From positions 297,356-361,355 of the forward strand of contig JBFMCV010000003.1 in assembly GCA_040754335.1 (NCBI GenBank): a stretch of DNA of 64,000 nucleotides, given 5' to 3'. Made by a program: the position numbers and the translations under genes. Within the stretch, counting starts at the first letter, position 1. Each line of letters begins with the position of its first letter. Below, in pieces: positions 1 through 64,000 of this stretch. The stretch comes from Thermodesulfobacteriota bacterium. GTDB lineage: Bacteria; Desulfobacterota_D; UBA1144; Nemesobacterales; UBA2774. The notes below the pieces were generated by a model. It was given only the letters and a program-made list of their open reading frames with translations. It searched no databases and was not told the origin of the DNA.

Positions 1-2
1 AT

Positions 3-392
3 CGCTTCCTGTACTGGTACGATGACGGCTTGAAAGGCTATCTGGTATTACAAAGCCATTTATACAGCCTAGAATCTCTTGGCACATATAATATATTTGA
101 ACTGGAAGCTATTAATTCCTCAGTAAAAATCGATCTGCTCAACGCAGTGATTTCAATAATAAACGAGGGGTCGATAACAGTTTGGACAAATATGCTGGAC
201 CAAGATAGTTATGAATTCTTAGTATCAAACGGATTTAAAGAAAAGAACTCGGCAAAAATCATAAATGAGACTACACGTACTATGTTGATCCGTCCCATAG
301 GCAAACACGATGATAAAATCGAGTTTCAAGGCTTAAATCTTCTCGACGCGGATAATTGGGATTTCAAAATGATTCTTATGCATGACCACTGA
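3..392 (+). CDS. GNAT-type acyltransferase homologue, C-terminal part (5' end outside window)
   Basis: The reading frame is already open at base 3 and encodes RFLYWYDDGLKGYLVLQS, which lines up with KYLFLYCYDESMKGYLVLQS inside the next gene. This is therefore the C-terminal third of a paralogue that starts upstream of the window; the TTG at 30 is internal, not a start. The end (EFQGLNLLDADNWDFKMILMHDH) matches the ends of the genes at 423 and 2976 almost residue for residue. By homology it belongs to the GNAT-like family; its substrate is unknown. It lies 30 bases from the next gene, so co-transcription is likely. The segment is AT-richer than most of the window. Confidence 0.75.
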   Translation, partial: RFLYWYDDGLKGYLVLQSHLYSLESLGTYNIFELEAINSSVKIDLLNAVISIINEGSITVWTNMLDQDSYEFLVSNGFKEKNSAKIINETTRTMLIRPIGKHDDKIEFQGLNLLDADNWDFKMILMHDH

Positions 393-422
393 TCGACTAT
401 CTAATAAGATTCCCGAAGCAGA

Positions 423-1553
423 ATGAAATACACAATATCAAAACACTCCGAAGACTTTGAAGAACAAATTGACCAAATCGCCAGACTTAAAACATTAAAC
501 TGGGGTCTTGATTTTGAGGTATTTAAATCCTATGTAAAATGGAATTACATTGAGAGACCTCATACTAAACCGCCATTAATATATTTCGCCCGTGCCGGAG
601 ATGAAACCGTGGCCATGGCAGGCTTATATGAAACCACATGGCAGCTAAAAAGCGCGGCGGCGAGCTTCAATGCGTTGTGTATTGCGGATCTGTTGATACG
701 GCAGGAATACAGAGGTAAAGGAATATACAAACAGCTGACGAACTATTACAAGAACGATTTAGACAAAATGGGTGTTGAATATATATTCAGCTTCAATCCA
801 ACGCCGTTAACTACTGCGATTTCTTTATCTACGGGCTGGAAGAGCATCGCAGAAAACAACATTATGAAAAAGCAGTTCTTGAAACGAGGGTTCGATGCGA
901 TTGCATTCGCTAGAAAATTGGCGGGGCCTTACGCTGGAAAATTATTGAGAAGGACCGGAATCGGCACAATCTTAAGGAGGGGACAAAAAGACAATTCACA
1001 AAGGATGGATACGATTTATCACAGCGGAAGCACTCAACTGCCCGACCGTATATCATTGGACGACAAACCCAGGCCGGCCGAAATGGCCCTTCTCGTCGAC
1101 AGCATTCTCCCGGATAATAAAATTACCCTCGTAAGAGATGAATCATACTTTCACTGGAGATACAATAATCCGCTTTCAAAATATCTATTTCTCTACTGTT
1201 ACGATGAGAGCATGAAAGGCTATCTGGTATTGCAAAGTTTCATATACAGCCCTGAATCCATAGGGTCGCATAACATATTCGAACTGCAAGCAACCGATCC
1301 GTCGATAAAAATCGAGCTGCTAAATGCTCTGATATCGATCGTGAATTCAGGATCGATTTCGATTTGGGCTAGCATGCTGGATAAAGACATTTATGATTAT
1401 CTTGCGTCGCAAGGGTTTAAAGAAAGCGACTATACTCAAACCGTTATGATCTGGGCGATCAACAAGCATATTCACAATATGGAGTTTCAGGGTTTAAATC
1501 TGGCGGACGAAAAAAACTGGGACCTTCAAATGATATATATGCATGACCACTAA
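423..1553 (+). CDS. GNAT-family N-acyltransferase (376 aa), paralogue 2 of 3
   Basis: The N-terminal half looks like a GNAT fold. A beta-strand stretch (NALCIADLLI, residues 83-92) leads into RGKGIYKQL at 97-105, the usual acyl-CoA pyrophosphate-binding loop, followed by an amphipathic helix. The second half (about 220-376) is a conserved extra domain shared with the two neighbouring paralogues and ending in EFQGLNLADEKNWDLQM. GNAT enzymes transfer an acyl group from acyl-CoA to an amine; proteins of this size are common in polysaccharide or peptide-like natural-product loci, but the substrate cannot be read here. It sits between a truncated copy and an ATP-grasp ligase on the same strand, and the sequence is AT-rich. 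Confidence 0.7.
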   Translation: MKYTISKHSEDFEEQIDQIARLKTLNWGLDFEVFKSYVKWNYIERPHTKPPLIYFARAGDETVAMAGLYETTWQLKSAAASFNALCIADLLIRQEYRGKGIYKQLTNYYKNDLDKMGVEYIFSFNPTPLTTAISLSTGWKSIAENNIMKKQFLKRGFDAIAFARKLAGPYAGKLLRRTGIGTILRRGQKDNSQRMDTIYHSGSTQLPDRISLDDKPRPAEMALLVDSILPDNKITLVRDESYFHWRYNNPLSKYLFLYCYDESMKGYLVLQSFIYSPESIGSHNIFELQATDPSIKIELLNALISIVNSGSISIWASMLDKDIYDYLASQGFKESDYTQTVMIWAINKHIHNMEFQGLNLADEKNWDLQMIYMHDH

Positions 1554-1658
1554 TCAGCCGAGGACAAGGCCCGACGATCTTATCATGTTTCTACATATCA
1601 CGCATAGAAGGACATTTCACCTGCGAGAACAATTCTTATATGGAGATTCCGGAAGATA

Positions 1659-2864
1659 GTGCAAAAGCCTAATGCTGTAATAATCAAACTTGACTCTATT
1701 ACAGGTTTGCAAACATCCAGAGTATTGGCCAAGTACGGAATAACCGTAATAGGCGTAGCGGACGATTCCAGGAATTATTGCTGCAGCACTAACTCATGCA
1801 AAGAAGTCCTGACTACCAATACGTCAAATGAAGAACTCATAGATACATTGATAAATTTAGGTAAAAGATTGGGCGACAAGTCCGTAATCTTTCCATGCAG
1901 TGACGATAGCGTTCTTGCCATATCCACTCATAGAGATGAACTTACGGATTGGTACGAATTCGTGATTCCGGAGCATGAGACCATCGATCTGCTCATAGAC
2001 AAGGTCAAATTCTACAAATACCTGGAGCGCAACGGTTTTTCGATCCCTCCGACTTTTTACGTCACTGACAAATCAGAGCTCAAGGAAATTGCAAATCATG
2101 TAAAGTACCCATGTGTAGTAAAACCACCACGACCGGCGCAATCCTGGTTCAAATACTTTAAAGAGAAAGCATTAAAAATAAGGAGTCATCAAGAGCTTCT
2201 TGCCGTATCCGACAATTGCCTAAGGGCAACCGACACTTTCATTATCCAGGAATGGATCGACGGCAGAGATTCCAATATATACCAGTACTACTACTATTTT
2301 GATAAAAACTACGAGCCGATAATCAATTATACGTCACGCAAGCTGAGGCAATGGCACATCGAAACAGGCGAGGCATGCCTTGCGGAGGAATGTCTTATTG
2401 ATCCGGTCCCGAGAAAATCAATAGATATATACAGCAGAATTCATTATAAAGGTATCACTTCGCTCGAAATCAAGATCGATGAAAATAACGGCGGGTATTT
2501 TATAATTGAGCCGGATGTCGGACGGCCCAACACGAGCATCGGCTTGGTAGAGGCCAGCGGGGTGCCGATCCTGTACGCGATGTACTGCGACGCTTTGGGC
2601 CTCCCTATGCCGACTTATTCGACAAACAAATCCGGCAGCATCAAATGGATTTCCCTGCAGAGGGATATTATGGCGGCAATTAAATATTACGCCAGGGGCG
2701 AGCTCACATTCAGGGATTGGCTGATGTCAATAAAAGGGGTGAAAACTTTTGCAGTCTTCTCAATACACGACCCATTGCCCTTTATAGTCGATTTCTGTGA
2801 GTTATTAAGAAAAATAATCGAATCTGCGGGACGCGGAATAACAGATTTTTTTAAAAGGTTGTAA
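1659..2864 (+). CDS. ATP-grasp ligase-like protein (401 aa)
   Basis: The N-terminal region (GLQTSRVLAKYGITVIGV, residues 16-33) is the nucleotide-fold domain that opens many ATP-grasp enzymes. Then come VIFPCSDDSVLAI (77-88), the first ATP-grasp lysine region YPCVVKPPRPA (150-160, K155), a second lid strand FIIQEWIDGRDSN (194-206) and the metal site FIIEPDVGRPNTS (281-293), where E284 and R289 fit the usual acid and Arg. Such enzymes activate a carboxylate with ATP and join it to an amine. The start is GTG at 1659. Flanking acyltransferase paralogues on the same strand suggest a shared pathway that acylates and ligates amino-acid or sugar units. The substrate is unknown. Confidence 0.75.
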   Translation: MQKPNAVIIKLDSITGLQTSRVLAKYGITVIGVADDSRNYCCSTNSCKEVLTTNTSNEELIDTLINLGKRLGDKSVIFPCSDDSVLAISTHRDELTDWYEFVIPEHETIDLLIDKVKFYKYLERNGFSIPPTFYVTDKSELKEIANHVKYPCVVKPPRPAQSWFKYFKEKALKIRSHQELLAVSDNCLRATDTFIIQEWIDGRDSNIYQYYYYFDKNYEPIINYTSRKLRQWHIETGEACLAEECLIDPVPRKSIDIYSRIHYKGITSLEIKIDENNGGYFIIEPDVGRPNTSIGLVEASGVPILYAMYCDALGLPMPTYSTNKSGSIKWISLQRDIMAAIKYYARGELTFRDWLMSIKGVKTFAVFSIHDPLPFIVDFCELLRKIIESAGRGITDFFKRL

Positions 2865-2975
2865 AATTAAACTGTATTCGAGTCCCTGGATAGCATGATT
2901 TGACATGCAGTGTACTGATGAACCCCATACAACCAGCAGCTCTTCAATAAAATTATAAACCGCTTAAAGCACGTA

Positions 2976-4097
2976 ATGAACTACGAGATTGTGAAATACA
3001 ATCCAATTTACACTGACCAAGTCTGCGAGCTCGAAAAAGAGATCTGGACTCCCGACCCGGCTGTAAATAAATCTTACCTTCAATGGAAATACTTCGATAA
3101 TCCGTACGCCGCTTCGCCGAAAATATATCTAGCCCTCCGAGAAGGAAAAGTAGTCGCCGTAAGGTGCATGTATGAAATGAAATGGCAATTAGGCAATAAC
3201 GGAGACGGCTTTACGGCCCTTTGCGCGGGAGACGCGGTTATCCATCCCGATCACAGAAACAAAGCCGTTTACCCCGCGCTCACGAAGTTTCTCATGAACG
3301 ATTTGCACGAGCTCGGCTATCGATATCTCTTCAGCTTCAGCGCGGGCCCCGCGACCCTGCTGTATTCCCTGGCTATCGGATGGAAAAGCATCGGCAGGAT
3401 CAGGACAATGAGTAAAGAATCCGATCCGAGAACCGCGGTCAGAAAATTAATGAGCGATCACAAGATGAGCAGACTCATAAAAAACACTAAGGCCGCGGAC
3501 TTTCTGAGAAGAGCGGTAAACAAATTCGGCCGCAGGAAAGCGCTCGATTATCGGAAGAAATTACCCGCGCATATAAGGGTGGAAGAGAATCCCATGCCCC
3601 GCGAAATGGCGGCCCTGGCGGGGAAGCTGGTTAAAGACAACAAATTAGTTCTGACAAGAGACGAAAAGTTCTACAAATGGAGATACGGCAACCCGCTTTC
3701 AAAATACGTTTTCCTTTATTGGTACGATAAGGAGATGAAAGGCTTTCTCGTAGCGCAGACCTCCAAATATAAAAACGATTATATGGAAAATTTCAATATC
3801 ATTGAACTGGAAGGGGTAAGTTCCGCAATAAGGATGAACCTGCTGAAATCCGCGGTCTCGCTGCTGGATTCAAGGTCGATAACCATATGGTCAAATATGC
3901 TTGATGTGAATTGCCGAAAGTTTCTCTCGCTAAACGGGTTCATTGAATCCAAATCGACAAGCAGCGCCGCGGAGTATACGCCTACCGTTCTGGTAACGGT
4001 GACGAAGGGCCCCGCCAAGGTAATAGAATACCGGGGCACGAACCTGCTCGATATGAACAACTGGGATCTCAAAATGATGTACTCAGATGCCCTGTGA
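2976..4097 (+). CDS. GNAT-family acyltransferase paralogue 3 of 3 (373 aa)
   Basis: Clearly homologous to the gene at 423 along its full length. Shared blocks include SYLQWKYFDNPYA (33-45), FTALCAGDAVIHPDH (79-93), LFSFSAGPATLLYSLAIGWKS and the C-terminal YRGTNLLDMNNWDLKM. The acyl-CoA loop is weaker than in paralogue 2: residues 94-97 read RNKA where paralogue 2 has RGKG, so cofactor binding may be altered. Base composition is more GC-rich than in the two other copies, suggesting that the copies did not arise by a very recent duplication. It is the last gene of the GNAT/ATP-grasp block; 224 bases separate it from the next gene. Confidence 0.7.
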   Translation: MNYEIVKYNPIYTDQVCELEKEIWTPDPAVNKSYLQWKYFDNPYAASPKIYLALREGKVVAVRCMYEMKWQLGNNGDGFTALCAGDAVIHPDHRNKAVYPALTKFLMNDLHELGYRYLFSFSAGPATLLYSLAIGWKSIGRIRTMSKESDPRTAVRKLMSDHKMSRLIKNTKAADFLRRAVNKFGRRKALDYRKKLPAHIRVEENPMPREMAALAGKLVKDNKLVLTRDEKFYKWRYGNPLSKYVFLYWYDKEMKGFLVAQTSKYKNDYMENFNIIELEGVSSAIRMNLLKSAVSLLDSRSITIWSNMLDVNCRKFLSLNGFIESKSTSSAAEYTPTVLVTVTKGPAKVIEYRGTNLLDMNNWDLKMMYSDAL

Positions 4098-4290
4098 ACC
4101 TCCGCCGCACTAATCCGTTAACGCTTCATTCAGCCACATAAATATCAAGCATTTCATCCCGAACGCCGACTCGGGAGCACCACATTCCTGTGAACCCGGG
4201 GGAATCGTTATTGAAGTATAATTAGGGGCAACGGCATATAGGCCATTTTGCGAACAAGGTGGCGAATAACAAAAAATTGATTTAGGATAA

Positions 4291-4306
4291 GAGCTGGCAA
4301 GCTAGC
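4291..4306 (+). other. Short inverted repeat just before the haloperoxidase ribosome site
   Basis: CTGGC-AAGCTA-GCCAG forms a 5-bp stem right before the GGGAGG ribosome-binding site of the gene at 4322. It could mask the site in the mRNA. The stem is short and no function is known. Confidence 0.3.
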
Positions 4307-4321
4307 CAGGGAGGGTGGGAT

Positions 4322-6151
4322 ATGGAGTATCCAGGAGGTTCCAAGAAGGTCTCGACGAGGGCTACCGAATCGAAAAAAGACGGTATGGACGCCGCCCGGG
4401 AAAAACCCGTCACGTATGAAACAGATACTTCCGCCGGAGGGTGCGACAGGCGGGAATTCCTTAAGAATGTCGGCAGGATAACAGCCGCAGGAGTTGCAGT
4501 AGGCGGCATCGGATTAACGCCGCTCCTTCAGGGATGCAACGATTCAGCGGGGGGTCAGGATTTCGACTGTGAAATCGGCCCTCAAACGGGTCACGCGCGG
4601 GCCGATACCGCTTTTAAGGTCAGGATCGATGCTGCCGAGGCCGAGAGGAAAACACGCATTCCCGACCACCCCTGCAACGGGGATGAATCCATCTACCCGA
4701 ACAAGATCGGAAATTTCACTAAGGGACTCCCGCACAACGAAATAGGCGAGGTGGATATCGATTCGTACGATGCCCTCATCGGCGCGATCGCAACGGGAAA
4801 ATTCGAGGATTTCGAGCTGCTCTCGGCAAACGGACACCTCGGATGCCCTGACCCGTCACGCAGGCGCAGATTGGTTAACCCGCAGGCGGGATACGCGTTC
4901 GATCTCGAGGGAACGGATTCGCACCAACTCTCCATGCGCGCAGCACCGGCGTTCGACAGCGCCGAGGAGGCGGGAGAGATGGCCGAGCTCTACTGGATGG
5001 CGTTGCTGCGCGACGTAAATTTCCTCGATTACGGCAGCAATCCCATAGCCCAGGCTGCCGCCGACGACCTGTCGGGATTCTCCGACTTCCGCGGACCGAA
5101 GGAGAGCGGCATAGTCACGACAGGGACCCTCTTCCGGGATAAATTCCCGGGCTGCACCGTAGGCCCTTACATATCACAGCTCCTCCTCAAGGATTGCCCC
5201 TTCGGCGCCCAGTTCGTCGACCAGCGCATACAGACGACGACCGCGGTTGACTTCCTCACCGACTTCGAATCATGGCTCGACGTGCAGAACGGCTGCCAGC
5301 CGCTGTTGTCACAGGAACCGGGCGGCCTCGTATTCTGCAGGAACGGGCGCGACCTCTCGCAATACGTCCACATCGACGCGCTTTATCAAGCTTATTTCGT
5401 CGCGTGCCTGATCCTTCTCTCAAACGGAGTGCCGCTCAACATAGGCAACCCATACGGCCAAACACCTGAGCCGGGCTACGGGACGCCGTTGCCACCCGGC
5501 GTGAACGGAGCGCTCGCACAGGTCGGGTTCGGCACTTTCGGCGGCCCGCACATTCTCGCTTTATTGACGGAGGTGTCGACGCGCGCGCTTAAGGCCGTCT
5601 GGTACCAGAAGTGGCTCGTGCACAGGAGACTCAGGCCCGAGGAGTTCGGCGGGCGGGTAGAAGTAGTGCGTCTGGGGCAGGCCGACTATCCGATAAACGG
5701 GGAGCTTTTCGACTCATCGGTGCTAGGCGCAGTGTTTGACAGAACCGGCAATTACTTGCTGCCGGTCGCTTTCCCCGAAGGCTCCCCCATGCACACTTCT
5801 TACGGCTCGGGACATTCCACCGTGGCCGGCGCGTGCGTTACGATCCTTAAAGCGTGGTTCGACGAATCCGCCGTCGTTGAGAACCCTGTCGTCCCGAGCG
5901 CGGACGGGTTATCTCTCGTCCCGTACGAAGGGCCGCCGCTCACTGTCGGAGGAGAGCTCAACAAGCTCGCATCCAACGTCTCTCAGGGGCGGAACATCGC
6001 GGGGGTCCACTGGCGCACCGACGCAACGGAAGCGAATCTGTTGGGGGAAGCCGTCGCCATAAGCATACTGAGAGACCAGAGGGCGACATACAGCGAGCCC
6101 TTCGGCGGATTTACGTTTACGAAATTCGACGGGACTACGATTACGGTGTGA
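4322..6151 (+). CDS. Tat-exported vanadium-dependent haloperoxidase / PAP2-like protein (609 aa)
   Basis: A twin-arginine leader (CDRREFLKN, R43-R44) precedes a hydrophobic stretch (52-69) and C72, a weak lipobox, so export folded through Tat is likely. The vanadate/phosphate pocket of the haloperoxidase-PAP2 superfamily is present: K430 and R438-P439 in KWLVHRRLRP, SGH ending at H498 in SYGSGHS, and R557 with H563 and D567 in the R-x5-H-x3-D motif. Size and layout fit bacterial vanadium haloperoxidase-like proteins rather than small PAP2 phosphatases. The reaction would be halide oxidation with H2O2 or phosphate-ester hydrolysis; sequence alone cannot decide. ATG 4322 has GGGAGGG about 6 bases upstream. 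Two further partial copies of its 3' end lie downstream. Confidence 0.85.
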   Translation: MEYPGGSKKVSTRATESKKDGMDAAREKPVTYETDTSAGGCDRREFLKNVGRITAAGVAVGGIGLTPLLQGCNDSAGGQDFDCEIGPQTGHARADTAFKVRIDAAEAERKTRIPDHPCNGDESIYPNKIGNFTKGLPHNEIGEVDIDSYDALIGAIATGKFEDFELLSANGHLGCPDPSRRRRLVNPQAGYAFDLEGTDSHQLSMRAAPAFDSAEEAGEMAELYWMALLRDVNFLDYGSNPIAQAAADDLSGFSDFRGPKESGIVTTGTLFRDKFPGCTVGPYISQLLLKDCPFGAQFVDQRIQTTTAVDFLTDFESWLDVQNGCQPLLSQEPGGLVFCRNGRDLSQYVHIDALYQAYFVACLILLSNGVPLNIGNPYGQTPEPGYGTPLPPGVNGALAQVGFGTFGGPHILALLTEVSTRALKAVWYQKWLVHRRLRPEEFGGRVEVVRLGQADYPINGELFDSSVLGAVFDRTGNYLLPVAFPEGSPMHTSYGSGHSTVAGACVTILKAWFDESAVVENPVVPSADGLSLVPYEGPPLTVGGELNKLASNVSQGRNIAGVHWRTDATEANLLGEAVAISILRDQRATYSEPFGGFTFTKFDGTTITV

Positions 6152-6229
6152 ATTGGAGCCGTAAGCTGCCCGGCTGAGCGGGCGGGACACCTACTCCTGG
6201 AACTTCCACTTATCGGCCGCTACATTCCC
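5893..6229 (+). repeat. Direct repeat copy A (3' end of haloperoxidase gene plus flank)
   Basis: This stretch recurs at 7406-7742 (constant offset 1513). It covers the last 86 codons of the haloperoxidase, the stop, about 45 bases of spacer and a stub matching the 3' end of the minus-strand gene at 7704. Differences in the coding part are almost all synonymous; the stretch after the stop codon is identical up to about base 6217. Confidence 0.9.
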
Positions 6230-6309
6230 TAAGGGGGTTCAACTCTACCCAATCAAAACCCCATATTACTGGATAAATTCAATTTATAGATTAATACATC
6301 GACGAATAT

Positions 6310-7041
6310 CTAATACATGATCACACCGCCCACAACCCCAAAAAGCCCTCCAGAAGCACACTTTTTACCCTCAACCACGCAAGCCTTGAGCCCTCCTGAT
6401 CCAGGACCATAATCTTTAATCGTGCAAGGCGGTTCTTCGCCGACGCACACAGTTTTGCATTCGACAGGGTATCCCGAACATGTCATACACTTTGCGGGCG
6501 CTCCGTGACCGTCACATCCGGTTCCTTCGCCTCCACTAGCCCCGAACATTCTTGCCATTTGTTGATCGGTATCAGGTGGCAGAGGAACAGGCCATACCCA
6601 ATCTATCAAATATGAATCACCAACGTCACTCGCATCTCTTGAAAACCTTGTCGCATCTACAGCGCCCTTCATACACGCCAAAGCTGCGGTGTTTTTATCC
6701 TGGGACAAGTCAGATTTTCCAATCTCGAGTGACTTAAATGCCCATCCTCCTTTCGCATCATTTTCGAATCTATACTTCATTTCTATTGTTCCATGGCCCT
6801 GAACTCGATCCCAACAAGTTTTGAGCTTTGGTAATACCTCGCTAGAAAAATACTGATTGATTCTCTTTTGTGCTGCGATGGACTCCTGGAGATTGCCTCC
6901 TTCCAATTCCGGTGAAGGTTCTACTGCCGGTTTGTTGCATGAAAATGCTGCGGAAAGTATGAATAAAATGAATGCTACACCCACGCAAGACATTAATTTC
7001 CCTGCCAAGAAATTGAAAGTTTTATTATTAAGGAGTGACAT
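6310..7041 (-). CDS. Cys-rich lipoprotein of unknown function (243 aa)
   Basis: A signal peptide with a hydrophobic core (about 19-33) ends in AAFSC, making C35 a plausible lipidation site. The middle part (about 60-150) reads like the TonB-C/AgmX-type fold: a cysteine-tryptophan start (KTCWDRVQG), alternating strands, LACMKGAVDATRF and a proline-rich WPVPLPP end. The last 70 residues hold many cysteines (CDGHGAPAKCMTC, VECKTVC, PPCTI, ACVVEGKKC), probably disulphide-bonded outside the cytoplasm. ATG 7041 has GGAGG eight bases upstream, supporting this start. The gene lies between two direct-repeat copies of the haloperoxidase 3' end, so it may have arrived by the rearrangement that made the repeats. 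Function unknown. Confidence 0.65.
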   Translation of the reverse strand: MSLLNNKTFNFLAGKLMSCVGVAFILFILSAAFSCNKPAVEPSPELEGGNLQESIAAQKRINQYFSSEVLPKLKTCWDRVQGHGTIEMKYRFENDAKGGWAFKSLEIGKSDLSQDKNTAALACMKGAVDATRFSRDASDVGDSYLIDWVWPVPLPPDTDQQMARMFGASGGEGTGCDGHGAPAKCMTCSGYPVECKTVCVGEEPPCTIKDYGPGSGGLKACVVEGKKCASGGLFGVVGGVIMY

Positions 7042-7405
7042 GGACTTAACCTCCGTTTTGTTGGTTTATTATTTAGATCCGCCCTTCTTATTAAGTCTAC
7101 TGCGACCTGATTAAAGGCTTTTCAAGGATACTATTTATGACTTCTGATTAATAAACCGGGCTAAAAATTACTGATTATATCTGATGGTATACCAAGTTTA
7201 TTTTTATTTCAATAGATTACTGATATGCAATGTCCTTTCCTGCCAATAATGGAAAGGTTTAATGAAGCCAGATTAATCCCTCAACCTCTCCAGTCCGTAT
7301 AACCTTACCCCTAGGATGGTATTTTGTTCTGTTACACTCAAAAGGGTTGTTGAGCCTCAATGGTCCCGTAATAAAGGAATGGGCAGGGAGGTAGGCAAAC
7401 CCTCT
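7042..7405. other. Gene-poor spacer between lipoprotein gene and haloperoxidase remnant
   Basis: An AT-rich stretch holding the ribosome site of the lipoprotein gene and an inverted repeat CCTTTCC/GGAAAGG (7234-7240 and 7251-7257, loop 10). The rest (7259-7405) shows no ORF with coding character and no recognised match elsewhere in the window. Confidence 0.5.
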
Positions 7406-7664
7406 CCCGAGCGCGGACGGGTTATCACTCGTCCCGTACGAAGGGCCGCCACTCACGGTAGGGGGAGAGCTCAACAAGCTCGCATCCAACGTCTCACAGG
7501 GCCGTAACATAGCTGGAGTCCACTGGCGCACCGACGCAACGGAAGCGAATCTGTTGGGGGAAGCGGTCGCCATAAGCATCCTTAGAGACCAGAGGGCGAC
7601 ATACAACGAGCCCTTCGGCGGATTTACGTTTACGAAATTCGACGGGACTACGATAACTGTGTGA
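7406..7664 (+). pseudogene. Remnant of a second haloperoxidase gene (last 86 codons only)
   Basis: The frame ending at TGA 7662-7664 encodes GLSLVPYEGPPLTVGGELNK onward through GVHWRTDATEANLLG and FGGFTFTKFDGTTITV, identical to the end of the gene at 4322 except for one visible change (TYSEP to TYNEP). Around sixteen other base differences are synonymous, so this copy was under protein-level selection after duplication, before the rest of the gene was lost. There is no start, Tat leader, K/R pocket or SGH motif. It keeps only the last active-site R and H. Confidence 0.85.
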
Positions 7665-7742
7665 ATTGGAGCCGTAAGCTGCCCGGCTGAGCGGGCGGGA
7701 CACCTACTCCTGGAACTTCCACTTATCGGTCGCCACCTTCCA
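7406..7742 (+). repeat. Direct repeat copy B
   Basis: Second copy of the repeat at 5893-6229. Here the flank runs into the intact 3' end of the minus-strand gene 7704-8567, showing that copy A carries a severed stub of that gene. The two copies bracket a 1.2-kb segment with the lipoprotein gene. Confidence 0.9.
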
Positions 7743-8567
7743 CTGCCCGTCCTCAACCACCATTTCAACAGTTCCCGTCCCCTGCGATCCGTCAACGCTG
7801 CCCTTGACGCTCAGCTCGGCCGATGTATCGGAGATATTGGTCGTGACGATTTCGATTTCCCTCGGATGCATGGACTGGGCAAGATCAACGACCATGTCCG
7901 CGGTCTCGTCGTCGAGCTGATCGGCGTTCTCTTTTAATATCAGTTTCTTTACCGCGGGTATATCTCCCGACATAAGCGCCTTGTAATAATCCGAATAAGC
8001 CGCCGCTGCTGGCGAGCCGTCCGCTTTTATAGTTACCTCGACCGGGGTTTTCTGTTCGGGCACCCCTAACGCCGATTTAAACTTAACGTCGAAGGAGAAC
8101 GTATAATCCGAAAACGTGTTCTGTCCGGGAGTCGACAGACGACCTTCGATCACCTTGCTGTCGAGCTTGTCGACTTTAAGAACCGCATCACCCAGAGTGC
8201 CAAGCTGCCCTCCCCAGGATTGGTCGTAGATGGCGTTAAGTCCCGAAACCTGCCCCTTCGTCTCCTTCGATATCGTAACAATTATTCCGTGGACCTTCCC
8301 GTCCATGGCTAGTTGATTCAGCCCGAAAGGAACGTCATCCTTCGCAAGGGCAGTGTCCGTAAGCACAAGTATTATGTCCTCGGCACTTTCATCTGCATAA
8401 GAGTATTTCATCTGATAGGTCTTACCGTTAGCGGTCATCGTTCCTGCGGCTGTGCCTTGCGCCTCATCACCCGCGTAAGCAGGAGTCTCAACCCCTGAAA
8501 ACAAAAAGGACGATAAAAATATAGAGATTATGAAAGCTCCTGATAGCAGATTCATTTCTCTCTTCAT
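7704..8567 (-). CDS. Secreted protein of unknown function (287 aa)
   Basis: Start chosen at ATG 8567 (MKREMNLLSG) because AGGAGG lies about 12 bases upstream; a longer reading to 8615 adds a segment without a signal. A typical signal peptide follows (LLSGAFIISIFLSSFLF), with cleavage likely after TPAYA. The mature protein begins with a strand-rich domain (TANGKTYQMKYSYADE, DIILVLTDTAL) and ends with a domain (from about AAYSDYYKALMSGDIPAVKK to VEDGQWKVATDKWKFQE) that resembles DUF4878/lumazine-binding-like NTF2 folds. The enzyme role, if any, is unknown. A stub of its last codons is duplicated at 6185-6229. It is convergent with the haloperoxidase remnant. Confidence 0.7.
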   Translation of the reverse strand: MKREMNLLSGAFIISIFLSSFLFSGVETPAYAGDEAQGTAAGTMTANGKTYQMKYSYADESAEDIILVLTDTALAKDDVPFGLNQLAMDGKVHGIIVTISKETKGQVSGLNAIYDQSWGGQLGTLGDAVLKVDKLDSKVIEGRLSTPGQNTFSDYTFSFDVKFKSALGVPEQKTPVEVTIKADGSPAAAAYSDYYKALMSGDIPAVKKLILKENADQLDDETADMVVDLAQSMHPREIEIVTTNISDTSAELSVKGSVDGSQGTGTVEMVVEDGQWKVATDKWKFQE

Positions 8568-8656
8568 GGCTCGAACGGTCCTCCTGGCATTAAATCTGCC
8601 TAATATAATCACCATTCGTTATCGAAGTCAATATTCTTTCCTCAGAATGCCTGTCT

Positions 8657-8707
8657 TTCGGCGGATTCACGTTTACGAAATTCGACGGGTCAACTGTAAC
8701 GGTTTGA
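8657..8707 (+). pseudogene. Third, shortest remnant of a haloperoxidase 3' end (16 codons plus stop)
   Basis: The frame encodes FGGFTFTKFDGSTVTV followed by TGA, matching FGGFTFTKFDGTTITV at the end of the full gene and of the remnant at 7406-7664. Base identity is lower than between the first two copies, so this is an older relic. It lies on the plus strand behind the start of the minus-strand secreted gene. Confidence 0.75.
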
Positions 8708-8750
8708 ATTAGTGCTGCGACCTGCTTCTTGGTCGCGCGGCCTATAAACA

Positions 8751-8775
8751 AAAAAGGGAGCCTAAGCTCCCTTTT
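8751..8775. terminator. Bidirectional intrinsic terminator
   Basis: AAAAAGGGAGC-CTAA... the arms GGGAGC and GCTCCC flank a four-base loop, with A-tract before and T-tract after. It works in either direction. On the minus strand it lies just past the stop of the IPTL-CTERM gene (8804). Confidence 0.85.
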
Positions 8776-8803
8776 TGTACGTATTTTCAATTCACAATGA
8801 AAC

Positions 8804-9640
8804 TTACGCCGTTACTTTTCTTCTTCTGAGAGCGGCGAACAATCCGAAGATACCGAGTATCCCGGCCATGGCTATGAGCCCCCACTCAGATAGTGTAGGT
8901 ATAGGACGTGAAATGGAATCAGAACCGCCGGTGCACTGATTGAATGCTCTGTTAACCACTTCGTACCATGCCAGTATTTGATCCGGCGTGTTCGGTGCGC
9001 CTTCCAGGCAGCAATAGTCCCAGCCTATAGCGTTTACAATACCTTCGCCGAATCCGGCAGTAAACAAAGCCACGCCCGTAGGTCCGCTATAAATCACAGT
9101 ACCAGGAGTGTTGCTGTAGGCGGATGTCAAGTCAGCCGCAACCAGGTTTGACGGACCGCCTTCGAAAAGAGTGCCCACTGCACCCGACTGAATAGCGAAC
9201 GTATCTACCACATCTTGAACGTCCGTAACACTCACACCATAGCCGAATGAATTATTGAGAAATTCATCCTCGCCCTGGGCGTGACTGCCTGTGACTATAA
9301 CGCATCCTCCGCCGCTGACGTACTGATTGAATAATGCGTAAGACTCAGGTGACAAGGATTGAATACTCTCCGATACCACAATCGCATCGAATGAGCCGAA
9401 ATCCCCATTGAATACATTTTCGACGTTGCCATCCGTAAGGGTAAGGGAGGTTATTTCATTCTTACCCCTCGCTGCAAGGTACTGGAGTGTGCTGGGAAAC
9501 GTGCCGAATTCAAAATTCGGAGTACCCCAGAAATCGACATCATGGCTCGTCCCGAATTTTATGAAATCAAGGGCATAGGACGAGCTTGATATGCTCAATA
9601 AAAGAAAAAACAGATAGACAGCCGGATTTAATCTTTTCAT
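8804..9640 (-). CDS. IPTL-CTERM-anchored exported protein (278 aa)
   Basis: A signal peptide (PAVYLFFLLLSISSSSYA) leads a mature region with an FGTSHDVDFWGTPNF start, then VVSESIQSLSPESYALFNQYVSGGGCVIVTG, which looks like a ThuA/GATase-like Rossmann half (a strand, then a Gly-rich GGGCVIVTG turn). The C-terminus is diagnostic: PIPTLSEWGLIAMAG, a hydrophobic segment, and RRRK at the end. This is the IPTL-CTERM sorting signal, known to be processed by an exosortase-like system in Gram-negative bacteria. ATG 9640 is preferred because GGAGG lies six bases upstream; earlier ATGs overlap the ribosome site. The sorting enzyme is not in this window. Confidence 0.8.
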   Translation of the reverse strand: MKRLNPAVYLFFLLLSISSSSYALDFIKFGTSHDVDFWGTPNFEFGTFPSTLQYLAARGKNEITSLTLTDGNVENVFNGDFGSFDAIVVSESIQSLSPESYALFNQYVSGGGCVIVTGSHAQGEDEFLNNSFGYGVSVTDVQDVVDTFAIQSGAVGTLFEGGPSNLVAADLTSAYSNTPGTVIYSGPTGVALFTAGFGEGIVNAIGWDYCCLEGAPNTPDQILAWYEVVNRAFNQCTGGSDSISRPIPTLSEWGLIAMAGILGIFGLFAALRRRKVTA

Positions 9641-9685
9641 GTCCATCCTCCTCAAAGAATTATTCTAATCTGTCGAAATTAATAT

Positions 9686-9716
9686 ACTTTGTCTAATTCC
9701 GAACAGGAGACAAAGT
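9686..9716. promoter_or_regulatory. Perfect 9-bp inverted repeat upstream of the IPTL-CTERM gene
   Basis: ACTTTGTCT and AGACAAAGT are separated by 13 bases between the Hint-protein stop (9749) and the IPTL-CTERM start (9640). No T-tract follows on either strand, so an operator or an mRNA hairpin in the leader is more likely than a terminator. Confidence 0.5.
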
Positions 9717-9748
9717 GATCCCTTACTTCAACTTTAGAAAGGAACGTC

Positions 9749-10378
9749 TCAATCCCTGTTTAGTACGTGAACAGGCTGCTCTATGCGTTTAAAAATCTTG
9801 CCGATATTATAACCGGAATCCGGGGACAGGGTGCTCGCGAGCAAGACACCGTTCGCCCAGTAGAAACCCGTCTCTCCGGCCGGCAGCAGATCATATACGA
9901 AACTGCCGCGGTACCGGACATGCTCTATCGATACGATCGTCGAGCCGTCCAACATATCGCCCGGACATAAATCCGCAATTCTGCCGTATTCCGCAGTCGG
10001 ATGAGTTGCTGATACTATAAGCTCCCTGCCGTCACTTAAAACCAGGCGGCGGAGATCATAACCTTCCGCTCCCGATAATTTCATTACAAGCTCGACGGGC
10101 TCTATCACCTTGTTACCGGCCATATCCAAAGTAAATACGACCATTCCCGTTCTCAATTCGGACACGGGTATATTGCCTTCGGGGGCGGAGATCAATGTAT
10201 CGTATGTGAGGCAATTTGAAGGAAGATTACTCTGGGCATTGGCCGTAGTAAGGTTCAGTTTTTGGTTAAGCATCATGACAGATAAAACAGTCGGTATGAT
10301 AAACGCGCCCTTTGTAACCTTCTCCAGGAACTCTCGTCTATCCGGGTTAACGTTGTCCAAAAAATTCTTTTCACTCAT
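9749..10378 (-). CDS. Tat-leader protein with a stand-alone Hint (hedgehog/intein) domain (209 aa)
   Basis: Start chosen at ATG 10378 (MSEKNFLDN), eight bases after GGAGG; a longer frame to 10483 has no such site. Residues 12-37 (PDRREFLEKV then a hydrophobic stretch to MML) look like a twin-arginine leader; the same DRREFL block opens the haloperoxidase at 4322. After TTANAQSNLPSN comes C56 in CLTYDTLI, the typical first residue and block A of a Hint domain. Block B is SATHPT (T125, H126) and the end is FYWANGVLLAS (N176), where the usual His before Asn is Ala. Hint domains cut or splice their own chain through a thioester at the Cys. Only about 30 residues follow N176, so there is no obvious C-extein. 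Confidence 0.75.
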   Translation of the reverse strand: MSEKNFLDNVNPDRREFLEKVTKGAFIIPTVLSVMMLNQKLNLTTANAQSNLPSNCLTYDTLISAPEGNIPVSELRTGMVVFTLDMAGNKVIEPVELVMKLSGAEGYDLRRLVLSDGRELIVSATHPTAEYGRIADLCPGDMLDGSTIVSIEHVRYRGSFVYDLLPAGETGFYWANGVLLASTLSPDSGYNIGKIFKRIEQPVHVLNRD

Positions 10379-10424
10379 GGAACTATCCTCCGCGGCATGT
10401 GAATTTAAGGAATATCTGTTTCTC

Positions 10425-10453
10425 ATTATATCACGCCCGTTTTCTCCCGCAAA
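10425..10453 (-). promoter_or_regulatory. Extended -10 promoter for the Hint-domain gene
   Basis: On the minus strand TGATATAAT (TGn plus consensus -10) occupies 10433-10425, with a weak -35 TTTGCG 17 bases upstream at 10453-10448. Transcription would begin near 10418, giving a leader of about 40 bases with a good ribosome site. Confidence 0.5.
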
Positions 10454-10565
10454 GAGCTGATTCCGGCTGCCAGCTTGCCTCAAGACACAAGGCTTGAGAA
10501 AGCTGTGCCAATGTCCTTTACGGGATTACCGCGATAAGCAAGGACTCGAGCATCCCGTAAATTTC

Positions 10566-10649
10566 TGGGCAGGGAGGGAGTCGAACCCTCACGAGCGTGA
10601 GCCCAACGACTTTTGAGGCCGTCGCGTCTGCCGGTTCCGCCACCTGCCC
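10566..10649 (-). tRNA. tRNA-Leu (anticodon CAA)
   Basis: Read on the minus strand, a perfect acceptor stem GGGCAGG/CCTGCCC, D-arm with TGGCGGAA...GGCAGACGC, anticodon stem ACGGC/GTCGT around the loop CTCAAAA (anticodon CAA), a long class II variable arm and T-arm GAGGG-TTCGACT-CCCTC. The discriminator is A and no CCA is encoded, so the CCA end must be added (a CCA-adding enzyme starts at 63451). Confidence 0.95.
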
Positions 10650-10771
10650 TGTTGAACAGGAACATTATTATTCTCTGCATTGTATAAAGAATCAATAGTA
10701 TTTCCGGAATTTGACCGCTCGTATATCGAAATCCGTTTATCAGATTAACGATCCGCCCTCTCTCAATGCAG

Positions 10772-10799
10772 TTGACATCAGATGCTCTTCATGTAACAT
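10772..10799 (+). promoter_or_regulatory. Sigma-70 promoter for aroF
   Basis: A consensus -35 TTGACA at 10772 and TAACAT at 10794, spaced by 16 bases. The predicted start near 10806 gives a short leader before GGAGGAG and ATG 10854. Confidence 0.5.
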
Positions 10800-10853
10800 A
10801 ACGTTTTCATTTGATAATATCTTGCTTTTGAATAAGCGGAGGAGAATTTCACA

Positions 10854-11873
10854 ATGATAGTAGTAATGAAAAGCGGCGCTTCAAAGGAGCAGATTCAGAA
10901 AGCGATATCCACGCTCGACGAGCTCGGATATAAAGCGCACCTGATCGAAGGGGTTTTAAGGACCGTCATAGGAGCGGTCGGGGACGAGAGAGGCAAGCCG
11001 CAGGACGTAGAAGCACTGAGCGTTCTCGAAGGGGTCGAGAAAGTCGTCCCGATACTCCAGCCCTACAAGCTCGCGAGCCGCGATTTCAAGCCGGAAGATA
11101 CGCATTTCAAAATAGGGAACGTGCTGGTCGGGAGCAACAACATTCCCGTGATCGCCGGACCGTGCTCCGTTGAGAGCGAAGAGCAGATAATGGAAATAGC
11201 GAAGGCGGTAAAAGCGTCGGGCGCGAGCATGCTGAGGGGAGGCGCGTACAAGCCGAGGACCTCGCCTTATACCTTTCAGGGGATGGGCGTAGAGGGACTG
11301 AAGCTCCTGGCGAAAGCGAGGAAGCTCACAGGACTCCCTATCGTAACCGAGATCCTCGACCCGCACGACCTGGACGCTGTCGTCGAATACGCGGACGTCC
11401 TGCAGATAGGCGCGAGAAACTCCCAGAACTACGCGCTCCTGAAACAGGTGGGGAAATCGAAAAAGCCTGTGCTCCTGAAGAGGGGCATGGCGACTACTAT
11501 CATGGAATTCCTGATGTGCGCTGAATATATCCTCTCGGAAGGCAACGAAAACGTCATCCTGTGCGAGAGGGGTATCAGGACGTTCGAGACGGCGACCAGA
11601 AACACCTTCGACCTCAACGCGATACCTGTGCTCAAGGAAAAGACTCACCTCCCGATATTCGCTGACCCCAGCCACGGCACGGGTTACTGGCAGTACGTCA
11701 CGCCGATGGCGCTCGCGGCCATCGCTGCCGGGGCGGACGGGCTGATCATAGAGGTCCATAACAATCCTGAGGTCGCTATCAGTGACGGGGGCCAGTCGCT
11801 CAAGCCCGCGAAGTTCGCTGCATTAATGGAAAAGGCGGCGCCCGTCGCCCGCGCTGTGGGAAGGGAGATATAG
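10854..11873 (+). CDS. aroF: 3-deoxy-7-phosphoheptulonate synthase (DAHP synthase), 339 aa
   Basis: Condenses phosphoenolpyruvate with erythrose-4-phosphate, the first step of aromatic amino-acid synthesis, in the cytoplasm. Residues 1-70 form the ferredoxin-like (ACT-like) N-terminal domain found in the Thermotoga/Bacillus type of DAHP synthase, which carries feedback control by aromatic amino acids. The barrel follows with [28 protein letters not shown] and the end block [17 protein letters not shown]. The length is normal for this type. ATG 10854 has GGAGGAG upstream. It stands alone, convergent with purN. Confidence 0.95.
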
Positions 11874-11889
11874 CTCAGGTTTGTAGGTT

Positions 11890-12492
11890 TTAGGTTTTTA
11901 TAAGAACCCTCTTGCCTTCCACCCTTATTTTATCTTCGGCTACGAGTCTTATCGCTTCGGGATAGAGCTTGTGCTCTTCCCCGTGCAATCGTTCGAGAAG
12001 GCTCTCCTCCGTATCGTCATCGAGCACAGGCACGACCGATTGCAGTATTATGGGGCCCGTATCCACGCCCTCGTCAACGAAATGAACCGTGACCCCAGTG
12101 TATTTCACGCCCGCCTCGAGCGCCTGCCTCGCGGCGTTGATACCCGGAAAGGAGGGGAGAAGTGCAGGATGTATGTTGACGATCCGGTTCTTATACGCCT
12201 TCACGAACAGAGGTGAGAGTATCCTCATGAACCCGGCGAGGGCTATCAGGTCAGCCCCGTAGGGCTCGATGACATTCAGAACTTGAGCGTCGTATTCTTC
12301 CCGGCTGCCGTATCTCTTATTATCGAGCACCTCGCATGGTATCCCGTGTTTTCGCGCACGCTCGATGGCATATGCATCGGGATTGTTGCTGAAAACGAGG
12401 GCGATATCCAGTGACGGGATACTGGCGTCGATAATCGCCTGGAGGTTCGTGCCCGTTCCCGATACGAATACCGCGAGTCTTGTCTTTTTCAA
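11890..12492 (-). CDS. purN: Phosphoribosylglycinamide formyltransferase (200 aa)
   Basis: Transfers a formyl group from 10-formyl-THF to GAR, step 3 of purine synthesis. Motifs: VFVSGTGTNLQAI near the N-terminus (phosphate loop), NIHPALLPSFPG with the catalytic Asn and His, and TVHFVDEGVDTGPII with the catalytic Asp. The frame stays open to 12561, but that extension has no family match. I place the start at TTG 12492, about 10 bases after AAGGGG, which begins directly before LKKTRLAVFVSG. It is downstream of a solitary 5S rRNA gene on the same strand. Confidence 0.9.
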   Translation of the reverse strand: MKKTRLAVFVSGTGTNLQAIIDASIPSLDIALVFSNNPDAYAIERARKHGIPCEVLDNKRYGSREEYDAQVLNVIEPYGADLIALAGFMRILSPLFVKAYKNRIVNIHPALLPSFPGINAARQALEAGVKYTGVTVHFVDEGVDTGPIILQSVVPVLDDDTEESLLERLHGEEHKLYPEAIRLVAEDKIRVEGKRVLIKT

Positions 12493-12623
12493 GTGCGATT
12501 GCCCCTTTAGACGCAAATACCGAAACGAGGAAAATAGTACACAAAGGGCCGTCAAAAACAATTAACTATAAACGGAGAAACTACATGGAGTTGATTTTAC
12601 AGGCGGGCCGGAACCGAAATGGC

Positions 12624-12632
12624 AAAAAAAAA
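12624..12632 (-). terminator. T-tract directly after the 5S rRNA gene
   Basis: On the minus strand nine T residues follow three bases after the 5S 3' end. Together with the closing helix of the 5S this can end the transcript before purN. Confidence 0.55.
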
Positions 12633-12635
12633 GAA

Positions 12636-12753
12636 CCAAGGCAGCTTCCTACTTTCCCACCCCCGTACAGGAGCAGTATCATCGGCCTCGAAGAGCTTAA
12701 CTTCCGGGTTCGGAATGGGACCGGGTGTGACCTCTTCAGAATTACCACCTAGA
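12636..12753 (-). rRNA. rrf: 5S ribosomal RNA (solitary copy)
   Basis: Read on the minus strand it contains the 5S signature CCCATTCCGAACCCGGAAG, then TTAAGC and GCCGATGATACTGC. The two ends (TCTAGGTGGT and GCTGCCTTGG) pair into helix I with one mismatch, giving 118 bases. No 16S or 23S gene lies on either side: purN follows and a tyrosine recombinase precedes on the other strand. A promoter directly upstream and a T-tract directly downstream suggest an independent transcription unit. Confidence 0.93.
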
Positions 12754-12759
12754 TTCTGC

Positions 12760-12792
12760 ATTATAAATTACACAAGATTCTGGGCGTGTCAA
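12760..12792 (-). promoter_or_regulatory. Promoter of the solitary 5S rRNA gene
   Basis: On the minus strand a perfect TATAAT (12765-12760) ends seven bases before the predicted 5S 5' end, and a perfect TTGACA lies at 12792-12787. The spacer of 21 is too long for both to act together; TTGACA with TAATTT (12770-12765) gives 16. Either way the region points at the 5S start. Confidence 0.6.
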
Positions 12793-12821
12793 GGGGGGCG
12801 GGTTGAATACGGACAGTAAAA

Positions 12822-13700
12822 ATGATTAAATTCTCCTTGATGGACGAATTAATAAAAGGGTTTACGGATTCGCTCAACAGGAGGGAGACCACGAAGGAGA
12901 CCTACAGGAAAGCCCTCCGGGAGTATTCGAAATGGCTGGGCGGCACCTCGCCCGCGGTGCTGACCCCTGAGGACATACAGCGCTATAAAGATTACATTCT
13001 GTCGAAGGAGCTGTCGTCCACGTCCATGTCGGCGTACCTGACCGCCGTAAGAAGGTTCTACGATTACATGGTCGCGACCGGGAGAGTAAAGGAAAACCCG
13101 GCCAGGAAGGTCAGGGGCGCCCCCCGCCCGCGAAGACACCTGACGGACCCGATCTCGCGGCGGGACGTCGCCAGGCTCGTTAGCGCGGTCGATACGTCGA
13201 CGCCCCTCGGGCTGAGAGACGAGGCGATACTCAGTCTAATGGTAAGAGCCGGGCTGAGCGAGATAGAGATCGTGAGGCTTAACCTCGGGGACTTGAAATC
13301 GAAAGCGGGCAGCAAGGTGATTTACGTCCAGGGGAAAAGCAAGGACAGAAAGGACGAGTACGTGACGCTCACGCCCGCACTCGAAGAAACGCTCATGAGG
13401 TATATCGACGAACGAGGGGAATCGGCTCCCGACGAGCCGCTGTTCTGGGGTGTGGGCAACAGGGCGGTGAGGGAGAGGATCTCGACGCGCGGTCTCCGGG
13501 CTCGGATAGACCACTATTTCGAAAGCGCGGGGATCAAAAAAAAGGGTATAAAGCCCGCTAGCCTGAGACACACGGCCGCAATGCTCGCCATAGAAGAAGG
13601 CGCCACGGTCTCCGAGATACAGCGCATGCTGAGGCTCAAGACTACGGAATCGGCGCTTCAATATTTCGAGGAAGCGAAAGAGTTGATGAGGAAGTTATAG
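12822..13700 (+). CDS. XerC/D-like tyrosine recombinase homologue with lost catalytic residues (292 aa)
   Basis: The N-terminal SAM-like core-binding domain (about 8-95: TKETYRKALREYSKWL, SSTSMSAYLTAVRRFYDYM) and the C-terminal phage-integrase fold (110-292) are both present and of normal length. In the active site, GLSEIEIVRL at 144-153 replaces the usual GLRISE pattern, so the first catalytic Arg is S146. K172 is kept. The HxxR box reads ASLRH, so His is A246 while R249 remains. The next His/Trp position is L272 and the nucleophile Y281 is kept. Known Xer enzymes need the missing residues, so this protein may bind DNA without recombining it, or act only with a partner. It starts 69 bases from the 5S gene. 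Confidence 0.8.
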   Translation: MIKFSLMDELIKGFTDSLNRRETTKETYRKALREYSKWLGGTSPAVLTPEDIQRYKDYILSKELSSTSMSAYLTAVRRFYDYMVATGRVKENPARKVRGAPRPRRHLTDPISRRDVARLVSAVDTSTPLGLRDEAILSLMVRAGLSEIEIVRLNLGDLKSKAGSKVIYVQGKSKDRKDEYVTLTPALEETLMRYIDERGESAPDEPLFWGVGNRAVRERISTRGLRARIDHYFESAGIKKKGIKPASLRHTAAMLAIEEGATVSEIQRMLRLKTTESALQYFEEAKELMRKL

Positions 13701-13748
13701 AAAGTAATGATGCCGGCGTTCTTGCTGAGTGAAGAAAACCCTCTCCGG

Positions 13749-15338
13749 TTACGCCTTCTCCAGATAGCTCTTTATCGGATAGACCCGCCCCGCCCTTTTC
13801 AGCTTCTTTATCGCCTTTACCTCGATCTGCCTTATCCTCTCGCGGGTTACCTTGAATTCGTGCCCTACTTCTTCGAGCGTATGCTCCTTCTCGTCGTCTA
13901 TCCCGAACCTGAGCCGCACGATGCTTTCTTCTCTCGTATTCAGCACGGACGAGAGCGCGTTGTTTATTATCTCCTTGAGCTCGCTCATCTCGAGCACCTT
14001 GACGGGCGAGGTGGTATTCGAGTCCTCTATGAGGTCGACGAGCTTGCTGTCCTCCTCATCGCCGATCGGTGTTTCGAGGGAGATCGGGTCCTTCGAGATC
14101 TTGAGAACACGGGCGACCTTGTCCGACTGCATACCGACCTTGTCGGCTATCTCTTCGGGCAGCGGCTCGCGCCCGAGCTCCTGGACGAGAAGCCTCGAGG
14201 TCCTGACGATCCTGTTAATGGTCTCGGTCATATGCACGGGTATCCTGATGATCCTCGACTGGTCGGCAAGTGCTCTCGTTATCGCCTGTCTTATCCACCA
14301 GGTCGCATAGGTTGAAAATTTATAACCCCTGTTGTATTCGAATTTCTCGACCGCCCTCATAAGCCCCATATTGCCTTCCTGAATGAGGTCGAGGAACGGG
14401 AGACCCCGGTTTATATACCGCCTGGCGATGCTGACCACGAGGCGGAGATTGGACTCAATGAGCTTCCTCCTCGCCCTGTGAGTCATCTGCTCGCCGAATT
14501 CTATCCTGCTGAGCGATTTCTTGAGCAGGCCGGCATCGGTATCCGGATCGGCGAAAAGCTCTTCCGTGCTCCCTTTCTGGGCTTTCCTGGAATTAGGCTG
14601 AGGGGATTTTTTCCTGCTCTTGAGGGATTCGAGCTCGCGCCTCTTTTTTTCGAGCCTCTCGATATGGTCCCTAGCGACGGAGAGCATCCTGTCCATCTGG
14701 GCGCCATTCAGATTGATATCTTCGAGGTAGACGAGCATCCTGCCGTTGTTCTTTTTTATTTTCTCGAGGAGGATTTTCTTTTTCCTGAGCGAGGCCGAGC
14801 CGAGCTCCTTCTTCGCCTGACCGTTGTCTTCGTACAATTTATTTAAGGCGATTAATGAATTCCTTATTCCGAGCTGGACTTCCTCCTCCGCGGAATTGTC
14901 GGCATCGTCGAGCGCGTTCGTGATGTCCCTTACGTTCAGGCTCCCTTTCTGGATCTCGTCGCCGAGCCTTATTATCTCCCTCAGCATGAGGGAAGACCCG
15001 AGAATCGCTTTGGCGACGATCCTCTTTCCTGTCTCGATCTCCTTCGCTATTCTTATTTCCTGCTCCCTCGTAAGCAGCGAATGGTCCGCTATTTCGTGGA
15101 GATAGAACCTGATAAGGTCGTATTCGTTGGCGTTCTCCCTGGCGTCATTCAGATTGAAACCGTATTTTACCGTGCTTTCCTGGACCTCCTCTTCTGCGAA
15201 CTCGGCGTCGTCCGGCTCTTCGGCGAAAACGCCTTCATCGTCAAGCTTGTCGTCTTCAAGCGATTCGACAATTGGACCGGAGACCCCTTCGTCATCAACT
15301 ATTTTCATATGAAAACCGTCTTTTTTCTTGTTTCGCAT
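13749..15338 (-). CDS. rpoD: RNA polymerase primary sigma factor RpoD (529 aa)
   Basis: Directs RNA polymerase to housekeeping promoters. After an acidic N-terminal stretch (about 15-55) comes region 1.2 ([21 protein letters not shown]), a non-conserved insert with coiled, basic segments, region 2 near 290-360 ([29 protein letters not shown] with neighbouring sequence), region 3 and the region 4 helix-turn-helix near 486-515 ([20 protein letters not shown]). The Pfam-type region 1.1 is not evident. ATG 15338 has AGAGG eight bases upstream. It follows dnaG by 18 bases in the classic macromolecular-synthesis operon. Confidence 0.97.
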
Positions 15339-15356
15339 GGGGTTTTCCTCTTCCGG

Positions 15357-17096
15357 TTATTTTTGTTTCATTAAATCCGTGTATTCAGTCAATAGCCGCT
15401 TTTCAAGCTCTGCATCCTTATTCTTCACGGCATCGCTTATGCCGAGTCTGAGCGATTTTAATCTTTCATCGAGCTTGACGAGTTTTAATTTTCTGATACA
15501 GCTCGTTATCATCTTACCGGCGGTATCCCTGTCGGAAACACCTGAAGAAGACATCAGGGCCTCGGAAATCAACCCCTGCGCAGCGTTGCCCTGGAACGAA
15601 AGGAGAAGCGTGGACACGTCGTAAACTCCGTTGTTAATAATTTCCTCTAAAATGGACCTCACATCCTGATTGGTAACAAACGCGGCCCAGTCCTCTTCCG
15701 CGATAACCCCGGATAGCTCCGGGAACGTGATGAGGATATTGAGGAGCAGCTTTTCATGGTTGTTATGCTGCCTAACGGCTCTCACGCCGCCCGTCTTCCC
15801 CTGCCCCTTTCCAAGCCTGACCAGCGACAATACCTCGTTTTCCCTGAGCCCGAGCTTTTCGGCTGTCTTTCTTATATAACTGCTTCTGAGTATCGGGTCA
15901 TTAACTTTTACAAGCACATCCGATATTTCTTTCACGCCGCTGTTTAAGGTTATCTCCCCTTTCCTGTATTCACCCACGGTATTTTCAATATAAAAATCGA
16001 GTAAGGTCGGCGATTCGTCTATCAGCTTGTTAAACTCATTCTTACCCTTGCGCGCGAGGAAAGAATCGGGATCGTCGCCCTCCGGAAGAATGACCACGCT
16101 CGGGAGAAGTCCTTCCTCGAGGAATATGTCGAGCGACCTGACCGCAGCTTTGATGCCTGACTCGTCTCCGTCAAAAACTACCACTATCCTGTCGGTGTAG
16201 CGCCTGAGCATAACCACGTGGTCCCTCGTGAGTGAGGTCCCCAGCGTAGCGACCGCATTTTTAATACCGGCCGAGAATAGAGAGAGGAAGTCCGTATACC
16301 CCTCGACGATGATCGCCCTTTTATTTTTTCTTATGTGGTCTTTCGACCTGTCGAGGCCGTAGAAGTTTTTTCTCTTATGATAGATATCGGATTCCGGGGA
16401 ATTGATATATTTAGGCTCGTCGCTTTCCACTATCCTCCTTCCTCCGAACCCGATTACCTTGCCCTCTACGTTGCAGATCGGGAAAATAATCCTGTTCCGG
16501 AACCTGTCGTAATAACCGTCGCCGCCCTGCTTCTTGACGATGAGCCCCGCCTTTTCGGCAAGGGGGAGGGGTATCTTATGCTTCTTCAAAAATTTCACGA
16601 GCGCATCCCAGCCGTCAGGCGCATAGCCGAGCCTGAATTCCTCGACGACATGAGACGGTATGTTTCTTTTTTCGAGATATTCTCTCGCAGCGCCGCCCTT
16701 CCGGCTTTCCAAGAGAGCCCGATGATAAAAGCCAGCGACCGCGGAGTTGATTTTTAAGAGAGTGCCCGTCCGGGAGGCGCCTTTAACGGGAGGAGCGCTT
16801 TTTTCGATTGCGATATTCGCGCGCTTGGCGAGGTCTGAAACCGCCTCTGGAAACGTGAGGCCGTTATACCTCATGTAAAACCCTAATATGTCGCCGCCGG
16901 CGCCGCAGCTGAAACAATGGAACAGGCCTTTTTCCTCGTCAACGTGCATCGACGGATTGTGATCGTCGTGAAAGGGACAAAGCGCCACGTAACCCTTCCC
17001 GGTTTTTCTAATAGATGTGTAACCTTCAATGAGGTTAATAATACTCAACCTCCTCTTTATTTCTTTAACGAGGAAATCATTGTTAAAATTTACCAT
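15357..17096 (-). CDS. dnaG: DNA primase (579 aa)
   Basis: Makes RNA primers for chromosome replication. The CHC2 zinc finger uses C40, H43, C61 and C64 (CPFHDDHNPSMH and HCFSCGAGGD). The RNA-polymerase core includes YAPDGWDALVKFL and GFGGRRI, and the Toprim fold near 258-335 carries IIVEGYTDFLSL and VVVFDGDESG. The C-terminal third (about 420-579) is the DnaB-interacting domain, less conserved. The length is normal. No clear ribosome site precedes ATG 17096. It is second in rpsU-dnaG-rpoD. Confidence 0.96.
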   Translation of the reverse strand: MVNFNNDFLVKEIKRRLSIINLIEGYTSIRKTGKGYVALCPFHDDHNPSMHVDEEKGLFHCFSCGAGGDILGFYMRYNGLTFPEAVSDLAKRANIAIEKSAPPVKGASRTGTLLKINSAVAGFYHRALLESRKGGAAREYLEKRNIPSHVVEEFRLGYAPDGWDALVKFLKKHKIPLPLAEKAGLIVKKQGGDGYYDRFRNRIIFPICNVEGKVIGFGGRRIVESDEPKYINSPESDIYHKRKNFYGLDRSKDHIRKNKRAIIVEGYTDFLSLFSAGIKNAVATLGTSLTRDHVVMLRRYTDRIVVVFDGDESGIKAAVRSLDIFLEEGLLPSVVILPEGDDPDSFLARKGKNEFNKLIDESPTLLDFYIENTVGEYRKGEITLNSGVKEISDVLVKVNDPILRSSYIRKTAEKLGLRENEVLSLVRLGKGQGKTGGVRAVRQHNNHEKLLLNILITFPELSGVIAEEDWAAFVTNQDVRSILEEIINNGVYDVSTLLLSFQGNAAQGLISEALMSSSGVSDRDTAGKMITSCIRKLKLVKLDERLKSLRLGISDAVKNKDAELEKRLLTEYTDLMKQK

Positions 17097-17233
17097 CTAT
17101 CAGTAATTCAAATTTTAAAGTGAAACTCGGATTCTCAAAAGAAAGGGCTCCGACCCTGGAACCACGGAATATAGAATACAAAGTAGTGTCCCCCCTACCG
17201 GTATCAATATACGATATGTATTTCTATAAAGAG

Positions 17234-17425
17234 CTAGTTCTTTCTAGAACGTTTTATTACGCGCTTTTTAGCGGCGAACAGTTTTTTCTTTTTCCTCTCG
17301 CTCGGCTTTTCGTAATATTCCCGCCTCCTTACTTCGGACAGTACACCGCCCTTCTCGACCTGTTTTTTGAACCTTTTAAGCGCGCTGTCGATGCTTTCGT
17401 TATTTCCGACCACAATTCCCGGCAT
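17234..17425 (-). CDS. rpsU: Small ribosomal subunit protein bS21 (63 aa)
   Basis: Begins [20 protein letters not shown] and ends in the typical basic tail ([19 protein letters not shown]). A longer frame to 17497 exists, but GGGAGGAG lies about seven bases before ATG 17425, which also gives the family's usual length. First gene of the rpsU-dnaG-rpoD operon, which ties ribosome, replication and transcription output together. Confidence 0.96.
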
Positions 17426-17519
17426 AAAAACTCCTCCCGAATATAAGTGCTCTAAATAGAGAAAACTAAAGGATTCGCAATAGATTGTCAAGTACACGCG
17501 GCACTTACGGTCCGCAGCC

Positions 17520-17696
17520 TCATTTTTTCTCCTCCCTGCCTTCGAATACGCCTACTCTTCGCAGATTTTCCTTTATCCTCTTCTCCTCTTCCGCCGGGTC
17601 CGGGCGTTCGCGGTCGCTCTCGTCCTCCTGACGATGCTCCTCGAACCTCCTTACCCATGAATCACGCTTTTTCCGCACATCATCTATGAGTCCCAT
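17520..17696 (-). CDS. Small highly charged protein of unknown function (58 aa)
   Basis: ATG 17696 follows AAGGAGG with a nine-base gap and opens 58 codons ([18 protein letters not shown]..., ending [11 protein letters not shown]). The protein is rich in Glu, Arg and Lys, likely helical, with no signal or membrane segment. It lies between the YibQ-like gene (17738) and rpsU, all on the minus strand, 41 bases after the former, so it may be translated from the ctpA-yibQ transcript. I do not recognise a family. The strong ribosome site and codon choice matching its neighbours support a real gene. Confidence 0.6.
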
Positions 17697-17737
17697 AAGA
17701 CACTGCCTCCTTGGAAAACAATAACGTAGAATGAATA

Positions 17738-19087
17738 CTATCTTTCACTTATCTCGCTTCCCCGCGTCAAGACGCTCGAAACCGGTACTATATCCACCCG
17801 GCCGCCGATCTCGGGGAGCGTCTCCGTGAGGGCCTGAACGGTGCTCGGATACGGATGGCATATGCCCACGGCGTAGCCGTTTTTCCCGGCGATCACGACG
17901 AGCTTTTCTATTTGAGATTTCACATATGCGGGGTCTTTCGACGAATTATCTAAAAATACATCCCTTTTCCCCGTTTTCACACCCATGTCCAAGGCCGTTT
18001 TATATCCGACGCTCCCGGCCGAGGTCAGACTGTCTATAAAAAAGAGACCCCTCCTCTTTATCTCCTCGAGGACTACTTCCACGAGCTCCTGGTTTTCCAT
18101 GAACTTGGAGCCCATGTGGTTGTTGACGCCTTTGATGTCGGGGACGGATGATATGTTCTTGTTGAGCTTGGCGAGCACGGCCTCCTTGGGCAGGCCCACG
18201 AGGAGGGCGTCCTCGCCTGCGTCGGACCCCATATACCCGGACGACTCCATTGGCTCCATCGGGAGGTGGAGCATGACGTCCCACCCTTTACGGCCTGCCG
18301 CCTCGGCCGCATATTCGGAATAAGGGAGGTTTGGAAGAATGGCGAGCGTGACGGGGGCCGGAAGCCGGACGAGCTTATCGACGGGCTCCTTGCTCATCCC
18401 GATGTCGTCCACTATTATTGCGACCCTGGGCTTGAATGCGTCCGATTCCGTGCCCGCGCTTTTACCGGCGGGCTCGGCCGGCTTCCCCGGCTCCCGGGCG
18501 CGTTCGATTTCCTTGCCCTCGCGCTCTTTACCGGTTCCCTCTTCCTTCTCTTTTACCACCTTTGCAGGGGGCGCCTTTTGTGAGGGCGGCTCGAATTTTA
18601 TGACATGGGTTTTGAAGCCGCTCATCCTCAATTCCGCTGTGAGCGCGCCGTCCGGGCCTTTGAACGCGAACTCGTATGATTTCCCGGCCGGAAAGGATTT
18701 CTTGAATACGCTCTTTATCTCTTTGCCGTCGATTCCCTCAGGCGTGCTGACTGTTATGAGACTCGACTCCCACTTTACGCCGCCCTCGGAAGTTCTTAAA
18801 GTCTTTTTCGACTTTACGTCCTTGGCGGATATGCCGAGGTCGAAGAATGCGCCCGCGATGATGCGGTCGGCCTCCTTCACGAGCCCGCTCATTTCCGCAG
18901 CAGTTACCGCGCCGGGCCTTTCTTCGGCAGGTATGTTCTTTTTTAGCTGATAGAGACCGTAGAGGCCGAGAGCGAGTACAGCAAAGAACGCGAGCGAGTA
19001 GGCGAAAGCCCTGACCGCATTTCTGTTCCTTTTACCGCTTTTTCTCTGTGGCCTTCTCGATTTGCTGTTCCGCGTAGATTTCGGCAA
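17738..19087 (-). CDS. Divergent polysaccharide deacetylase, YibQ-like (449 aa)
   Basis: A basic N-terminus precedes one membrane segment (about 26-47), so the bulk lies outside the cytoplasmic membrane. A spacer domain and a charged linker (KEKEEGTGKEREGKEIERA) lead to the divergent NodB-like domain from about residue 222: PRVAIIVDDIGMSKE, VTLAILPNLPYS, WDVMLHLPMEP, VKGVNNHMGSKFM-type and FIDSLTSAGS. This family (DUF610) is thought to act on envelope glycans. It follows the CtpA-type protease by 14 bases, a pairing also seen with EnvC-type cell-division genes in other bacteria, which suggests a role in envelope remodelling. Confidence 0.85.
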   Translation of the reverse strand: MPKSTRNSKSRRPQRKSGKRNRNAVRAFAYSLAFFAVLALGLYGLYQLKKNIPAEERPGAVTAAEMSGLVKEADRIIAGAFFDLGISAKDVKSKKTLRTSEGGVKWESSLITVSTPEGIDGKEIKSVFKKSFPAGKSYEFAFKGPDGALTAELRMSGFKTHVIKFEPPSQKAPPAKVVKEKEEGTGKEREGKEIERAREPGKPAEPAGKSAGTESDAFKPRVAIIVDDIGMSKEPVDKLVRLPAPVTLAILPNLPYSEYAAEAAGRKGWDVMLHLPMEPMESSGYMGSDAGEDALLVGLPKEAVLAKLNKNISSVPDIKGVNNHMGSKFMENQELVEVVLEEIKRRGLFFIDSLTSAGSVGYKTALDMGVKTGKRDVFLDNSSKDPAYVKSQIEKLVVIAGKNGYAVGICHPYPSTVQALTETLPEIGGRVDIVPVSSVLTRGSEISER

Positions 19088-19101
19088 AAGAAGGGCGCTC
19101 C

Positions 19102-20259
19102 CTAGCCCTTGGGAATTGTCTTATCTGCTTCGGAGGAGTTTAGCAAGTTGATCGCGCTTTCGAGCTGTTTGTCCTGATCCTTCGTATTCTCGATCTTGAT
19201 ATCCGGGGTTACGCCCACTTCGTTGATGGACCTCCCGCTCGGAGCATAGAACTTGGCTGTCGTGAGCTTGAGACCCGATCCGTCCTCGAGTTTTATTATG
19301 GTTTGAACCGACCCTTTCCCGAAGGTCTTCGTCCCCAGTATGACCGCGCGCTTGCTGTCCTGAAGCGCTTCCGCAACGACTTCAGACGCGCTCGCGCTCC
19401 CGTCGTTTACCATCACCACGACAGGGAACGTCTGGAAGCTCCCGTTCCTGGTCGCGTAGTATTCCCTCGTTTGGTCAGGCGTCCTCCCCCTTACGCTCAC
19501 GATTAGGCCGCTGTCTATAAACTCGTCCACGATATCAATGGCCTCGGTCAGGAGCCCGCCCGGGTTGTTCCTGAGATCGAGGATCAAGCCGCTCAGCTCT
19601 TTTCCGTTCTGTGACTCGAGCGCTGAAATCGCATCCCTCATTTCCTGTGAGGAGCGGTCCTGAAACTGGGTGAGCTTTATGTATCCTATGCCGTTTTCAA
19701 GGAGCTGGGCTTTCACGCTCTTTACGACGATCTTGTCCCTTATGAGCGTTATGACCCTAGGCTCCGCTTCGCCAGCCCGCCTGATAGTAATCTTCACAGG
19801 CGTCCCGCTCGGGCCCCTCAAAAGCCTGACCGCCTCCTGCACGACCATGCCCTGGGTGGATTTGCCCTCGATCCCTATGATCTGGTCCCTGGGTTTTATG
19901 CCCGCTTTTTCGGCGGGACTTCCCTCTATGGGCGTGATAACGGTAAGCACTCCGTTCTCCTCGGAGACCTCCATCCCGACCCCGCCGAATTCCCCGGATG
20001 TGCCTATCTCGAGCTCCCTGTACCGCTCGGGGCTCAGGTATGTCGAATAAGGGTCGAGCGTCTTCAGCATGCCTTCGATCGCGCCGTTGGTGAGCTTTTC
20101 GGGATCGACCTCTTCCACGTAGTTCCTTTCGACGAGATCGAGAACGCGCGTGAAGTTGGAGAGCCCTTCGTATGTCGAGTCATCCGCTATTGCCGGAACG
20201 TAATTGAGCAGCGTCAGAGCCAATATGACCGCCAGGGTGTAAATTCTTCTCATTTCCAC
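19102..20259 (-). CDS. ctpA: S41-family carboxy-terminal processing protease (385 aa)
   Basis: A signal peptide (about 5-25, LAVILALTLLNYVPAIA) exports it. A PDZ domain spans about 90-165 (GVGMEVSEENG, IEGSPAEKAGIKPRDQIIGIEG). The serine/lysine catalytic core shows LILDLRNNPGGLL, S290 in GSASASE, and K315 with Q319 in TFGKGSVQ. Known members trim C-termini of periplasmic proteins. The protein is somewhat short after the catalytic core. It appears to be first in an operon with the YibQ-like gene. Confidence 0.93.
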   Translation of the reverse strand: MEMRRIYTLAVILALTLLNYVPAIADDSTYEGLSNFTRVLDLVERNYVEEVDPEKLTNGAIEGMLKTLDPYSTYLSPERYRELEIGTSGEFGGVGMEVSEENGVLTVITPIEGSPAEKAGIKPRDQIIGIEGKSTQGMVVQEAVRLLRGPSGTPVKITIRRAGEAEPRVITLIRDKIVVKSVKAQLLENGIGYIKLTQFQDRSSQEMRDAISALESQNGKELSGLILDLRNNPGGLLTEAIDIVDEFIDSGLIVSVRGRTPDQTREYYATRNGSFQTFPVVVMVNDGSASASEVVAEALQDSKRAVILGTKTFGKGSVQTIIKLEDGSGLKLTTAKFYAPSGRSINEVGVTPDIKIENTKDQDKQLESAINLLNSSEADKTIPKG

Positions 20260-20717
20260 GATAGCATTACCTCTTCAATAGAGATTAACCAAACATGCTT
20301 TAATCGGCAACCCGGATCCGAGCGGCGACAGCGCACGCAGAGCCTTAAACTCCTGAACGGTAGCGCCGGTATTGGGGCGGACATAAAAAACTTCACGCCG
20401 TTTTTATTCGTGAGCCGGAGAATATGAAATCGAATCCGTCACGAGCCTGATTCCGCGTCCTGCCGTGCCTCCGTACGGTCCCGGAGTCAAGGGTCTTTCC
20501 GCCAAATCCGGTATCTCCCGAATAATCGGTTATTCTATCGTGCCGTCTTTAAAGGATATTTAGACGATAAAGCCGGATCAGACCCCTGCCGTCAGCGCCT
20601 TTTTCCCTTTTTCCGTCATTCAATAGGCGGTCACCGGCACGTGCGCGATGAAACCGGCGACCGCGCGCGATTTGAAGAGTCCCTTAGCTTGATATAAATT
20701 AATCGGGGAGAAGAGTT
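20260..20717. other. 458-base intergenic stretch, no gene seen
   Basis: Lies between the divergent ctpA and a small membrane-protein gene. No ORF with a ribosome site and no tRNA or riboswitch core is visible. It should hold the promoters of both flanking units; an AT-rich TTGATATAAATTAAT stretch sits just before the plus-strand ribosome site. Confidence 0.5.
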
Positions 20718-20942
20718 ATGTTTGAAATGGTCGTTACCGTCCTCAGCAGGTTCGTACAGAGCTACACTTCGGTCGTGCTCCAGCTTTCGAAGGATTGGTT
20801 CATCCTTTTCAAAATACTGTTCATACCGGTCTCATTCTATATATACTGCCTGACATTCCTCGTGATAGTCACGGTGCTGCTCATTGTCGTCATTATCGCA
20901 TTCCCGCTGTCCTTTTTCTCGAAACTGATGTTCAAACAATAA
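20718..20942 (+). CDS. Small membrane protein of unknown function (74 aa)
   Basis: GGGGAG lies seven bases before ATG 20718. The protein has an amphipathic start (VVTVLSRFVQSYTSV) and a hydrophobic region from about 28 to 68 (FILFKILFIPVSFYIY, then LTFLVIVTVLLIVVIIAFPL), long enough for one or two membrane passes. No family is recognised. It is 78 bases upstream of uppS on the same strand and may share its transcript. Confidence 0.6.
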   Translation: MFEMVVTVLSRFVQSYTSVVLQLSKDWFILFKILFIPVSFYIYCLTFLVIVTVLLIVVIIAFPLSFFSKLMFKQ

Positions 20943-21020
20943 GTCCCGGCTGTTTGTCAACCAGGGCGGGGTCGATACCGGCTTTGTTAACGAAGATGAG
21001 GTGATATACTTTAAGGGTTT

Positions 21021-21773
21021 ATGAAGGGGAAACTGGAATCACTCATAGACAGGGAAAATCTCCCTTCTCACATTGCGATAATAATGGACGGGAACGGGAG
21101 ATGGGCGAGCAACAAGAACCTCGACAGGATCAGCGGACACAGGGAGGGAATGAAATCCGTCCGCGCGGTAGTCAAGGCGGCAAACGATCTCGGCATCGGC
21201 TATATCACGCTATACGCATTCTCCGCGCAGAACTGGAAGAGGCCCAAGAGCGAGGTCGACGCCCTCATGGAGCTCCTTAAACACTATCTCCTCAAGGAGC
21301 GCGGCAAATTGATCGAGAACGGCGTCAGGCTGAACGCTATTGGGAGGCTGGAGGATCTCCCGAAAGCGGTATCCGAAGTGCTGCGTGATACCATTGAAAT
21401 GACGAAACACGGCCGCGAAATGACCCTCACGCTCGCCCTCAGCTACGGGGGGCGGGAAGAGATCGTGGACGCGGTCAGAAAAATCCTCACAGACGGCGGG
21501 ACGTCCCCCGAGTCCATAGACCAGTCCGCATTATCCCGATTCCTTTACACGGGCGACATGCCGGACCCCGACCTCCTGATACGCACGAGCGGCGAGATGA
21601 GGCTCTCCAATTTCATGCTCTGGCAGATCGCGTACGCGGAGATCTACGTTACCAGGACGCTCTGGCCCAACTTCAGGAGGAGGCATCTAGTAAAGGCCAT
21701 CCTCAATTACCAGAGCCGTGAGCGGAGGTTCGGACTCACCGGGGAACAGGTGAAGAAAAGGGAAGCGATTTGA
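21021..21773 (+). CDS. uppS: Undecaprenyl diphosphate synthase (isoprenyl transferase), 250 aa
   Basis: Extends farnesyl diphosphate with isopentenyl diphosphate to C55 undecaprenyl diphosphate, the lipid carrier for peptidoglycan and O-antigen units. The active-site motif IAIIMDGNGRWAS carries D23. GHREGMKSVR, LYAFSAQNWKRP and the end block DLLIRTSGEMRLSNFMLWQ-type sequence are all present, as are LWPNF and RRFG. The length is normal. It overlaps the start of dxr, which links carrier synthesis with the MEP isoprenoid pathway. Confidence 0.96.
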   Translation: MKGKLESLIDRENLPSHIAIIMDGNGRWASNKNLDRISGHREGMKSVRAVVKAANDLGIGYITLYAFSAQNWKRPKSEVDALMELLKHYLLKERGKLIENGVRLNAIGRLEDLPKAVSEVLRDTIEMTKHGREMTLTLALSYGGREEIVDAVRKILTDGGTSPESIDQSALSRFLYTGDMPDPDLLIRTSGEMRLSNFMLWQIAYAEIYVTRTLWPNFRRRHLVKAILNYQSRERRFGLTGEQVKKREAI

Positions 21774-22930
21774 AGAATATCTCCATACTCGGATCCACGG
21801 GTTCCATAGGGAAGCAGACCCTCGAAGTAATATCCCGGTATCCAGAAAGATTCAGGGTCGTGGGACTTTCAGCGGGGGAGAACATTGAGCTCCTCCTGGA
21901 GCAGATACGGGCGTTCAGGCCCGAAGCCGTGTCGGTGAAGGACGTAGAGCTGGCTGAGACGCTCCGCACACGGATCGGGGATCACACGGTCGAAGTCCTG
22001 TGCGGCACCGAAGGGGCGAGCGGGATCGCGGCTCACGATTCGAACGACATGGTCGTATCTGCCATCGTGGGGGCTTCGGGACTCGTACCAACGCTCTCGG
22101 CTATAAAAGCCGGAAAAGACGTGGCGCTCGCGAACAAGGAATCGCTCGTCGTCGCCGGCGAGATACTCACGGGCGAAGCGGAAAGGAAAGGCGTCAGGAT
22201 AATACCGGTCGACAGCGAGCACAGCGCGATATTCCAGGCGCTCGAGACGTGCGGCAAGGAATACGCGAGGAGACTCATAATAACAGCTTCAGGGGGGCCT
22301 TTCCTGAATACGCCCGCGGATGAGCTCAGCGGCGTCACGGTCGAGGTCGCACTCAACCATCCGACATGGAAGATGGGAGACAAGATTACGATCGATTCGG
22401 CAACGCTGATGAACAAAGGTTTCGAGGTGATCGAGGCCAAGTGGCTGTTCGGATTCGATCCGGAGCGCATAGCAGTATGGATACACCCGCAGAGCATCAT
22501 ACACTCTATGGTAGAATATATAGACGGGTCGCTGATATCGCAGATGAGCATGCCTGACATGAGGATTCCGATAGCATACGCGCTGTCCTATCCCGAGAGG
22601 ATGTTCATGAACGGGCACAGGGTAGTGCCCGAAAACTTCCGGGAGCTCACGTTCAGGGGAGTGGATAACGAGAAATTCCCTTCGATATCACTCGCGTTCA
22701 GCGCTCTCAGGGAGGGGGGAACGATGCCCTCAGTGATGAACGGGGCGAACGAGGTGGCAGTAAGAGCGTTCCTCAAGGGGGAGATAGGTTTCACGGACAT
22801 AGTAAGCACCGTCGAAAAGGTGATGAGCGTCCACCAGTCGAGACCCGCGCAGTACCTCGAATCAGTGCTCGAAAGCGACGCATGGGCCAGAGACAAAGCC
22901 CTCACATTGATCAGAAACCAGGAGAATTAG
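21770..22930 (+). CDS. dxr: 1-deoxy-D-xylulose-5-phosphate reductoisomerase (386 aa)
   Basis: Converts DXP to MEP with NADPH, the committed step of the MEP isoprenoid pathway. The N-terminus carries the nucleotide motif GSTGSIGKQTLEVI (8-21). Later come ALANKESLVVAGE, PVDSEHSAIFQ with the metal-binding Asp and Glu, the flexible loop NHPTWKMG and SATLMNKGFEVIEA. It starts with TTG at 21770, overlapping the uppS stop by four bases, so translation is probably coupled. In many bacteria the order uppS-cdsA-dxr-rseP is found; here cdsA is absent. Confidence 0.96.
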   Translation: MKNISILGSTGSIGKQTLEVISRYPERFRVVGLSAGENIELLLEQIRAFRPEAVSVKDVELAETLRTRIGDHTVEVLCGTEGASGIAAHDSNDMVVSAIVGASGLVPTLSAIKAGKDVALANKESLVVAGEILTGEAERKGVRIIPVDSEHSAIFQALETCGKEYARRLIITASGGPFLNTPADELSGVTVEVALNHPTWKMGDKITIDSATLMNKGFEVIEAKWLFGFDPERIAVWIHPQSIIHSMVEYIDGSLISQMSMPDMRIPIAYALSYPERMFMNGHRVVPENFRELTFRGVDNEKFPSISLAFSALREGGTMPSVMNGANEVAVRAFLKGEIGFTDIVSTVEKVMSVHQSRPAQYLESVLESDAWARDKALTLIRNQEN

Positions 22931-22933
22931 AAT

Positions 22934-24532
22934 ATGACCGCAATTATCGCTTTTATTTTCGTCATAGGGATATTGGTATTCATTCACGAGCTGGGACATT
23001 TCCTGCTGGCCAAGTGGAGCGGGGTGAGGGTGGAAAAGTTCTCGCTCGGCTTCGGGAAAAAGATATTCGGGTTCAGGAGGGGAGAGACGGAATATTTGAT
23101 ATGCGCGCTCCCGCTGGGCGGATACGTGAAGATGTACGGCGAGGGGACAGAGGGGAATTTCATCGTGGACAAGGTCGACCCGGGCTCGGACGCGGAAAGA
23201 TACGGCTTCAGGCCCGGCGACAGGATCGTGAGCATAGACGGCATCGAGCTCACGACTTTTCCAAGGTGGAAGCAGCTCGAGAGCGCTCTCTCGAAGGAAC
23301 CCGAAAAGGACTACCTCTTCGTCGTGGAAAGGGACGATAAGAAGATCGAAATTACATCAAAGGCTCGCGGCCTAGAAGGGGCGGACACTTACTCCGAAAA
23401 GGAGTACCCGAGGGGGTTTTCGAACCAGCCGCTCATCAACAGGCTCCTGATAGTGGTGGCGGGCCCTTTCATGAACTTCCTCCTGCCTTTCATATTCCTC
23501 CCGATAGTGTTCATGATAGGGATCACGGTGCCGGCGTATCTCGAGCAGGCTCCCGTCATAGGCTATATAAAACCCGGCTCCCCGGCCGCTGAAGCCGGTT
23601 TCAGGAAAGGCGACAGGATAGTTGAAATAGAGGGGAAAAAGGTATCCGACTGGAAGGACGTCAACATCGAGCTCCAGACGAACCCCGACGCGCTCCTGAA
23701 TATAGAAGTGGAGAGGGATGGAGCGACGGAAGTGATTCCCGTAAAGGCGGCGGCGTCCCCGGAGGGTATAGTCGCGATAGGGTTCGGCGAGCCTATCAAA
23801 GCCAGGGTCGGGACCGTCATAGCCGGGACCCCCGCTGATAAATCCGACCTACAGAAAGGGGACGAGATACTTGCGATAGACGGGACGAAGGTAGCCGACT
23901 GGGACCAGATGGCTTCCATAGTAAAGGAAAATTCTGGGAAAGAGCTCACCCTCCTCATAAACAGGCAGGGCGCTGAGATAACCAAGAAAATTACTCCAGA
24001 AACCTCGGTCGAGACCGGGAAAGGCGCGATAGGCGTATCCCCTTATCAGGACGAGATCGTAAAAAAATACGGCTTCATCGATGCTATAGTCAACGGCGTG
24101 AAAGAAGCGGCCAACATGATAGTCGAGGTAGTGGTGCTCCTGTTCGGTTTCTTATACAAGCTCGTTACGGGCAAGATCGCGCTCGGCACTGCGGGAAAGA
24201 GCCTAGCCGGGCCGATACTCATAGCGAAGGTCTCGGGAGCGGCTGCCGAGAACGGAATAGCGCAGCTACTTCAGTTCACCTGCTTCATAAGCATCAACCT
24301 CGCGGTCATAAACCTCTTCCCGATACCGATGCTCGACGGGGGACACGTCCTTTACCTGGCGATAGAGAGCATCAAGAAAAAACCCCTCAGCCAGAGGACG
24401 CTCGAGATAAGCCAGCGAATCGGGCTCACTATACTCATATTCATTATGTTCCTCGCGATCTACAACGACCTCTCGAGAGTCAAGGGAGACATACTCAACT
24501 CGCTCGGCAGGGTCGTGAACGTCGTAAAATAA
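22934..24532 (+). CDS. rseP: RseP-type site-2 zinc metalloprotease with three PDZ domains (532 aa)
   Basis: An intramembrane protease that usually cleaves anti-sigma factors and leftover signal peptides. The zinc motif HELGH (H18, E19, H22) lies in the first membrane helix and the third zinc ligand is in NLFPIPMLDGGHVLY near the C-terminus. Three PDZ-like repeats can be read: FIVDKVDPGSDAERYGF, IGYIKPGSPAAEAGF and VIAGTPADKSDLQKGDEILA. Most relatives have two or fewer, and 532 residues exceeds the usual 420-450. It lies three bases after dxr. Confidence 0.94.
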   Translation: MTAIIAFIFVIGILVFIHELGHFLLAKWSGVRVEKFSLGFGKKIFGFRRGETEYLICALPLGGYVKMYGEGTEGNFIVDKVDPGSDAERYGFRPGDRIVSIDGIELTTFPRWKQLESALSKEPEKDYLFVVERDDKKIEITSKARGLEGADTYSEKEYPRGFSNQPLINRLLIVVAGPFMNFLLPFIFLPIVFMIGITVPAYLEQAPVIGYIKPGSPAAEAGFRKGDRIVEIEGKKVSDWKDVNIELQTNPDALLNIEVERDGATEVIPVKAAASPEGIVAIGFGEPIKARVGTVIAGTPADKSDLQKGDEILAIDGTKVADWDQMASIVKENSGKELTLLINRQGAEITKKITPETSVETGKGAIGVSPYQDEIVKKYGFIDAIVNGVKEAANMIVEVVVLLFGFLYKLVTGKIALGTAGKSLAGPILIAKVSGAAAENGIAQLLQFTCFISINLAVINLFPIPMLDGGHVLYLAIESIKKKPLSQRTLEISQRIGLTILIFIMFLAIYNDLSRVKGDILNSLGRVVNVVK

Positions 24533-24601
24533 CCCCGGCGCGGAATAAGGCATATAATTCCTTAAGCAGGGCATGCGGCCGCAATACTGATTCGCCCGTG
24601 C

Positions 24602-25540
24602 ATGCTCCTTACTCAAATGAGCCTCCTCAAACTCGGCAAGGACAACTGGGCAAGGACGAGACCCACGAAAGAAGGGCTTACGTTCATCGCGCTAAGCCTC
24701 TTCGTCGGCTTCGCGGCCATCAACACGGGGAACAACCTCCTCTACCTCACTTTCGGCATCATGATGAGCTTCGTCGCCGCCTCCGGCATCCTCTCGATGA
24801 TCAACCTCTCGAGGATAGAGGTGAAGCTGAAGCCCCAGGGAGACGCGTTCGCGCTCACCCCGGCCGCGCTCAAATTCTCGCTCGTCAACACGAAATCCCT
24901 CATACCATCCTATTCGCTCAACATAGAAATAGACGATAAGAAAACATTCATCCCGTACCTGCCGCCGAAGGTCCAGTCGTCGGCGTCGCTCAGGCACGTA
25001 TTCGCGGTGAGGGGATGGAACAAGGTTCCGGAAGCGAGGCTCTCGACGAGGTTCCCCTTCGGGTTTTTCAGGAAATGGATAAAGATAGACCTCGGGGACG
25101 ATGAAATTCTTGTATACCCGAAAATAGACGCTGTAAACGCCGCGATCGACAGATTCGATAAGAGGCCGGGGGAGGCGGAATCGGAAAAGCCGGGGTTCGG
25201 ATACGACCTGAGGTCGATCAAGGAATTCAGGCACGGCGACAACCCGAGGCTCATACACTGGAAAACCACAGCCAAGACGGGGAGGCTCATGGTCAGGGAA
25301 ATGGATGACGAGGAGTCGAGAGGGGCCGTGATAGAATTCCGCCCCGAAGGGGACAAAACGAGGCTCGAGCACCAGATAAGCCGTCTGGCGTCGCTCCTCG
25401 TGGCGTTGCTGAAAGAGGGGTTCGAGGTCGAGTTCATAGCGCCCGACAGGACTTTTTCGAGCTCCGTGACCGGCGGATCGCCGAGGCCGGTGCTGAGGTA
25501 CCTGGCATTGTTCGGAAGCGAGGAGAAGCTCCGCGCCTAG
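24602..25540 (+). CDS. DUF58-family membrane-associated protein (312 aa)
   Basis: Two hydrophobic segments near the N-terminus (LTFIALSLFVGFAAI and LYLTFGIMMSFVAASGIL) are followed by a beta-rich region and the DUF58 signature RSIKEFRHGDNPRLIHWKTT-type sequence around residues 205-225, then RLMVREMDDEES. DUF58 proteins usually sit beside a MoxR-family ATPase and a transglutaminase; neither partner is next to it here. Function is not established. The start at 24602 (ATG CTC CTT) has no strong ribosome site; ATG 24617 (MSLLKLGKDN) is an alternative. Confidence 0.8.
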   Translation: MLLTQMSLLKLGKDNWARTRPTKEGLTFIALSLFVGFAAINTGNNLLYLTFGIMMSFVAASGILSMINLSRIEVKLKPQGDAFALTPAALKFSLVNTKSLIPSYSLNIEIDDKKTFIPYLPPKVQSSASLRHVFAVRGWNKVPEARLSTRFPFGFFRKWIKIDLGDDEILVYPKIDAVNAAIDRFDKRPGEAESEKPGFGYDLRSIKEFRHGDNPRLIHWKTTAKTGRLMVREMDDEESRGAVIEFRPEGDKTRLEHQISRLASLLVALLKEGFEVEFIAPDRTFSSSVTGGSPRPVLRYLALFGSEEKLRA

Positions 25541-25619
25541 GGGGGATAAAGACATTATTGTTTCCGTCATTTCCTACACCGATCGGGAACTTCATCTTTC
25601 GTTCTTCCTACAACCGTTC

Positions 25620-25649
25620 GTGCTGAGCGTGTCGAAGCACGCATTATTT
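25620..25649 (+). repeat. CTGAGC-TGTCGAAG type intergenic palindromic element, copy 1
   Basis: CCGTTCGTGCTGAGCGTGTC followed by GAAGCACG. The arms CGTGCT and AGCACG-type pair around the core. Elements with this core are scattered in intergenic spaces of many bacterial genomes. Confidence 0.6.
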
Positions 25650-26002
25650 GTCCTGTCATTGTAAGTCCTTCCCGGCCACGGCACGGCCTATGCCGTGATG
25701 AGTCGCCGAGATGAGCGACGACGCTCAAGATAAACTCCGCGCGGCAATCTCAAGCAACAAGCGAGATCGCCACGTCGCTTCCGGCTTCGCCGAAGACTAC
25801 GCCGGACAAGCCGCTCCTCACGATGACAGAAAAGTTGGTATCATTGCTGTAGATGTCCAGTAATTCGTGGACAAAAGTTGTCCCATCAGAATACATAAGA
25901 AAGTTATTTATTTCTCTTCTTTTCCTTTCCTGAAATGATCCTGAAACGAGTTCAGGACATGGTTCAGGACAAGGATGAAAAGAAGCACACACGTAGTGTG
26001 TC

Positions 26003-26046
26003 TTACGATTGTTATGTGGCTGCAGGCGCAAATCTAACAATCGTAA
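26003..26046. repeat. Perfect 12-bp inverted repeat
   Basis: TTACGATTGTTA (26003-26014) and TAACAATCGTAA (26035-26046) pair perfectly around a 20-base loop. No T-tract follows. Confidence 0.7.
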
Positions 26047-26086
26047 AATTGAGCGGAAGCGGTGGTTAAGATCATTTGCCTGCGGG

Positions 26087-26118
26087 TGCTCACGCGCACA
26101 GAATCCTGGCTAAAATAT
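26087..26118 (+). repeat. Direct repeat, copy 1 (GCGGGTGCTCAC element)
   Basis: TGCCTGCGGGTGCTCACGCG and the following bases recur with small changes at 26239 as TGCCCGCGGGTGCTCACCCG, each followed by a GGATTCC- or GAATCC-like stretch. Confidence 0.5.
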
Positions 26119-26168
26119 CTTATTACGGCTAAAATCTATCAATTCCACCCCAGACCTACGGGAGTTAA

Positions 26169-26206
26169 ACCCGTTCAACCCTTCGACAGGCTCAGGGCGA
26201 ACGGGT
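26169..26206 (-). repeat. CTGAGC-TGTCGAAG type palindromic element, copy 2
   Basis: ACCCGTTC (26169-26176) and GAACGGGT (26199-26206) enclose CCCTTCGACAGGCTCAGGG, so the core is inverted relative to copy 1 at 25620. Nested arms CCCT/AGGG extend the stem. Confidence 0.65.
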
Positions 26207-26238
26207 ATGGTTGAGCAGAGTCGGTGAGTAGGACCGTA

Positions 26239-26271
26239 TGCCCGCGGGTGCTCACCCGCCGCCGGATTCCG
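26239..26271 (+). repeat. Direct repeat, copy 2 (GCGGGTGCTCAC element)
   Basis: Second copy of the element at 26087, about 152 bases downstream in the same orientation. Confidence 0.5.
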
Positions 26272-26436
26272 TGAATGTCGGGAAATACAAACACCCCTTC
26301 ATTACATGTTATCCAGTAAAATTACAGCCACGAACTATTTAACATCTACAATTACGAGGGAACGTTTTTTGTGACTGCGGCAATCTCATGAATAAAGCGA
26401 GAAGCGGGAACAATCCCGAACCTAGTGCGTCCGACC

Positions 26437-26478
26437 TTTTTTCACCGCGGCAACATATAGCGCACGGGGGTGAAAAAA
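26437..26478. promoter_or_regulatory. Perfect 10-bp inverted repeat upstream of the SnoaL-like gene
   Basis: TTTTTTCACC (26437-26446) and GGTGAAAAAA (26469-26478) flank 22 bases, ending 33 bases before ATG 26511 and next to a possible -10 (TATAAA near 26500). The position suits an operator; a terminator is less likely because no T-tract follows the 3' arm on the plus strand. Confidence 0.45.
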
Positions 26479-26510
26479 GACATTCCGTCTATTTTCAGGT
26501 ATAAAATCGT

Positions 26511-26948
26511 ATGCCGCCCGACTCAGACAAAGACCTCGTACTGGAAGTTAACGAGAGATTCTACAGGGCCCTGGGCTCAAGGGACCTCTCTCTCATGGAC
26601 ACGGTATTCGTCCACGACGAAAGGGCCGGGTGCACGCACCCCGGATGGGTGATGCTCAGGGGGTGGGAAGCCATTAGGCAGAGCTGGGAGAACGTCTTCG
26701 ATCCGGAAGACACGCTCGACATAAAGCTCCACAACGTCACGGTCGACGTAAATGGGGACGCCGCGTGCGTCACGTGCGTACAGGAGCTAACGTATATAAA
26801 CAGGACCCCCGTTATGATGAACGTCTCCGTATCGACGAACCTGTTCGAGAGGACGGAATCAGGCTGGCTCATGGTGATCCACCACGCCTCGCCCATACCC
26901 TTCGTCGCGGAAGAAAAGGAAAGAGGAAAAAACAACAACTTGCAGTAA
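26511..26948 (+). CDS. SnoaL-like / NTF2-fold protein (145 aa)
   Basis: Shows the classic order of this small cone-shaped fold: helix with VNERFYRALGSRDLSLMDTVF, then HPGWVMLRGWEAIRQSWENVF, then strands ITVDVNGDAACVT-type and a final TESGWLMVIHHASPIP. Members include ketosteroid isomerase-like enzymes and many ligand-binding proteins; ring HH at the end is typical of the SnoaL_3 group. The real substrate is unknown. Start ATG 26511 lacks a strong ribosome site. It is convergent with cysH. Confidence 0.8.
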   Translation: MPPDSDKDLVLEVNERFYRALGSRDLSLMDTVFVHDERAGCTHPGWVMLRGWEAIRQSWENVFDPEDTLDIKLHNVTVDVNGDAACVTCVQELTYINRTPVMMNVSVSTNLFERTESGWLMVIHHASPIPFVAEEKERGKNNNLQ

Positions 26949-26978
26949 AGCCGCTGCCGACTGCCGTATTGAGCCTTT

Positions 26979-27758
26979 CTAATCCCCGTTGTGGTTAAAG
27001 TGGAGACCGCATTCCTTGTCGGAATCGTTCTCCCACCACCAGCGCCCCGCCCTCTCGTCCTCGCCGGGCTTGACCGCGCGCGTACACGGGGCACAGCCGA
27101 TGCTTGGGTAGCCCATGTCGTGGAGCTTGTTGTAGGGAACCTTCCGCTCCTTTATATAATCCCACACCATCTTGCTCGTCCAGTCGACGAGCGGGTTTAT
27201 CTTCAATATGCCGCCGTTCGCTTCATCGATCTCGAACTTCCGGGCCTCGGCCCTGGTCTCGAGCTGGTCGCGCCTTATGGACGTGATCCAGCCGTCCATG
27301 TTCACGAGGTAGCGTCTGAGAGGCCTCACTTTCCTTATGTCGCAGCAGAGTATCCTGTTCTCTTTCCCCTTGTAAAATAAATTCACTCCCCGCTCGAGCA
27401 CCATCTCCTCGACTTCAGTTTTATCGGGGAAAACGACCTCTATCCTGGCTCCGTACCTTTTTCTTACCTCGTCCATGATGTCGTAGGTCTCCTGATTGAG
27501 CCTGCCCGTGTCGAGCGTGAATATCCTGGCTCCGCTGTCGATAGCCATGAGCATGTCTATGAGCACCATGCCCTGCGCCTGGAAGCTCGACGCGAGCGCG
27601 ACCCTCGGATGCAGATTATCGTAAGCCCACCTGAGTACCTCGTCAGCGCCGCCGCGCTCGAACCTGAGGTTCAGCTCTCTGACCTCGTCCGGAGCGAATA
27701 TCCGCTTCCCGGTCTCAGGGCCGGGTGTTTTTTTACTTATGGATCCCGATAAACTGAT
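26979..27758 (-). CDS. cysH: Phosphoadenylyl/adenylyl-sulfate reductase, start codon unusual (up to 259 aa)
   Basis: Reduces APS or PAPS to sulfite with thioredoxin. The PP-loop region is VALASSFQAQGMVLIDML, and the core has FTLDTGRLNQETY, RRDQLETRAEARKF and the C-terminal ECGLHF with the catalytic Cys. The pairs RILCCD and GCAPC bind a [4Fe-4S] cluster, which points to the APS-using type. The first in-frame ATG (27569) would delete the PP-loop. Upstream the frame stays open to a TAA at 27764-27762 without any ATG, GTG or TTG. A strong GAGGTGAT ribosome site lies five bases before an ATC at 27758, and a CTG at 27674 has GAGG eight bases upstream. I extend to 27758; the true start is uncertain. 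Confidence 0.85.
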   Translation of the reverse strand: MSLSGSISKKTPGPETGKRIFAPDEVRELNLRFERGGADEVLRWAYDNLHPRVALASSFQAQGMVLIDMLMAIDSGARIFTLDTGRLNQETYDIMDEVRKRYGARIEVVFPDKTEVEEMVLERGVNLFYKGKENRILCCDIRKVRPLRRYLVNMDGWITSIRRDQLETRAEARKFEIDEANGGILKINPLVDWTSKMVWDYIKERKVPYNKLHDMGYPSIGCAPCTRAVKPGEDERAGRWWWENDSDKECGLHFNHNGD

Positions 27759-27806
27759 TTTTTATCACCTCTCCGCCTTATAATGTCCTTCATCTTATTA
27801 TATACC

Positions 27807-28820
27807 CTAATGACCGAAATTCCTGCTTATCATAGCCGCGACATCGTAGCTGAAATACAGGGAAGACAGGAAATACCCCATAGCCACGGCCACGAAGGGT
27901 ATGACGAACCAGAAGAACGCTATCCTGACCACATGGCGGTTCTGTGCCGTAACGGAAAATCCCTGCTGTGCGAGAGAGAACCCTATTATTCCGGACGTTA
28001 CGATCTCCGCGAGCGATACGGGGACGCCGAAGAGCGAGGCCACCAGGATGATTGCCGCCCCCGTAAACTCGACCGAGACCGCCCTCAATATGCAGATCTC
28101 TGTGATTTCCTTGCCGACGCTGTCGAGGACCCTGCCGCCGAAAAGTATGGCCCCCACGCCCATCGCGGCTCCGGCCATTACCGCCCCGGCGCTTGCGTTC
28201 ACGAGCCCCAGGCCCACGAGCGGCCCGACGGAATTTGCAGAATTGTTCGCTCCGGCGGAAAAGGCGACGAACACGCCCGACATGGTTATCAGGATTGAAA
28301 GTATTTTATTTATGCTCCCCTCCGAGTACCTGTCCGTCAGGAACTGCAGCGTTCTCAAATACAGGTGCTTGGCGATGAGGTAATTCACCGTGAGCGCCAC
28401 GAGAGGCGTTATAACCCACCAGATGACGATCTCGAAAAATTTCTCGCCGTTCAGCGATTTCGAGTAGAGGCCGACCCCCACTATCGCGCAGACTAGAGCG
28501 TGAGTGGTGGCCACCGGAACGCGGGATATGTTCGCCCATGATATAAAAATAATCGCGATGAGGAAGATGATTATCACGAGTCCGATGTGGGTTGAGAAAA
28601 TCGTCCCGGGGACAAGGCCGTTCCCGAGTGTTTTAACTACGGGCGTGCCGGCGAGTAGCGCCCCCAGCACGGCAAATATTGCAATCATTACGGTCGCTTC
28701 CCTTTTCGTTCTCACGCCGGCGCCGTAAGCCGTAGCCATGGAAGCCGCCGAATTGTTCGCACCGATGTTAAGGGCCAGGAATGCGGATAGAACGATAGCT
28801 ATAGGAAGGACTAAATCCAA
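27807..28820 (-). CDS. pitA: PiT-family inorganic phosphate transporter (337 aa)
   Basis: An integral membrane symporter for phosphate. The family's duplicated signatures are visible: GANNSAASMATAYGAGV near residues 21-37 and SAGANNSANSVGPLVGLG in the second half, with about ten hydrophobic segments. The length fits the short Pit form without a large central loop. A PhoU-like partner (TIGR00153) often accompanies Pit genes but none is adjacent. It is divergent from the activator gene at 29011 with 190 bases between. Confidence 0.92.
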   Translation of the reverse strand: MDLVLPIAIVLSAFLALNIGANNSAASMATAYGAGVRTKREATVMIAIFAVLGALLAGTPVVKTLGNGLVPGTIFSTHIGLVIIIFLIAIIFISWANISRVPVATTHALVCAIVGVGLYSKSLNGEKFFEIVIWWVITPLVALTVNYLIAKHLYLRTLQFLTDRYSEGSINKILSILITMSGVFVAFSAGANNSANSVGPLVGLGLVNASAGAVMAGAAMGVGAILFGGRVLDSVGKEITEICILRAVSVEFTGAAIILVASLFGVPVSLAEIVTSGIIGFSLAQQGFSVTAQNRHVVRIAFFWFVIPFVAVAMGYFLSSLYFSYDVAAMISRNFGH

Positions 28821-29010
28821 AGGGTAGTCTCCGTATGAATTTGAGGCATATGGTTTTGATTATAAAGTATCGTAAATCGATGCAAATTAAGTGCCATGAT
28901 AAAAAATCGTGTAGTTAAGGGCTATATGCGTGATCCGCCTGTCCTCACCTTGATTAACGGGTAATCACTCCGTATATTTTTGTTACAGCTACGAGGGAGA
29001 TATTATATCC

Positions 29011-30408
29011 ATGACAGGCAAAGTTTCAATTTTAACCGGGGACGAGGGCCTGGTAAAAGAAATAGAAGATATCCTGGGAAAGGGCTCCGTCGAGGTCTTT
29101 TCCCGCGCCGAGGACATAAAAGACGCGGACGTGGTTCTTCTGGATGCGGATACGTCCGGCATCAATAATCTGGCCAGGTTAAAGGATAAACATTTCGTAA
29201 TAGTCATTACAGCCGAAAAGGGTACCAGGTACCTGATCGAATCGATGACGTTCGGCGCGTTCGACTGCGTATTCAGGCCTCTCAAGAACTCAGCCCTGTC
29301 TGCATCGCTCGAAAGGGCATTAGGCATAAGAGAAGAGATCAACGGCCACCTGGTCGAGTTCCACGGGAACCCGCAGGGCTCAAGCGTAACGTGCGCGATC
29401 GTGGGGGACTCGCCCATGCTCCAGGAGGTGTGCAAGCTCATAGGACAGGTCGGGAGAGTGGACGTCCCGGTGCTCATAACCGGAGAGAGCGGGACGGGGA
29501 AGGAGCTGGTCGCGGAGTCCATATGGAAGGTGAGCACGAGGTGGGAAAAACCATTCGTCGTGCTTAATTGCGCCGCCATCCCCGAAACCCTTCTGGAGGC
29601 GGAGCTCTTCGGTTACGAGAAAGGAGCTTTTACGGGGGCTTCGGCATCGCGTACAGGTAAATTCGAAGAGGCCGACGGCGGGATTATATTCCTCGACGAG
29701 ATCGGCGACATGCCGTTTTCACTCCAGGCGAAGGTGCTGAGGGTGCTCCAGAGCGGCACCTTCCACAGGCTCGGCTCCAATAAGGAGATATCGGTTGACG
29801 TCAGGATCATTACGGCTACGAATAAAGACCTCGAAAAGGTGGTGAGGGAAGGGAAGTTCAGGGAGGACCTCTATTTCCGCATAAACGTCGTGAGGATACA
29901 CCTGCCCGCGCTCAAGGAGCGGAAAGAGGACATACCCCTCCTTTCCGAGTGCTTTACGAGGAGACACAGCACGCAGATAGGAAAGGAGATAAAAGGGGCG
30001 ACGAGAAAGTTTCAGGCGGTCCTCATGGAATACGACTGGCCGGGCAACGTGAGGGAGCTTGAAAACGCGATCAGAAAGGCAATAGCGTTCACGAAAACGT
30101 CCTATCTCACTTCCTACGACCTCGACCTCCGGAGCAAACACAAGACGGTGAAACAGGCCGGCAATTTATCGTTCAAGGACGCTCTCAGGAGCTCCGTCAA
30201 AACCCTGCTCGGCTCGGATAGCGAGGAGAACATATACGATAAGGTCGTCAGGGAAGCGGAGATGGTCCTGCTAGTGGAAGCACTTGACGCGAGCGGGTGG
30301 AACCGTTCCAAAGCGGCAAGGAGACTCGGCATAAACAGGCTCACGCTCAGGCGGAAGCTGGAAGAATACAAGATCGGGGATGATTCGGGACACGTTGAAA
30401 CGGACTGA
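29011..30408 (+). CDS. NtrC-family sigma-54 activator with a degenerate receiver domain (465 aa)
   Basis: The N-terminal 110 residues resemble a response-regulator receiver: D45 in VVLLDADTSG sits at the phosphorylation position and VIVITAE gives the conserved Thr. However, only one acid (D11) is left of the usual pair and the Lys of the KPF motif is Arg (FRPLK), so phosphorylation is doubtful. The AAA+ core has Walker A GESGTGKE, the sigma-54 contact GAFTGA, IFLDEIGD, and WPGNVRELEN. The Fis-type HTH is GWNRSKAARRLGINRLTLRR. No sensor kinase is next to it. Ribosome site GAGGGAG lies upstream of ATG 29011. Confidence 0.9.
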   Translation: MTGKVSILTGDEGLVKEIEDILGKGSVEVFSRAEDIKDADVVLLDADTSGINNLARLKDKHFVIVITAEKGTRYLIESMTFGAFDCVFRPLKNSALSASLERALGIREEINGHLVEFHGNPQGSSVTCAIVGDSPMLQEVCKLIGQVGRVDVPVLITGESGTGKELVAESIWKVSTRWEKPFVVLNCAAIPETLLEAELFGYEKGAFTGASASRTGKFEEADGGIIFLDEIGDMPFSLQAKVLRVLQSGTFHRLGSNKEISVDVRIITATNKDLEKVVREGKFREDLYFRINVVRIHLPALKERKEDIPLLSECFTRRHSTQIGKEIKGATRKFQAVLMEYDWPGNVRELENAIRKAIAFTKTSYLTSYDLDLRSKHKTVKQAGNLSFKDALRSSVKTLLGSDSEENIYDKVVREAEMVLLVEALDASGWNRSKAARRLGINRLTLRRKLEEYKIGDDSGHVETD

Positions 30409-30424
30409 CCGGGCCCGCCCGGAT

Positions 30425-30979
30425 TCAGAGTATCTCGGAAATTTTAAAAATAGAGTAGAAATCGATCCCCATTTCCCTGAACTTTTCCGCGGCTCCCTCT
30501 TCCCGGTCTACTATAACGAGTATTTTCCTCGCGAGAGCGCCCGTGCTCCGGACGGCGTCCACCGCGGTGATCACTGACCCGCCCGATGTGACGACGTCCT
30601 CGACAATTGCGGCATTATCGCCTGACCTCAGATTACCCTCCACGAGCTTCCCTGTGCCGTGCTCCTTCTCCTTCTTCCGGACGAGGAAGCCTCTGAGAGG
30701 ATAATTCCCCCTGTAGCTCGCACCGAGAAGGGCGCCCACGATCGGGTCGGCCCCCATAGTCGGCCCGCCGACGGCCCCGATGAGGGGGTCGTGTTTTATT
30801 TCTTCGAGAAAAATGTCCGCGACGAGGGAGACTCCTTCCGGGTGAAGCGTCGTAATCCTTGCGTCTATGTAGTAATCGCTTTCTTTTCCGGACGCGAGCA
30901 TGAACTTCCCTCTCAGGATCGAGTTCTCGAGGAGTATCCGCTTTAATATGTCTATTTTTTCAGACGCCAACACTGCCAC
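30425..30979 (-). CDS. pyrE: Orotate phosphoribosyltransferase (184 aa)
   Basis: Joins orotate to PRPP to give OMP in pyrimidine synthesis. The PRPP-binding motif is AAIVEDVVTSGGSVITAVDAV near residues 115-135; SGKESDYYIDAR and GAVGGPTMGADPIVGAL are also typical. The start is GTG at 30979. It stands alone, convergent with the activator gene, with 16 bases between the stops. Confidence 0.95.
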   Translation of the reverse strand: MAVLASEKIDILKRILLENSILRGKFMLASGKESDYYIDARITTLHPEGVSLVADIFLEEIKHDPLIGAVGGPTMGADPIVGALLGASYRGNYPLRGFLVRKKEKEHGTGKLVEGNLRSGDNAAIVEDVVTSGGSVITAVDAVRSTGALARKILVIVDREEGAAEKFREMGIDFYSIFKISEIL

Positions 30980-31066
30980 CGTGCATGAATCAAACCTGTG
31001 ATGCGCACCGCTGTCAATTTGCGGGAATTCTTTGACCCGCTAAGCCAGAATGAAAGAGGTGCCCGC

Positions 31067-33532
31067 CTAATCCTTTAGAGACCTCACCTTCCAGATATCC
31101 TCTGCGTATTCCGATATGGTGCGGTCGCTCGAGAACTTCCCTATGCGGGCGACATTCAGTATCGCCTTCTTCGCCCAATCCCCGCTGCTTTTGAATTCCT
31201 CCCCCACCCTCCGCTGCGTCTCGGAATAGGACTCGAAATCCGCAATGTGGAAATACACGTCGCCGTTCACGAGCAGGGATTCGTAAATCCATTTGAAGAT
31301 CCCGTGCTCTTCCGTGCAGAATATATCGGACTCGAATGAGTCCAGCACCCTTTTCAGGTAAGGGCTCCTCTCGTAGATCTCCCTCGGATGATAACTGTGC
31401 GACTTTTTCATCTCCGCTATCTCGTTGGCCTTCAGTCCGAATATGAATATATTCTCCGCACCCACTTCCTGCCTTATCTCTATATTCGCCCCGTCCATTG
31501 TGCCGATTGTGAGCGCGCCGTTAAGGGCGAGCTTCATGTTGCCGGTGCCGGAGGCTTCCTTCCCGGCCGTAGATATCTGCTCGCTAAGGTCGGCGGCCGG
31601 AATTATCCTTTCTGCAAGGGTCACCTTATAGTCGGGGATGAACACCACCTTTAACTGGTCGTTCACCCTCGGGTCCGAGTTCACGACGCCGGCCACGTTG
31701 TTTATGAGCTTGATTATCTGCTTCGCCGCCCAGTATCCGGGAGCCGCCTTGCCGGCAAAGATATACGTCCTGGGCACGTTGAGCTGTGCGCCGTCTTCGA
31801 CCACCCTGAAATACTGATGGATAATATGCATGATGTTGAGGAGCTGCCGCTTGTACTCGTGTATGCGCTTTATCTGCACGTCGTACAGGCTCTCGGGGTT
31901 CACGGCTACCCGCGTGATCCTGTGTATAAGCTTTGCGAGATTTTCCTTGTTGTCTTTCTTGATGCGTAAAAAGTCCCTCTGGAAATTCGCGTCCTCGGAA
32001 TAGGCTTCCAGGGATCTCAGCTTGTAGAGGTCCGTTATCCAGCCGTCGCCGACCGTCCTGTTGATGAGCCTCGCGAGACCGGGGTTGCAATTGAGGAGCC
32101 ACCTCCTCTGAGTGATGCCGTTTGTCTTGTTATTGAACTTTTCGGGAGCGAGCTCATAAAAGTCAGGGACGAGTGAGGTCTTTATAAGCTCCGAGTGGAG
32201 CTCCGCGACGCCGTTTACGGAGTGGCTGCCCACGATGGAAAGAAGGGCCATGCGCACCCTCTTGCCGTTCCCTTCCTCGATGAGAGACATCCTGCTGAGC
32301 CGGGCGGGGTCTTCGGGCCATCTCGACTTGATCTTTTTGAGCAGTCTGTCGTTGATATCGTAGATTATCTCCAGGTGGCGGGGGATGACGCGCTCGAAGA
32401 GCGATATCGGCCACTTCTCGAGCGCCTCGGGCAGAAGAGTATGGTTCGTGTACCCGAACGCGGCTTCCGTTATCGACCATGCCCTGTCCCACGGCACGTC
32501 GTTTTCGTCGATGAGTATTCTCATAAGCTCGGTAATCGCCAGAGCCGGGTGAGTATCGTTCAGCTGTATGGCCACCTTCGAGGAGAAATTGCCGAACCCG
32601 TCGTGTCTCTTGAGAAACCGTCTCACTATATCGCGTACCGCGCATGAGACGAGGAAATATTCCTGAATTACCCTGAGCTCCTTCCCCTGCTCGACTGTGT
32701 CGGAGGGATAGAGGACCTTCGATATGGTCTCGGACGCCATTTTCAGCTCGACAGCTTTCATGTAGTCGCCGCTGTTGAAGATCTTCATGTCGAACTCGGT
32801 CGACGACCTGGCCGAATACAGCCTAAGATAATTGACGGTCCTGCTCCCGTAGCCGACTATGGGCATATCGTAGGGGACCCCGTAAAGGAATTTCCAATCC
32901 TTCCAGGTCGATCTGAAGTTCCCGTTGACGTCCTTTTCAATCTTGACCTGGCCGTATATGGGCACTACGCATAAATCGTCGGGCCTCTCGACGAGCCACG
33001 GCGACTCCCCGCCGAGCCAGTGGTCGGGGTGCTCCACCTGGTAGCCGTTAATTATGTCCTGCTTAAAGATTCCGTAATCATAATTGATTCCGTATCCGAA
33101 CCCGGGGATACCGAGCGTAGCGAGCGAATCCAGGAAACAGGCGGCCAGCCTCCCGAGGCCCCCGTTCCCGAGGGCCGGGTCGGACTCCGTTTCCGCGATC
33201 TCGCAAAGCTCGACGCCTAAGCTCTTAAGCGCGTCCCTGCAAAGGTCGAATATCCCGAGGTTTATGAGGTTGTTCGTGAGGGACCTGCCTATCAGATACT
33301 CGAGGGAAAGGCAGTAAACCCGCTTCGGGTCGGTCCTGTCGTATAATTCCTGAGTCTCGAACATCCCGTCCATTATCAATTCCCTGACGGCAAGGGATAT
33401 CGCGTGGAAGAGGTCGTTATTCGACGCCTCCGCCAGCTTCTTCCCTATCGAGTATTTCAGGTGATATAGTATCCTGCCCCTGAGGAAGCTGGAGTCATAA
33501 GACATTTTTAACGCTGAATCAAAGTCGACCAT
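31067..33532 (-). CDS. glgP: Glycogen/alpha-glucan phosphorylase (821 aa)
   Basis: Releases glucose-1-phosphate from alpha-1,4-glucan ends using pyridoxal phosphate. Features include the N-terminal LAVRELIMDGM block, CLSLEYLIGRSLTNNL, ALGNGGLGRLAACFLDS, GYGINYDYGIFKQ, and the PLP-binding Lys near 668 in EASGTGNMKLALNG followed by TIGTMDGANIEI. The full length fits the maltodextrin/glycogen phosphorylase class. It is divergent from glgB across 190 bases, placing breakdown and synthesis under one control region. Confidence 0.96.
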   Translation of the reverse strand: MVDFDSALKMSYDSSFLRGRILYHLKYSIGKKLAEASNNDLFHAISLAVRELIMDGMFETQELYDRTDPKRVYCLSLEYLIGRSLTNNLINLGIFDLCRDALKSLGVELCEIAETESDPALGNGGLGRLAACFLDSLATLGIPGFGYGINYDYGIFKQDIINGYQVEHPDHWLGGESPWLVERPDDLCVVPIYGQVKIEKDVNGNFRSTWKDWKFLYGVPYDMPIVGYGSRTVNYLRLYSARSSTEFDMKIFNSGDYMKAVELKMASETISKVLYPSDTVEQGKELRVIQEYFLVSCAVRDIVRRFLKRHDGFGNFSSKVAIQLNDTHPALAITELMRILIDENDVPWDRAWSITEAAFGYTNHTLLPEALEKWPISLFERVIPRHLEIIYDINDRLLKKIKSRWPEDPARLSRMSLIEEGNGKRVRMALLSIVGSHSVNGVAELHSELIKTSLVPDFYELAPEKFNNKTNGITQRRWLLNCNPGLARLINRTVGDGWITDLYKLRSLEAYSEDANFQRDFLRIKKDNKENLAKLIHRITRVAVNPESLYDVQIKRIHEYKRQLLNIMHIIHQYFRVVEDGAQLNVPRTYIFAGKAAPGYWAAKQIIKLINNVAGVVNSDPRVNDQLKVVFIPDYKVTLAERIIPAADLSEQISTAGKEASGTGNMKLALNGALTIGTMDGANIEIRQEVGAENIFIFGLKANEIAEMKKSHSYHPREIYERSPYLKRVLDSFESDIFCTEEHGIFKWIYESLLVNGDVYFHIADFESYSETQRRVGEEFKSSGDWAKKAILNVARIGKFSSDRTISEYAEDIWKVRSLKD

Positions 33533-33615
33533 CTGTCATATCCGTATATAAATATTTTTGAGTCAATATATAGCAGCCGGGGATATACTTACATGCCTGA
33601 CCCCAGCATGAGGTA

Positions 33616-33647
33616 ATTATACGTTTATCAGAGAATAAAGTTATAAT
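33616..33647. promoter_or_regulatory. Possible divergent promoters between glgP and glgB
   Basis: TATAAT occurs on the plus strand at 33642-33647 and on the minus strand at 33621-33616. Both lack a good -35 hexamer at the right distance, so the call is tentative. Confidence 0.3.
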
Positions 33648-33722
33648 CGCTTGTCATCCTCACCCCCTAACAGTGTATAATAAAAATCCGAAATACCAAC
33701 AAACCTGAGCGCTTGACGCCAA

Positions 33723-35639
33723 ATGGATCAAACAGAGATACATAAAAACACCCCGGGATATATAACGGATTACGACGTTTACCTGTTCAAGCAGGGCGCT
33801 CATACGAAGATGTACGAGAAACTGGGCTCTCATGTTACGGCGAAGGACGGGGCGCGCGGCGTGCATTTTGCAGTTTGGGCGCCTAACGCCGAGAGCGTCT
33901 CGGTAATCGGGGACTTCAACGGTTGGAACAAGGGCTCCCACAGGATGTCGCCCAGGTGGGACGAATCGGGCATATGGGAAACTTTTATTCCCGGCCTCGG
34001 GAAAGGAGAGGTCTATAAATATTACATTACGTCAAAATTCAATAACTACAGAGTGGAAAAGGCCGACCCCTACGCAAGGCGCGCCGAAACGCCGCCCAGG
34101 ACCGCTTCGGTCGTATGGGAGCCGGATTATGAATGGAGCGACCGGGAATGGCTCGATAAAAGATACGAATATAACTCGCTCGATGCGCCCATTTCCATCT
34201 ACGAGGTGCACATAGGCTCGTGGAGAAGGGTTCCCGAAGAGGGGAACAGGTCTCTCACGTACAGGGAAATGGCCCCCCTGCTCGCAGAATACGCGAAGTC
34301 GGCAGGGTTCACGCACGTTGAGTTCCTGCCGGTCATGGAGCACCCGTTTTACGGCTCATGGGGGTATCAGGTAACGGCGTATTTCGCGCCCACCGGCAGA
34401 TACGGCACTCCCGAGGATTTCATGTATCTCGTCGACGTGCTCCATCAAAACGACATAGGCGTCATTCTCGACTGGGTGCCCTCCCATTTCCCGGGCGACG
34501 AGCACGGGCTCGTCTACTTCGACGGCACCTACCTTTACGAGCACGCGGACCCGAGAAAAGGGTTCCATCCGGACTGGGGCTCTTATATCTTCAACTACAG
34601 CAGGAACGAGGTAAGGACGTTTCTCAAAAGCAGCGCCATGTACTGGTTCGATCGATACCACATAGACGGCGTCAGGGCGGACGCCGTTGCGTCAATGCTC
34701 TACCTCGACTACAGCCGAAAACCGGGCGAGTGGTTGCCGAATGAGTACGGCGGCAACGAAAATCTACAAGCGATCAGCTTCATCAAAGAGTTAAACGAGT
34801 CGATCTATGCCCATCACCCGGACGTGCAGACGATCGCAGAGGAATCGACCGCATGGCCAATGGTCTCGCGTCCCACATACGTTGGGGGCCTCGGATTCGG
34901 GATGAAATGGAACATGGGGTGGATGAACGATACGCTCGATTATTTCTCGAGAGACCCCGTTCACAGGAAGTACCACCATAACGACCTCACGTTCAGCATA
35001 ATGTATACGTTCACCGAGAATTTCGTGCTCCCGTTCTCTCACGACGAGGTGGTTCACCAGAAAGGATCTCTCCTCGGCAGGATGCCCGGCGACCTGTGGC
35101 AGAAATTCGCCAACATGAGGGCGCTGCTCGGATACATGTTCGGGCACCCGGGGAAAAAGCTTCTGTTCATGGGCGGGGAGATAGGTCAATGGGACGAATG
35201 GAGCCACGAGCGCAGCCTGGACTGGCACCTGCTGCAATTTCCCCTGCACAGCGGCCTCAGGCGTTGGGTCCAGGACCTGAACAGTTTCTATAGAGACGAG
35301 CCCGCAATGCACGAGATCGATTTCTCATACGAGGGATTCGACTGGGCCGACTTCAAGGACTACGAGCAGAGCGTGATAAGTTTTCTCAGAAAGAGCCGGG
35401 GAGAAAGGGAGATAGTGCTCGCCGTCTGCAACTTCACCCCCGTCCCCAGAAAACGCTACAGGATAAGAGTGCCCAGGGCCGGACTCTGGAGCGAGCGCTT
35501 GAACAGCGATTCGCATTTCTACGGGGGGAGCGGTATCGGCAACTACGGCGGTGTCCATACGTCGCCTGACGGCTACAGCTCATATATCGAGATAGACATT
35601 CCGCCGCTCGCCGTATTATTCTTCAAGTACGAGGGATGA
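33723..35639 (+). CDS. glgB: 1,4-alpha-glucan branching enzyme (638 aa)
   Basis: Cuts alpha-1,4 chains and rejoins them as alpha-1,6 branches. A CBM48 domain (HFAVWAPNAESVSVIGDFNGW) leads the GH13 barrel with VEFLPVMEHPFYGSWGYQV, nucleophile D320 in GVRADAVASM, acid/base E373 in TIAEESTAWP and LPFSHDEVVH. It lacks the extra N-terminal module of longer GlgB proteins, so 638 residues is normal for the short form. Start ATG 33723 has no strong ribosome site. It opens the glgB-glgX-malQ-glgA run. Confidence 0.96.
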   Translation: MDQTEIHKNTPGYITDYDVYLFKQGAHTKMYEKLGSHVTAKDGARGVHFAVWAPNAESVSVIGDFNGWNKGSHRMSPRWDESGIWETFIPGLGKGEVYKYYITSKFNNYRVEKADPYARRAETPPRTASVVWEPDYEWSDREWLDKRYEYNSLDAPISIYEVHIGSWRRVPEEGNRSLTYREMAPLLAEYAKSAGFTHVEFLPVMEHPFYGSWGYQVTAYFAPTGRYGTPEDFMYLVDVLHQNDIGVILDWVPSHFPGDEHGLVYFDGTYLYEHADPRKGFHPDWGSYIFNYSRNEVRTFLKSSAMYWFDRYHIDGVRADAVASMLYLDYSRKPGEWLPNEYGGNENLQAISFIKELNESIYAHHPDVQTIAEESTAWPMVSRPTYVGGLGFGMKWNMGWMNDTLDYFSRDPVHRKYHHNDLTFSIMYTFTENFVLPFSHDEVVHQKGSLLGRMPGDLWQKFANMRALLGYMFGHPGKKLLFMGGEIGQWDEWSHERSLDWHLLQFPLHSGLRRWVQDLNSFYRDEPAMHEIDFSYEGFDWADFKDYEQSVISFLRKSRGEREIVLAVCNFTPVPRKRYRIRVPRAGLWSERLNSDSHFYGGSGIGNYGGVHTSPDGYSSYIEIDIPPLAVLFFKYEG

Positions 35640-35708
35640 CATTATATAATTTCCATGATTTTTTCTCCGGGACGACTTTACATATAACCTTGTTTGAGCG
35701 TAGTTACG

Positions 35709-37901
35709 ATGAAGACCGGAAGATCGACGGACATACGTACAGGAAAGCCTGAACCCCTCGGAGCCTCGTGGGACGGTTCCGGTGTGAACTTCGCAATATT
35801 CTCGGAGCATGCCGAAGGCATCGAATTGTGCCTGTTCACAAGAGGCATCCCCGACGCAGAAACAGCGAGGATACAGCTCACATCAAAGACGGGAAACGTA
35901 TGGCACGCTTACCTGCCAGGGTTGAAGCCCGGCCAGCTTTATGGGTACAGGGCCCGCGGTCAATACAGCCCCGCTCAGGGATTAAGGTTCAATCCGAGCA
36001 AACTGCTCATCGACCCCTACGCAAAGGCGGTCTCGGGCGGAATAAATTTGAGCGATATTCACTTCGACTACGGTAATACGGCCAAGAGCGGCGAGACCGC
36101 GCCAGACCCCAAGGACAGCGGTGCATATATGCCGAAATCCGTTGTCATCGACGGGGCGTTTGACTGGGGGAAAGATTCCCCGCCCAATATACCCTGGGGC
36201 AGGACGATAATATACGAGCTCCACGTAAGGGGTCTTACCGCACTTCATCCGCGAGTCCCGGAAGAGCTTAGAGGGACATACACGGGCTTAACAGCTCCGC
36301 CCGTGCTAGACCATCTGCGCTACCTAGGCGTTACGACACTTGAGTTCCTGCCCGTTCACCAGAGCGTATCCGAAAAGAGGCTCCTCGAAAACGGCCTCGG
36401 CAATTACTGGGGTTATAACTCGATTTGTTATTTCGCGCCGGATATAAGGTTTTCGAGCGCGGCCTCACCTGGCGGACAGGTGACCGAGTTCAAGAGCATG
36501 GTCAGGACGCTCCACAGGGAAGGCTTCGAAATAATACTCGACGTCGTATATAACCATACGGCCGAAGGCGGCGCGGCGGGCCCCACGCTTTCACTGAGGG
36601 GGATCGACAATGCCGCCTATTACCGCCTCGACCGGAAGAACAAGGGGCATTACGTAAACTATACGGGATGCGGTAATACGGTGAATTCCGCAAAGCCGGC
36701 CGTATGGAAATTGATTATCGACAGCCTGAGATACTGGGTCACGGAGATGCACGTCGACGGATTCAGGTTCGACCTCGCGACCGCGCTCTTTCGGGAGGAC
36801 CCTGAATACAGCAGAACGAACGCTTTATTCGGCATCATAAACCGGGATCCCGTCCTGTCGAAGGTCAAGCTCATTGCCGAGCCCTGGGACCTCGGTCCCG
36901 GCGGATATCAGGCCGGGCATTTCCCCGACCCGTGGTCCGAGTGGAACGACAGGTACAGGAACACCGTCAGGCGGTTCTGGAGAGGGGACCTCGGACAGCT
37001 GGGCGACCTCGCGTACCGTATAAGCGGGTCGAGCGATATATACGGATCGAGAATGAAGGGGCCCTACACGGGCGTAAACTACGTCACATCCCACGACGGC
37101 TTTACGCTCAACGACCTCGTCACCTATGAGAAGAAACATAACGAGGCTAACCTAGAAAACAACATGGACGGCACCGACTCCAACTACAGCTACAACTTCG
37201 GCGTGGAAGGGCCGTCCGACGACCCGGCAATCAGAAAACTGAGGGAGCGGCAGAAAAGGAACCTGATCGCAACACTCCTTTTATCACAGGGCGTCCCTAT
37301 GCTCACCGCCGGGGACGAAATCGGGAGGACCCAGCAGGGAAACAACAACGCCTACTGCCAGGACAACGAAATATCCTGGTTGGACTGGAAGCCCGACGAC
37401 TCCAAAAAGGAGCTCCTCGAATTTACACGGTTCATGATCGGCTTTCGGAAGAAGCACCCGATACTTAATCAGGGGAAATTCTTTCACGGTAAAATTGTCA
37501 GGGACAACGGATTCAAAGACCTGATATGGTTCCGGAAGGACGGGAACGAAATGACGAACGGAGACTGGCAGAACGGCAGACTCCTGTCGCTGGGCTTGAT
37601 TAAATCGGGCGACAACCTCAAAAACATCAGGAGGCGGGTAAAGCCCGGATACGATAATACGCTTATGCTGCTGTTTAACGCCGACCCCGGGGAGACGGAG
37701 TTCATCATACCGTCGTACGGAATCGCAGAGAAATGGCAGATCGTCATCGACACCTCATCGGGAGTGGGATCGAAAGGACCTCGGAGGGTGCTTTCCGGGA
37801 ATAAGCATATAATGCCCGGAAGGTCCCTCACCGTCCTGAAACCGATCTACACAAAAAAAATCGCCCGGGACCTCCCCGCGATCAAGCACTCTGAGAAATG
37901 A
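35709..37901 (+). CDS. glgX: Glycogen debranching enzyme GlgX (730 aa)
   Basis: Hydrolyses alpha-1,6 branches left after phosphorylase action. It has a CBM48 start (PLGASWDGSGVNFAIFSEHA), GH13 motifs LEFLPVHQSV, VVYNHTAEGG, nucleophile in HVDGFRFDLATAL, acid in LIAEPWDLG, and TSHDGFTLNDLVTY. Start taken at ATG 35709, which fits the family N-terminus; TTG at 35694 adds five residues, and neither has a clear ribosome site. Its stop overlaps the malQ start by four bases (ATGA), so the two are translationally coupled. Confidence 0.95.
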   Translation: MKTGRSTDIRTGKPEPLGASWDGSGVNFAIFSEHAEGIELCLFTRGIPDAETARIQLTSKTGNVWHAYLPGLKPGQLYGYRARGQYSPAQGLRFNPSKLLIDPYAKAVSGGINLSDIHFDYGNTAKSGETAPDPKDSGAYMPKSVVIDGAFDWGKDSPPNIPWGRTIIYELHVRGLTALHPRVPEELRGTYTGLTAPPVLDHLRYLGVTTLEFLPVHQSVSEKRLLENGLGNYWGYNSICYFAPDIRFSSAASPGGQVTEFKSMVRTLHREGFEIILDVVYNHTAEGGAAGPTLSLRGIDNAAYYRLDRKNKGHYVNYTGCGNTVNSAKPAVWKLIIDSLRYWVTEMHVDGFRFDLATALFREDPEYSRTNALFGIINRDPVLSKVKLIAEPWDLGPGGYQAGHFPDPWSEWNDRYRNTVRRFWRGDLGQLGDLAYRISGSSDIYGSRMKGPYTGVNYVTSHDGFTLNDLVTYEKKHNEANLENNMDGTDSNYSYNFGVEGPSDDPAIRKLRERQKRNLIATLLLSQGVPMLTAGDEIGRTQQGNNNAYCQDNEISWLDWKPDDSKKELLEFTRFMIGFRKKHPILNQGKFFHGKIVRDNGFKDLIWFRKDGNEMTNGDWQNGRLLSLGLIKSGDNLKNIRRRVKPGYDNTLMLLFNADPGETEFIIPSYGIAEKWQIVIDTSSGVGSKGPRRVLSGNKHIMPGRSLTVLKPIYTKKIARDLPAIKHSEK

Positions 37902-39412
37902 ACAAGAGAGCGAGCGGCATTCTACTCCATATCACATCGCTTCCCTCGCGGTTCGGGATCGGGGACATGGGTCCGGAATCCCGCAGGTTCGCGGATTTTC
38001 TTCGCGAATCGGGGCAATCGTACTGGCAGGTGCTTCCGCTCAACCCGACCGACGGGACTTTCGGTCATTCCCCTTACAGCGGCCCCTCGTCCTACGCCGG
38101 AAACCCCCTCTTGATAAGTCCGGATTTGATGAAGGAGGCCGGATATCTGTCTGCAAACGATGTGAACATGAAAACCCTTCCCGATCCCGGGAAGGTCGAT
38201 TTCGGGCTCGTTTCGGAATACAAGACCGGCCTCTTCGACCGTGCATTCAGAAATGCCGCTTCATCGCTTCCCGGCGACGGCGGATTTGCGGAGTTCACTA
38301 GAGCGAACGAACACTGGCTCGACGACTACGCGCTCTACGCTTCTGTCAAAAAAAATTTGAATTCCGGCACGTGGAGGGACTTCCCGGCTGATTTGAGAGA
38401 CAGGGATAAAAAATCACTCGGGGCCTGGAGAGAGAAGGCCGAGAGGGAGATCCTCTACCACAAGTTCCTGCAGTACGTCTTCTTCGGCCAGTGGAGCTCG
38501 TTAAAGAAATACGCAAACGGTAAGGGTATCGATATAATAGGCGACATCCCCTATTACATAAACTACGACAGCTCCGAGGTTTGGAGCAATCCCGAATTCT
38601 TTAAGCTGGACGAAGACAAGAACCCCGAGTACGTATCAGGCGTCCCGCCCGATTATTTCAGCAAGACAGGACAGCTCTGGGGAAATCCGGTTTACGACTG
38701 GGAGGCTCTAAAAAAGAACGGGTTCGAATGGTGGATAAAACGCATAGGACATAACTTGAAGTTGTTCGATTCCCTGAGGCTCGACCATTTCAGGGGATTC
38801 GTCTCCTACTGGGAAGTGAAGTCCGGGGAAAAGACCGCGCTCAACGGGAGATGGGTGGGCCTCGACGCCGCGAGCTTTTTCGACACTCTGTTTTCCCGCT
38901 TCGACAAATCGAGGTTCATAGCCGAGGACCTCGGTTATATCACCCCGGACGTAAAGAAAATCATAAAAAAATACCGCCTCCCCGGAATGAAGATACTGCT
39001 CTTCGCATTCGGGGACGATTTCCCTTACGGAGACTACCTGCCTAATAATTTCAGCAACAAAAATTACGTCGTATACACGGGCACACACGACAACAATACA
39101 GTCATGGGATGGTGGAAGAAGGACGCGGGCAGCGCCGAGAAAGAAAGGTTTTTCAAGTATATAGGCGGTGAGATCGAAGCAGCGCAAATAAATTGGAAGT
39201 TCATAGAGTTAGCGATGTCGTCGATAGCCGACACCGCAATAATCCCTATGCAGGACGCACTCGGCCTAGGCGCCGGCGCGAAAATGAACAGGCCATCCAC
39301 AAGATCCGGGAACTGGAGATGGAGGCTTGACCCCGGCTACTATAAAGACGCACTGGTGAAGAAGCTGAAAGGGATTACCGAAGCCAATGACAGGGGGCAA
39401 CTTTCCTGTTAG
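37898..39412 (+). CDS. malQ: 4-alpha-glucanotransferase (amylomaltase), 504 aa
   Basis: Moves glucan segments between maltodextrins (GH77). Signatures are RASGILLHITSLPSRFGIGD at the N-terminus, SYWQVLPLNPT, SPYSGPSSYAGNPLLI, the nucleophile region SLRLDHFRGFVSYWEV, the acid region FIAEDLGYITPDV and YTGTHDNNTVMGW. The length is normal for bacterial amylomaltases. It overlaps glgX by four bases and precedes glgA by 89 bases. Confidence 0.96.
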   Translation: MNKRASGILLHITSLPSRFGIGDMGPESRRFADFLRESGQSYWQVLPLNPTDGTFGHSPYSGPSSYAGNPLLISPDLMKEAGYLSANDVNMKTLPDPGKVDFGLVSEYKTGLFDRAFRNAASSLPGDGGFAEFTRANEHWLDDYALYASVKKNLNSGTWRDFPADLRDRDKKSLGAWREKAEREILYHKFLQYVFFGQWSSLKKYANGKGIDIIGDIPYYINYDSSEVWSNPEFFKLDEDKNPEYVSGVPPDYFSKTGQLWGNPVYDWEALKKNGFEWWIKRIGHNLKLFDSLRLDHFRGFVSYWEVKSGEKTALNGRWVGLDAASFFDTLFSRFDKSRFIAEDLGYITPDVKKIIKKYRLPGMKILLFAFGDDFPYGDYLPNNFSNKNYVVYTGTHDNNTVMGWWKKDAGSAEKERFFKYIGGEIEAAQINWKFIELAMSSIADTAIIPMQDALGLGAGAKMNRPSTRSGNWRWRLDPGYYKDALVKKLKGITEANDRGQLSC

Positions 39413-39501
39413 TTTTATCCGTCTAAATACAATCTTAAAATTTATATTTATACTTATCTGAACCGCTCTACGGTCGGAAGTATCACGAAGAGGAAAGACG
39501 A

Positions 39502-40977
39502 TTGATAAAGGTTCTATTCATAGCCTCAGAGATGGAGCCCCTGGCTAAGACAGGCGGGCTTGCGGACGTCATAGGCGTGCTTCCCAAAAAATTGAACGAT
39601 ATCGGGTGCGATATCAGGGTAATCATCCCTTACTACAGGGAAGTCAAGAAGAATCTCAGGCAGCTCAAGCTCAAGGTAAAGAACCTGTCCAGGGAAGTGC
39701 TGGTCAGCATCGACTGGCTCGCATACAAGGGGACTGTCAAAGAGACGACAGTAGACGGGGTGACGGTATATCTCCTCTGCAATGACGAGCTTTACGACCG
39801 CGACTACCTCTACACGACACCTAACGGCGATTACCAGGATAACGACCTCCGGTTTGGGTTCTTTTCTCTGGGTGCCCTCGAGATAGCGAAGGCACTCAAC
39901 TTCAAACCGGACATCATACACTGCAACGACTGGCAGTCGGCCTTGGCCCCGATAGCGCTCAAGTGGAAGAAGCATTACAATAACGACCCGTTTTTCCGTA
40001 ATTCGAAAATAGTTTTCACTATACACAATATCGCCTACCAGGGCATTTACGGCAAAGACATCCTCGACAAATTCGGGCTCAGCCAGTCTCTGTTCAATAC
40101 CGAGCATCTTGAATTCTACGGGAGGGTGAACCTCTTGAAAGGAGGGATCATCTCTTCCGACCTGGTCACCACGGTGAGCCCGACTTACGCGAAGGAGATA
40201 AGGACGAGGGAATACGGTTACGGTCTCGACGGGGTGCTGCGCGTGATCTCGAACGAAGGAAAGCTGGCCGGCATACTGAACGGCATCGACTATGACGATT
40301 GGGACCCCGAAACGGACAAGGCCCTCTTCTATCATTACAGCAGCGGAGATATCGAAGGGAAGTTCCGCAACAAGTCAAGGCTCAAGAGCGTGCTCGGATT
40401 CGAGGCGAACGGGCACAAGCCTCTTGTCGGAGTGATCTCGCGGCTCGCGCTTCAGAAGGGTGTCGACCTCGTGGTAAGGTCGCTCAACAGCATACTCGAC
40501 CTCGACGTCGACCTCGTCATTCTCGGGAAAGGCGACAAGAGGTACGAGAAACTGCTCCATGACGTTTCCGCCGACTACAGGGGGAATTTCAAGGCGATTA
40601 TAGGTTACGACGAGTCGAAGGCCAGGCGCATATACGCCGGCTGCGATATGTTCCTGATGCCGTCGAGATTCGAGCCCTGCGGGCTCGGCCAGCTGATATC
40701 GCTCAGGTACGGGACCATCCCTATAGTAAGGGGCACGGGCGGGCTCCTCGATACGATTACCGATTACACGGCGAACAAAGAGTCGGGAAACGGCTTTATT
40801 TTCCAGCGCTTCAACGAGCATGACATGGTGGATTCGATAGAAAGGGCGTTGCGCGTCTATAGAAACCGTGAAGAATGGATAAACCTGATAAAAACCGGAA
40901 TGACGATGGACTTTTCGTGGAACAGATCGAGCAAGGTTTATCTCAGGCATTACAAAGCGCTTCTCGGGAGAGCTTGA
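39502..40977 (+). CDS. glgA: Glycogen synthase, GT5 (491 aa)
   Basis: Builds alpha-1,4-glucan from a nucleotide-glucose donor. The N-terminal KTGGLADV motif (residues 15-22) marks GT5, as do HCNDWQSALAPI, FTIHNIAYQG and the C-terminal SRFEPCGLGQLISLRYGTIPIVRGTGGL-type donor site. It starts with TTG at 39502; GAGG lies eight bases upstream. No glgC (ADP-glucose pyrophosphorylase) is found in this window, so the donor must come from elsewhere. Last gene of the core glycogen run. Confidence 0.95.
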   Translation: MIKVLFIASEMEPLAKTGGLADVIGVLPKKLNDIGCDIRVIIPYYREVKKNLRQLKLKVKNLSREVLVSIDWLAYKGTVKETTVDGVTVYLLCNDELYDRDYLYTTPNGDYQDNDLRFGFFSLGALEIAKALNFKPDIIHCNDWQSALAPIALKWKKHYNNDPFFRNSKIVFTIHNIAYQGIYGKDILDKFGLSQSLFNTEHLEFYGRVNLLKGGIISSDLVTTVSPTYAKEIRTREYGYGLDGVLRVISNEGKLAGILNGIDYDDWDPETDKALFYHYSSGDIEGKFRNKSRLKSVLGFEANGHKPLVGVISRLALQKGVDLVVRSLNSILDLDVDLVILGKGDKRYEKLLHDVSADYRGNFKAIIGYDESKARRIYAGCDMFLMPSRFEPCGLGQLISLRYGTIPIVRGTGGLLDTITDYTANKESGNGFIFQRFNEHDMVDSIERALRVYRNREEWINLIKTGMTMDFSWNRSSKVYLRHYKALLGRA

Positions 40978-41140
40978 CCGTTGTAATCCGACAGGGAAAT
41001 AATCCGCTCGGCTCGATTCCCCCCACGTTCTATATATAAATACACAATGAGAGAGCATACTTATGCCGGTTCATTTTTCACCGCGCGGAAATTCGATGAT
41101 ATATTTATCCTTTTCGATAAAACGTAAGGGATAATTAAGC

Positions 41141-42394
41141 ATGCGAAAATATGAATCGGCTTTGAGGCAGAACGTCCTCTGGTGGGTTGACGAAATAAAA
41201 TCCGTGGACATTCTCGTCGGAATACCGTGCTATAACTGCGAGGACTCGATCGGATTCGTAGTCGAACAGGTAGCCAAGGGTTTGTCCCAATACTTTCCTG
41301 AGTATAAAGCGGCAATCTTCATAAGCGACGGGGGCTCTCTCGACGACACGAGGGAGAACGCCTATCAGGCCAAGATCCCGGAGAATATACACAGAAGGGT
41401 CACGATATACAGAGGTTTTCCGGGGAAGGGTACTTCGTTCAGAGCCGTATTCGAGCTCGCGATCATGCTCAAGGTAAAAGCGATTGCAGTATTCGACGCG
41501 GACCTGAGGAGCATTACCCCTGAGTGGGTTAAATTCATAGTCGAGCCCATTCTCGACGGCTCGGCCGGGTTTGTCGCCCCTTATTACAGAAGACACAAAT
41601 TCGACGGTACAATCACGAACCAGATCGTATACCCCTTGACCCGGGCGCTCTACGGGATCGACGTCAGGCAGCCGATAGGCGGGGATTTCGGCTTTTGTCC
41701 CGAGCTCGCCGCTTTTTACGTCAAGCAGGACGTATGGGACACGGACGTGGCGCGGTTCGGTATAGACATCTGGATGACGACATGCGCCGTGAACGAAGGA
41801 CATAAGATCGTTCAAACCTACCTGGGCACCAAGATACACGGCGCGAAGGACCCGGCGTCCGATCTCGGGCCCATGTTCAGGCAGGTAGTCAGCACCGTCT
41901 TTTACCTGATGAGCAAATACGAGCACAACTGGCACAGGGAGAACCCTTTCCGGGCAATCCAGATCAACCACAAGATCGAGGAAGAGCCGAAACTGGAGGC
42001 CATATCGGTCAGCATGAACGACCTCCGCGAAGAGTTCGTCGAGGGGTTCAAGCACTTCCGCCCGATGTACATTGAGATCTTGAACGACGATAACCTCGAA
42101 AGACTGGACGATATATACAACAACTGGAATTCCAACAAGGATGCCGAGTTCGATGCCGTGCTCTGGAGCAAGATACTTTACGATTTCGCCTATATCTACC
42201 AGCAGTGGCAGCGTAACAAGAGGAGGCTCGTCGATATAATTACGCCGCTTTACTTCGGAAGAGTGAAGAGCTACTGCCAGCAGGTCATGAGCCTGACGAG
42301 CGATGAAGCGGAGCAGGTCGTTCAGGACCAGGCGAGGATCTTCGAGGAAAATAAATCCTACCTGCTCAAGAGGTTCGAGATCTGGGAAGACTGA
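41141..42394 (+). CDS. GT81-like glycosyltransferase, possible glucosylglycerate synthase (417 aa)
   Basis: A GT-A fold enzyme: VDILVGIPCYNCEDSIGFVV at the N-terminus, FISDGGSLDDTRENA, YRGFPGKGTSFRAVFELA and the metal-binding FDADLRSITPEWV. Later come QPIGGDFGFCPELAAFY and FGIDIWMTTCAVNEGHKI, then VKIHGAKDPASDLGPMF-like sequence. This set resembles GT81 enzymes that make glucosylglycerate or its 3-phosphate, compatible solutes and primers of methylglucose polysaccharides. The exact acceptor is inferred. It lies 163 bases after glgA, and ATG 41141 follows AAGGGATAATTAAGC. Confidence 0.75.
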   Translation: MRKYESALRQNVLWWVDEIKSVDILVGIPCYNCEDSIGFVVEQVAKGLSQYFPEYKAAIFISDGGSLDDTRENAYQAKIPENIHRRVTIYRGFPGKGTSFRAVFELAIMLKVKAIAVFDADLRSITPEWVKFIVEPILDGSAGFVAPYYRRHKFDGTITNQIVYPLTRALYGIDVRQPIGGDFGFCPELAAFYVKQDVWDTDVARFGIDIWMTTCAVNEGHKIVQTYLGTKIHGAKDPASDLGPMFRQVVSTVFYLMSKYEHNWHRENPFRAIQINHKIEEEPKLEAISVSMNDLREEFVEGFKHFRPMYIEILNDDNLERLDDIYNNWNSNKDAEFDAVLWSKILYDFAYIYQQWQRNKRRLVDIITPLYFGRVKSYCQQVMSLTSDEAEQVVQDQARIFEENKSYLLKRFEIWED

Positions 42395-42617
42395 TTTCTC
42401 CATTCCCGGCTGACCCGGCACTCAAGCGGGCTCCTTCCGTTCATAACGCATATTTCAACTGAGGAGCAGTCAGGCAATCGGTATAATTACTACGATGCCT
42501 GCCCCGTACGTCTGATACACATACTTGTGTTTAGAACGGGCATCCGTGGAGGCCGTGCTTTGATTTCAACGATATCTCAAAAATACTGCATGCTGCATAT
42601 ATCGAGGGCGGATATAC

Positions 42618-44843
42618 ATGGCCTCTGACGTCAGGCGCACGATAGGACTCCTGGGGGCCGTGGGAATAGGCGTCGGCGCGATCATCGGGGGCGGCATTCT
42701 TGCCCTTGCCGGTGTCGCGTTCGCCGTTACGGGCCCTAGCGCCATACTGGCATTCGCGCTCAACGGAGTGATCGCGATCATCACTGCCTTAAGCTTCGCC
42801 GAGCTGTCGGCCGCCTTTCCCGAGTCGGGCGGGACCTACGTCTTCTCGAAAAAAGTCTTATCGATCAGGGCCGCATTCGCTGTTGGATGGGTCGTGTGGT
42901 TCGCGTCCATAGTAGCCGCCGTACTCTACGCCGTTGGAGCCGGGTATTTCATAGGGATCCTGATCGACAGGCTCTTATCGGCGATTCCCGGGTCCCCTGA
43001 CGGATGGATAAGCGCCAACAGAACCGCCGGGGGGATCGCGTTAATCGCCATAGTCTATTACACGCTAGGCCTGATACATAACAAGGGCGGCGGGAGCGTC
43101 CTGGCGAATATCGGGAAAATCGCCGCCTTCTCGGTACTCATCATTGCAGGGTTTGCGGCGCTGCCCGGGGAAACGTCCGCCGATATAAGGCGGGATTTCA
43201 CTCCATTCCTGGCATTCGGCACTCTCGGATTGATACAGGCGATGGGCTATACATTCATAGCACTCCAGGGGTTTGACCTCATTGCGGCCGTCGCGGGCGA
43301 GATCAAGAATCCCGGAAGGACTATTCCCAGGGCGATGATGATCTCGCTCGTCATCGCTCTCGCCATTTACATCCCCTTAATCTTCGTAATCGCCGTCTCC
43401 GGGACCAAACCTGGAGAATCGATTACGGCGCTCAGCAAGGCGAACCCGGAATCGATCATAGCGCTGGCCGCCGAAACATACCTGGGGAAGGCCGGTTACT
43501 GGATCGTCATAGCGGCTGCCGTTCTATCGATGCTCTCCGCGCTATACGCGAATATACTGGCTGCATCGAGGGTGGCCCAGAGCATGGCCCGCGACCGTAC
43601 ACTGCCGAGGAAGCTGGGGACTGTCGATGAAAGACGCGGGACCCCGGTTAACGCTATCGCGGCGACGGCCTTGATTATAGCGGCAACCGTATTTATAGTG
43701 CCGGATGTAGGCTCCGCCGGAGCCGCGGCGAGTCTGATTTTCCTCTTGACTTTCGCCCTCGCCCAATGGATTGCTGTAGTTGCACGCAGGAGGAGGAGCC
43801 CGGTCGAAGGGTCGTTTCTTACACCATTCTATCCCTATCTCCCCGTCTTCGGCATAACCGCCTGCCTCGGTCTCGCCGTGTTCCAGGGTATTACGGTTCC
43901 CGTTGCCGGGGTGATCGCGGTTATATGGCTCGGAATCGGAGGGTGTCTCTACGTCATACTTTTCGGGCGCAGCGCAAGAATTTTCGACGCTTCGTCCGAG
44001 GGCTTCGACCCCGAGCTCGTCAGGCTGAGAGGCAGAAGCCCGCTCGTGCTCGTCCCTATTGCTAACCCGGCTAACGCGGCCCCGATGATAAGGGTCGCGG
44101 GCGCGCTCGCTCCCCCTGAAACGGGGAGGGTTCTACTCCTGTCCGTGGTGCTTTCCGGAAGCGGTGAAAACACAGAGAGGGAGGAGGATCTGATCGCGAA
44201 CTCGCAGAAAGTTCTTCGGGAAGCGATCTCGGCCTCACTCGAGATCGGGCTTTCACCGGAAGCCCTGATCACCATCGCCGAGAGGCCATGGCCCGAGATA
44301 ATACGGGTGTCCGAGACGCACGGATGCGAAAGCCTGCTTCTAGGCTTGACACAATTCACCGACAGCGAAACGGAGAAGAACCTCGAAGCGCTCCTCAACA
44401 GCGTCGACAGCGACGTCGTGATTCTCCGCGCTCCCGGCGACTGGCAGATGATGGACGTAAAGCAAATCCTCGTACCTGTCGGAGGGAGGGGCAGCCATGG
44501 GGAGCTCCTCGCAAGGATACTGGGCAGCATTTGCCGCTCCGGCAATCCCGAGATCACCTTCCTCAGGGTCTTACCGGAAGACACGGACTGGAGAACATAC
44601 GACAGGGCGAGAAGGGAGCTTTTCCTTTACGCGGCCGACCAGGCCGTGAAGGGGGAGATAAAAATACAGGTGGATAGATCGGACGATATAGCCGCCCGAA
44701 TTATTGAGCGCGTGACCGGAAGCGACCTCGCGATACTCGGTATACGGAGGCTCGGCAGACGGCAGAAATTTCTCGGGGAGCTGACACTGAGGATCGCTCG
44801 AGAGACCGACCGACCGCTCCTGATGATAAGCAAGGGGAGCTAG
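42618..44843 (+). CDS. APC-superfamily amino-acid permease fused to universal-stress-protein domains (741 aa)
   Basis: Residues 1-460 hold about twelve membrane segments in the amino acid-polyamine-organocation pattern, with the start GIGVGAIIGGGILALAGVAF, FAELSAAFPESGGTYVFSKK and QGFDLIAAVAGEIKNPGRTIPRAM-type signature. After about 475 the sequence is soluble: two UspA-like domains, the second with QILVPVGGRGSHGELLARIL and ending LAILGIRRLGRR. Usp domains bind ATP or AMP and may gate transport with energy state. The substrate is unknown. The fusion is known in other bacteria (CAT-type permeases with Usp tails). Confidence 0.85.
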   Translation: MASDVRRTIGLLGAVGIGVGAIIGGGILALAGVAFAVTGPSAILAFALNGVIAIITALSFAELSAAFPESGGTYVFSKKVLSIRAAFAVGWVVWFASIVAAVLYAVGAGYFIGILIDRLLSAIPGSPDGWISANRTAGGIALIAIVYYTLGLIHNKGGGSVLANIGKIAAFSVLIIAGFAALPGETSADIRRDFTPFLAFGTLGLIQAMGYTFIALQGFDLIAAVAGEIKNPGRTIPRAMMISLVIALAIYIPLIFVIAVSGTKPGESITALSKANPESIIALAAETYLGKAGYWIVIAAAVLSMLSALYANILAASRVAQSMARDRTLPRKLGTVDERRGTPVNAIAATALIIAATVFIVPDVGSAGAAASLIFLLTFALAQWIAVVARRRRSPVEGSFLTPFYPYLPVFGITACLGLAVFQGITVPVAGVIAVIWLGIGGCLYVILFGRSARIFDASSEGFDPELVRLRGRSPLVLVPIANPANAAPMIRVAGALAPPETGRVLLLSVVLSGSGENTEREEDLIANSQKVLREAISASLEIGLSPEALITIAERPWPEIIRVSETHGCESLLLGLTQFTDSETEKNLEALLNSVDSDVVILRAPGDWQMMDVKQILVPVGGRGSHGELLARILGSICRSGNPEITFLRVLPEDTDWRTYDRARRELFLYAADQAVKGEIKIQVDRSDDIAARIIERVTGSDLAILGIRRLGRRQKFLGELTLRIARETDRPLLMISKGS

Positions 44844-45063
44844 GGGCGTCGGGACTGACCGGCTGACGCCATGCGAAAATACAAGGGGCTCACTCGATCG
44901 ATTTAATATGCTGAAAACATTGAGAAATCGGCCCGTTTTCTATTGAGCTTGGAGAGACCGTACGGTCGGGATCGTAAAACTTAATAATTTAAGCTCTTTT
45001 CAGCTGCACCCCCCCTAGCAAAAGTGCACGAAAACCGGCTGGAATGTTGGGTTCCGGGCGCAT

Positions 45064-45102
45064 TGTGTAAACGCACACAGCAGGGATGTGTAAATTTACA
45101 CA
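45064..45102. promoter_or_regulatory. Tandem palindromic operator, candidate enhancer-binding sites
   Basis: TGTGTAAATTTACACA (45087-45102) is a perfect 16-bp palindrome. TGTGTAAACGCACACA (45064-45079) is an imperfect copy in the same frame, 23 bases upstream centre to centre, about two helical turns. They lie roughly 100-135 bases before the predicted sigma-54 start, the usual place for NtrC-type activator sites. Confidence 0.7.
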
Positions 45103-45172
45103 ATTGTGCAAAAATCCACCTCTTGTATTAACATAAGCCCCTGAATATACTTACTATTGGTACCACCTTCAA

Positions 45173-45189
45173 TTGGCATAAGACTTGCA
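45173..45189 (+). promoter_or_regulatory. Sigma-54 (RpoN) promoter
   Basis: TTGGCATAAGACTTGCA has GG and GC exactly 10 bases apart, TTGGCA at -24 and TTGCA at -12, differing from the consensus only at the C-G after TGGCA. Transcription would begin near 45200, about 250 bases before the GT2 gene. Confidence 0.75.
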
Positions 45190-45276
45190 ATAGATTATTA
45201 GCACATGCAAATAAAAGTACAGAAATTCGATGTTGCTTCATTTAAATTGGAGGCTTCAGCGGTTAAGAAGCACTGG

Positions 45277-45297
45277 TTATCATCCCTTCCATGATAA
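45277..45297 (+). other. Hairpin in the leader of the polysaccharide synthase gene
   Basis: TTATCAT-CCCTTCC-ATGATAA is a perfect 7-bp stem. No T-tract follows; it may affect mRNA stability. A weaker GCTTC/GAAGC stem lies just before it. Confidence 0.4.
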
Positions 45298-45451
45298 ACA
45301 GTTTAAAATCTGACGGTGTTGCTGCATTAAGTTAATTTCCGCTTTTAATCTAAAAACAGGCAAATTGATCGAGATTTAACGGGCAATGTGATGGGAAAAT
45401 CATACGCATATAAAAATAATTTACGGGTTCTGAAAGGAGGATCACACTCAG

Positions 45452-47359
45452 ATGTTTAATTTTGGTGAGTTAATTACAGCGGGCTATATATACGCGGCCG
45501 TGAGCTTCGCTCTTTCGGTTTTGCTTATAACCGTTAAAAACCTTATAGGCAAGGACAAACACTACTACAGCGTTCTCGAGTACGTGAACGTCAATATAGT
45601 AGCCGCGTTGATTATATGGGTACTGGGGTATTCCGTGCCGGACATTCTTCTACTCTCGGCGTTGAGCGTTACGACAATGCTTGTAGCCCACAGGGTGCTT
45701 AAAAACTTCACTATAGCGGGACGGCTCTTACTTGTAACTTACGCCCTCTTTTCACTCTTCGGAATGATCTGGGGATTCTGGTTCATTACATCGGTCGACG
45801 TAAGCACGGTCACGCGGGTGCTGATGTTCATCGGGTACCCGATCCTGTTCATGACCCTCTTCGGGGGGATAATCACGGCCTTCGAGCAGTGGGAAGTGCT
45901 CGGAAAGGTAAAATGGGAGAGACCCAACGCCCCCCTTCCCTCAGGTATGCTGAAACGTTTTCCGAAAGTGTGCCTCCAGGTGCCGGCCTATTCCGAGCCG
46001 CCGGACATCGTTATCGCAACTCTCGACAGCATAGCAAAGCTTAATTATCCGAACTTCGAGGTAATGGTCATAGACAATAACACCAAGGATCCTAACCTCT
46101 GGAAGCCTGTCGAGGCGCACTGCGCCAGGCTTGGGGAGAAGTTCAGGTTCTTCCACGTGGATCCTATTAAAGGCGCAAAAGCAGGCGCGCTTAACTTTGC
46201 TCTAAGGCACACGCATTCGGACGTGGAGATCATAGGCGTCGTCGACAGCGACTACCAGGTCGAGCCCGATTTCCTCGACCGTCTCGTCGGATATTTCGAA
46301 AACCCCGATATCGGCTTCGTCCAGACCCCACACGATTACAGGGAGTGGGGACAGAGCCTCTACCAGAGGATGTGCTACTGGGAATACAAATATTTCTTCG
46401 AGACGATCATGCCGAGTCTCAACGAGCGGGACGCGACCCTCACCGTGGGCACGATGTGTCTCATCAGGAAAAAAGCGCTCGAAGACGCAGGCGGCTGGGC
46501 GGAATGGTGCCAGACGGAAGATTCCGAGCTGTCCATACGTATCCATGCGGCGGGCTACTCCTCGGTTTATACGAACGAAACGTTCGGACGCGGACTCATA
46601 CCCGAAACATTCCTCGGCTACAAAAAGCAGCGTTTCAGATGGACATTCGGGCCTGTCCAGGAATTGAAGCGGCATTTCAGGCTCTATCTTCCGAAGTTCA
46701 TGTCCAAACCCTCGGCCATGACCACGCTCCAGAAAGTCCATCATCTGAACCACGGGTTCGGATACCTGAACTTGGGCGTAGGCTCCCTGTTCATTCCGTT
46801 CGGGCTCGCGGCGATGGTATCTATGGTGCTGCACCGTGAAGTTATAAAAGTGCCCGAGGCCATGTGGATCACATCACTTATCGTACTGGTATGCGGGTTC
46901 ACGCTAAGATGGCTGACGTACCACGTATACCTAAAGTGCCCGCTCAAGGACACGATAGGCGCGTTCATCGCGAACAGCGCACTGACACATACTTACATAG
47001 TGGCGAGCATATCGTGCATGTTCAAAAACGAGATAGCCTGGCAGAGGACGAACAAATTCAAAGAGCTTCCTCTGGGACTGGGCGCCCTGAGCTCGGTGCA
47101 GGCGGAAACTATTATCGGAATCCTGATCCTCGCCCTGGGCGGAGTTTCATTCTTCTTGATCCCCAGCATGGGACTGCACTTCGTACTCGGCTCATTGATG
47201 ATGCTCAAAGGGCTCGAGTATCTTGCCGCGCCGGCTTTGGCGCTCCTCGCGGAGCACGAGCTGCAGAAATCCAGGGAATCGGAGCGTTTCGTTACGAAGC
47301 CCGTCCCTAGCAGCAGCGCGAACCAGTATCAGCCGATAAAGAGAAACATAACGAAATAA
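45452..47359 (+). CDS. Membrane GT2 glycosyltransferase, cellulose/beta-glucan synthase-like (635 aa)
   Basis: Four to five N-terminal membrane segments (to about residue 145) are followed by a processive GT2 domain and then further membrane segments (about 440-600). The D,D,D,QxxRW set is complete: VIDNN near 207, VVDSDYQ near 265, the acceptor-base TEDSE near 355 and KKQRFRW near 392-397. Relatives make extracellular beta-glucans such as cellulose or curdlan-like chains. No bcsB, bcsC or PilZ-type partner is adjacent, so the product is undefined. Ribosome site AAAGGAGG lies 11 bases before ATG. Its upstream region suggests sigma-54 control. Confidence 0.9.
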   Translation: MFNFGELITAGYIYAAVSFALSVLLITVKNLIGKDKHYYSVLEYVNVNIVAALIIWVLGYSVPDILLLSALSVTTMLVAHRVLKNFTIAGRLLLVTYALFSLFGMIWGFWFITSVDVSTVTRVLMFIGYPILFMTLFGGIITAFEQWEVLGKVKWERPNAPLPSGMLKRFPKVCLQVPAYSEPPDIVIATLDSIAKLNYPNFEVMVIDNNTKDPNLWKPVEAHCARLGEKFRFFHVDPIKGAKAGALNFALRHTHSDVEIIGVVDSDYQVEPDFLDRLVGYFENPDIGFVQTPHDYREWGQSLYQRMCYWEYKYFFETIMPSLNERDATLTVGTMCLIRKKALEDAGGWAEWCQTEDSELSIRIHAAGYSSVYTNETFGRGLIPETFLGYKKQRFRWTFGPVQELKRHFRLYLPKFMSKPSAMTTLQKVHHLNHGFGYLNLGVGSLFIPFGLAAMVSMVLHREVIKVPEAMWITSLIVLVCGFTLRWLTYHVYLKCPLKDTIGAFIANSALTHTYIVASISCMFKNEIAWQRTNKFKELPLGLGALSSVQAETIIGILILALGGVSFFLIPSMGLHFVLGSLMMLKGLEYLAAPALALLAEHELQKSRESERFVTKPVPSSSANQYQPIKRNITK

Positions 47360-47406
47360 GTCTGACTTTACCGGTCGGAACCGGACATTATGATCAAGAA
47401 ATAGAG

Positions 47407-47434
47407 AAAGGGGGACCAGCAAGTCCCCCTTTTT
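47407..47434 (+). terminator. Intrinsic terminator after the polysaccharide synthase gene
   Basis: GGGGGAC-CAGCAA-GTCCCCC followed by TTTTT, 48 bases after the stop. Strong 7-bp GC stem. Confidence 0.92.
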
Positions 47435-47567
47435 GTTTCCGACTTCCTCTCAAGCCGCGGCACATATAGACATCCCGTCCGGAATGAATCGGTCCCGGCC
47501 GGGAATTCTTGCAACCCCTCCGCGTTTCCCTTATCATCTCATTAACGGACCGGAACATTAGCAAACG

Positions 47568-48485
47568 ATGGCCAAGGGTATTGCATTCAGCAATGAAGAG
47601 ATCGCGGATGCTCTCGAGCACATATCGTCCCTGCTCGAGGTACAGGGGGCAGGCACATACAGGGTCAGGGCGTATATGAACGCCGCGCGCACTCTCAGGG
47701 AATGCGGAGAGCCCGTCTCAAAAATACTCGAAAAGGAAGGCGCGAAGGGGCTAGAATCCCTTCCCGGCGTCGGGAAGAGCATCGCCGCAGTCATATCGGA
47801 GCTCCTTTCCACGGGGCGGATCGGCTTACTCGAAAGGCTCGAAGGCCAGGCCTCCCCGGAAGAGCTTTTCGAGACGGTGCCCGGTATAGGTGAGAAGACA
47901 GCACATCAGATACATGAGACGCTCGGGATAGAGACGCTCGAGGAGCTTGAGATAGCCGCCCACAACGGGAGCCTCTATAAGGTCCCCGGCCTCGGCAGGA
48001 GAAAGGTAGAGGGGATAAGGGACGCCCTCGCCGGCATACTTTCCCGCTCCTCGAGACGGCGTGCGCGGAGGCTCCGATGGCTCGAGCACGAGATGAGGGA
48101 GCTTGAGACAGAAAAACCCGGAGTAAATCTCGTCCTCGAAGCGGATAGGGAGTACAGGGAAAAGGCGGCCCTCGGGGAGCTCAAGAAGATTGCGCCCAAG
48201 CGCTTCAACCCAACAGGCGAAAAATGGCTTCCCATATATCATAAGGAGAAGGACGGCTGGTCGTTCACGGTTCTGTACTCGAACTCGCCCCTCGCGCACA
48301 AGCTGGGCAGGATGATGGACTGGGTCATAGTCTATTACGAGAAAGACGGGGAGGAAGACCAGTGCACGGTCGTCACCGAATGGCAGGGAAGACTCTCGGG
48401 CAGGAGGGTAATACGCGGCCGGGAAAAGGAATGCATGGATTATTACAGCAGCCGCGGAAGGGAAGTAGTCTATTCCAAAAACTGA
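47568..48485 (+). CDS. Helix-hairpin-helix protein related to the N-terminal part of PolX-family polymerases (305 aa)
   Basis: Residues 1-75 match the 8-kDa DNA-binding region of family X polymerases (NEEIADALEHISSLLEVQG, YRVRAYMNAARTLREC). HhH motifs follow: LESLPGVGKSIAAVISEL (about 62-79), FETVPGIGEKTAHQIHE and LYKVPGLGRRKVEGIRDAL. No polymerase palm or PHP domain is present. The C-terminal 120 residues (from NLVLEADREYREKAA to VYSKN) form a separate domain with GWSFTVLYSNSPLAHKLG, also found fused to such HhH regions in other bacteria. It probably binds DNA ends or gaps; no enzyme activity can be claimed. Confidence 0.75.
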   Translation: MAKGIAFSNEEIADALEHISSLLEVQGAGTYRVRAYMNAARTLRECGEPVSKILEKEGAKGLESLPGVGKSIAAVISELLSTGRIGLLERLEGQASPEELFETVPGIGEKTAHQIHETLGIETLEELEIAAHNGSLYKVPGLGRRKVEGIRDALAGILSRSSRRRARRLRWLEHEMRELETEKPGVNLVLEADREYREKAALGELKKIAPKRFNPTGEKWLPIYHKEKDGWSFTVLYSNSPLAHKLGRMMDWVIVYYEKDGEEDQCTVVTEWQGRLSGRRVIRGREKECMDYYSSRGREVVYSKN

Positions 48486-48530
48486 TGTCGAAATGAGACT
48501 GAAGTCAATCCCGCATGTATTGTGAATACG

Positions 48531-49130
48531 TCACAGGCCCCGGTTCACGAGGAATATCGCCGTCTGCGCGAACATGTTCGGAAAGAGCTTCACGCTCTCG
48601 CTCTCGCTGATGTACATGCTCCTCTCGATCCTGACGTTCTTCAGGCGGCAGTAGTCGATAAAATCGGAAATGCTCAGGAAATGGAGATTCGGGGTTTCGT
48701 ACCACTGGTAAGGCAGCGCGCCGGTTACGGGGGTCCTTCCCCGGAAGAAAATCTGGAGCCGGGACTTGTAATAAGCGAAATTGGAAAAGCTTATTATAAC
48801 CTTTCTGCCCACCCTCAGTGCGTCCGTCAGCACCGAATCCGGGTGCTTGATCTGCTGGAGGCTCTGGTTGAGGATCACGTAGTCGAACGATTTATCTTCG
48901 TATTCGGCCAGACCGCTGTCTATATCCCCGTGTATGACGTTCAGCCCCTTCGCAACGCATGCATAAATCGCCTGGTCGTCTATCTCTATGCCCTGACCTC
49001 GGACGCCTCTTTCCTTGATCAGAATGGCAAGAAGCTCTCCCGTTCCGCACCCGAGATCGAGAACCGTCGTCTGCGGCTTAACCAGTTTTAATATGGCTTT
49101 TTGGTCAAAGCGGACGTTCCCATATGTCAT
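48531..49130 (-). CDS. metW: Methionine biosynthesis protein MetW (199 aa)
   Basis: A class I methyltransferase-fold protein with the SAM-loop motif VLDLGCGTGELLAIL near residues 21-35, VIHGDIDSGLAEYEDKSFDYVIL and SFSNFAYYKSRLQIF. MetW partners MetX in homoserine acylation in many bacteria. It starts four bases after the metX stop, so the two are almost certainly translated from one message. Confidence 0.93.
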   Translation of the reverse strand: MTYGNVRFDQKAILKLVKPQTTVLDLGCGTGELLAILIKERGVRGQGIEIDDQAIYACVAKGLNVIHGDIDSGLAEYEDKSFDYVILNQSLQQIKHPDSVLTDALRVGRKVIISFSNFAYYKSRLQIFFRGRTPVTGALPYQWYETPNLHFLSISDFIDYCRLKNVRIERSMYISESESVKLFPNMFAQTAIFLVNRGL

Positions 49131-49134
49131 AGTC

Positions 49135-50280
49135 TCAGTCCGCTTCGCATTCGTGGAACACTTTCTTCAGGAAATGCGAGATCAGGTGCGTCTCCTCGTC
49201 AATCTCGAGAAGGAACGCGTCGTGTCCGTATGTGGAGTCCACTTCGCAGTACGTGGTCTCGATCCCCGAGCGTTTACACGCCTTGACTATCTCCTTCGAT
49301 TGGTAGGCGGGATATAGCCAGTCCGATTTAAACGCGATGACGAGCACCTTCGTCTTCAGGCCCTGGAGGGAGTCTTGCAGCGGCCTCCACTGCGTCGCGT
49401 CGAAGTTATCCATGGCTTTCGTAATATAAAGATATGAATTGGCGTCGAAGCGCTTTACGAAACTGTCTCCGCGGTAACGGAGATAGCCTTCGACCTCGTA
49501 GTCGGCCGTGAACTTGAAGGGCCGGGCCCCGTCCTTCTTCTGCCTCCCGAATTTCTCCTCCATGGATATGTCGCTCATGTACGTGATATGCCCTATCATC
49601 CTGGCCACGGCGAGTCCCTTGGCGGGCGTGAGGCCGCCGTAATAATCACCGGAATTCCAGTGCGGGTCGGCCATGATCGCCTGCCTCCCCACTTCGTTGA
49701 ACGCGATCTGCTGAGGGGAGTGTTTTATGGCGGTCGCTATAGGGATTGCGCTCCTTATCCTGTCCGGGTACCTGATGAGCCAGGAAAGGGCCTGCATGCC
49801 GCCCATGGAGCCCCCTGCCGCCGTAAGCAGCTTATCGATGCCTAAATGATCGATAAGGCGCTTCTGCGCGTCCACCATATCGTTGATCGTGATTAGGGGA
49901 AAATCGAGGGCGTAATGACCGCCGGTTGCCGGATTTATGCTCGAAGGGCCTGTCGACCCCTTGCAGCCGCCTATGACGTTACAGCAGATAACGAAATATT
50001 TGTCCGTATCGAACGCCCTGCCCGGGCCTATCATCGAATCCCACCAGCCCGGGTTTTTCCCTTCCGCATCGAGCCCTGCGGCGTGCGCGTCGCCGGAAAG
50101 TGCGTGCAGTATGAGTACGGCGTTCGTTTTATTTTCGTTGAGCGAGCCGTAGGTCTCGTAAGCTGTCGTTACCGGCCCGAGCTTCTCCCCGTTCTCGAGC
50201 GGAAGGCTGTCGATTGTATGGAACTGCGTCTCAACAACACCGACGCCGTCTTCGTATTTATCGATTTTCTTCGTCTTCAC
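49135..50280 (-). CDS. metX: Homoserine O-acetyltransferase (381 aa)
   Basis: Acylates homoserine for direct sulfhydrylation. An alpha/beta hydrolase with nucleophile S158 in [14 protein letters not shown], catalytic Asp near [10 protein letters not shown] and His in [24 protein letters not shown] and [16 protein letters not shown] form the oxyanion side and substrate pocket. It lies between metY (39 bases upstream) and metW. Acetyl versus succinyl donor cannot be settled by family name alone, but pairing with metY favours acetyl. Confidence 0.94.
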
Positions 50281-50319
50281 CCTTTAACCTCTGTAATAGC
50301 CGAGGGACACATGAACAGC

Positions 50320-51615
50320 TTATCCCGCCTTTTCCAGCGCCTGATCTATATCTGCGATAATGTCGCTTATATGCTCGATCCCCACGGAGAGACGGACGAA
50401 GTCCGGAGTCACGCCCGTCGAAAGCTGCTCCTCGGGAGATAGCTGCTGGTGCGTGGTCGTGGCGGGATGAATTGCGAGTGTCTTCGTATCACCTACATTC
50501 GCCAGGTGCGAGATCAGCTGTAGCGAATCGATGAATTTCCGCCCCGCCTCGAGCCCGCCTTTGATACCGAAGCCCAGTATCGCGCCAGAACCCTTGGGCA
50601 GGTATTTGGCCACCCTCTCCTTCTCGGGGCTGTCGTCGAGCCCAGGATAATTGACCCACGCCACCTTCGGGTGCTCCTTCAGGTGCATCGCAACTGCAAG
50701 CGCGTTCGCCGAATGTCGCGGCATGCGGAGGTGAAGCGTTTCGAGTCCCTGCAGGAAAAGGAAAGCGTTAAACGGAGAGACGGCCATCCCGAGGTCCCTT
50801 AAAAGTGTGACTCGAGCTTTTATAATATAAGCGATATTGCCGAGCGGTTTTAAAGCTTCAATAAAATCTATCCCGTGATAGCTCGGCTCCGGCTCCGATA
50901 TGAGGGGAAACTTCCCGCTGTCCCATTCGAACTTGCCTGAATCTACTATGACTCCGCCGATGCTCGTCCCGTGGCCTCCGATAAATTTCGTCGCCGAATA
51001 GACAGTAATATCCACTCCGAAATCAAACGGCCTCAATAAGTACGGGGATACCGTATTATCAAGAACGAACGGTATCCCGTTTTTGTGAGCCACGCCGGAG
51101 ATACCTTCGAGGTCGGCCACGTCGAGCTTGGGATTACCTATGGATTCGGCATAGACTGCTTTCGTTTTCTGTGTAATTGCTTTTTGAAGTGCCTTTAAAT
51201 CGTTCGACTTTACGAACTTTACGGTTACCCCGAGGCGCGGGAAAGTGTAATGGAACAGGTTATAAGTCCCTCCGTAGAGGTTGTCCATGGATACGATCTC
51301 ATCCCCTGCCTGCGCTATGTTGAGGAGCGCCATAGTCGTAGCGGATTGTCCGCTCGAAACTGCAAGGGCTCCGACTCCGCCGTCCATAGCGGCTATCCTT
51401 TTCTCGAATGCGTCCTGCGTCGGGTTCATGATCCTCGTATAGATGTTCCCGAACTCGCGCAGCCCGAAGAGATTCGCGGCATGTTCCGTGCTCTTGAACT
51501 GGTAGGATGTGGTCTGATAGATGGGGAGCGCCCTCGCCCCGGTCGCGGGGTCGGGCTCCCACCCTCCGTGGAGAGCGAGCGACTCTACTTTAAGCTGACT
51601 ATCGATCTTACTCAT
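50320..51615 (-). CDS. metY: O-acetylhomoserine sulfhydrylase (431 aa)
   Basis: A PLP enzyme of the Cys/Met gamma family that makes homocysteine from O-acetylhomoserine and sulfide. Signatures are [38 protein letters not shown], the PLP Lys near 209 in [17 protein letters not shown] and [17 protein letters not shown] at the end. The length is right for MetY, longer than MetB/MetC. ATG 51615 has AAAGGAG seven to eight bases upstream. First gene of metY-metX-metW. Confidence 0.95.
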
Positions 51616-51975
51616 TCACATACTCCTTTGGTCTCATTTTATTTTTTATCTTAATCGGGTTTGATAAAAATGTCGAGATAGTATCCATGCCTCGAAACCA
51701 GACCCGTCCTCATGCGCCCAAGCCGCAGCAATATCTGTTGATTGCACGAGATTATATCATAGAAAAATAGGGCAATCACCATGCCAATTGCTACAAATTG
51801 ATATAATTCCAAGGAGTTGCGCTTCGACAAGACGCATGATTACAACCTAATGTCACGCCACTCCGGGTCATTTAGTTACCATTTGTATAATTCTTATGCA
51901 CAAGGAACCGGATATCATGGGAACCCCGCAATCATGCAGGGAGGACAACAGTAGAGGAGGCATTGCCTATTTCGC
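51616..51975. other. 360-base spacer with the metY leader
   Basis: No gene seen. It holds a candidate minus-strand promoter (51751-51779) and a leader of about 130 bases before metY. I searched the leader by eye for SAM-I, SAM-II and related riboswitch cores and found none. Confidence 0.5.
51751..51779 (-). promoter_or_regulatory. Promoter of the metY-metX-metW operon
   Basis: On the minus strand a perfect TATAAT (51756-51751) with GTGATT (51779-51774) 17 bases upstream. The -35 matches only three of six consensus bases. Confidence 0.45.
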
Positions 51976-52051
51976 TGGTGGAGCCGAAGGGATTTGAACC
52001 CTCGACCTCATGAATGCCATTCATGCGCTCTCCCAACTGAGCTACGGCCCC
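51976..52051 (-). tRNA. tRNA-Ala (anticodon GGC)
   Basis: Minus strand: acceptor GGGGCCG/CGGCTCC (one G-U pair), D-arm TAGCTCAGTTGGGAGAGC, anticodon stem CATGA/TCATG around ATGGCAT (anticodon GGC), T-arm GAGGGTTCGAATCCC-type, and an encoded CCA end. 76 bases. Confidence 0.96.
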
Positions 52052-52155
52052 ACGGAAGGTATTAATTTAAGTCCTCATTCGTTTAAAGTCAAATAAAATA
52101 ATGTATAATTCCTAGCTTATACTCGATTTTGCCTCGATTATAAAGGAGAAATTTG

Positions 52156-53457
52156 ATGAATGTCGTTAACGTCGGCCTTATCGGCGCAGGCACCGTCGGA
52201 TGCGGTGTTATCGAGGTGCTGCGTAAGAACATGGATATAATCGAAAAGAGGACCGGCATCAGGATAAATCTTAAAAAAATAGCCGATATCGACCCCGACA
52301 GGAAAAGGCCCGTCGCAATCCCCAGAAACAAGATGACGAAGGACGCGGGAGAGCTCCTTCGGGACAGCTCGATCCAGATAATTATTGAGCTCGTTGGAGG
52401 GACGGGTGTAGCTAAGGACCTCGTGATAGGAGCCATCAGGAGCGGGAAACACGTAGTAACGGCCAATAAGGCGCTCCTCGCGCATTACGGCAGGGAGATT
52501 TTCGGAGCGGCTGCGGAAAATGGCGTCGATGTCGGGTTCGAGGCCAGCGTGGGGGGCGGAATACCTATTATCAAGGCCGCGCAGGAAAGCTTCGTCGCGA
52601 ACAATATACTTTCGATACACGGGATAATAAATGGTACGTCCAATTACATACTTTCGAGAATGACGGAGGAAGGGTCCGGGTTCGCCGAGGTCCTGAAAGA
52701 AGCCCAGAAAGAGGGTTATGCCGAGGCCGACCCGTCGTTCGACGTGGACGGGATCGACGCCGCGCACAAGCTCTCGATCCTCATCATGCTCTCCTTCGGC
52801 ATTTTCATAAGCTTCGGGAAAATTCACGCGGAAGGGATAAGGGGCATTACACCGCTCGATATAGAGTACGCAGACGAGCTCGGGTACAAGATAAAGCTCC
52901 TTGCCGTCGCGAAATGGAGGGAAAAAGGACTCGAAGCCGGGGTCTATCCGGCCCTCGTGAGAAAAGAAACACAGCTCGCCGACGTATCGGGAGCTTTTAA
53001 CGCTATCTACCTCGTAGGCGACGCTGTAGGGCCGGCCATGCTCTACGGCAAGGGGGCGGGAATGATGCCCACGGCCAGCGCCGTCGTGAGCGACGTTATC
53101 GAGATCGCGAAAGACATCTCGCTCGGGAACACGCACCCATCCCCTCCGAGGTTTTACGGGGTGAAAGAGCTGTCACGGCTGATAAAAATGAGCGATACGA
53201 CGAACAAATACTATCTGAGGTTCCAGGCCGAAGACAGGCCCGGCGTGCTCGGCAGAATCACGGGGAGCCTTGGGAAACACGGGATCAGCATCGAATCCGT
53301 CATACAGAAAGGCAGGCACCTGGGCGGCGGGGACGTCCCGGTTGTAATCATGACACACGAGGCTCTGGAGAAGAATCTCCTTTCCTCGCTCAGGGAGATA
53401 GACAGGTTCTCCACCATACGGGCGAAAACGACTTTCATAAGGATAGAAGACCTTTGA
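52156..53457 (+). CDS. hom: Homoserine dehydrogenase (433 aa)
   Basis: Reduces aspartate semialdehyde to homoserine, feeding threonine and the met operon next door. NAD(P) motif GLIGAGTVGCGV near residues 9-20; VTANKALLAHYG; GGGIPIIKAAQE; INGTSNYILSRM; EAQKEGYAEADPSFDVDGIDAAHKL with the catalytic Lys and Asp. The C-terminal ACT domain (from about 352, YYLRFQAEDRPGVLGRIT) gives feedback control. The start is ATG 52156, seven to eight bases after AAAGGAG; a TTG three bases earlier is less likely. Confidence 0.96.
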   Translation: MNVVNVGLIGAGTVGCGVIEVLRKNMDIIEKRTGIRINLKKIADIDPDRKRPVAIPRNKMTKDAGELLRDSSIQIIIELVGGTGVAKDLVIGAIRSGKHVVTANKALLAHYGREIFGAAAENGVDVGFEASVGGGIPIIKAAQESFVANNILSIHGIINGTSNYILSRMTEEGSGFAEVLKEAQKEGYAEADPSFDVDGIDAAHKLSILIMLSFGIFISFGKIHAEGIRGITPLDIEYADELGYKIKLLAVAKWREKGLEAGVYPALVRKETQLADVSGAFNAIYLVGDAVGPAMLYGKGAGMMPTASAVVSDVIEIAKDISLGNTHPSPPRFYGVKELSRLIKMSDTTNKYYLRFQAEDRPGVLGRITGSLGKHGISIESVIQKGRHLGGGDVPVVIMTHEALEKNLLSSLREIDRFSTIRAKTTFIRIEDL

Positions 53458-53510
53458 CCGGGATTGTGAGAGCCGCTGTCTCGCTAGTATTAATGTTTCA
53501 CGGACGGGAG

Positions 53511-53530
53511 CCGGGAGAATCAACTCCCGG
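53511..53530 (+). other. Perfect 7-bp hairpin between hom and the kinase gene
   Basis: CCGGGAG-AATCAA-CTCCCGG with no following T-tract. It may slow or partly end hom transcripts or protect an mRNA end. Confidence 0.45.
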
Positions 53531-53562
53531 AGAAGAGCGCGTATTAATCGGGCGCGGGCAAT

Positions 53563-54621
53563 ATGACGAAAAAAGTTAATTTCGAGGAAATATTCGATTC
53601 GTTACCGGAATCCATAATCATTATAGACAAGGACCTACGCGTGCTCGATATGAACGACAACGCCGAGAGCACTTTCAGGATTTCCAGGGAAAAGGCCAGG
53701 GGACAGCATTCGAGGGCATTCATGCCCGAAGGGATCGACCAGGTCGCGCTAATGGCGATGGGCGAGGGCAGAACCGTAATCGGCGATGAGATTAAACCTA
53801 CGCTGAGGAGCGGCGAGCGCATCTCCATTCAGGCCGTCGCTTCCCCGCTCTTCACGAGCGACGGGGACCTCAAGGGGGCGATAGTGCAAGTCAAGGACAT
53901 GTCCGGCACGAAGTTCCTAAACAGCAAGAGCATACAGGAGATATCGGCGTCCAAGTTCGAGAACCTCGTGCTGGGGCTCGCTCACGAGCTCAAAAACCCG
54001 CTCAGCGGTATAAGGGGGGCGGCTCAGCTCCTGGCCGAAGACGCTCCGAACAAGGAGACGCTTAAATGCGCCGAGATCATAACGAAGGAAGCCGACAGGC
54101 TGAGCGCCCTTCTCAACACGCTCAAGCAGCTTGAGCCGTTCGCCGAAGAGGTATTCGAGCTTATAGACATACACGAGCTGCTTATGGAAATCATATACCT
54201 CGAATCGATGTCCAAAGCGGGAAATCGGATACAGTACAAGCAGAATTACGACGTCACGATACCGCCCATACACGGCGACAGGAACTCGCTTAAGCAGGTG
54301 TTCCTCAACCTTATTAAAAACGCAGCCGAGTCTATCCCGGGCAAAGGACAGGTCGAGGTTTCCACCAGATGGATCACAGAGCACAAGCTCAAGGGACAGA
54401 ATTCGATGGCTGTCGAGATAAGGGATAACGGAAGCGGGATATCTCCGGATTCGCTGGAGAAAATATTCAACCCCTTTTATACTACTAAAAAAGAAGGGTC
54501 GGGTCTCGGACTCTTTCTGGCGTATCAGATTATCGCCAAGCACGGCGGAGCGATCTTCGTCGACAGCGAGGTCGGTACCGGTACGACGGTCAAGGTGTTC
54601 CTGCCTATATCCGGAGTATAA
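53563..54621 (+). CDS. NtrB-like PAS-domain sensor histidine kinase (352 aa)
   Basis: A soluble two-component kinase: no membrane segment is present. A PAS domain (about 8-115: LPESIIIIDKDLRVLDMNDNAEST) is followed by the HisKA helix with H141 in GLAHELKNPLSGIRGAAQLL, and the ATPase domain with VFLNLIKNAAESI (N box), IRDNGSGISPDSLEKIF, FNPFYTTKKEGSGLGLFLAYQI. This layout matches NtrB/GlnL. It lies 65 bases before an NtrC-type partner. Whether it senses nitrogen through PII is an inference; glnB or glnA is not in the window. Confidence 0.9.
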   Translation: MTKKVNFEEIFDSLPESIIIIDKDLRVLDMNDNAESTFRISREKARGQHSRAFMPEGIDQVALMAMGEGRTVIGDEIKPTLRSGERISIQAVASPLFTSDGDLKGAIVQVKDMSGTKFLNSKSIQEISASKFENLVLGLAHELKNPLSGIRGAAQLLAEDAPNKETLKCAEIITKEADRLSALLNTLKQLEPFAEEVFELIDIHELLMEIIYLESMSKAGNRIQYKQNYDVTIPPIHGDRNSLKQVFLNLIKNAAESIPGKGQVEVSTRWITEHKLKGQNSMAVEIRDNGSGISPDSLEKIFNPFYTTKKEGSGLGLFLAYQIIAKHGGAIFVDSEVGTGTTVKVFLPISGV

Positions 54622-54686
54622 TTCCGGCGTACGAATCTGAACCAAAATGAAATCCGAAACGGGCAATTGATAATCGAAAGCATAAG

Positions 54687-56123
54687 ATGAAAAAAAAGGT
54701 ACTCGTCGTAGACGACGAAGAAAGCATAAGGTGGGTGCTCGGCAAATGCCTGGAGAAGGCGGGCTACACGGTCCGTTATGCCGATAACGGGGCGAAGGCC
54801 GTCGAGAGCGCATCGTCGGAAGGTTTTTCCTCGATAATCCTCGACATCACAATGCCCGATATGAGCGGCTTCGACGTGCTGAGGGAATTCAGGTCGCGAG
54901 GGATCAATCCGCCTGTAATCATTATCACCGCTCAGAACACGGTCAAGAACGCAATAGACGCCATGAAGCAGGGCGCGTACGACTATATAGCCAAGCCGTT
55001 TGACCTCGACGAGGTCAAGCTCACCGTACAGAGGGCCATAGACAGCTACGAGAACTCGAAGAAGCTCGAGATGCTCAGGGCGGAATCCGGAGAAGCGGAT
55101 TCCCTCCAGGACATCGTCGGCAAGTCCCAGGTCATGCTCAACATATACAAGATGATAGGCAGGGTAGCCGAGCGGGACATTACGGTGCTCGTAGTCGGTG
55201 AGAGCGGGACCGGCAAGGAGCTCGTGGCGCGGGCCATACACCAGAACAGCATGAGGAGGGACGGAAAGATGGTCGCGGTCAACATAGCGGCCATTCCGAA
55301 GGAGCTCCTCGAAAGCGAGCTTTTCGGCTACGAGAAAGGAGCCTTCACAGGGGCCTCTCTCCCCAAACAGGGGAGGTTCGAGGAAGCCCACAAAGGCACT
55401 CTGCATCTCGACGAAATCGGCGACATGCCGCCCGAGCTCCAGACGAAGCTTCTCAGGATACTCGAGGAGAGGAAATTCTACAGACTCGGAAGTGAAAAAC
55501 CCACTCCCGTCGATGTCCGGATAATAGCGTCGACGAACAAGAACCTCGAGAAAGAGGTGGCCGAAGGCAGGTTCAGGGAGGACCTTTACTACAGGCTGAA
55601 CGCGATCACGATCGAGATACCGCCGCTCAGAAAAAGAATAGAAGACGTCGTGCCGCTCATCGAGCATTTCCTCAATAAATACTCGCGGGAGCTGGGCGTA
55701 GCCAAGAGGACAATATCCGACGAAGCAAAAGAGCTCGTGCTAGGCTACAGTTGGCCCGGCAACGTCAGGGAGCTTGAGAACATAATCAAACGCGTCCTCG
55801 TGCTGACGTCCGACAGCGTAATCACGAGAGAGACCCTTATCGAAGCCGCCCCCCATCTCGAAGGCAGGGCGAGGAAGGAACAGGAATCGTTCGATCAGCT
55901 CATCACCAACGAGGTCAATTTCCTTATGGAGGCCGGGGGCACGGAGACCGATGGGCATATCCACGATATAATCATCAGAAAGGTCGAGAAACCCCTCATT
56001 GAAGCCGTACTCAGGATTACTAACGGGAACAAGAAAAAGGCCGCCCAGATACTGGGCATCAACAGGAATACGCTTTCAAAAAAGATGGAAGAGCTGGGTC
56101 TCGAGGGCAAAGACACGGATTAA
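54687..56123 (+). CDS. NtrC-like sigma-54 response regulator (478 aa)
   Basis: An intact receiver (D9, D10, phosphosite D53 in ILDITMPDMSG, Thr in IITAQN, Lys in AKPFDLDE) precedes the AAA+ domain: GESGTGKELVARAI, GAFTGA, LHLDEIGDMP, RLNAITIEIPPLRKR and WPGNVRELENII. The HTH at the C-terminus is NKKKAAQILGINRNTLSKKMEELG. It activates sigma-54 promoters when phosphorylated, most likely by the kinase upstream. No rpoN gene is in view. Confidence 0.93.
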   Translation: MKKKVLVVDDEESIRWVLGKCLEKAGYTVRYADNGAKAVESASSEGFSSIILDITMPDMSGFDVLREFRSRGINPPVIIITAQNTVKNAIDAMKQGAYDYIAKPFDLDEVKLTVQRAIDSYENSKKLEMLRAESGEADSLQDIVGKSQVMLNIYKMIGRVAERDITVLVVGESGTGKELVARAIHQNSMRRDGKMVAVNIAAIPKELLESELFGYEKGAFTGASLPKQGRFEEAHKGTLHLDEIGDMPPELQTKLLRILEERKFYRLGSEKPTPVDVRIIASTNKNLEKEVAEGRFREDLYYRLNAITIEIPPLRKRIEDVVPLIEHFLNKYSRELGVAKRTISDEAKELVLGYSWPGNVRELENIIKRVLVLTSDSVITRETLIEAAPHLEGRARKEQESFDQLITNEVNFLMEAGGTETDGHIHDIIIRKVEKPLIEAVLRITNGNKKKAAQILGINRNTLSKKMEELGLEGKDTD

Positions 56124-56134
56124 TCCCGGAAGGG

Positions 56135-56809
56135 TCATGCGATCTTGTTGAGACTTTCTATGTACTCGAGCCCTTCTTTCGCCGCAGCCTGCTCGGCCTG
56201 CTTCTTGTTCCTTCCGGTCCCCTTGCCCATGCATTTTCTGCCGAGCCTGACCTCAACATGGAAACACTTGTCGTGAGGAGGCCCTTCCTCGAGCACTACC
56301 TTATACTTCGGAACCTTTTTAAACTGCCTCTGCGCGACTTCCTGGAGCCTGGTCTTATAGTCCCTGAAGATCTCCTCGTCGCCGTTAAGACAGTTCTTGA
56401 GCAGCTTCGTAACTATCCTGTAGACCTTCTTGTATCCCCCGTCGATGAATACCGCGCCTATCACCGCCTCGAACGCTCCGGCGAGGTTCGACTGCCTCTT
56501 TCTCCCTCCTGTATTCTCCTCGCCCTTCCCGAGAAGTATCTGCTTGTCTATCTTGAGCTCTTTGGCGAAATGGGCGAAATTCATGCGGCTCACTATAGCG
56601 CTCCTCATCTTGGAGAGCTTCCCCTCGGCGGCATCAGGGAAGAGATCGTACAGCACACGCGCGACAATGAAGCCCAATACGGCATCGCCCAGGAACTCCA
56701 TCCTCTCGTTGCTCTCGACGGAAGTCTCGTTGGCGTAAGAACTATGGGTTAGCGCGGTTTTAAGAAGGCTCGGGTCCTTGAATCTGTAATTGAGCTTCTT
56801 CTCGATCAT
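56135..56809 (-). CDS. rnc: Ribonuclease III (224 aa)
   Basis: Cuts double-stranded RNA in rRNA and mRNA processing. The signature NERMEFLGDAVLGFIVARVL and the second acid in GAFEAVIGAVFIDGGYKK form the catalytic site. The C-terminal dsRBD (about 150-222) has DYKTRLQEVAQRQFKKVPKY and GRNKKQAEQAAAKEGLEYI. ATG 56809 is at the right place for the family. It is convergent with the response-regulator gene. Confidence 0.96.
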   Translation of the reverse strand: MIEKKLNYRFKDPSLLKTALTHSSYANETSVESNERMEFLGDAVLGFIVARVLYDLFPDAAEGKLSKMRSAIVSRMNFAHFAKELKIDKQILLGKGEENTGGRKRQSNLAGAFEAVIGAVFIDGGYKKVYRIVTKLLKNCLNGDEEIFRDYKTRLQEVAQRQFKKVPKYKVVLEEGPPHDKCFHVEVRLGRKCMGKGTGRNKKQAEQAAAKEGLEYIESLNKIA

Positions 56810-57002
56810 GAGCTTAGAAAATTATCATCAAGAAAGACTAAAATCAACCGTCCTCGCTAGAGCCGATTATAAAATATAGTCTATACCGGAAGAGATTTAT
56901 AGGGTTAGGATTTGAAGCGAAACCGGCCTCGGAGGAAGCCGTATGGTCGAGCTTCAAATACAAGGGTGAAATCCAAACCCGTAATCGATCGTAAATATAG
57001 AG

Positions 57003-57008
57003 TATAAT
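57003..57008 (+). promoter_or_regulatory. Candidate -10 element of the SIMPL gene
   Basis: A perfect TATAAT 45 bases before ATG 57053; no good -35 at 16-18 bases. The spacer 56810-57002 shows no gene. Confidence 0.35.
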
Positions 57009-57052
57009 ACGATACGCTTCCGAGAGGCGTAATTATATAGACGAGGTGAGAA

Positions 57053-57772
57053 ATGAGTATTAGACCTGCATCCCTGTTCGCTTGTTTATTGTTAATATTT
57101 ACATTAGGTTACAACTCAAGTGCCCAGGACGGCCAGAATGGTAAACGCACCCTGAGCGTTACAGGGAACGGCAAGGCCGACGCAGCCCCGGACGTCGCGT
57201 ATCTGACCCTTTCCGTCGAGACACTCGCGAAAAACGCTTCCCGGGCGGTCAAGGAAAACGCGGAGACGACCGATAAGGTCATACAGGTGATAAAAGCCAA
57301 GCTCGGCAAAAACGACAAGCTCTCAACGGCCGGATACAGCCTGGCACCCGTCTATGAATACAACAACCAGACGAGCAAATCCGAGTTCAAGGGGTACAGG
57401 GCAAGTAACAGGATCATCGTCGAAGCCCATAACCTGAAAGAGATAGGTACCATTATCGACGCCACAGCCGAGGCGGGACTCAACAACATAGACAGTCTCT
57501 CGTTCGAGACCACGAAGAGGGACGAATTCAGGAGGCAGGCGCTCACCCAGGCAGTGAACGACGCAAAGACGACCGCCGAGACCTTGGCCAAGGCGGCGGG
57601 CGTCAAGATAACCAGGATACTCCAGCTTTCACCGTCTTTCGATTACCCCGTGCCGGTGTACAGGGACTACGCCCTCGCCAAGGAAGCCGCACCTGCGGCT
57701 CCTCCCACGCCCATAGAGCCCGGGGATATATCCGTGAGCGCATCCGTAAACATAGTGTTCGAGATAGAGTGA
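57053..57772 (+). CDS. SIMPL-domain (DUF541) exported protein (239 aa)
   Basis: A signal peptide (residues 1-24, LFACLLLIFTLGYNSSAQ) sends it outside. The mature part starts RTLSVTGNGKADAAPDVAYLTLSVET, the typical DUF541 opening, with FKGYRASNRIIVEAHNLKEIGTIID, LSFETTKRDEFRRQALTQAV and a final ISVSASVNIVFEIE. Family members include E. coli YggE, linked to oxidative stress; the biochemical role is unknown. Ribosome site GAGGTGAG precedes ATG. Confidence 0.9.
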   Translation: MSIRPASLFACLLLIFTLGYNSSAQDGQNGKRTLSVTGNGKADAAPDVAYLTLSVETLAKNASRAVKENAETTDKVIQVIKAKLGKNDKLSTAGYSLAPVYEYNNQTSKSEFKGYRASNRIIVEAHNLKEIGTIIDATAEAGLNNIDSLSFETTKRDEFRRQALTQAVNDAKTTAETLAKAAGVKITRILQLSPSFDYPVPVYRDYALAKEAAPAAPPTPIEPGDISVSASVNIVFEIE

Positions 57773-57776
57773 CGGG

Positions 57777-58118
57777 TCAGTCCCCCGAGCGGCATTCCTC
57801 ACAGCTGCAAAGCTCTCGAAGGAATTCGTACGTATAAATTCCCGTATCGTGCTTGTCGTTCCAGCAGAACTTGAACGCGTATTGCCCGACGGGCTCGATG
57901 CTCAGGGGCTTGATCGAGACGGATTTCACCCTGAGCGGTATCGTTTTCTTGAAAGGGAGCCTGCCGTCCTTGCTCGTCTTTCTAAGCTGTCTGCACGTGG
58001 CGCACGGGCACTCCTGTCTCAGGTCTTCGTAAAGATAGATGCTCTCGTGACCGTCGTCCCACATAATACGCAGCGCCGTATCGCTGAACTCTGATATATC
58101 CGCGGGCTTGTATTTCAT
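57777..58118 (-). CDS. DUF971-family protein (113 aa)
   Basis: Resembles the N-terminal domain of gamma-butyrobetaine hydroxylase as a stand-alone: LRIMWDDGHESIYLYEDLRQ, CPCATCRQ and GIYTYEFLRELCSCEEC. The two Cys pairs suggest a zinc or Fe-S site. Such proteins occur near Fe-S biogenesis genes in many bacteria, but the function is not established. Its stop is four bases from the SIMPL stop (convergent). Confidence 0.85.
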   Translation of the reverse strand: MKYKPADISEFSDTALRIMWDDGHESIYLYEDLRQECPCATCRQLRKTSKDGRLPFKKTIPLRVKSVSIKPLSIEPVGQYAFKFCWNDKHDTGIYTYEFLRELCSCEECRSGD

Positions 58119-58235
58119 CTCTCTGTCCCCTCAGGCGGCATATATGAATCGTGCTCCTATATTGTACCGAATTGCGCTGAAATTGACTCCCTACACTGCG
58201 AATATTGAACAAACGCCCGGCATGATTCCGTTTCG

Positions 58236-58265
58236 TTGACATAATTTATACGGAAATTGTATAAT
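58236..58265 (+). promoter_or_regulatory. Consensus sigma-70 promoter giving a leaderless start
   Basis: TTGACA (58236-58241) and TATAAT (58260-58265) are both perfect, spaced by 18. Transcription would begin about 58272-58275, at or next to ATG 58275, so the message should have almost no leader. Confidence 0.75.
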
Positions 58266-58274
58266 CCTTTCCAG

Positions 58275-59027
58275 ATGAAAAAGGACGTCGCGGGGACGGT
58301 AGCGGAATGGATAAGGGAGGCACGGAAGATCGTAGTGCTTACGGGATATGACCTTTCAGCCGAGTGCGGGCTCCCGGATTTCTCGGACCCGAGGCTTAAC
58401 CCTCACATAAGGGATTTCCGGGAGAGCAGGGACGTAAGGGCCGGGTACTGGAAGAAGATCATGGAGATATACCCCTCCCTCGTCAGCGCAGAGCCGGGCC
58501 CGGGGCACCGGGCGTTAGCCGAACTCGAGCTGCTCGGGAACCTCGACTGCATATTCACCCAGAGCACGGACGGTCTGCACCGGAAGGCCGGGAGCACGAC
58601 GGTCATAGAGCTCAACAGCAGCATCCTGTGGATCACCTGCCCAAGCTGCGGCAAGGATTACTCGATAGACGAGATCGCGGGGATGCTGGAAAAAGGCTCC
58701 ATTGTGCCTGTATGCAGGGAATGCGGGAGCGACCAGCTGAAACCGGCGATCTCTTTCCCCGGACAGCCGCCGCCCCATTGGGAAGCCCGTGAGGCGTGGA
58801 TGAGGCTACACAGCGCCGACCTCTTTCTCATCTCAGGCGCATCGCTCGAAAACGAGCCCGTTGCATCATACCCCTTCCTCGCCAAGGACAATAACGCCAA
58901 GGTAGTCATCATAAGCGAGAAGGAAGGCCCTGCAGACGACTACGTAGACGCGGTCATATACGGCAAGCCGGGTCAGGTGCTGGCCCACATTTTAAAAAAG
59001 GTGAAGGAGAGCATTACCATCTCCTGA
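58275..59027 (+). CDS. Sirtuin-fold (Sir2) protein lacking catalytic residues (250 aa)
   Basis: The overall order is that of bacterial sirtuins: an NAD-loop region at 22-35, DGLHRKAGS at 99-107, four zinc Cys (C122, C125, C147, C150), KPAISFPGQPPP and a SGASLENEPVASYP end. Key residues differ: the GAGIS loop reads TGYDLS (23-28), TQN is TQS (95-97) and the catalytic His of the ELHGS motif is N114 (IELNSSI). Deacylation as in known Sir2 enzymes is unlikely, while NAD or ADP-ribose binding remains possible. Start at ATG 58275: the earlier TTG (58257) lies before the -10 element and no ribosome site precedes either. Confidence 0.8.
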   Translation: MKKDVAGTVAEWIREARKIVVLTGYDLSAECGLPDFSDPRLNPHIRDFRESRDVRAGYWKKIMEIYPSLVSAEPGPGHRALAELELLGNLDCIFTQSTDGLHRKAGSTTVIELNSSILWITCPSCGKDYSIDEIAGMLEKGSIVPVCRECGSDQLKPAISFPGQPPPHWEAREAWMRLHSADLFLISGASLENEPVASYPFLAKDNNAKVVIISEKEGPADDYVDAVIYGKPGQVLAHILKKVKESITIS

Positions 59028-59099
59028 CCGGTAACGGTATAATAAGTACTCCTGAAACCCGTCCGCGACACCATACTACAGGACAACCCGAGGAGAACC

Positions 59100-60584
59100 A
59101 TGGCTGAGGAAAAACCGCAGGTTCCAGAAATCGAAAGATACGTTTCGAATACGGACAGGGACATCTATACGGTGAGCAACATTCCCGAAGAGGTCGTCGC
59201 CGTTATATTCGCATACGTGAGCAGGAGTCCCAAGGGGTTCAGGGAGAATATAGGGACCGTCATCCAGGAAGAGGAGTTAGGTAGAGAGAGGGCTGCGAAG
59301 TTCCACGAAAAGTGGGTGCTAAATTACGGCCACGCCTCGGTCGCGGAGCACGCCGCAGTGCACGTCGGCATCGAGCGTGTATCCAGGCTTTTCTCCTCCA
59401 TACTCGAGCTCTCGAACGAATACCTCTCGTTCACCGAATATTCGCAGAGATACCAGAGGCCGTCGAGAGGTGATTTTTATGTGCCGCGGGAGCTGGAGCA
59501 AAACCCGGCGCTCGGGAACGATTATCTGAAACTCAATGACGAACTTTATTCCACATACTCGAATCTCAACGAAAGGCTGCTTGAATATTTAAAGAGCGCC
59601 GAGCCCGCTCCCGAGGGAACGGACGAGAAGGCGCACCTGAGGGCGCTCGAAAAAATCGCGTTCGAGGACGCACGGTACGCGCTCACTCTGGCCACTTTCA
59701 CGAACCTCGGCATGACGGCGAACGCGAGAGCGATAGAGGACTCGCTCACGAAGCTTCTCTCGAACAAGTACGAAGAGGTCAGGCGGAGGGCGGAGGAGAT
59801 AAAGGACGAGGTCAGGTTCTCTGTCCCCACGCTCGTAAAATACGCCAACGAAAACAGGTATATAAAAGAGACGAGGGAAGAGCTCGCAAGCACAGCAGAA
59901 TCAATGCTAGGGCGGGACATTCAGCGGCGGTCGAACGAGGGCTCAGCCGTCAGCCTCATCGACTGGACCGGTAAGGACTCCCCGAATCCGGAAGAGACGG
60001 CAATCGATAAAATGATCAGAGCAATACTGTTCGAGCACTCGGATTCGGGCTGCGATGAGATCGATAAAGCTCTCCGCGGACAAAACCTCGCGGGCAGGCT
60101 CGGCATATTGAAGAAATCGCTCGAGAGGCTCGGGAAATACGACAATCCCGTGAACGCACTCAGGCTCGTCCGGTACGAGGCCGAGTTCGTCATAAGCGAG
60201 GCGTGCTGGCACCAGCTGCTCAGGCACAGAAAGACGGACTGGATCTACAAGGACCCTTCTGTGTCGCACGGCATTACCATTCCGCCCAATATAGGAAAAG
60301 CGGGGGTTTCCGGGATGCTCGCGGAAGCGGCTGAGAAAAGCGAGAGGCTTTACAATAAGCTTATGAACGAGGGTCTGACGGAGACGGCAAGCTACGTAGT
60401 GACTAACGCGCACCAGAGACGTGTCATCGGCAGCTTCGATCTCTGGGAGCTCTATCACCTTATAAATTTGAGGATGTCCGCAGGGGCGCAGTGGGATATC
60501 AAGAACGTAACCGGTATGCTCGCGAAAGAGATAGGCAGGCATCATCCGAACCTCGTCGCCCCCGCGCTCAAGAGGGTAAATTAG
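59100..60584 (+). CDS. ThyX-family (flavin-dependent thymidylate synthase) two-part protein (494 aa)
   Basis: Two ThyX-like halves are fused. The N-terminal half (about 30-250) has NYGHASVAEHAAVHVGIERVSR and EYLSFTEYSQRYQRP, the SxRY part of the ThyX site, but not the RHR. The C-terminal half (about 340-494) has EACWHQLLRHRKTDWIYKDPS with RHR near 375-377, then SYVVTNAHQRRVIGSFD and a final block with MSAGAQWDIKNV. ThyX makes dTMP from dUMP with FAD, normally as a 220-300 residue tetramer. Proteins of this double length exist but are less studied. Strong ribosome site GAGGAG before ATG; possible TATAAT at 59038. Confidence 0.8.
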   Translation: MAEEKPQVPEIERYVSNTDRDIYTVSNIPEEVVAVIFAYVSRSPKGFRENIGTVIQEEELGRERAAKFHEKWVLNYGHASVAEHAAVHVGIERVSRLFSSILELSNEYLSFTEYSQRYQRPSRGDFYVPRELEQNPALGNDYLKLNDELYSTYSNLNERLLEYLKSAEPAPEGTDEKAHLRALEKIAFEDARYALTLATFTNLGMTANARAIEDSLTKLLSNKYEEVRRRAEEIKDEVRFSVPTLVKYANENRYIKETREELASTAESMLGRDIQRRSNEGSAVSLIDWTGKDSPNPEETAIDKMIRAILFEHSDSGCDEIDKALRGQNLAGRLGILKKSLERLGKYDNPVNALRLVRYEAEFVISEACWHQLLRHRKTDWIYKDPSVSHGITIPPNIGKAGVSGMLAEAAEKSERLYNKLMNEGLTETASYVVTNAHQRRVIGSFDLWELYHLINLRMSAGAQWDIKNVTGMLAKEIGRHHPNLVAPALKRVN

Positions 60585-60623
60585 ATTCGAACATTCACGT
60601 CACTAATTCAGAGTGACCCCAAT

Positions 60624-61121
60624 ATGGCAAACCAGGAGCACGTGACGATAATTAAAAAAGGGGCCGACGAGTGGAACAGGTGGAGGAAAGAGAACCCGGA
60701 CTTGAAGCCCGACCTCTCATGGGCGAACCTCACAGGGGCGGATCTCGGCGGCATCAATCTCGAAGACGCGAACATGAAGCTCGCGTTCTGCAAGGGATCG
60801 AAACTAATTGGAGCAAGGCTCACCCACGCTACATTATTCGGAACGAATTTCGAGGGAGCGAACCTGGCAGGCGCCACACTGGAAGGGGCTACGCTCGAAG
60901 GGGCGCATCTCATAAAAGCCGATCTCTCGGGAGCTAATTTCAGAGGGGTAAATTTTAAACTGGCCAACCTTCAGGATGCTGTGCTCGAAGGCGCTGACCT
61001 GACAGGATGCGCGAAGTTGAGTGCGGACCAACTCTCGGCCGCGAAAACACTGCGCAATGCGAAGCTCGACCCCGCGCTTTTAAATGAGGTGTCGAATAAG
61101 CGCCCGGAGCTTTTCCGGTAG
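60624..61121 (+). CDS. Pentapeptide-repeat protein (165 aa)
   Basis: From about residue 34 the sequence follows the A(D/N)LxG pattern: ANLTGADLGGINLEDANMK, then ATLFGTNFEGANLAGATLEG, AHLIKADLSGANFRG and AVLEGADLTGC. This repeat folds into a square beta-helix that can mimic DNA. Residues 1-33 (EHVTIIKKGADEWNRWRKEN) are the common N-terminal cap of the family. The role is unknown. Confidence 0.9.
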   Translation: MANQEHVTIIKKGADEWNRWRKENPDLKPDLSWANLTGADLGGINLEDANMKLAFCKGSKLIGARLTHATLFGTNFEGANLAGATLEGATLEGAHLIKADLSGANFRGVNFKLANLQDAVLEGADLTGCAKLSADQLSAAKTLRNAKLDPALLNEVSNKRPELFR

Positions 61122-61189
61122 ACCGATGCCTTGCCCCGAAGGCAGGCTTTCCTTGACTATTCCCCACCCATCCAAAATACTACATCCTA

Positions 61190-62359
61190 ATGGAAGATAG
61201 CCCGTCTTTTCAGGAATTATTTAAATCACAGATATATTCCGTTTCCGAGCTCAACGCCAGGATCAAGGAGACGATAGAAGATGAGCTCGGGTTCGAGTAC
61301 GTGTGGGTCACAGGCGAGATTTCTAACTTCAAAGGCAACTACACGAGCGGGCACTGGTATTTCTCGCTCAAGGACGCCTCGAGCCAGATATCAGCCGTCT
61401 GTTTCAAATGGGCGAACCAGGCGATAAAATTCGTCCCCGAGAACGGCATGGAGGTCATTTGCTCGGGGCTCGTAGGGGTTTACGAAAAACAAGGAGTTTA
61501 CCAGCTGAACGTGAGGGATATGGAGCCGAAGGGAGTCGGCGCCGAGGCCCTCGCGCTCGAGCAGCTCCGGGAGAAGCTCCTGTCAGAAGGCCTGTTCAAC
61601 GTTGAGAGAAAGCGCCCTCTGCCCTTCCTCCCCCGGAGGATCGGCATAGTAACCTCCCCGACCGGAGCCGCGGTAAAAGACATTTTGAAGGTCCTCGACA
61701 GCAGGTTCCCTAACCTCGAAATACTCATCTCCCCGGCGAGGGTCCAGGGGGACGAGGCGCCAAAGGAAATAATCTCGTCACTGAACAAACTTTACAGGCT
61801 CCCCGGCATCGACCTCATCATACTCGCGAGGGGCGGAGGCTCAAAAGAAGATTTAAGAGCATTCAACGACGAGGCGCTCGCGAGGGAGATTGCGAAGTCC
61901 CCCGTCCCTGTCGTGTCCGCCGTGGGACACGAGATCGACGTCACGATCGCTGACCTCGTCGCCGACATGAGGGCGGCAACACCGTCAAACGCGGCGGAGA
62001 TCGTCGTCAGGGAAAAGGCGGAGCTCCTTCAGGATCTGGCGGAGCTCAAGGCCAAATTAGCTTTCGCTCTGCTTAACCGGGTCGAGTTCCATGCGAGGGA
62101 AACAGACCAGATGCAGTCGGACATGGTAAGGCTGTTTCAGATAAAGATCGATAACGCGGTATCGGAGACGGGCGCCCTCGCCGGCAAGCTCGACGCGCTC
62201 AGCCCGCTCAAGGTGCTCGATCGCGGATACAGCATCACGTACAAGCTCCCGTCCATGAAGACCGTCAAGGACTCGAAAGAGCTCGCGCGCGGGGACAAGG
62301 TCCTGATCGCTTTTAATAAGGGAAAGGCCAGATGCTCGGTCACCGAAACCGAAGATTAA
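61190..62359 (+). CDS. xseA: Exodeoxyribonuclease VII large subunit (389 aa)
   Basis: Degrades single-stranded DNA. The N-terminal OB fold (about 15-110) has YSVSELNARIKETIEDELGF and VWVTGEISNFKGNYTSGHWYF-type sequence. The catalytic domain shows RIGIVTSPTGAAVKDIL, ILISPARVQGDEAPKEI, LIILARGGGSKEDLRAFNDEALA and VVSAVGHEIDVTIADLVADMRAATPS. The C-terminal helix part is short. The small subunit gene xseB is not adjacent. The stop overlaps the end of the convergent gene by four bases. Confidence 0.95.
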   Translation: MEDSPSFQELFKSQIYSVSELNARIKETIEDELGFEYVWVTGEISNFKGNYTSGHWYFSLKDASSQISAVCFKWANQAIKFVPENGMEVICSGLVGVYEKQGVYQLNVRDMEPKGVGAEALALEQLREKLLSEGLFNVERKRPLPFLPRRIGIVTSPTGAAVKDILKVLDSRFPNLEILISPARVQGDEAPKEIISSLNKLYRLPGIDLIILARGGGSKEDLRAFNDEALAREIAKSPVPVVSAVGHEIDVTIADLVADMRAATPSNAAEIVVREKAELLQDLAELKAKLAFALLNRVEFHARETDQMQSDMVRLFQIKIDNAVSETGALAGKLDALSPLKVLDRGYSITYKLPSMKTVKDSKELARGDKVLIAFNKGKARCSVTETED

Positions 62360-63369
62360 CCGAGCAGATTGTTGAACTCGGTGATTTCTATAAGACTGGC
62401 GCCTGTGCTTCTAAGAAGAGTTCCGGTCTCGCCTCCGGGGATAGAGTCCGTCAGGATGAGCTTCACCCTGTTTCCCAGGTCCGTCAGGATCTTTTTGCCC
62501 GGCTGCCGCCCGTTTAAAACCGAAAGGGATTTCCTGCACAACTCCTCAAGACCCGATTTGGTCTCGAACAATACAGTAGGCATCACCTCGACTATATCCT
62601 GATAAAAATCCTTCCTGCCTTCGGCAACCGCAGCCCTGCTGCCCTGATAAAGTGTGAGGTAATTTACAAATTTCGCGAAGGGGCTAGCCTCCGTCATATA
62701 AGAAAACGACTGGTCTTCGGCGTTGAGCCGAGGACACCTGAGGGAGACGTTGCCGAGAGACTCCATCAAATCACCCTCCGATACCTCCACAGTACGCGCG
62801 TTATCCGCACCCGGTGGGAGAAACAATGCAGCAGGATTGTCGGGCGATATATTTTTATATATACCGGCGAGCTCGTCCTCGAGCTTCTTCCTTTTCATCA
62901 ATCCGAACTTGAGAACGGCTTTGAAGTTTAGCACCCTGTCGTTCGTTATCCCGGCATCAGGGTAGACAATGATTCTGCCGACGCTCCCGAGAGCAGAAAG
63001 GGAGCCCAAAACACCTTCCGCCGCTGCTCCCTGCTCGAGGAATACTAACCTCGGACGAAGCTCATTAGCGACCTCTATGATCCTCTCAGGCTTTTCGTCA
63101 GGGGACATCGGAATGACCAGTCCCCCAAGATGCAATACCGCGATCTCCGAAGAGATGGCTTCGAGCCTGTTCGAGGAGACCACGAGCGCCCCGTCCCCCC
63201 TGGCGAATCCGAGATCAAGCAGGAAAGCCGCTATATTCTTCACTTTACGGTCGAAATCGAGCCAGGTAATTTGTTTCCAGCTCCAGCCGTCGCGCCTCTG
63301 GTAGAGGAGCCTGGTCCCGTGCTCCTTTACTCGATTTTGCAGGAGTTCTGGTATAGTCTTTTCGCTCAT
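62356..63369 (-). CDS. Truncated acyl-CoA-synthetase-like (ANL superfamily) protein (337 aa)
   Basis: The first 120 residues match AMP-dependent acyl-CoA synthetases: TIPELLQNRVKEHGTRLLYQRRDGWSWKQITWLDFDRKV-type start, LGFARGDGALVVSSNRLEAISSEIAVLHLGGLVIPM. At the P-loop site, where YTSGTTGxPKG is expected, the sequence is LFLPPGADNARTVEVSEGDL, without Ser/Thr/Gly/Lys. The usual ATP/AMP motifs (YGxTE, GD, Lys near the C-terminus) are absent and the protein ends about 250 residues early. Enzymatic adenylation is unlikely. It reads as a diverged, still open frame rather than a recent pseudogene. Confidence 0.7.
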   Translation of the reverse strand: MSEKTIPELLQNRVKEHGTRLLYQRRDGWSWKQITWLDFDRKVKNIAAFLLDLGFARGDGALVVSSNRLEAISSEIAVLHLGGLVIPMSPDEKPERIIEVANELRPRLVFLEQGAAAEGVLGSLSALGSVGRIIVYPDAGITNDRVLNFKAVLKFGLMKRKKLEDELAGIYKNISPDNPAALFLPPGADNARTVEVSEGDLMESLGNVSLRCPRLNAEDQSFSYMTEASPFAKFVNYLTLYQGSRAAVAEGRKDFYQDIVEVMPTVLFETKSGLEELCRKSLSVLNGRQPGKKILTDLGNRVKLILTDSIPGGETGTLLRSTGASLIEITEFNNLLG

Positions 63370-63450
63370 CAGTCTTTACCGTGAGTGACGTACAAATATG
63401 CTCATCCGGACTGAGTGTAAAATATACTCTAAAACTGGCAGTTTAAAACC

Positions 63451-64000
63451 ATGAAGAAAGTTATAGAGATTAAACCGTTCGAGAGCGAGCTCTTCGACAT
63501 AGCCAGACACCTGGTCACGCAGCTGAGGAATGCGGGACATAAGGCTTTCTGCGTCGGCGGGTGCACGAGGGATATGCTGATGGGAACCCCGCCCAGGGAA
63601 TACGATATAACGACGAGCGCAACCCCTGACGAAGTTTCGAAAATTTTCACGCATACCATACCCGTCGGAGTGAGCTTCGGCGTAATACTCGTTTTGATAG
63701 GACATTACAGGTTCGAAGTCGCCACATTCAGGAAAGAAGAGGGCTACTCCGACAGCCGCCACCCGGATTACGTAGCCTACACCGCCTCAGAAGAGGAAGA
63801 CGTACTCAGGAGGGACTTCACGATAAACGGGATGCTCTACGACCCCATAGGGGAAGAGGCGATCGACTACGTGGGCGGGATGGACGATATAAGAGACGGG
63901 ATAATCAGGACAATAGGCGTGCCGCTATACAGGTTCGGCGAAGACAAGCTCAGGCTCATGAGGGCAGTGAGATTCGCCTCCAGGTACGGCTTCGAGGTCG
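63451..64000 (+). CDS. cca: CCA tRNA nucleotidyltransferase / poly(A) polymerase family, 5' part (3' end outside window)
   Basis: Starts at ATG 63451 and runs off the window end after 183 codons. Class II nucleotidyltransferase motifs are in order: AFCVGGCTRDMLMG (about 33-46), REYDITTSATPDEV (metal-binding acids, where the usual first Asp is Glu), RFEVATFRKEEGYSD, RRDFTINGMLYDP and the start of the neck, LRLMRAVRFASRYGFEV. The enzyme adds or repairs tRNA 3' CCA ends, in keeping with the tRNA-Leu gene here that lacks encoded CCA. CCA-adding versus A-adding cannot be decided from this part. Confidence 0.9.
   Translation, partial: MKKVIEIKPFESELFDIARHLVTQLRNAGHKAFCVGGCTRDMLMGTPPREYDITTSATPDEVSKIFTHTIPVGVSFGVILVLIGHYRFEVATFRKEEGYSDSRHPDYVAYTASEEEDVLRRDFTINGMLYDPIGEEAIDYVGGMDDIRDGIIRTIGVPLYRFGEDKLRLMRAVRFASRYGFEV

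Follow-up and report, generated by a model that had tools for sequence, protein, structure and literature searches.

A gene for a cellulose-like GT2 synthase in the analysed window, a DNA stretch of 64 kb, appears to be driven by a sigma-54 promoter that is probably activated from tandem palindromes by a REC-AAA+-Fis-HTH regulator, the most likely candidate being the product of a gene outside the window, on C2 of genome G000. That a sigma-54 promoter with activator sites precedes the GT2 gene and has been conserved in evolution is, judging from sequence comparison, close to certain. The promoter element TTGGCATAAGACTTGCA (45173-45189, + strand), with GG at 45175-45176 and GC at 45187-45188, has the exact GG-N10-GC spacing that the original prediction had described and is kept in seven orthologues; the predicted transcription start lies at about 45199. 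Upstream of it lie a perfect palindrome, TGTGTAAATTTACACA at 45087-45102 (the proximal activator site), and the predicted imperfect copy, TGTGTAAACGCACACA at 45064-45079, which has three mismatches and begins 23 bp further upstream (neither site being assigned a strand). In the 64 kb these two are the only matches to the palindrome at up to three mismatches, where 0.04 would be expected, and two matches were obtained in 0 of 100 shuffles. A weak third site of doubtful role, TGTGCAAAAATCCACC (45105-45120, likewise unstranded), has only its TTGTG half in common with some relatives. The Shine-Dalgarno sequence AGGAGG of the GT2 gene (45435-45440, + strand) is present in all six orthologues of the window's own family (f1). 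Taken alone, the -24/-12 element is not significant within the window (6 matches at up to one mismatch versus 4.5 expected). Genome-wide, the pattern TGGCAYN5TTGCW occurs 32 times versus 3 times for the reversed control, and an rpoN gene could be identified (PF04552, E 8.7e-55), so that promoters of the sigma-54 type are genuinely present in this genome.

Both palindromes and the promoter are kept in five close relatives (G001, G002, G003, G005 and G009; GT2 proteins 79-91% identical), the distal site as TGTGTAAWTGCGCACA and the proximal one as GTGTN6ACAC, and much of the sequence between and around the sites has diverged. Conservation in close relatives and the presence of rpoN had been named beforehand as the tests on which the original prediction should stand or fall, and it withstood both. 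Two genomes of another family (G026 and G034; GT2 about 64-66% identical) have one clear TGTG-N8-CACA site and a GG-N10-GC element 112-113 bp apart. The GT2 gene of G028 (about 60% identical) is retained without palindromes or sigma-54 element. Immediately before this gene (L008, upstream of 1501) a TTGACA-N16-TATATT sequence can be seen by eye, an apparent promoter swap.

The joint pattern GTGTN6ACAC-N70-100-GGNAYN5TTGC, searched in 61 genomes, matched all 16 genomes of f1 and all seven of f4, a second Dadabacteria family, and only one of the 38 others (G042). The reversed control gave no match, and a spacer control with one extra base (GG-N11-GC) gave none in f1 or f4; a second search pattern, with matches in 27 genomes, gave a similar but noisier picture. 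The consensus of the 77 distinct sites is TGTGTAATATTACACA, in which G, T, G and C, A, C are dictated by the search pattern itself. Where sites are paired, their spacing is mostly 24 bp (23 cases) or 23 bp (6 cases), and sites generally lie about 85-125 bp upstream of the GG of the -24 region. Site-to-promoter distances show a periodicity of about 11.3 bp, although this statistic is inflated because orthologous promoters are not independent. At the window locus, a -24/-12 element of GG-N10-GC form conserved in orthologues is thus combined with palindromic sites in the range of about 80-150 bp upstream that are common to a regulon. The layout of an NtrC-type enhancer with an RpoN promoter, which had been proposed from this one locus, is borne out by the footprint, the rpoN gene, the genome-wide enrichment and the fixed geometry of a multi-gene regulon; the suggested genome scan for palindromes paired with GG-N10-GC elements in fact defines this regulon.

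Targets behind the matched promoters were retrieved and clustered, and recur across genera. They include an alternative sigma factor of RpoD-like type (14 genomes, among them G000 at C4:376315-377463), the GT2 synthase (8 genomes), a small secreted acidic protein whose gene neighbours that of the sigma factor (main cluster of 8), further small proteins that are secreted and about 110 residues long and, in five f4 genomes, a HAMP kinase/NtrC-type activator operon. Targets seen only occasionally include a LuxR-type response regulator and an RlpA-like protein with a lytic transglycolase domain. Regulon membership of the GT2 synthase, the sigma factor and the small secreted protein is very likely on the basis of these promoter sequences. 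A sigma-54 promoter thus stands before the gene of a sigma-70-family factor in 14 genomes; this factor scores below the cut-offs of the RpoS and RpoD models (in the RpoS test, 253 versus 378.7 and 394). In G000 (C4:375755-377700, L108) the gene of the RpoD-like factor adjoins that of a small secreted acidic repeat protein, and each has its own palindrome and sigma-54 promoter. In genus g2 the targets are GH5 cellulases with CBM2 and a CBM2 protein, and no close GT2 orthologue was found in this genus; its regulon promoters (L292, L291, L293, L294, L184) precede GH5 cellulases, with CBM2 where scanned.

The candidate regulator emerged from the five f4 genomes in which an operon encoding a HAMP-HisKA kinase and a REC-AAA+-HTH_8 activator lies behind regulon sites, an arrangement suggesting that the operon is autoregulated there. 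G000 encodes 13 full-length enhancer-binding proteins, among which the orthologue of the f4 activator (C2:243602-244975, 457 residues) starts 31 nt after the gene of its paired HAMP-HisKA kinase (C2:242239-243570). It has the composition of an NtrC-type regulator, with a REC, a sigma-54 AAA+ and a Fis-type HTH domain and a histidine kinase beside it. The clade of this C2-type activator comprises 22 genomes (support 99/98), and its recognition helix TREVLRYRMKK is invariant. Sites and activator occur together in 22 of the 61 genomes, sites without activator in two (G011 and the stray G042), the activator without sites in none, and neither in 37. Of the 23 genomes with the regulon, 22 thus encode the activator, which was found in no genome lacking the regulon; the exception is G011, where sites are present and no activator was detected. 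For this co-occurrence the Fisher p is 1e-14, a value that overstates independence since essentially two clades are involved. The C2 operon of G000 itself lacks the palindromes, so autoregulation is not general. On these grounds the product of C2:243602-244975 is probably the regulator that acts at the sites.

Two enhancer-binding activators and a kinase are encoded in the window, as originally predicted: a sigma-54 activator at 29011-30408, an NtrC-like REC-AAA-HTH activator at 54687-56123 and, upstream of the latter, a PAS-HisKA-HATPase kinase resembling NtrB/AtoS at 53563-54621 (all + strand). It had been supposed that the palindromes are bound by the product of 29011 or 54687, which would then control the GT2 gene. 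Both lie nearby, both have sigma-54 activator domains, and both are conserved in the four of four regulon genomes examined, including G013, whose only three activators are the C2-type protein and the orthologues of these two. However, orthologues of the 29011 type also occur in families f2, f3, f6 and f7, and those of the 54687 type in f6 and f7, all of them families that lack the sites. Since both types occur in families without the regulon, this part of the original prediction is probably wrong, and the best candidate lies outside the window. Moreover, the 29011 and 54687 genes lack regulon sites, whereas the C2-type operon has them in five genomes, and at each of the ten loci checked 29011 is divergent to the gene of a CysP-type permease, with a sigma-54-like promoter at eight of them, so that 29011 probably has another job. 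Control by either window activator, and with it a role for the 53563 kinase, is therefore considered unlikely.

Somewhat less probable still is recognition of the sites in G000 by a paralogous activator (C5:269930-271306), alone or together with the C2 protein. The paralogue is 62% identical, is likewise encoded with a HAMP kinase and has a similar helix-turn-helix (TRQVLRNRMIK versus TREVLRYRMKK), but its recognition helix differs at several positions, and members of its clade were detected in no more than five f1 genomes (G000, G002, G003, G006 and G009), whereas sites are present in 23. The palindrome also formally fits the NifA-type form, TGT-N10-ACA; the corresponding GAF-AAA-HTH protein of G000 (C3:21273) is disfavoured, since no reciprocal orthologue was found in G013 or G004, which have sites. 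CRP/FNR-type sites have the form TGTGA-N6-TCACA, which TGTG-N8-CACA superficially resembles, and a -24/-12 match is by itself not rare within the window, but a sigma-70 promoter with CRP/FNR-type sites and an accidental sigma-54 match is hardly credible, given that in 23 genomes the sites are coupled to an exact GG-N10-GC, at distances in phase with the helix, and that a one-base shift of the spacer abolishes all f1 and f4 matches.

The target of the window promoter (45452-47359, + strand, 635 residues) had been called a beta-glucan or cellulose-like synthase, and its cellulose-like GT2 character is supported by matches to Pfam GT2 families and by the catalytic motifs. The DxD, TED and QxxRW motifs of BcsA cellulose synthase are present as D265xD267, TED (355-357) and QRFRW (393-397), with key residues invariant in six orthologues, and its nearest solved relatives in the PDB are cellulose synthase (BcsA) structures. 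In common with BcsA-type enzymes it is thus a membrane GT2 protein with these motifs, but it differs in falling far under the CelA cut-off, in showing no PilZ domain and in being encoded by a single gene: the CelA/BcsA models gave scores below their cut-offs (136.5 versus 699.1 for CelA, and 91 versus 992), and a Pfam scan gave no match to a C-terminal PilZ (c-di-GMP) domain. The AlphaFold model (mean pLDDT 48) was too poor for a fold search. The best label that the sequence allows is that of a putative cellulose-like beta-glycan synthase. Its gene looks monocistronic, since 208 nt separate it from the start of the following one, an ORF with helix-hairpin-helix domains. Proteins of named Candidatus Dadabacteria assemblies match the GT2 protein with 90-91% identity; homologues with 48-55% identity occur in Gloeobacterales/cyanobacteria and in a Verrucomicrobia genome (L045-L049), a patchy distribution that suggests horizontal transfer. 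No similarity to plasmid DNA was found.

Between the promoter and the GT2 gene lies a micro-ORF of 29 codons, MQIKVQKFDVASFKLEASAVKKHWLSSLP (45205-45294, + strand), which reads ATG CAA ATA ... TGA and begins about 6 nt after the predicted start at 45199. Six genomes, belonging to two genera, have it in the same frame and at exactly the same length. In genus g1, dN is 0.015-0.10 and dS 0.25-0.65, and 12 of the 18 variable sites are third positions (p = 0.004); in the g3 pair alone this excess is absent (p = 0.38). Between the genera, the ORF retains MQI[KR] and WLS close to its two ends, encoded by different codons (TGG TTA TCA versus TGG CTG TCC). The two f4 GT2 orthologues have no obvious counterpart. 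This pattern of substitution makes it reasonably likely that the micro-ORF is translated, as a leader peptide or small protein. A riboswitch in the 5' leader was rejected, as an Rfam search of the leader matched no family and its folding was no better than that of shuffles (z = +0.9).

In the mechanism that we infer, with its binding, phosphorylation, transcription and polymer product, a signal would cause the HAMP-HisKA kinase to phosphorylate the C2 REC-AAA+-Fis-HTH response regulator. The phosphorylated activator would then occupy the paired palindromes from one side of the DNA helix, reach sigma-54 RNA polymerase through a DNA loop and open the regulon promoters of the GT2 synthase, the RpoD-like alternative sigma factor and the small secreted acidic protein; in sister lineages the promoters of cellulases and of the activator's own operon would also be opened. 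The outcome would be a cascade from sigma-54 to a sigma-70-family factor together with extracellular glycan remodelling. A more speculative extension, which we regard as possible but doubtful, is a two-tier matrix switch of Dadabacteria, in which the membrane kinase/sigma-54 activator pair turns on the beta-glycan synthase and the second sigma factor, and the nearly leaderless 29-codon ORF that opens the synthase message regulates the synthase through its peptide or its translation.

The closest parallel is PrsK/PrsR, a sigma-54 regulon of PEP-CTERM/exopolysaccharide genes in Proteobacteria (PMC1569441), in which a 17-nt activator motif, sometimes repeated, lies about 63 nt before the GG/GC promoter of mostly single genes, and whose regulator was likewise identified by matching the phylogenetic profile of the site. 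The two systems share a kinase with an NtrC-type regulator and the theme of extracellular polysaccharide, and by analogy the Dadabacteria architecture would work in the same way, but it falls outside that family: the C2-type activator scores 376.3 against a cut-off of 502.6 for PrsR (TIGR02915), and the kinase 110.9 against 300 for PrsK (TIGR02916). Moreover, the site is TGTG-N8-CACA here and a 17-mer ending in TTTACA there, and the targets here include a sigma factor and cellulases. In the Rrp2-RpoN-RpoS cascade of Borrelia burgdorferi (PMC4014564) a sigma-54 activator also switches on the gene for a second sigma factor, one of the sigma-70 family; the Dadabacteria factor, however, is below the RpoS and RpoD cut-offs, the lineage is unrelated, the other targets differ, and the Dadabacteria regulon has clear paired upstream sites. 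Response-regulator activators of sigma-54 exopolysaccharide/biofilm promoters are found in Desulfovibrio vulgaris as well (DVU0110 and DVUA0057; PMC4641369), a likeness of regulator type and target theme, and the targets reported there differ.

Since sigma-54 control of exopolysaccharide is established elsewhere, e.g. in Desulfovibrio, the kind of system is already known. For this lineage the regulon appears new, as had been anticipated, and so do the motif and the regulator: a full-text search of the literature at hand found no paper joining Dadabacteria with sigma-54, and regulation in these uncultured bacteria seems practically unstudied. What is gained is a predicted binding motif, a likely regulator with its kinase, and a set of targets conserved across two families, which turn a single promoter guess into a testable regulon tying an alternative sigma factor to the synthesis or breakdown of extracellular glycans. 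If true, it would add another cascade from sigma-54 to a sigma-70-family factor, far from Borrelia and with clear activator sites.

Apart from this regulon, the gene of the CysP-type permease in the window, divergent from the 29011 activator (region 27807-29011), has a sigma-54-like promoter of its own (28882-28896, - strand). Relatives from several families show the same arrangement of permease and activator, which points to a distinct sigma-54 regulon, perhaps connected with sulfur. A further sigma-54-like site, TGGCATGGTGATTGC (51772-51786, - strand), lies upstream of an O-acetylhomoserine sulfhydrylase gene (50320-51615) and possibly belongs to the same regulon as the permease.
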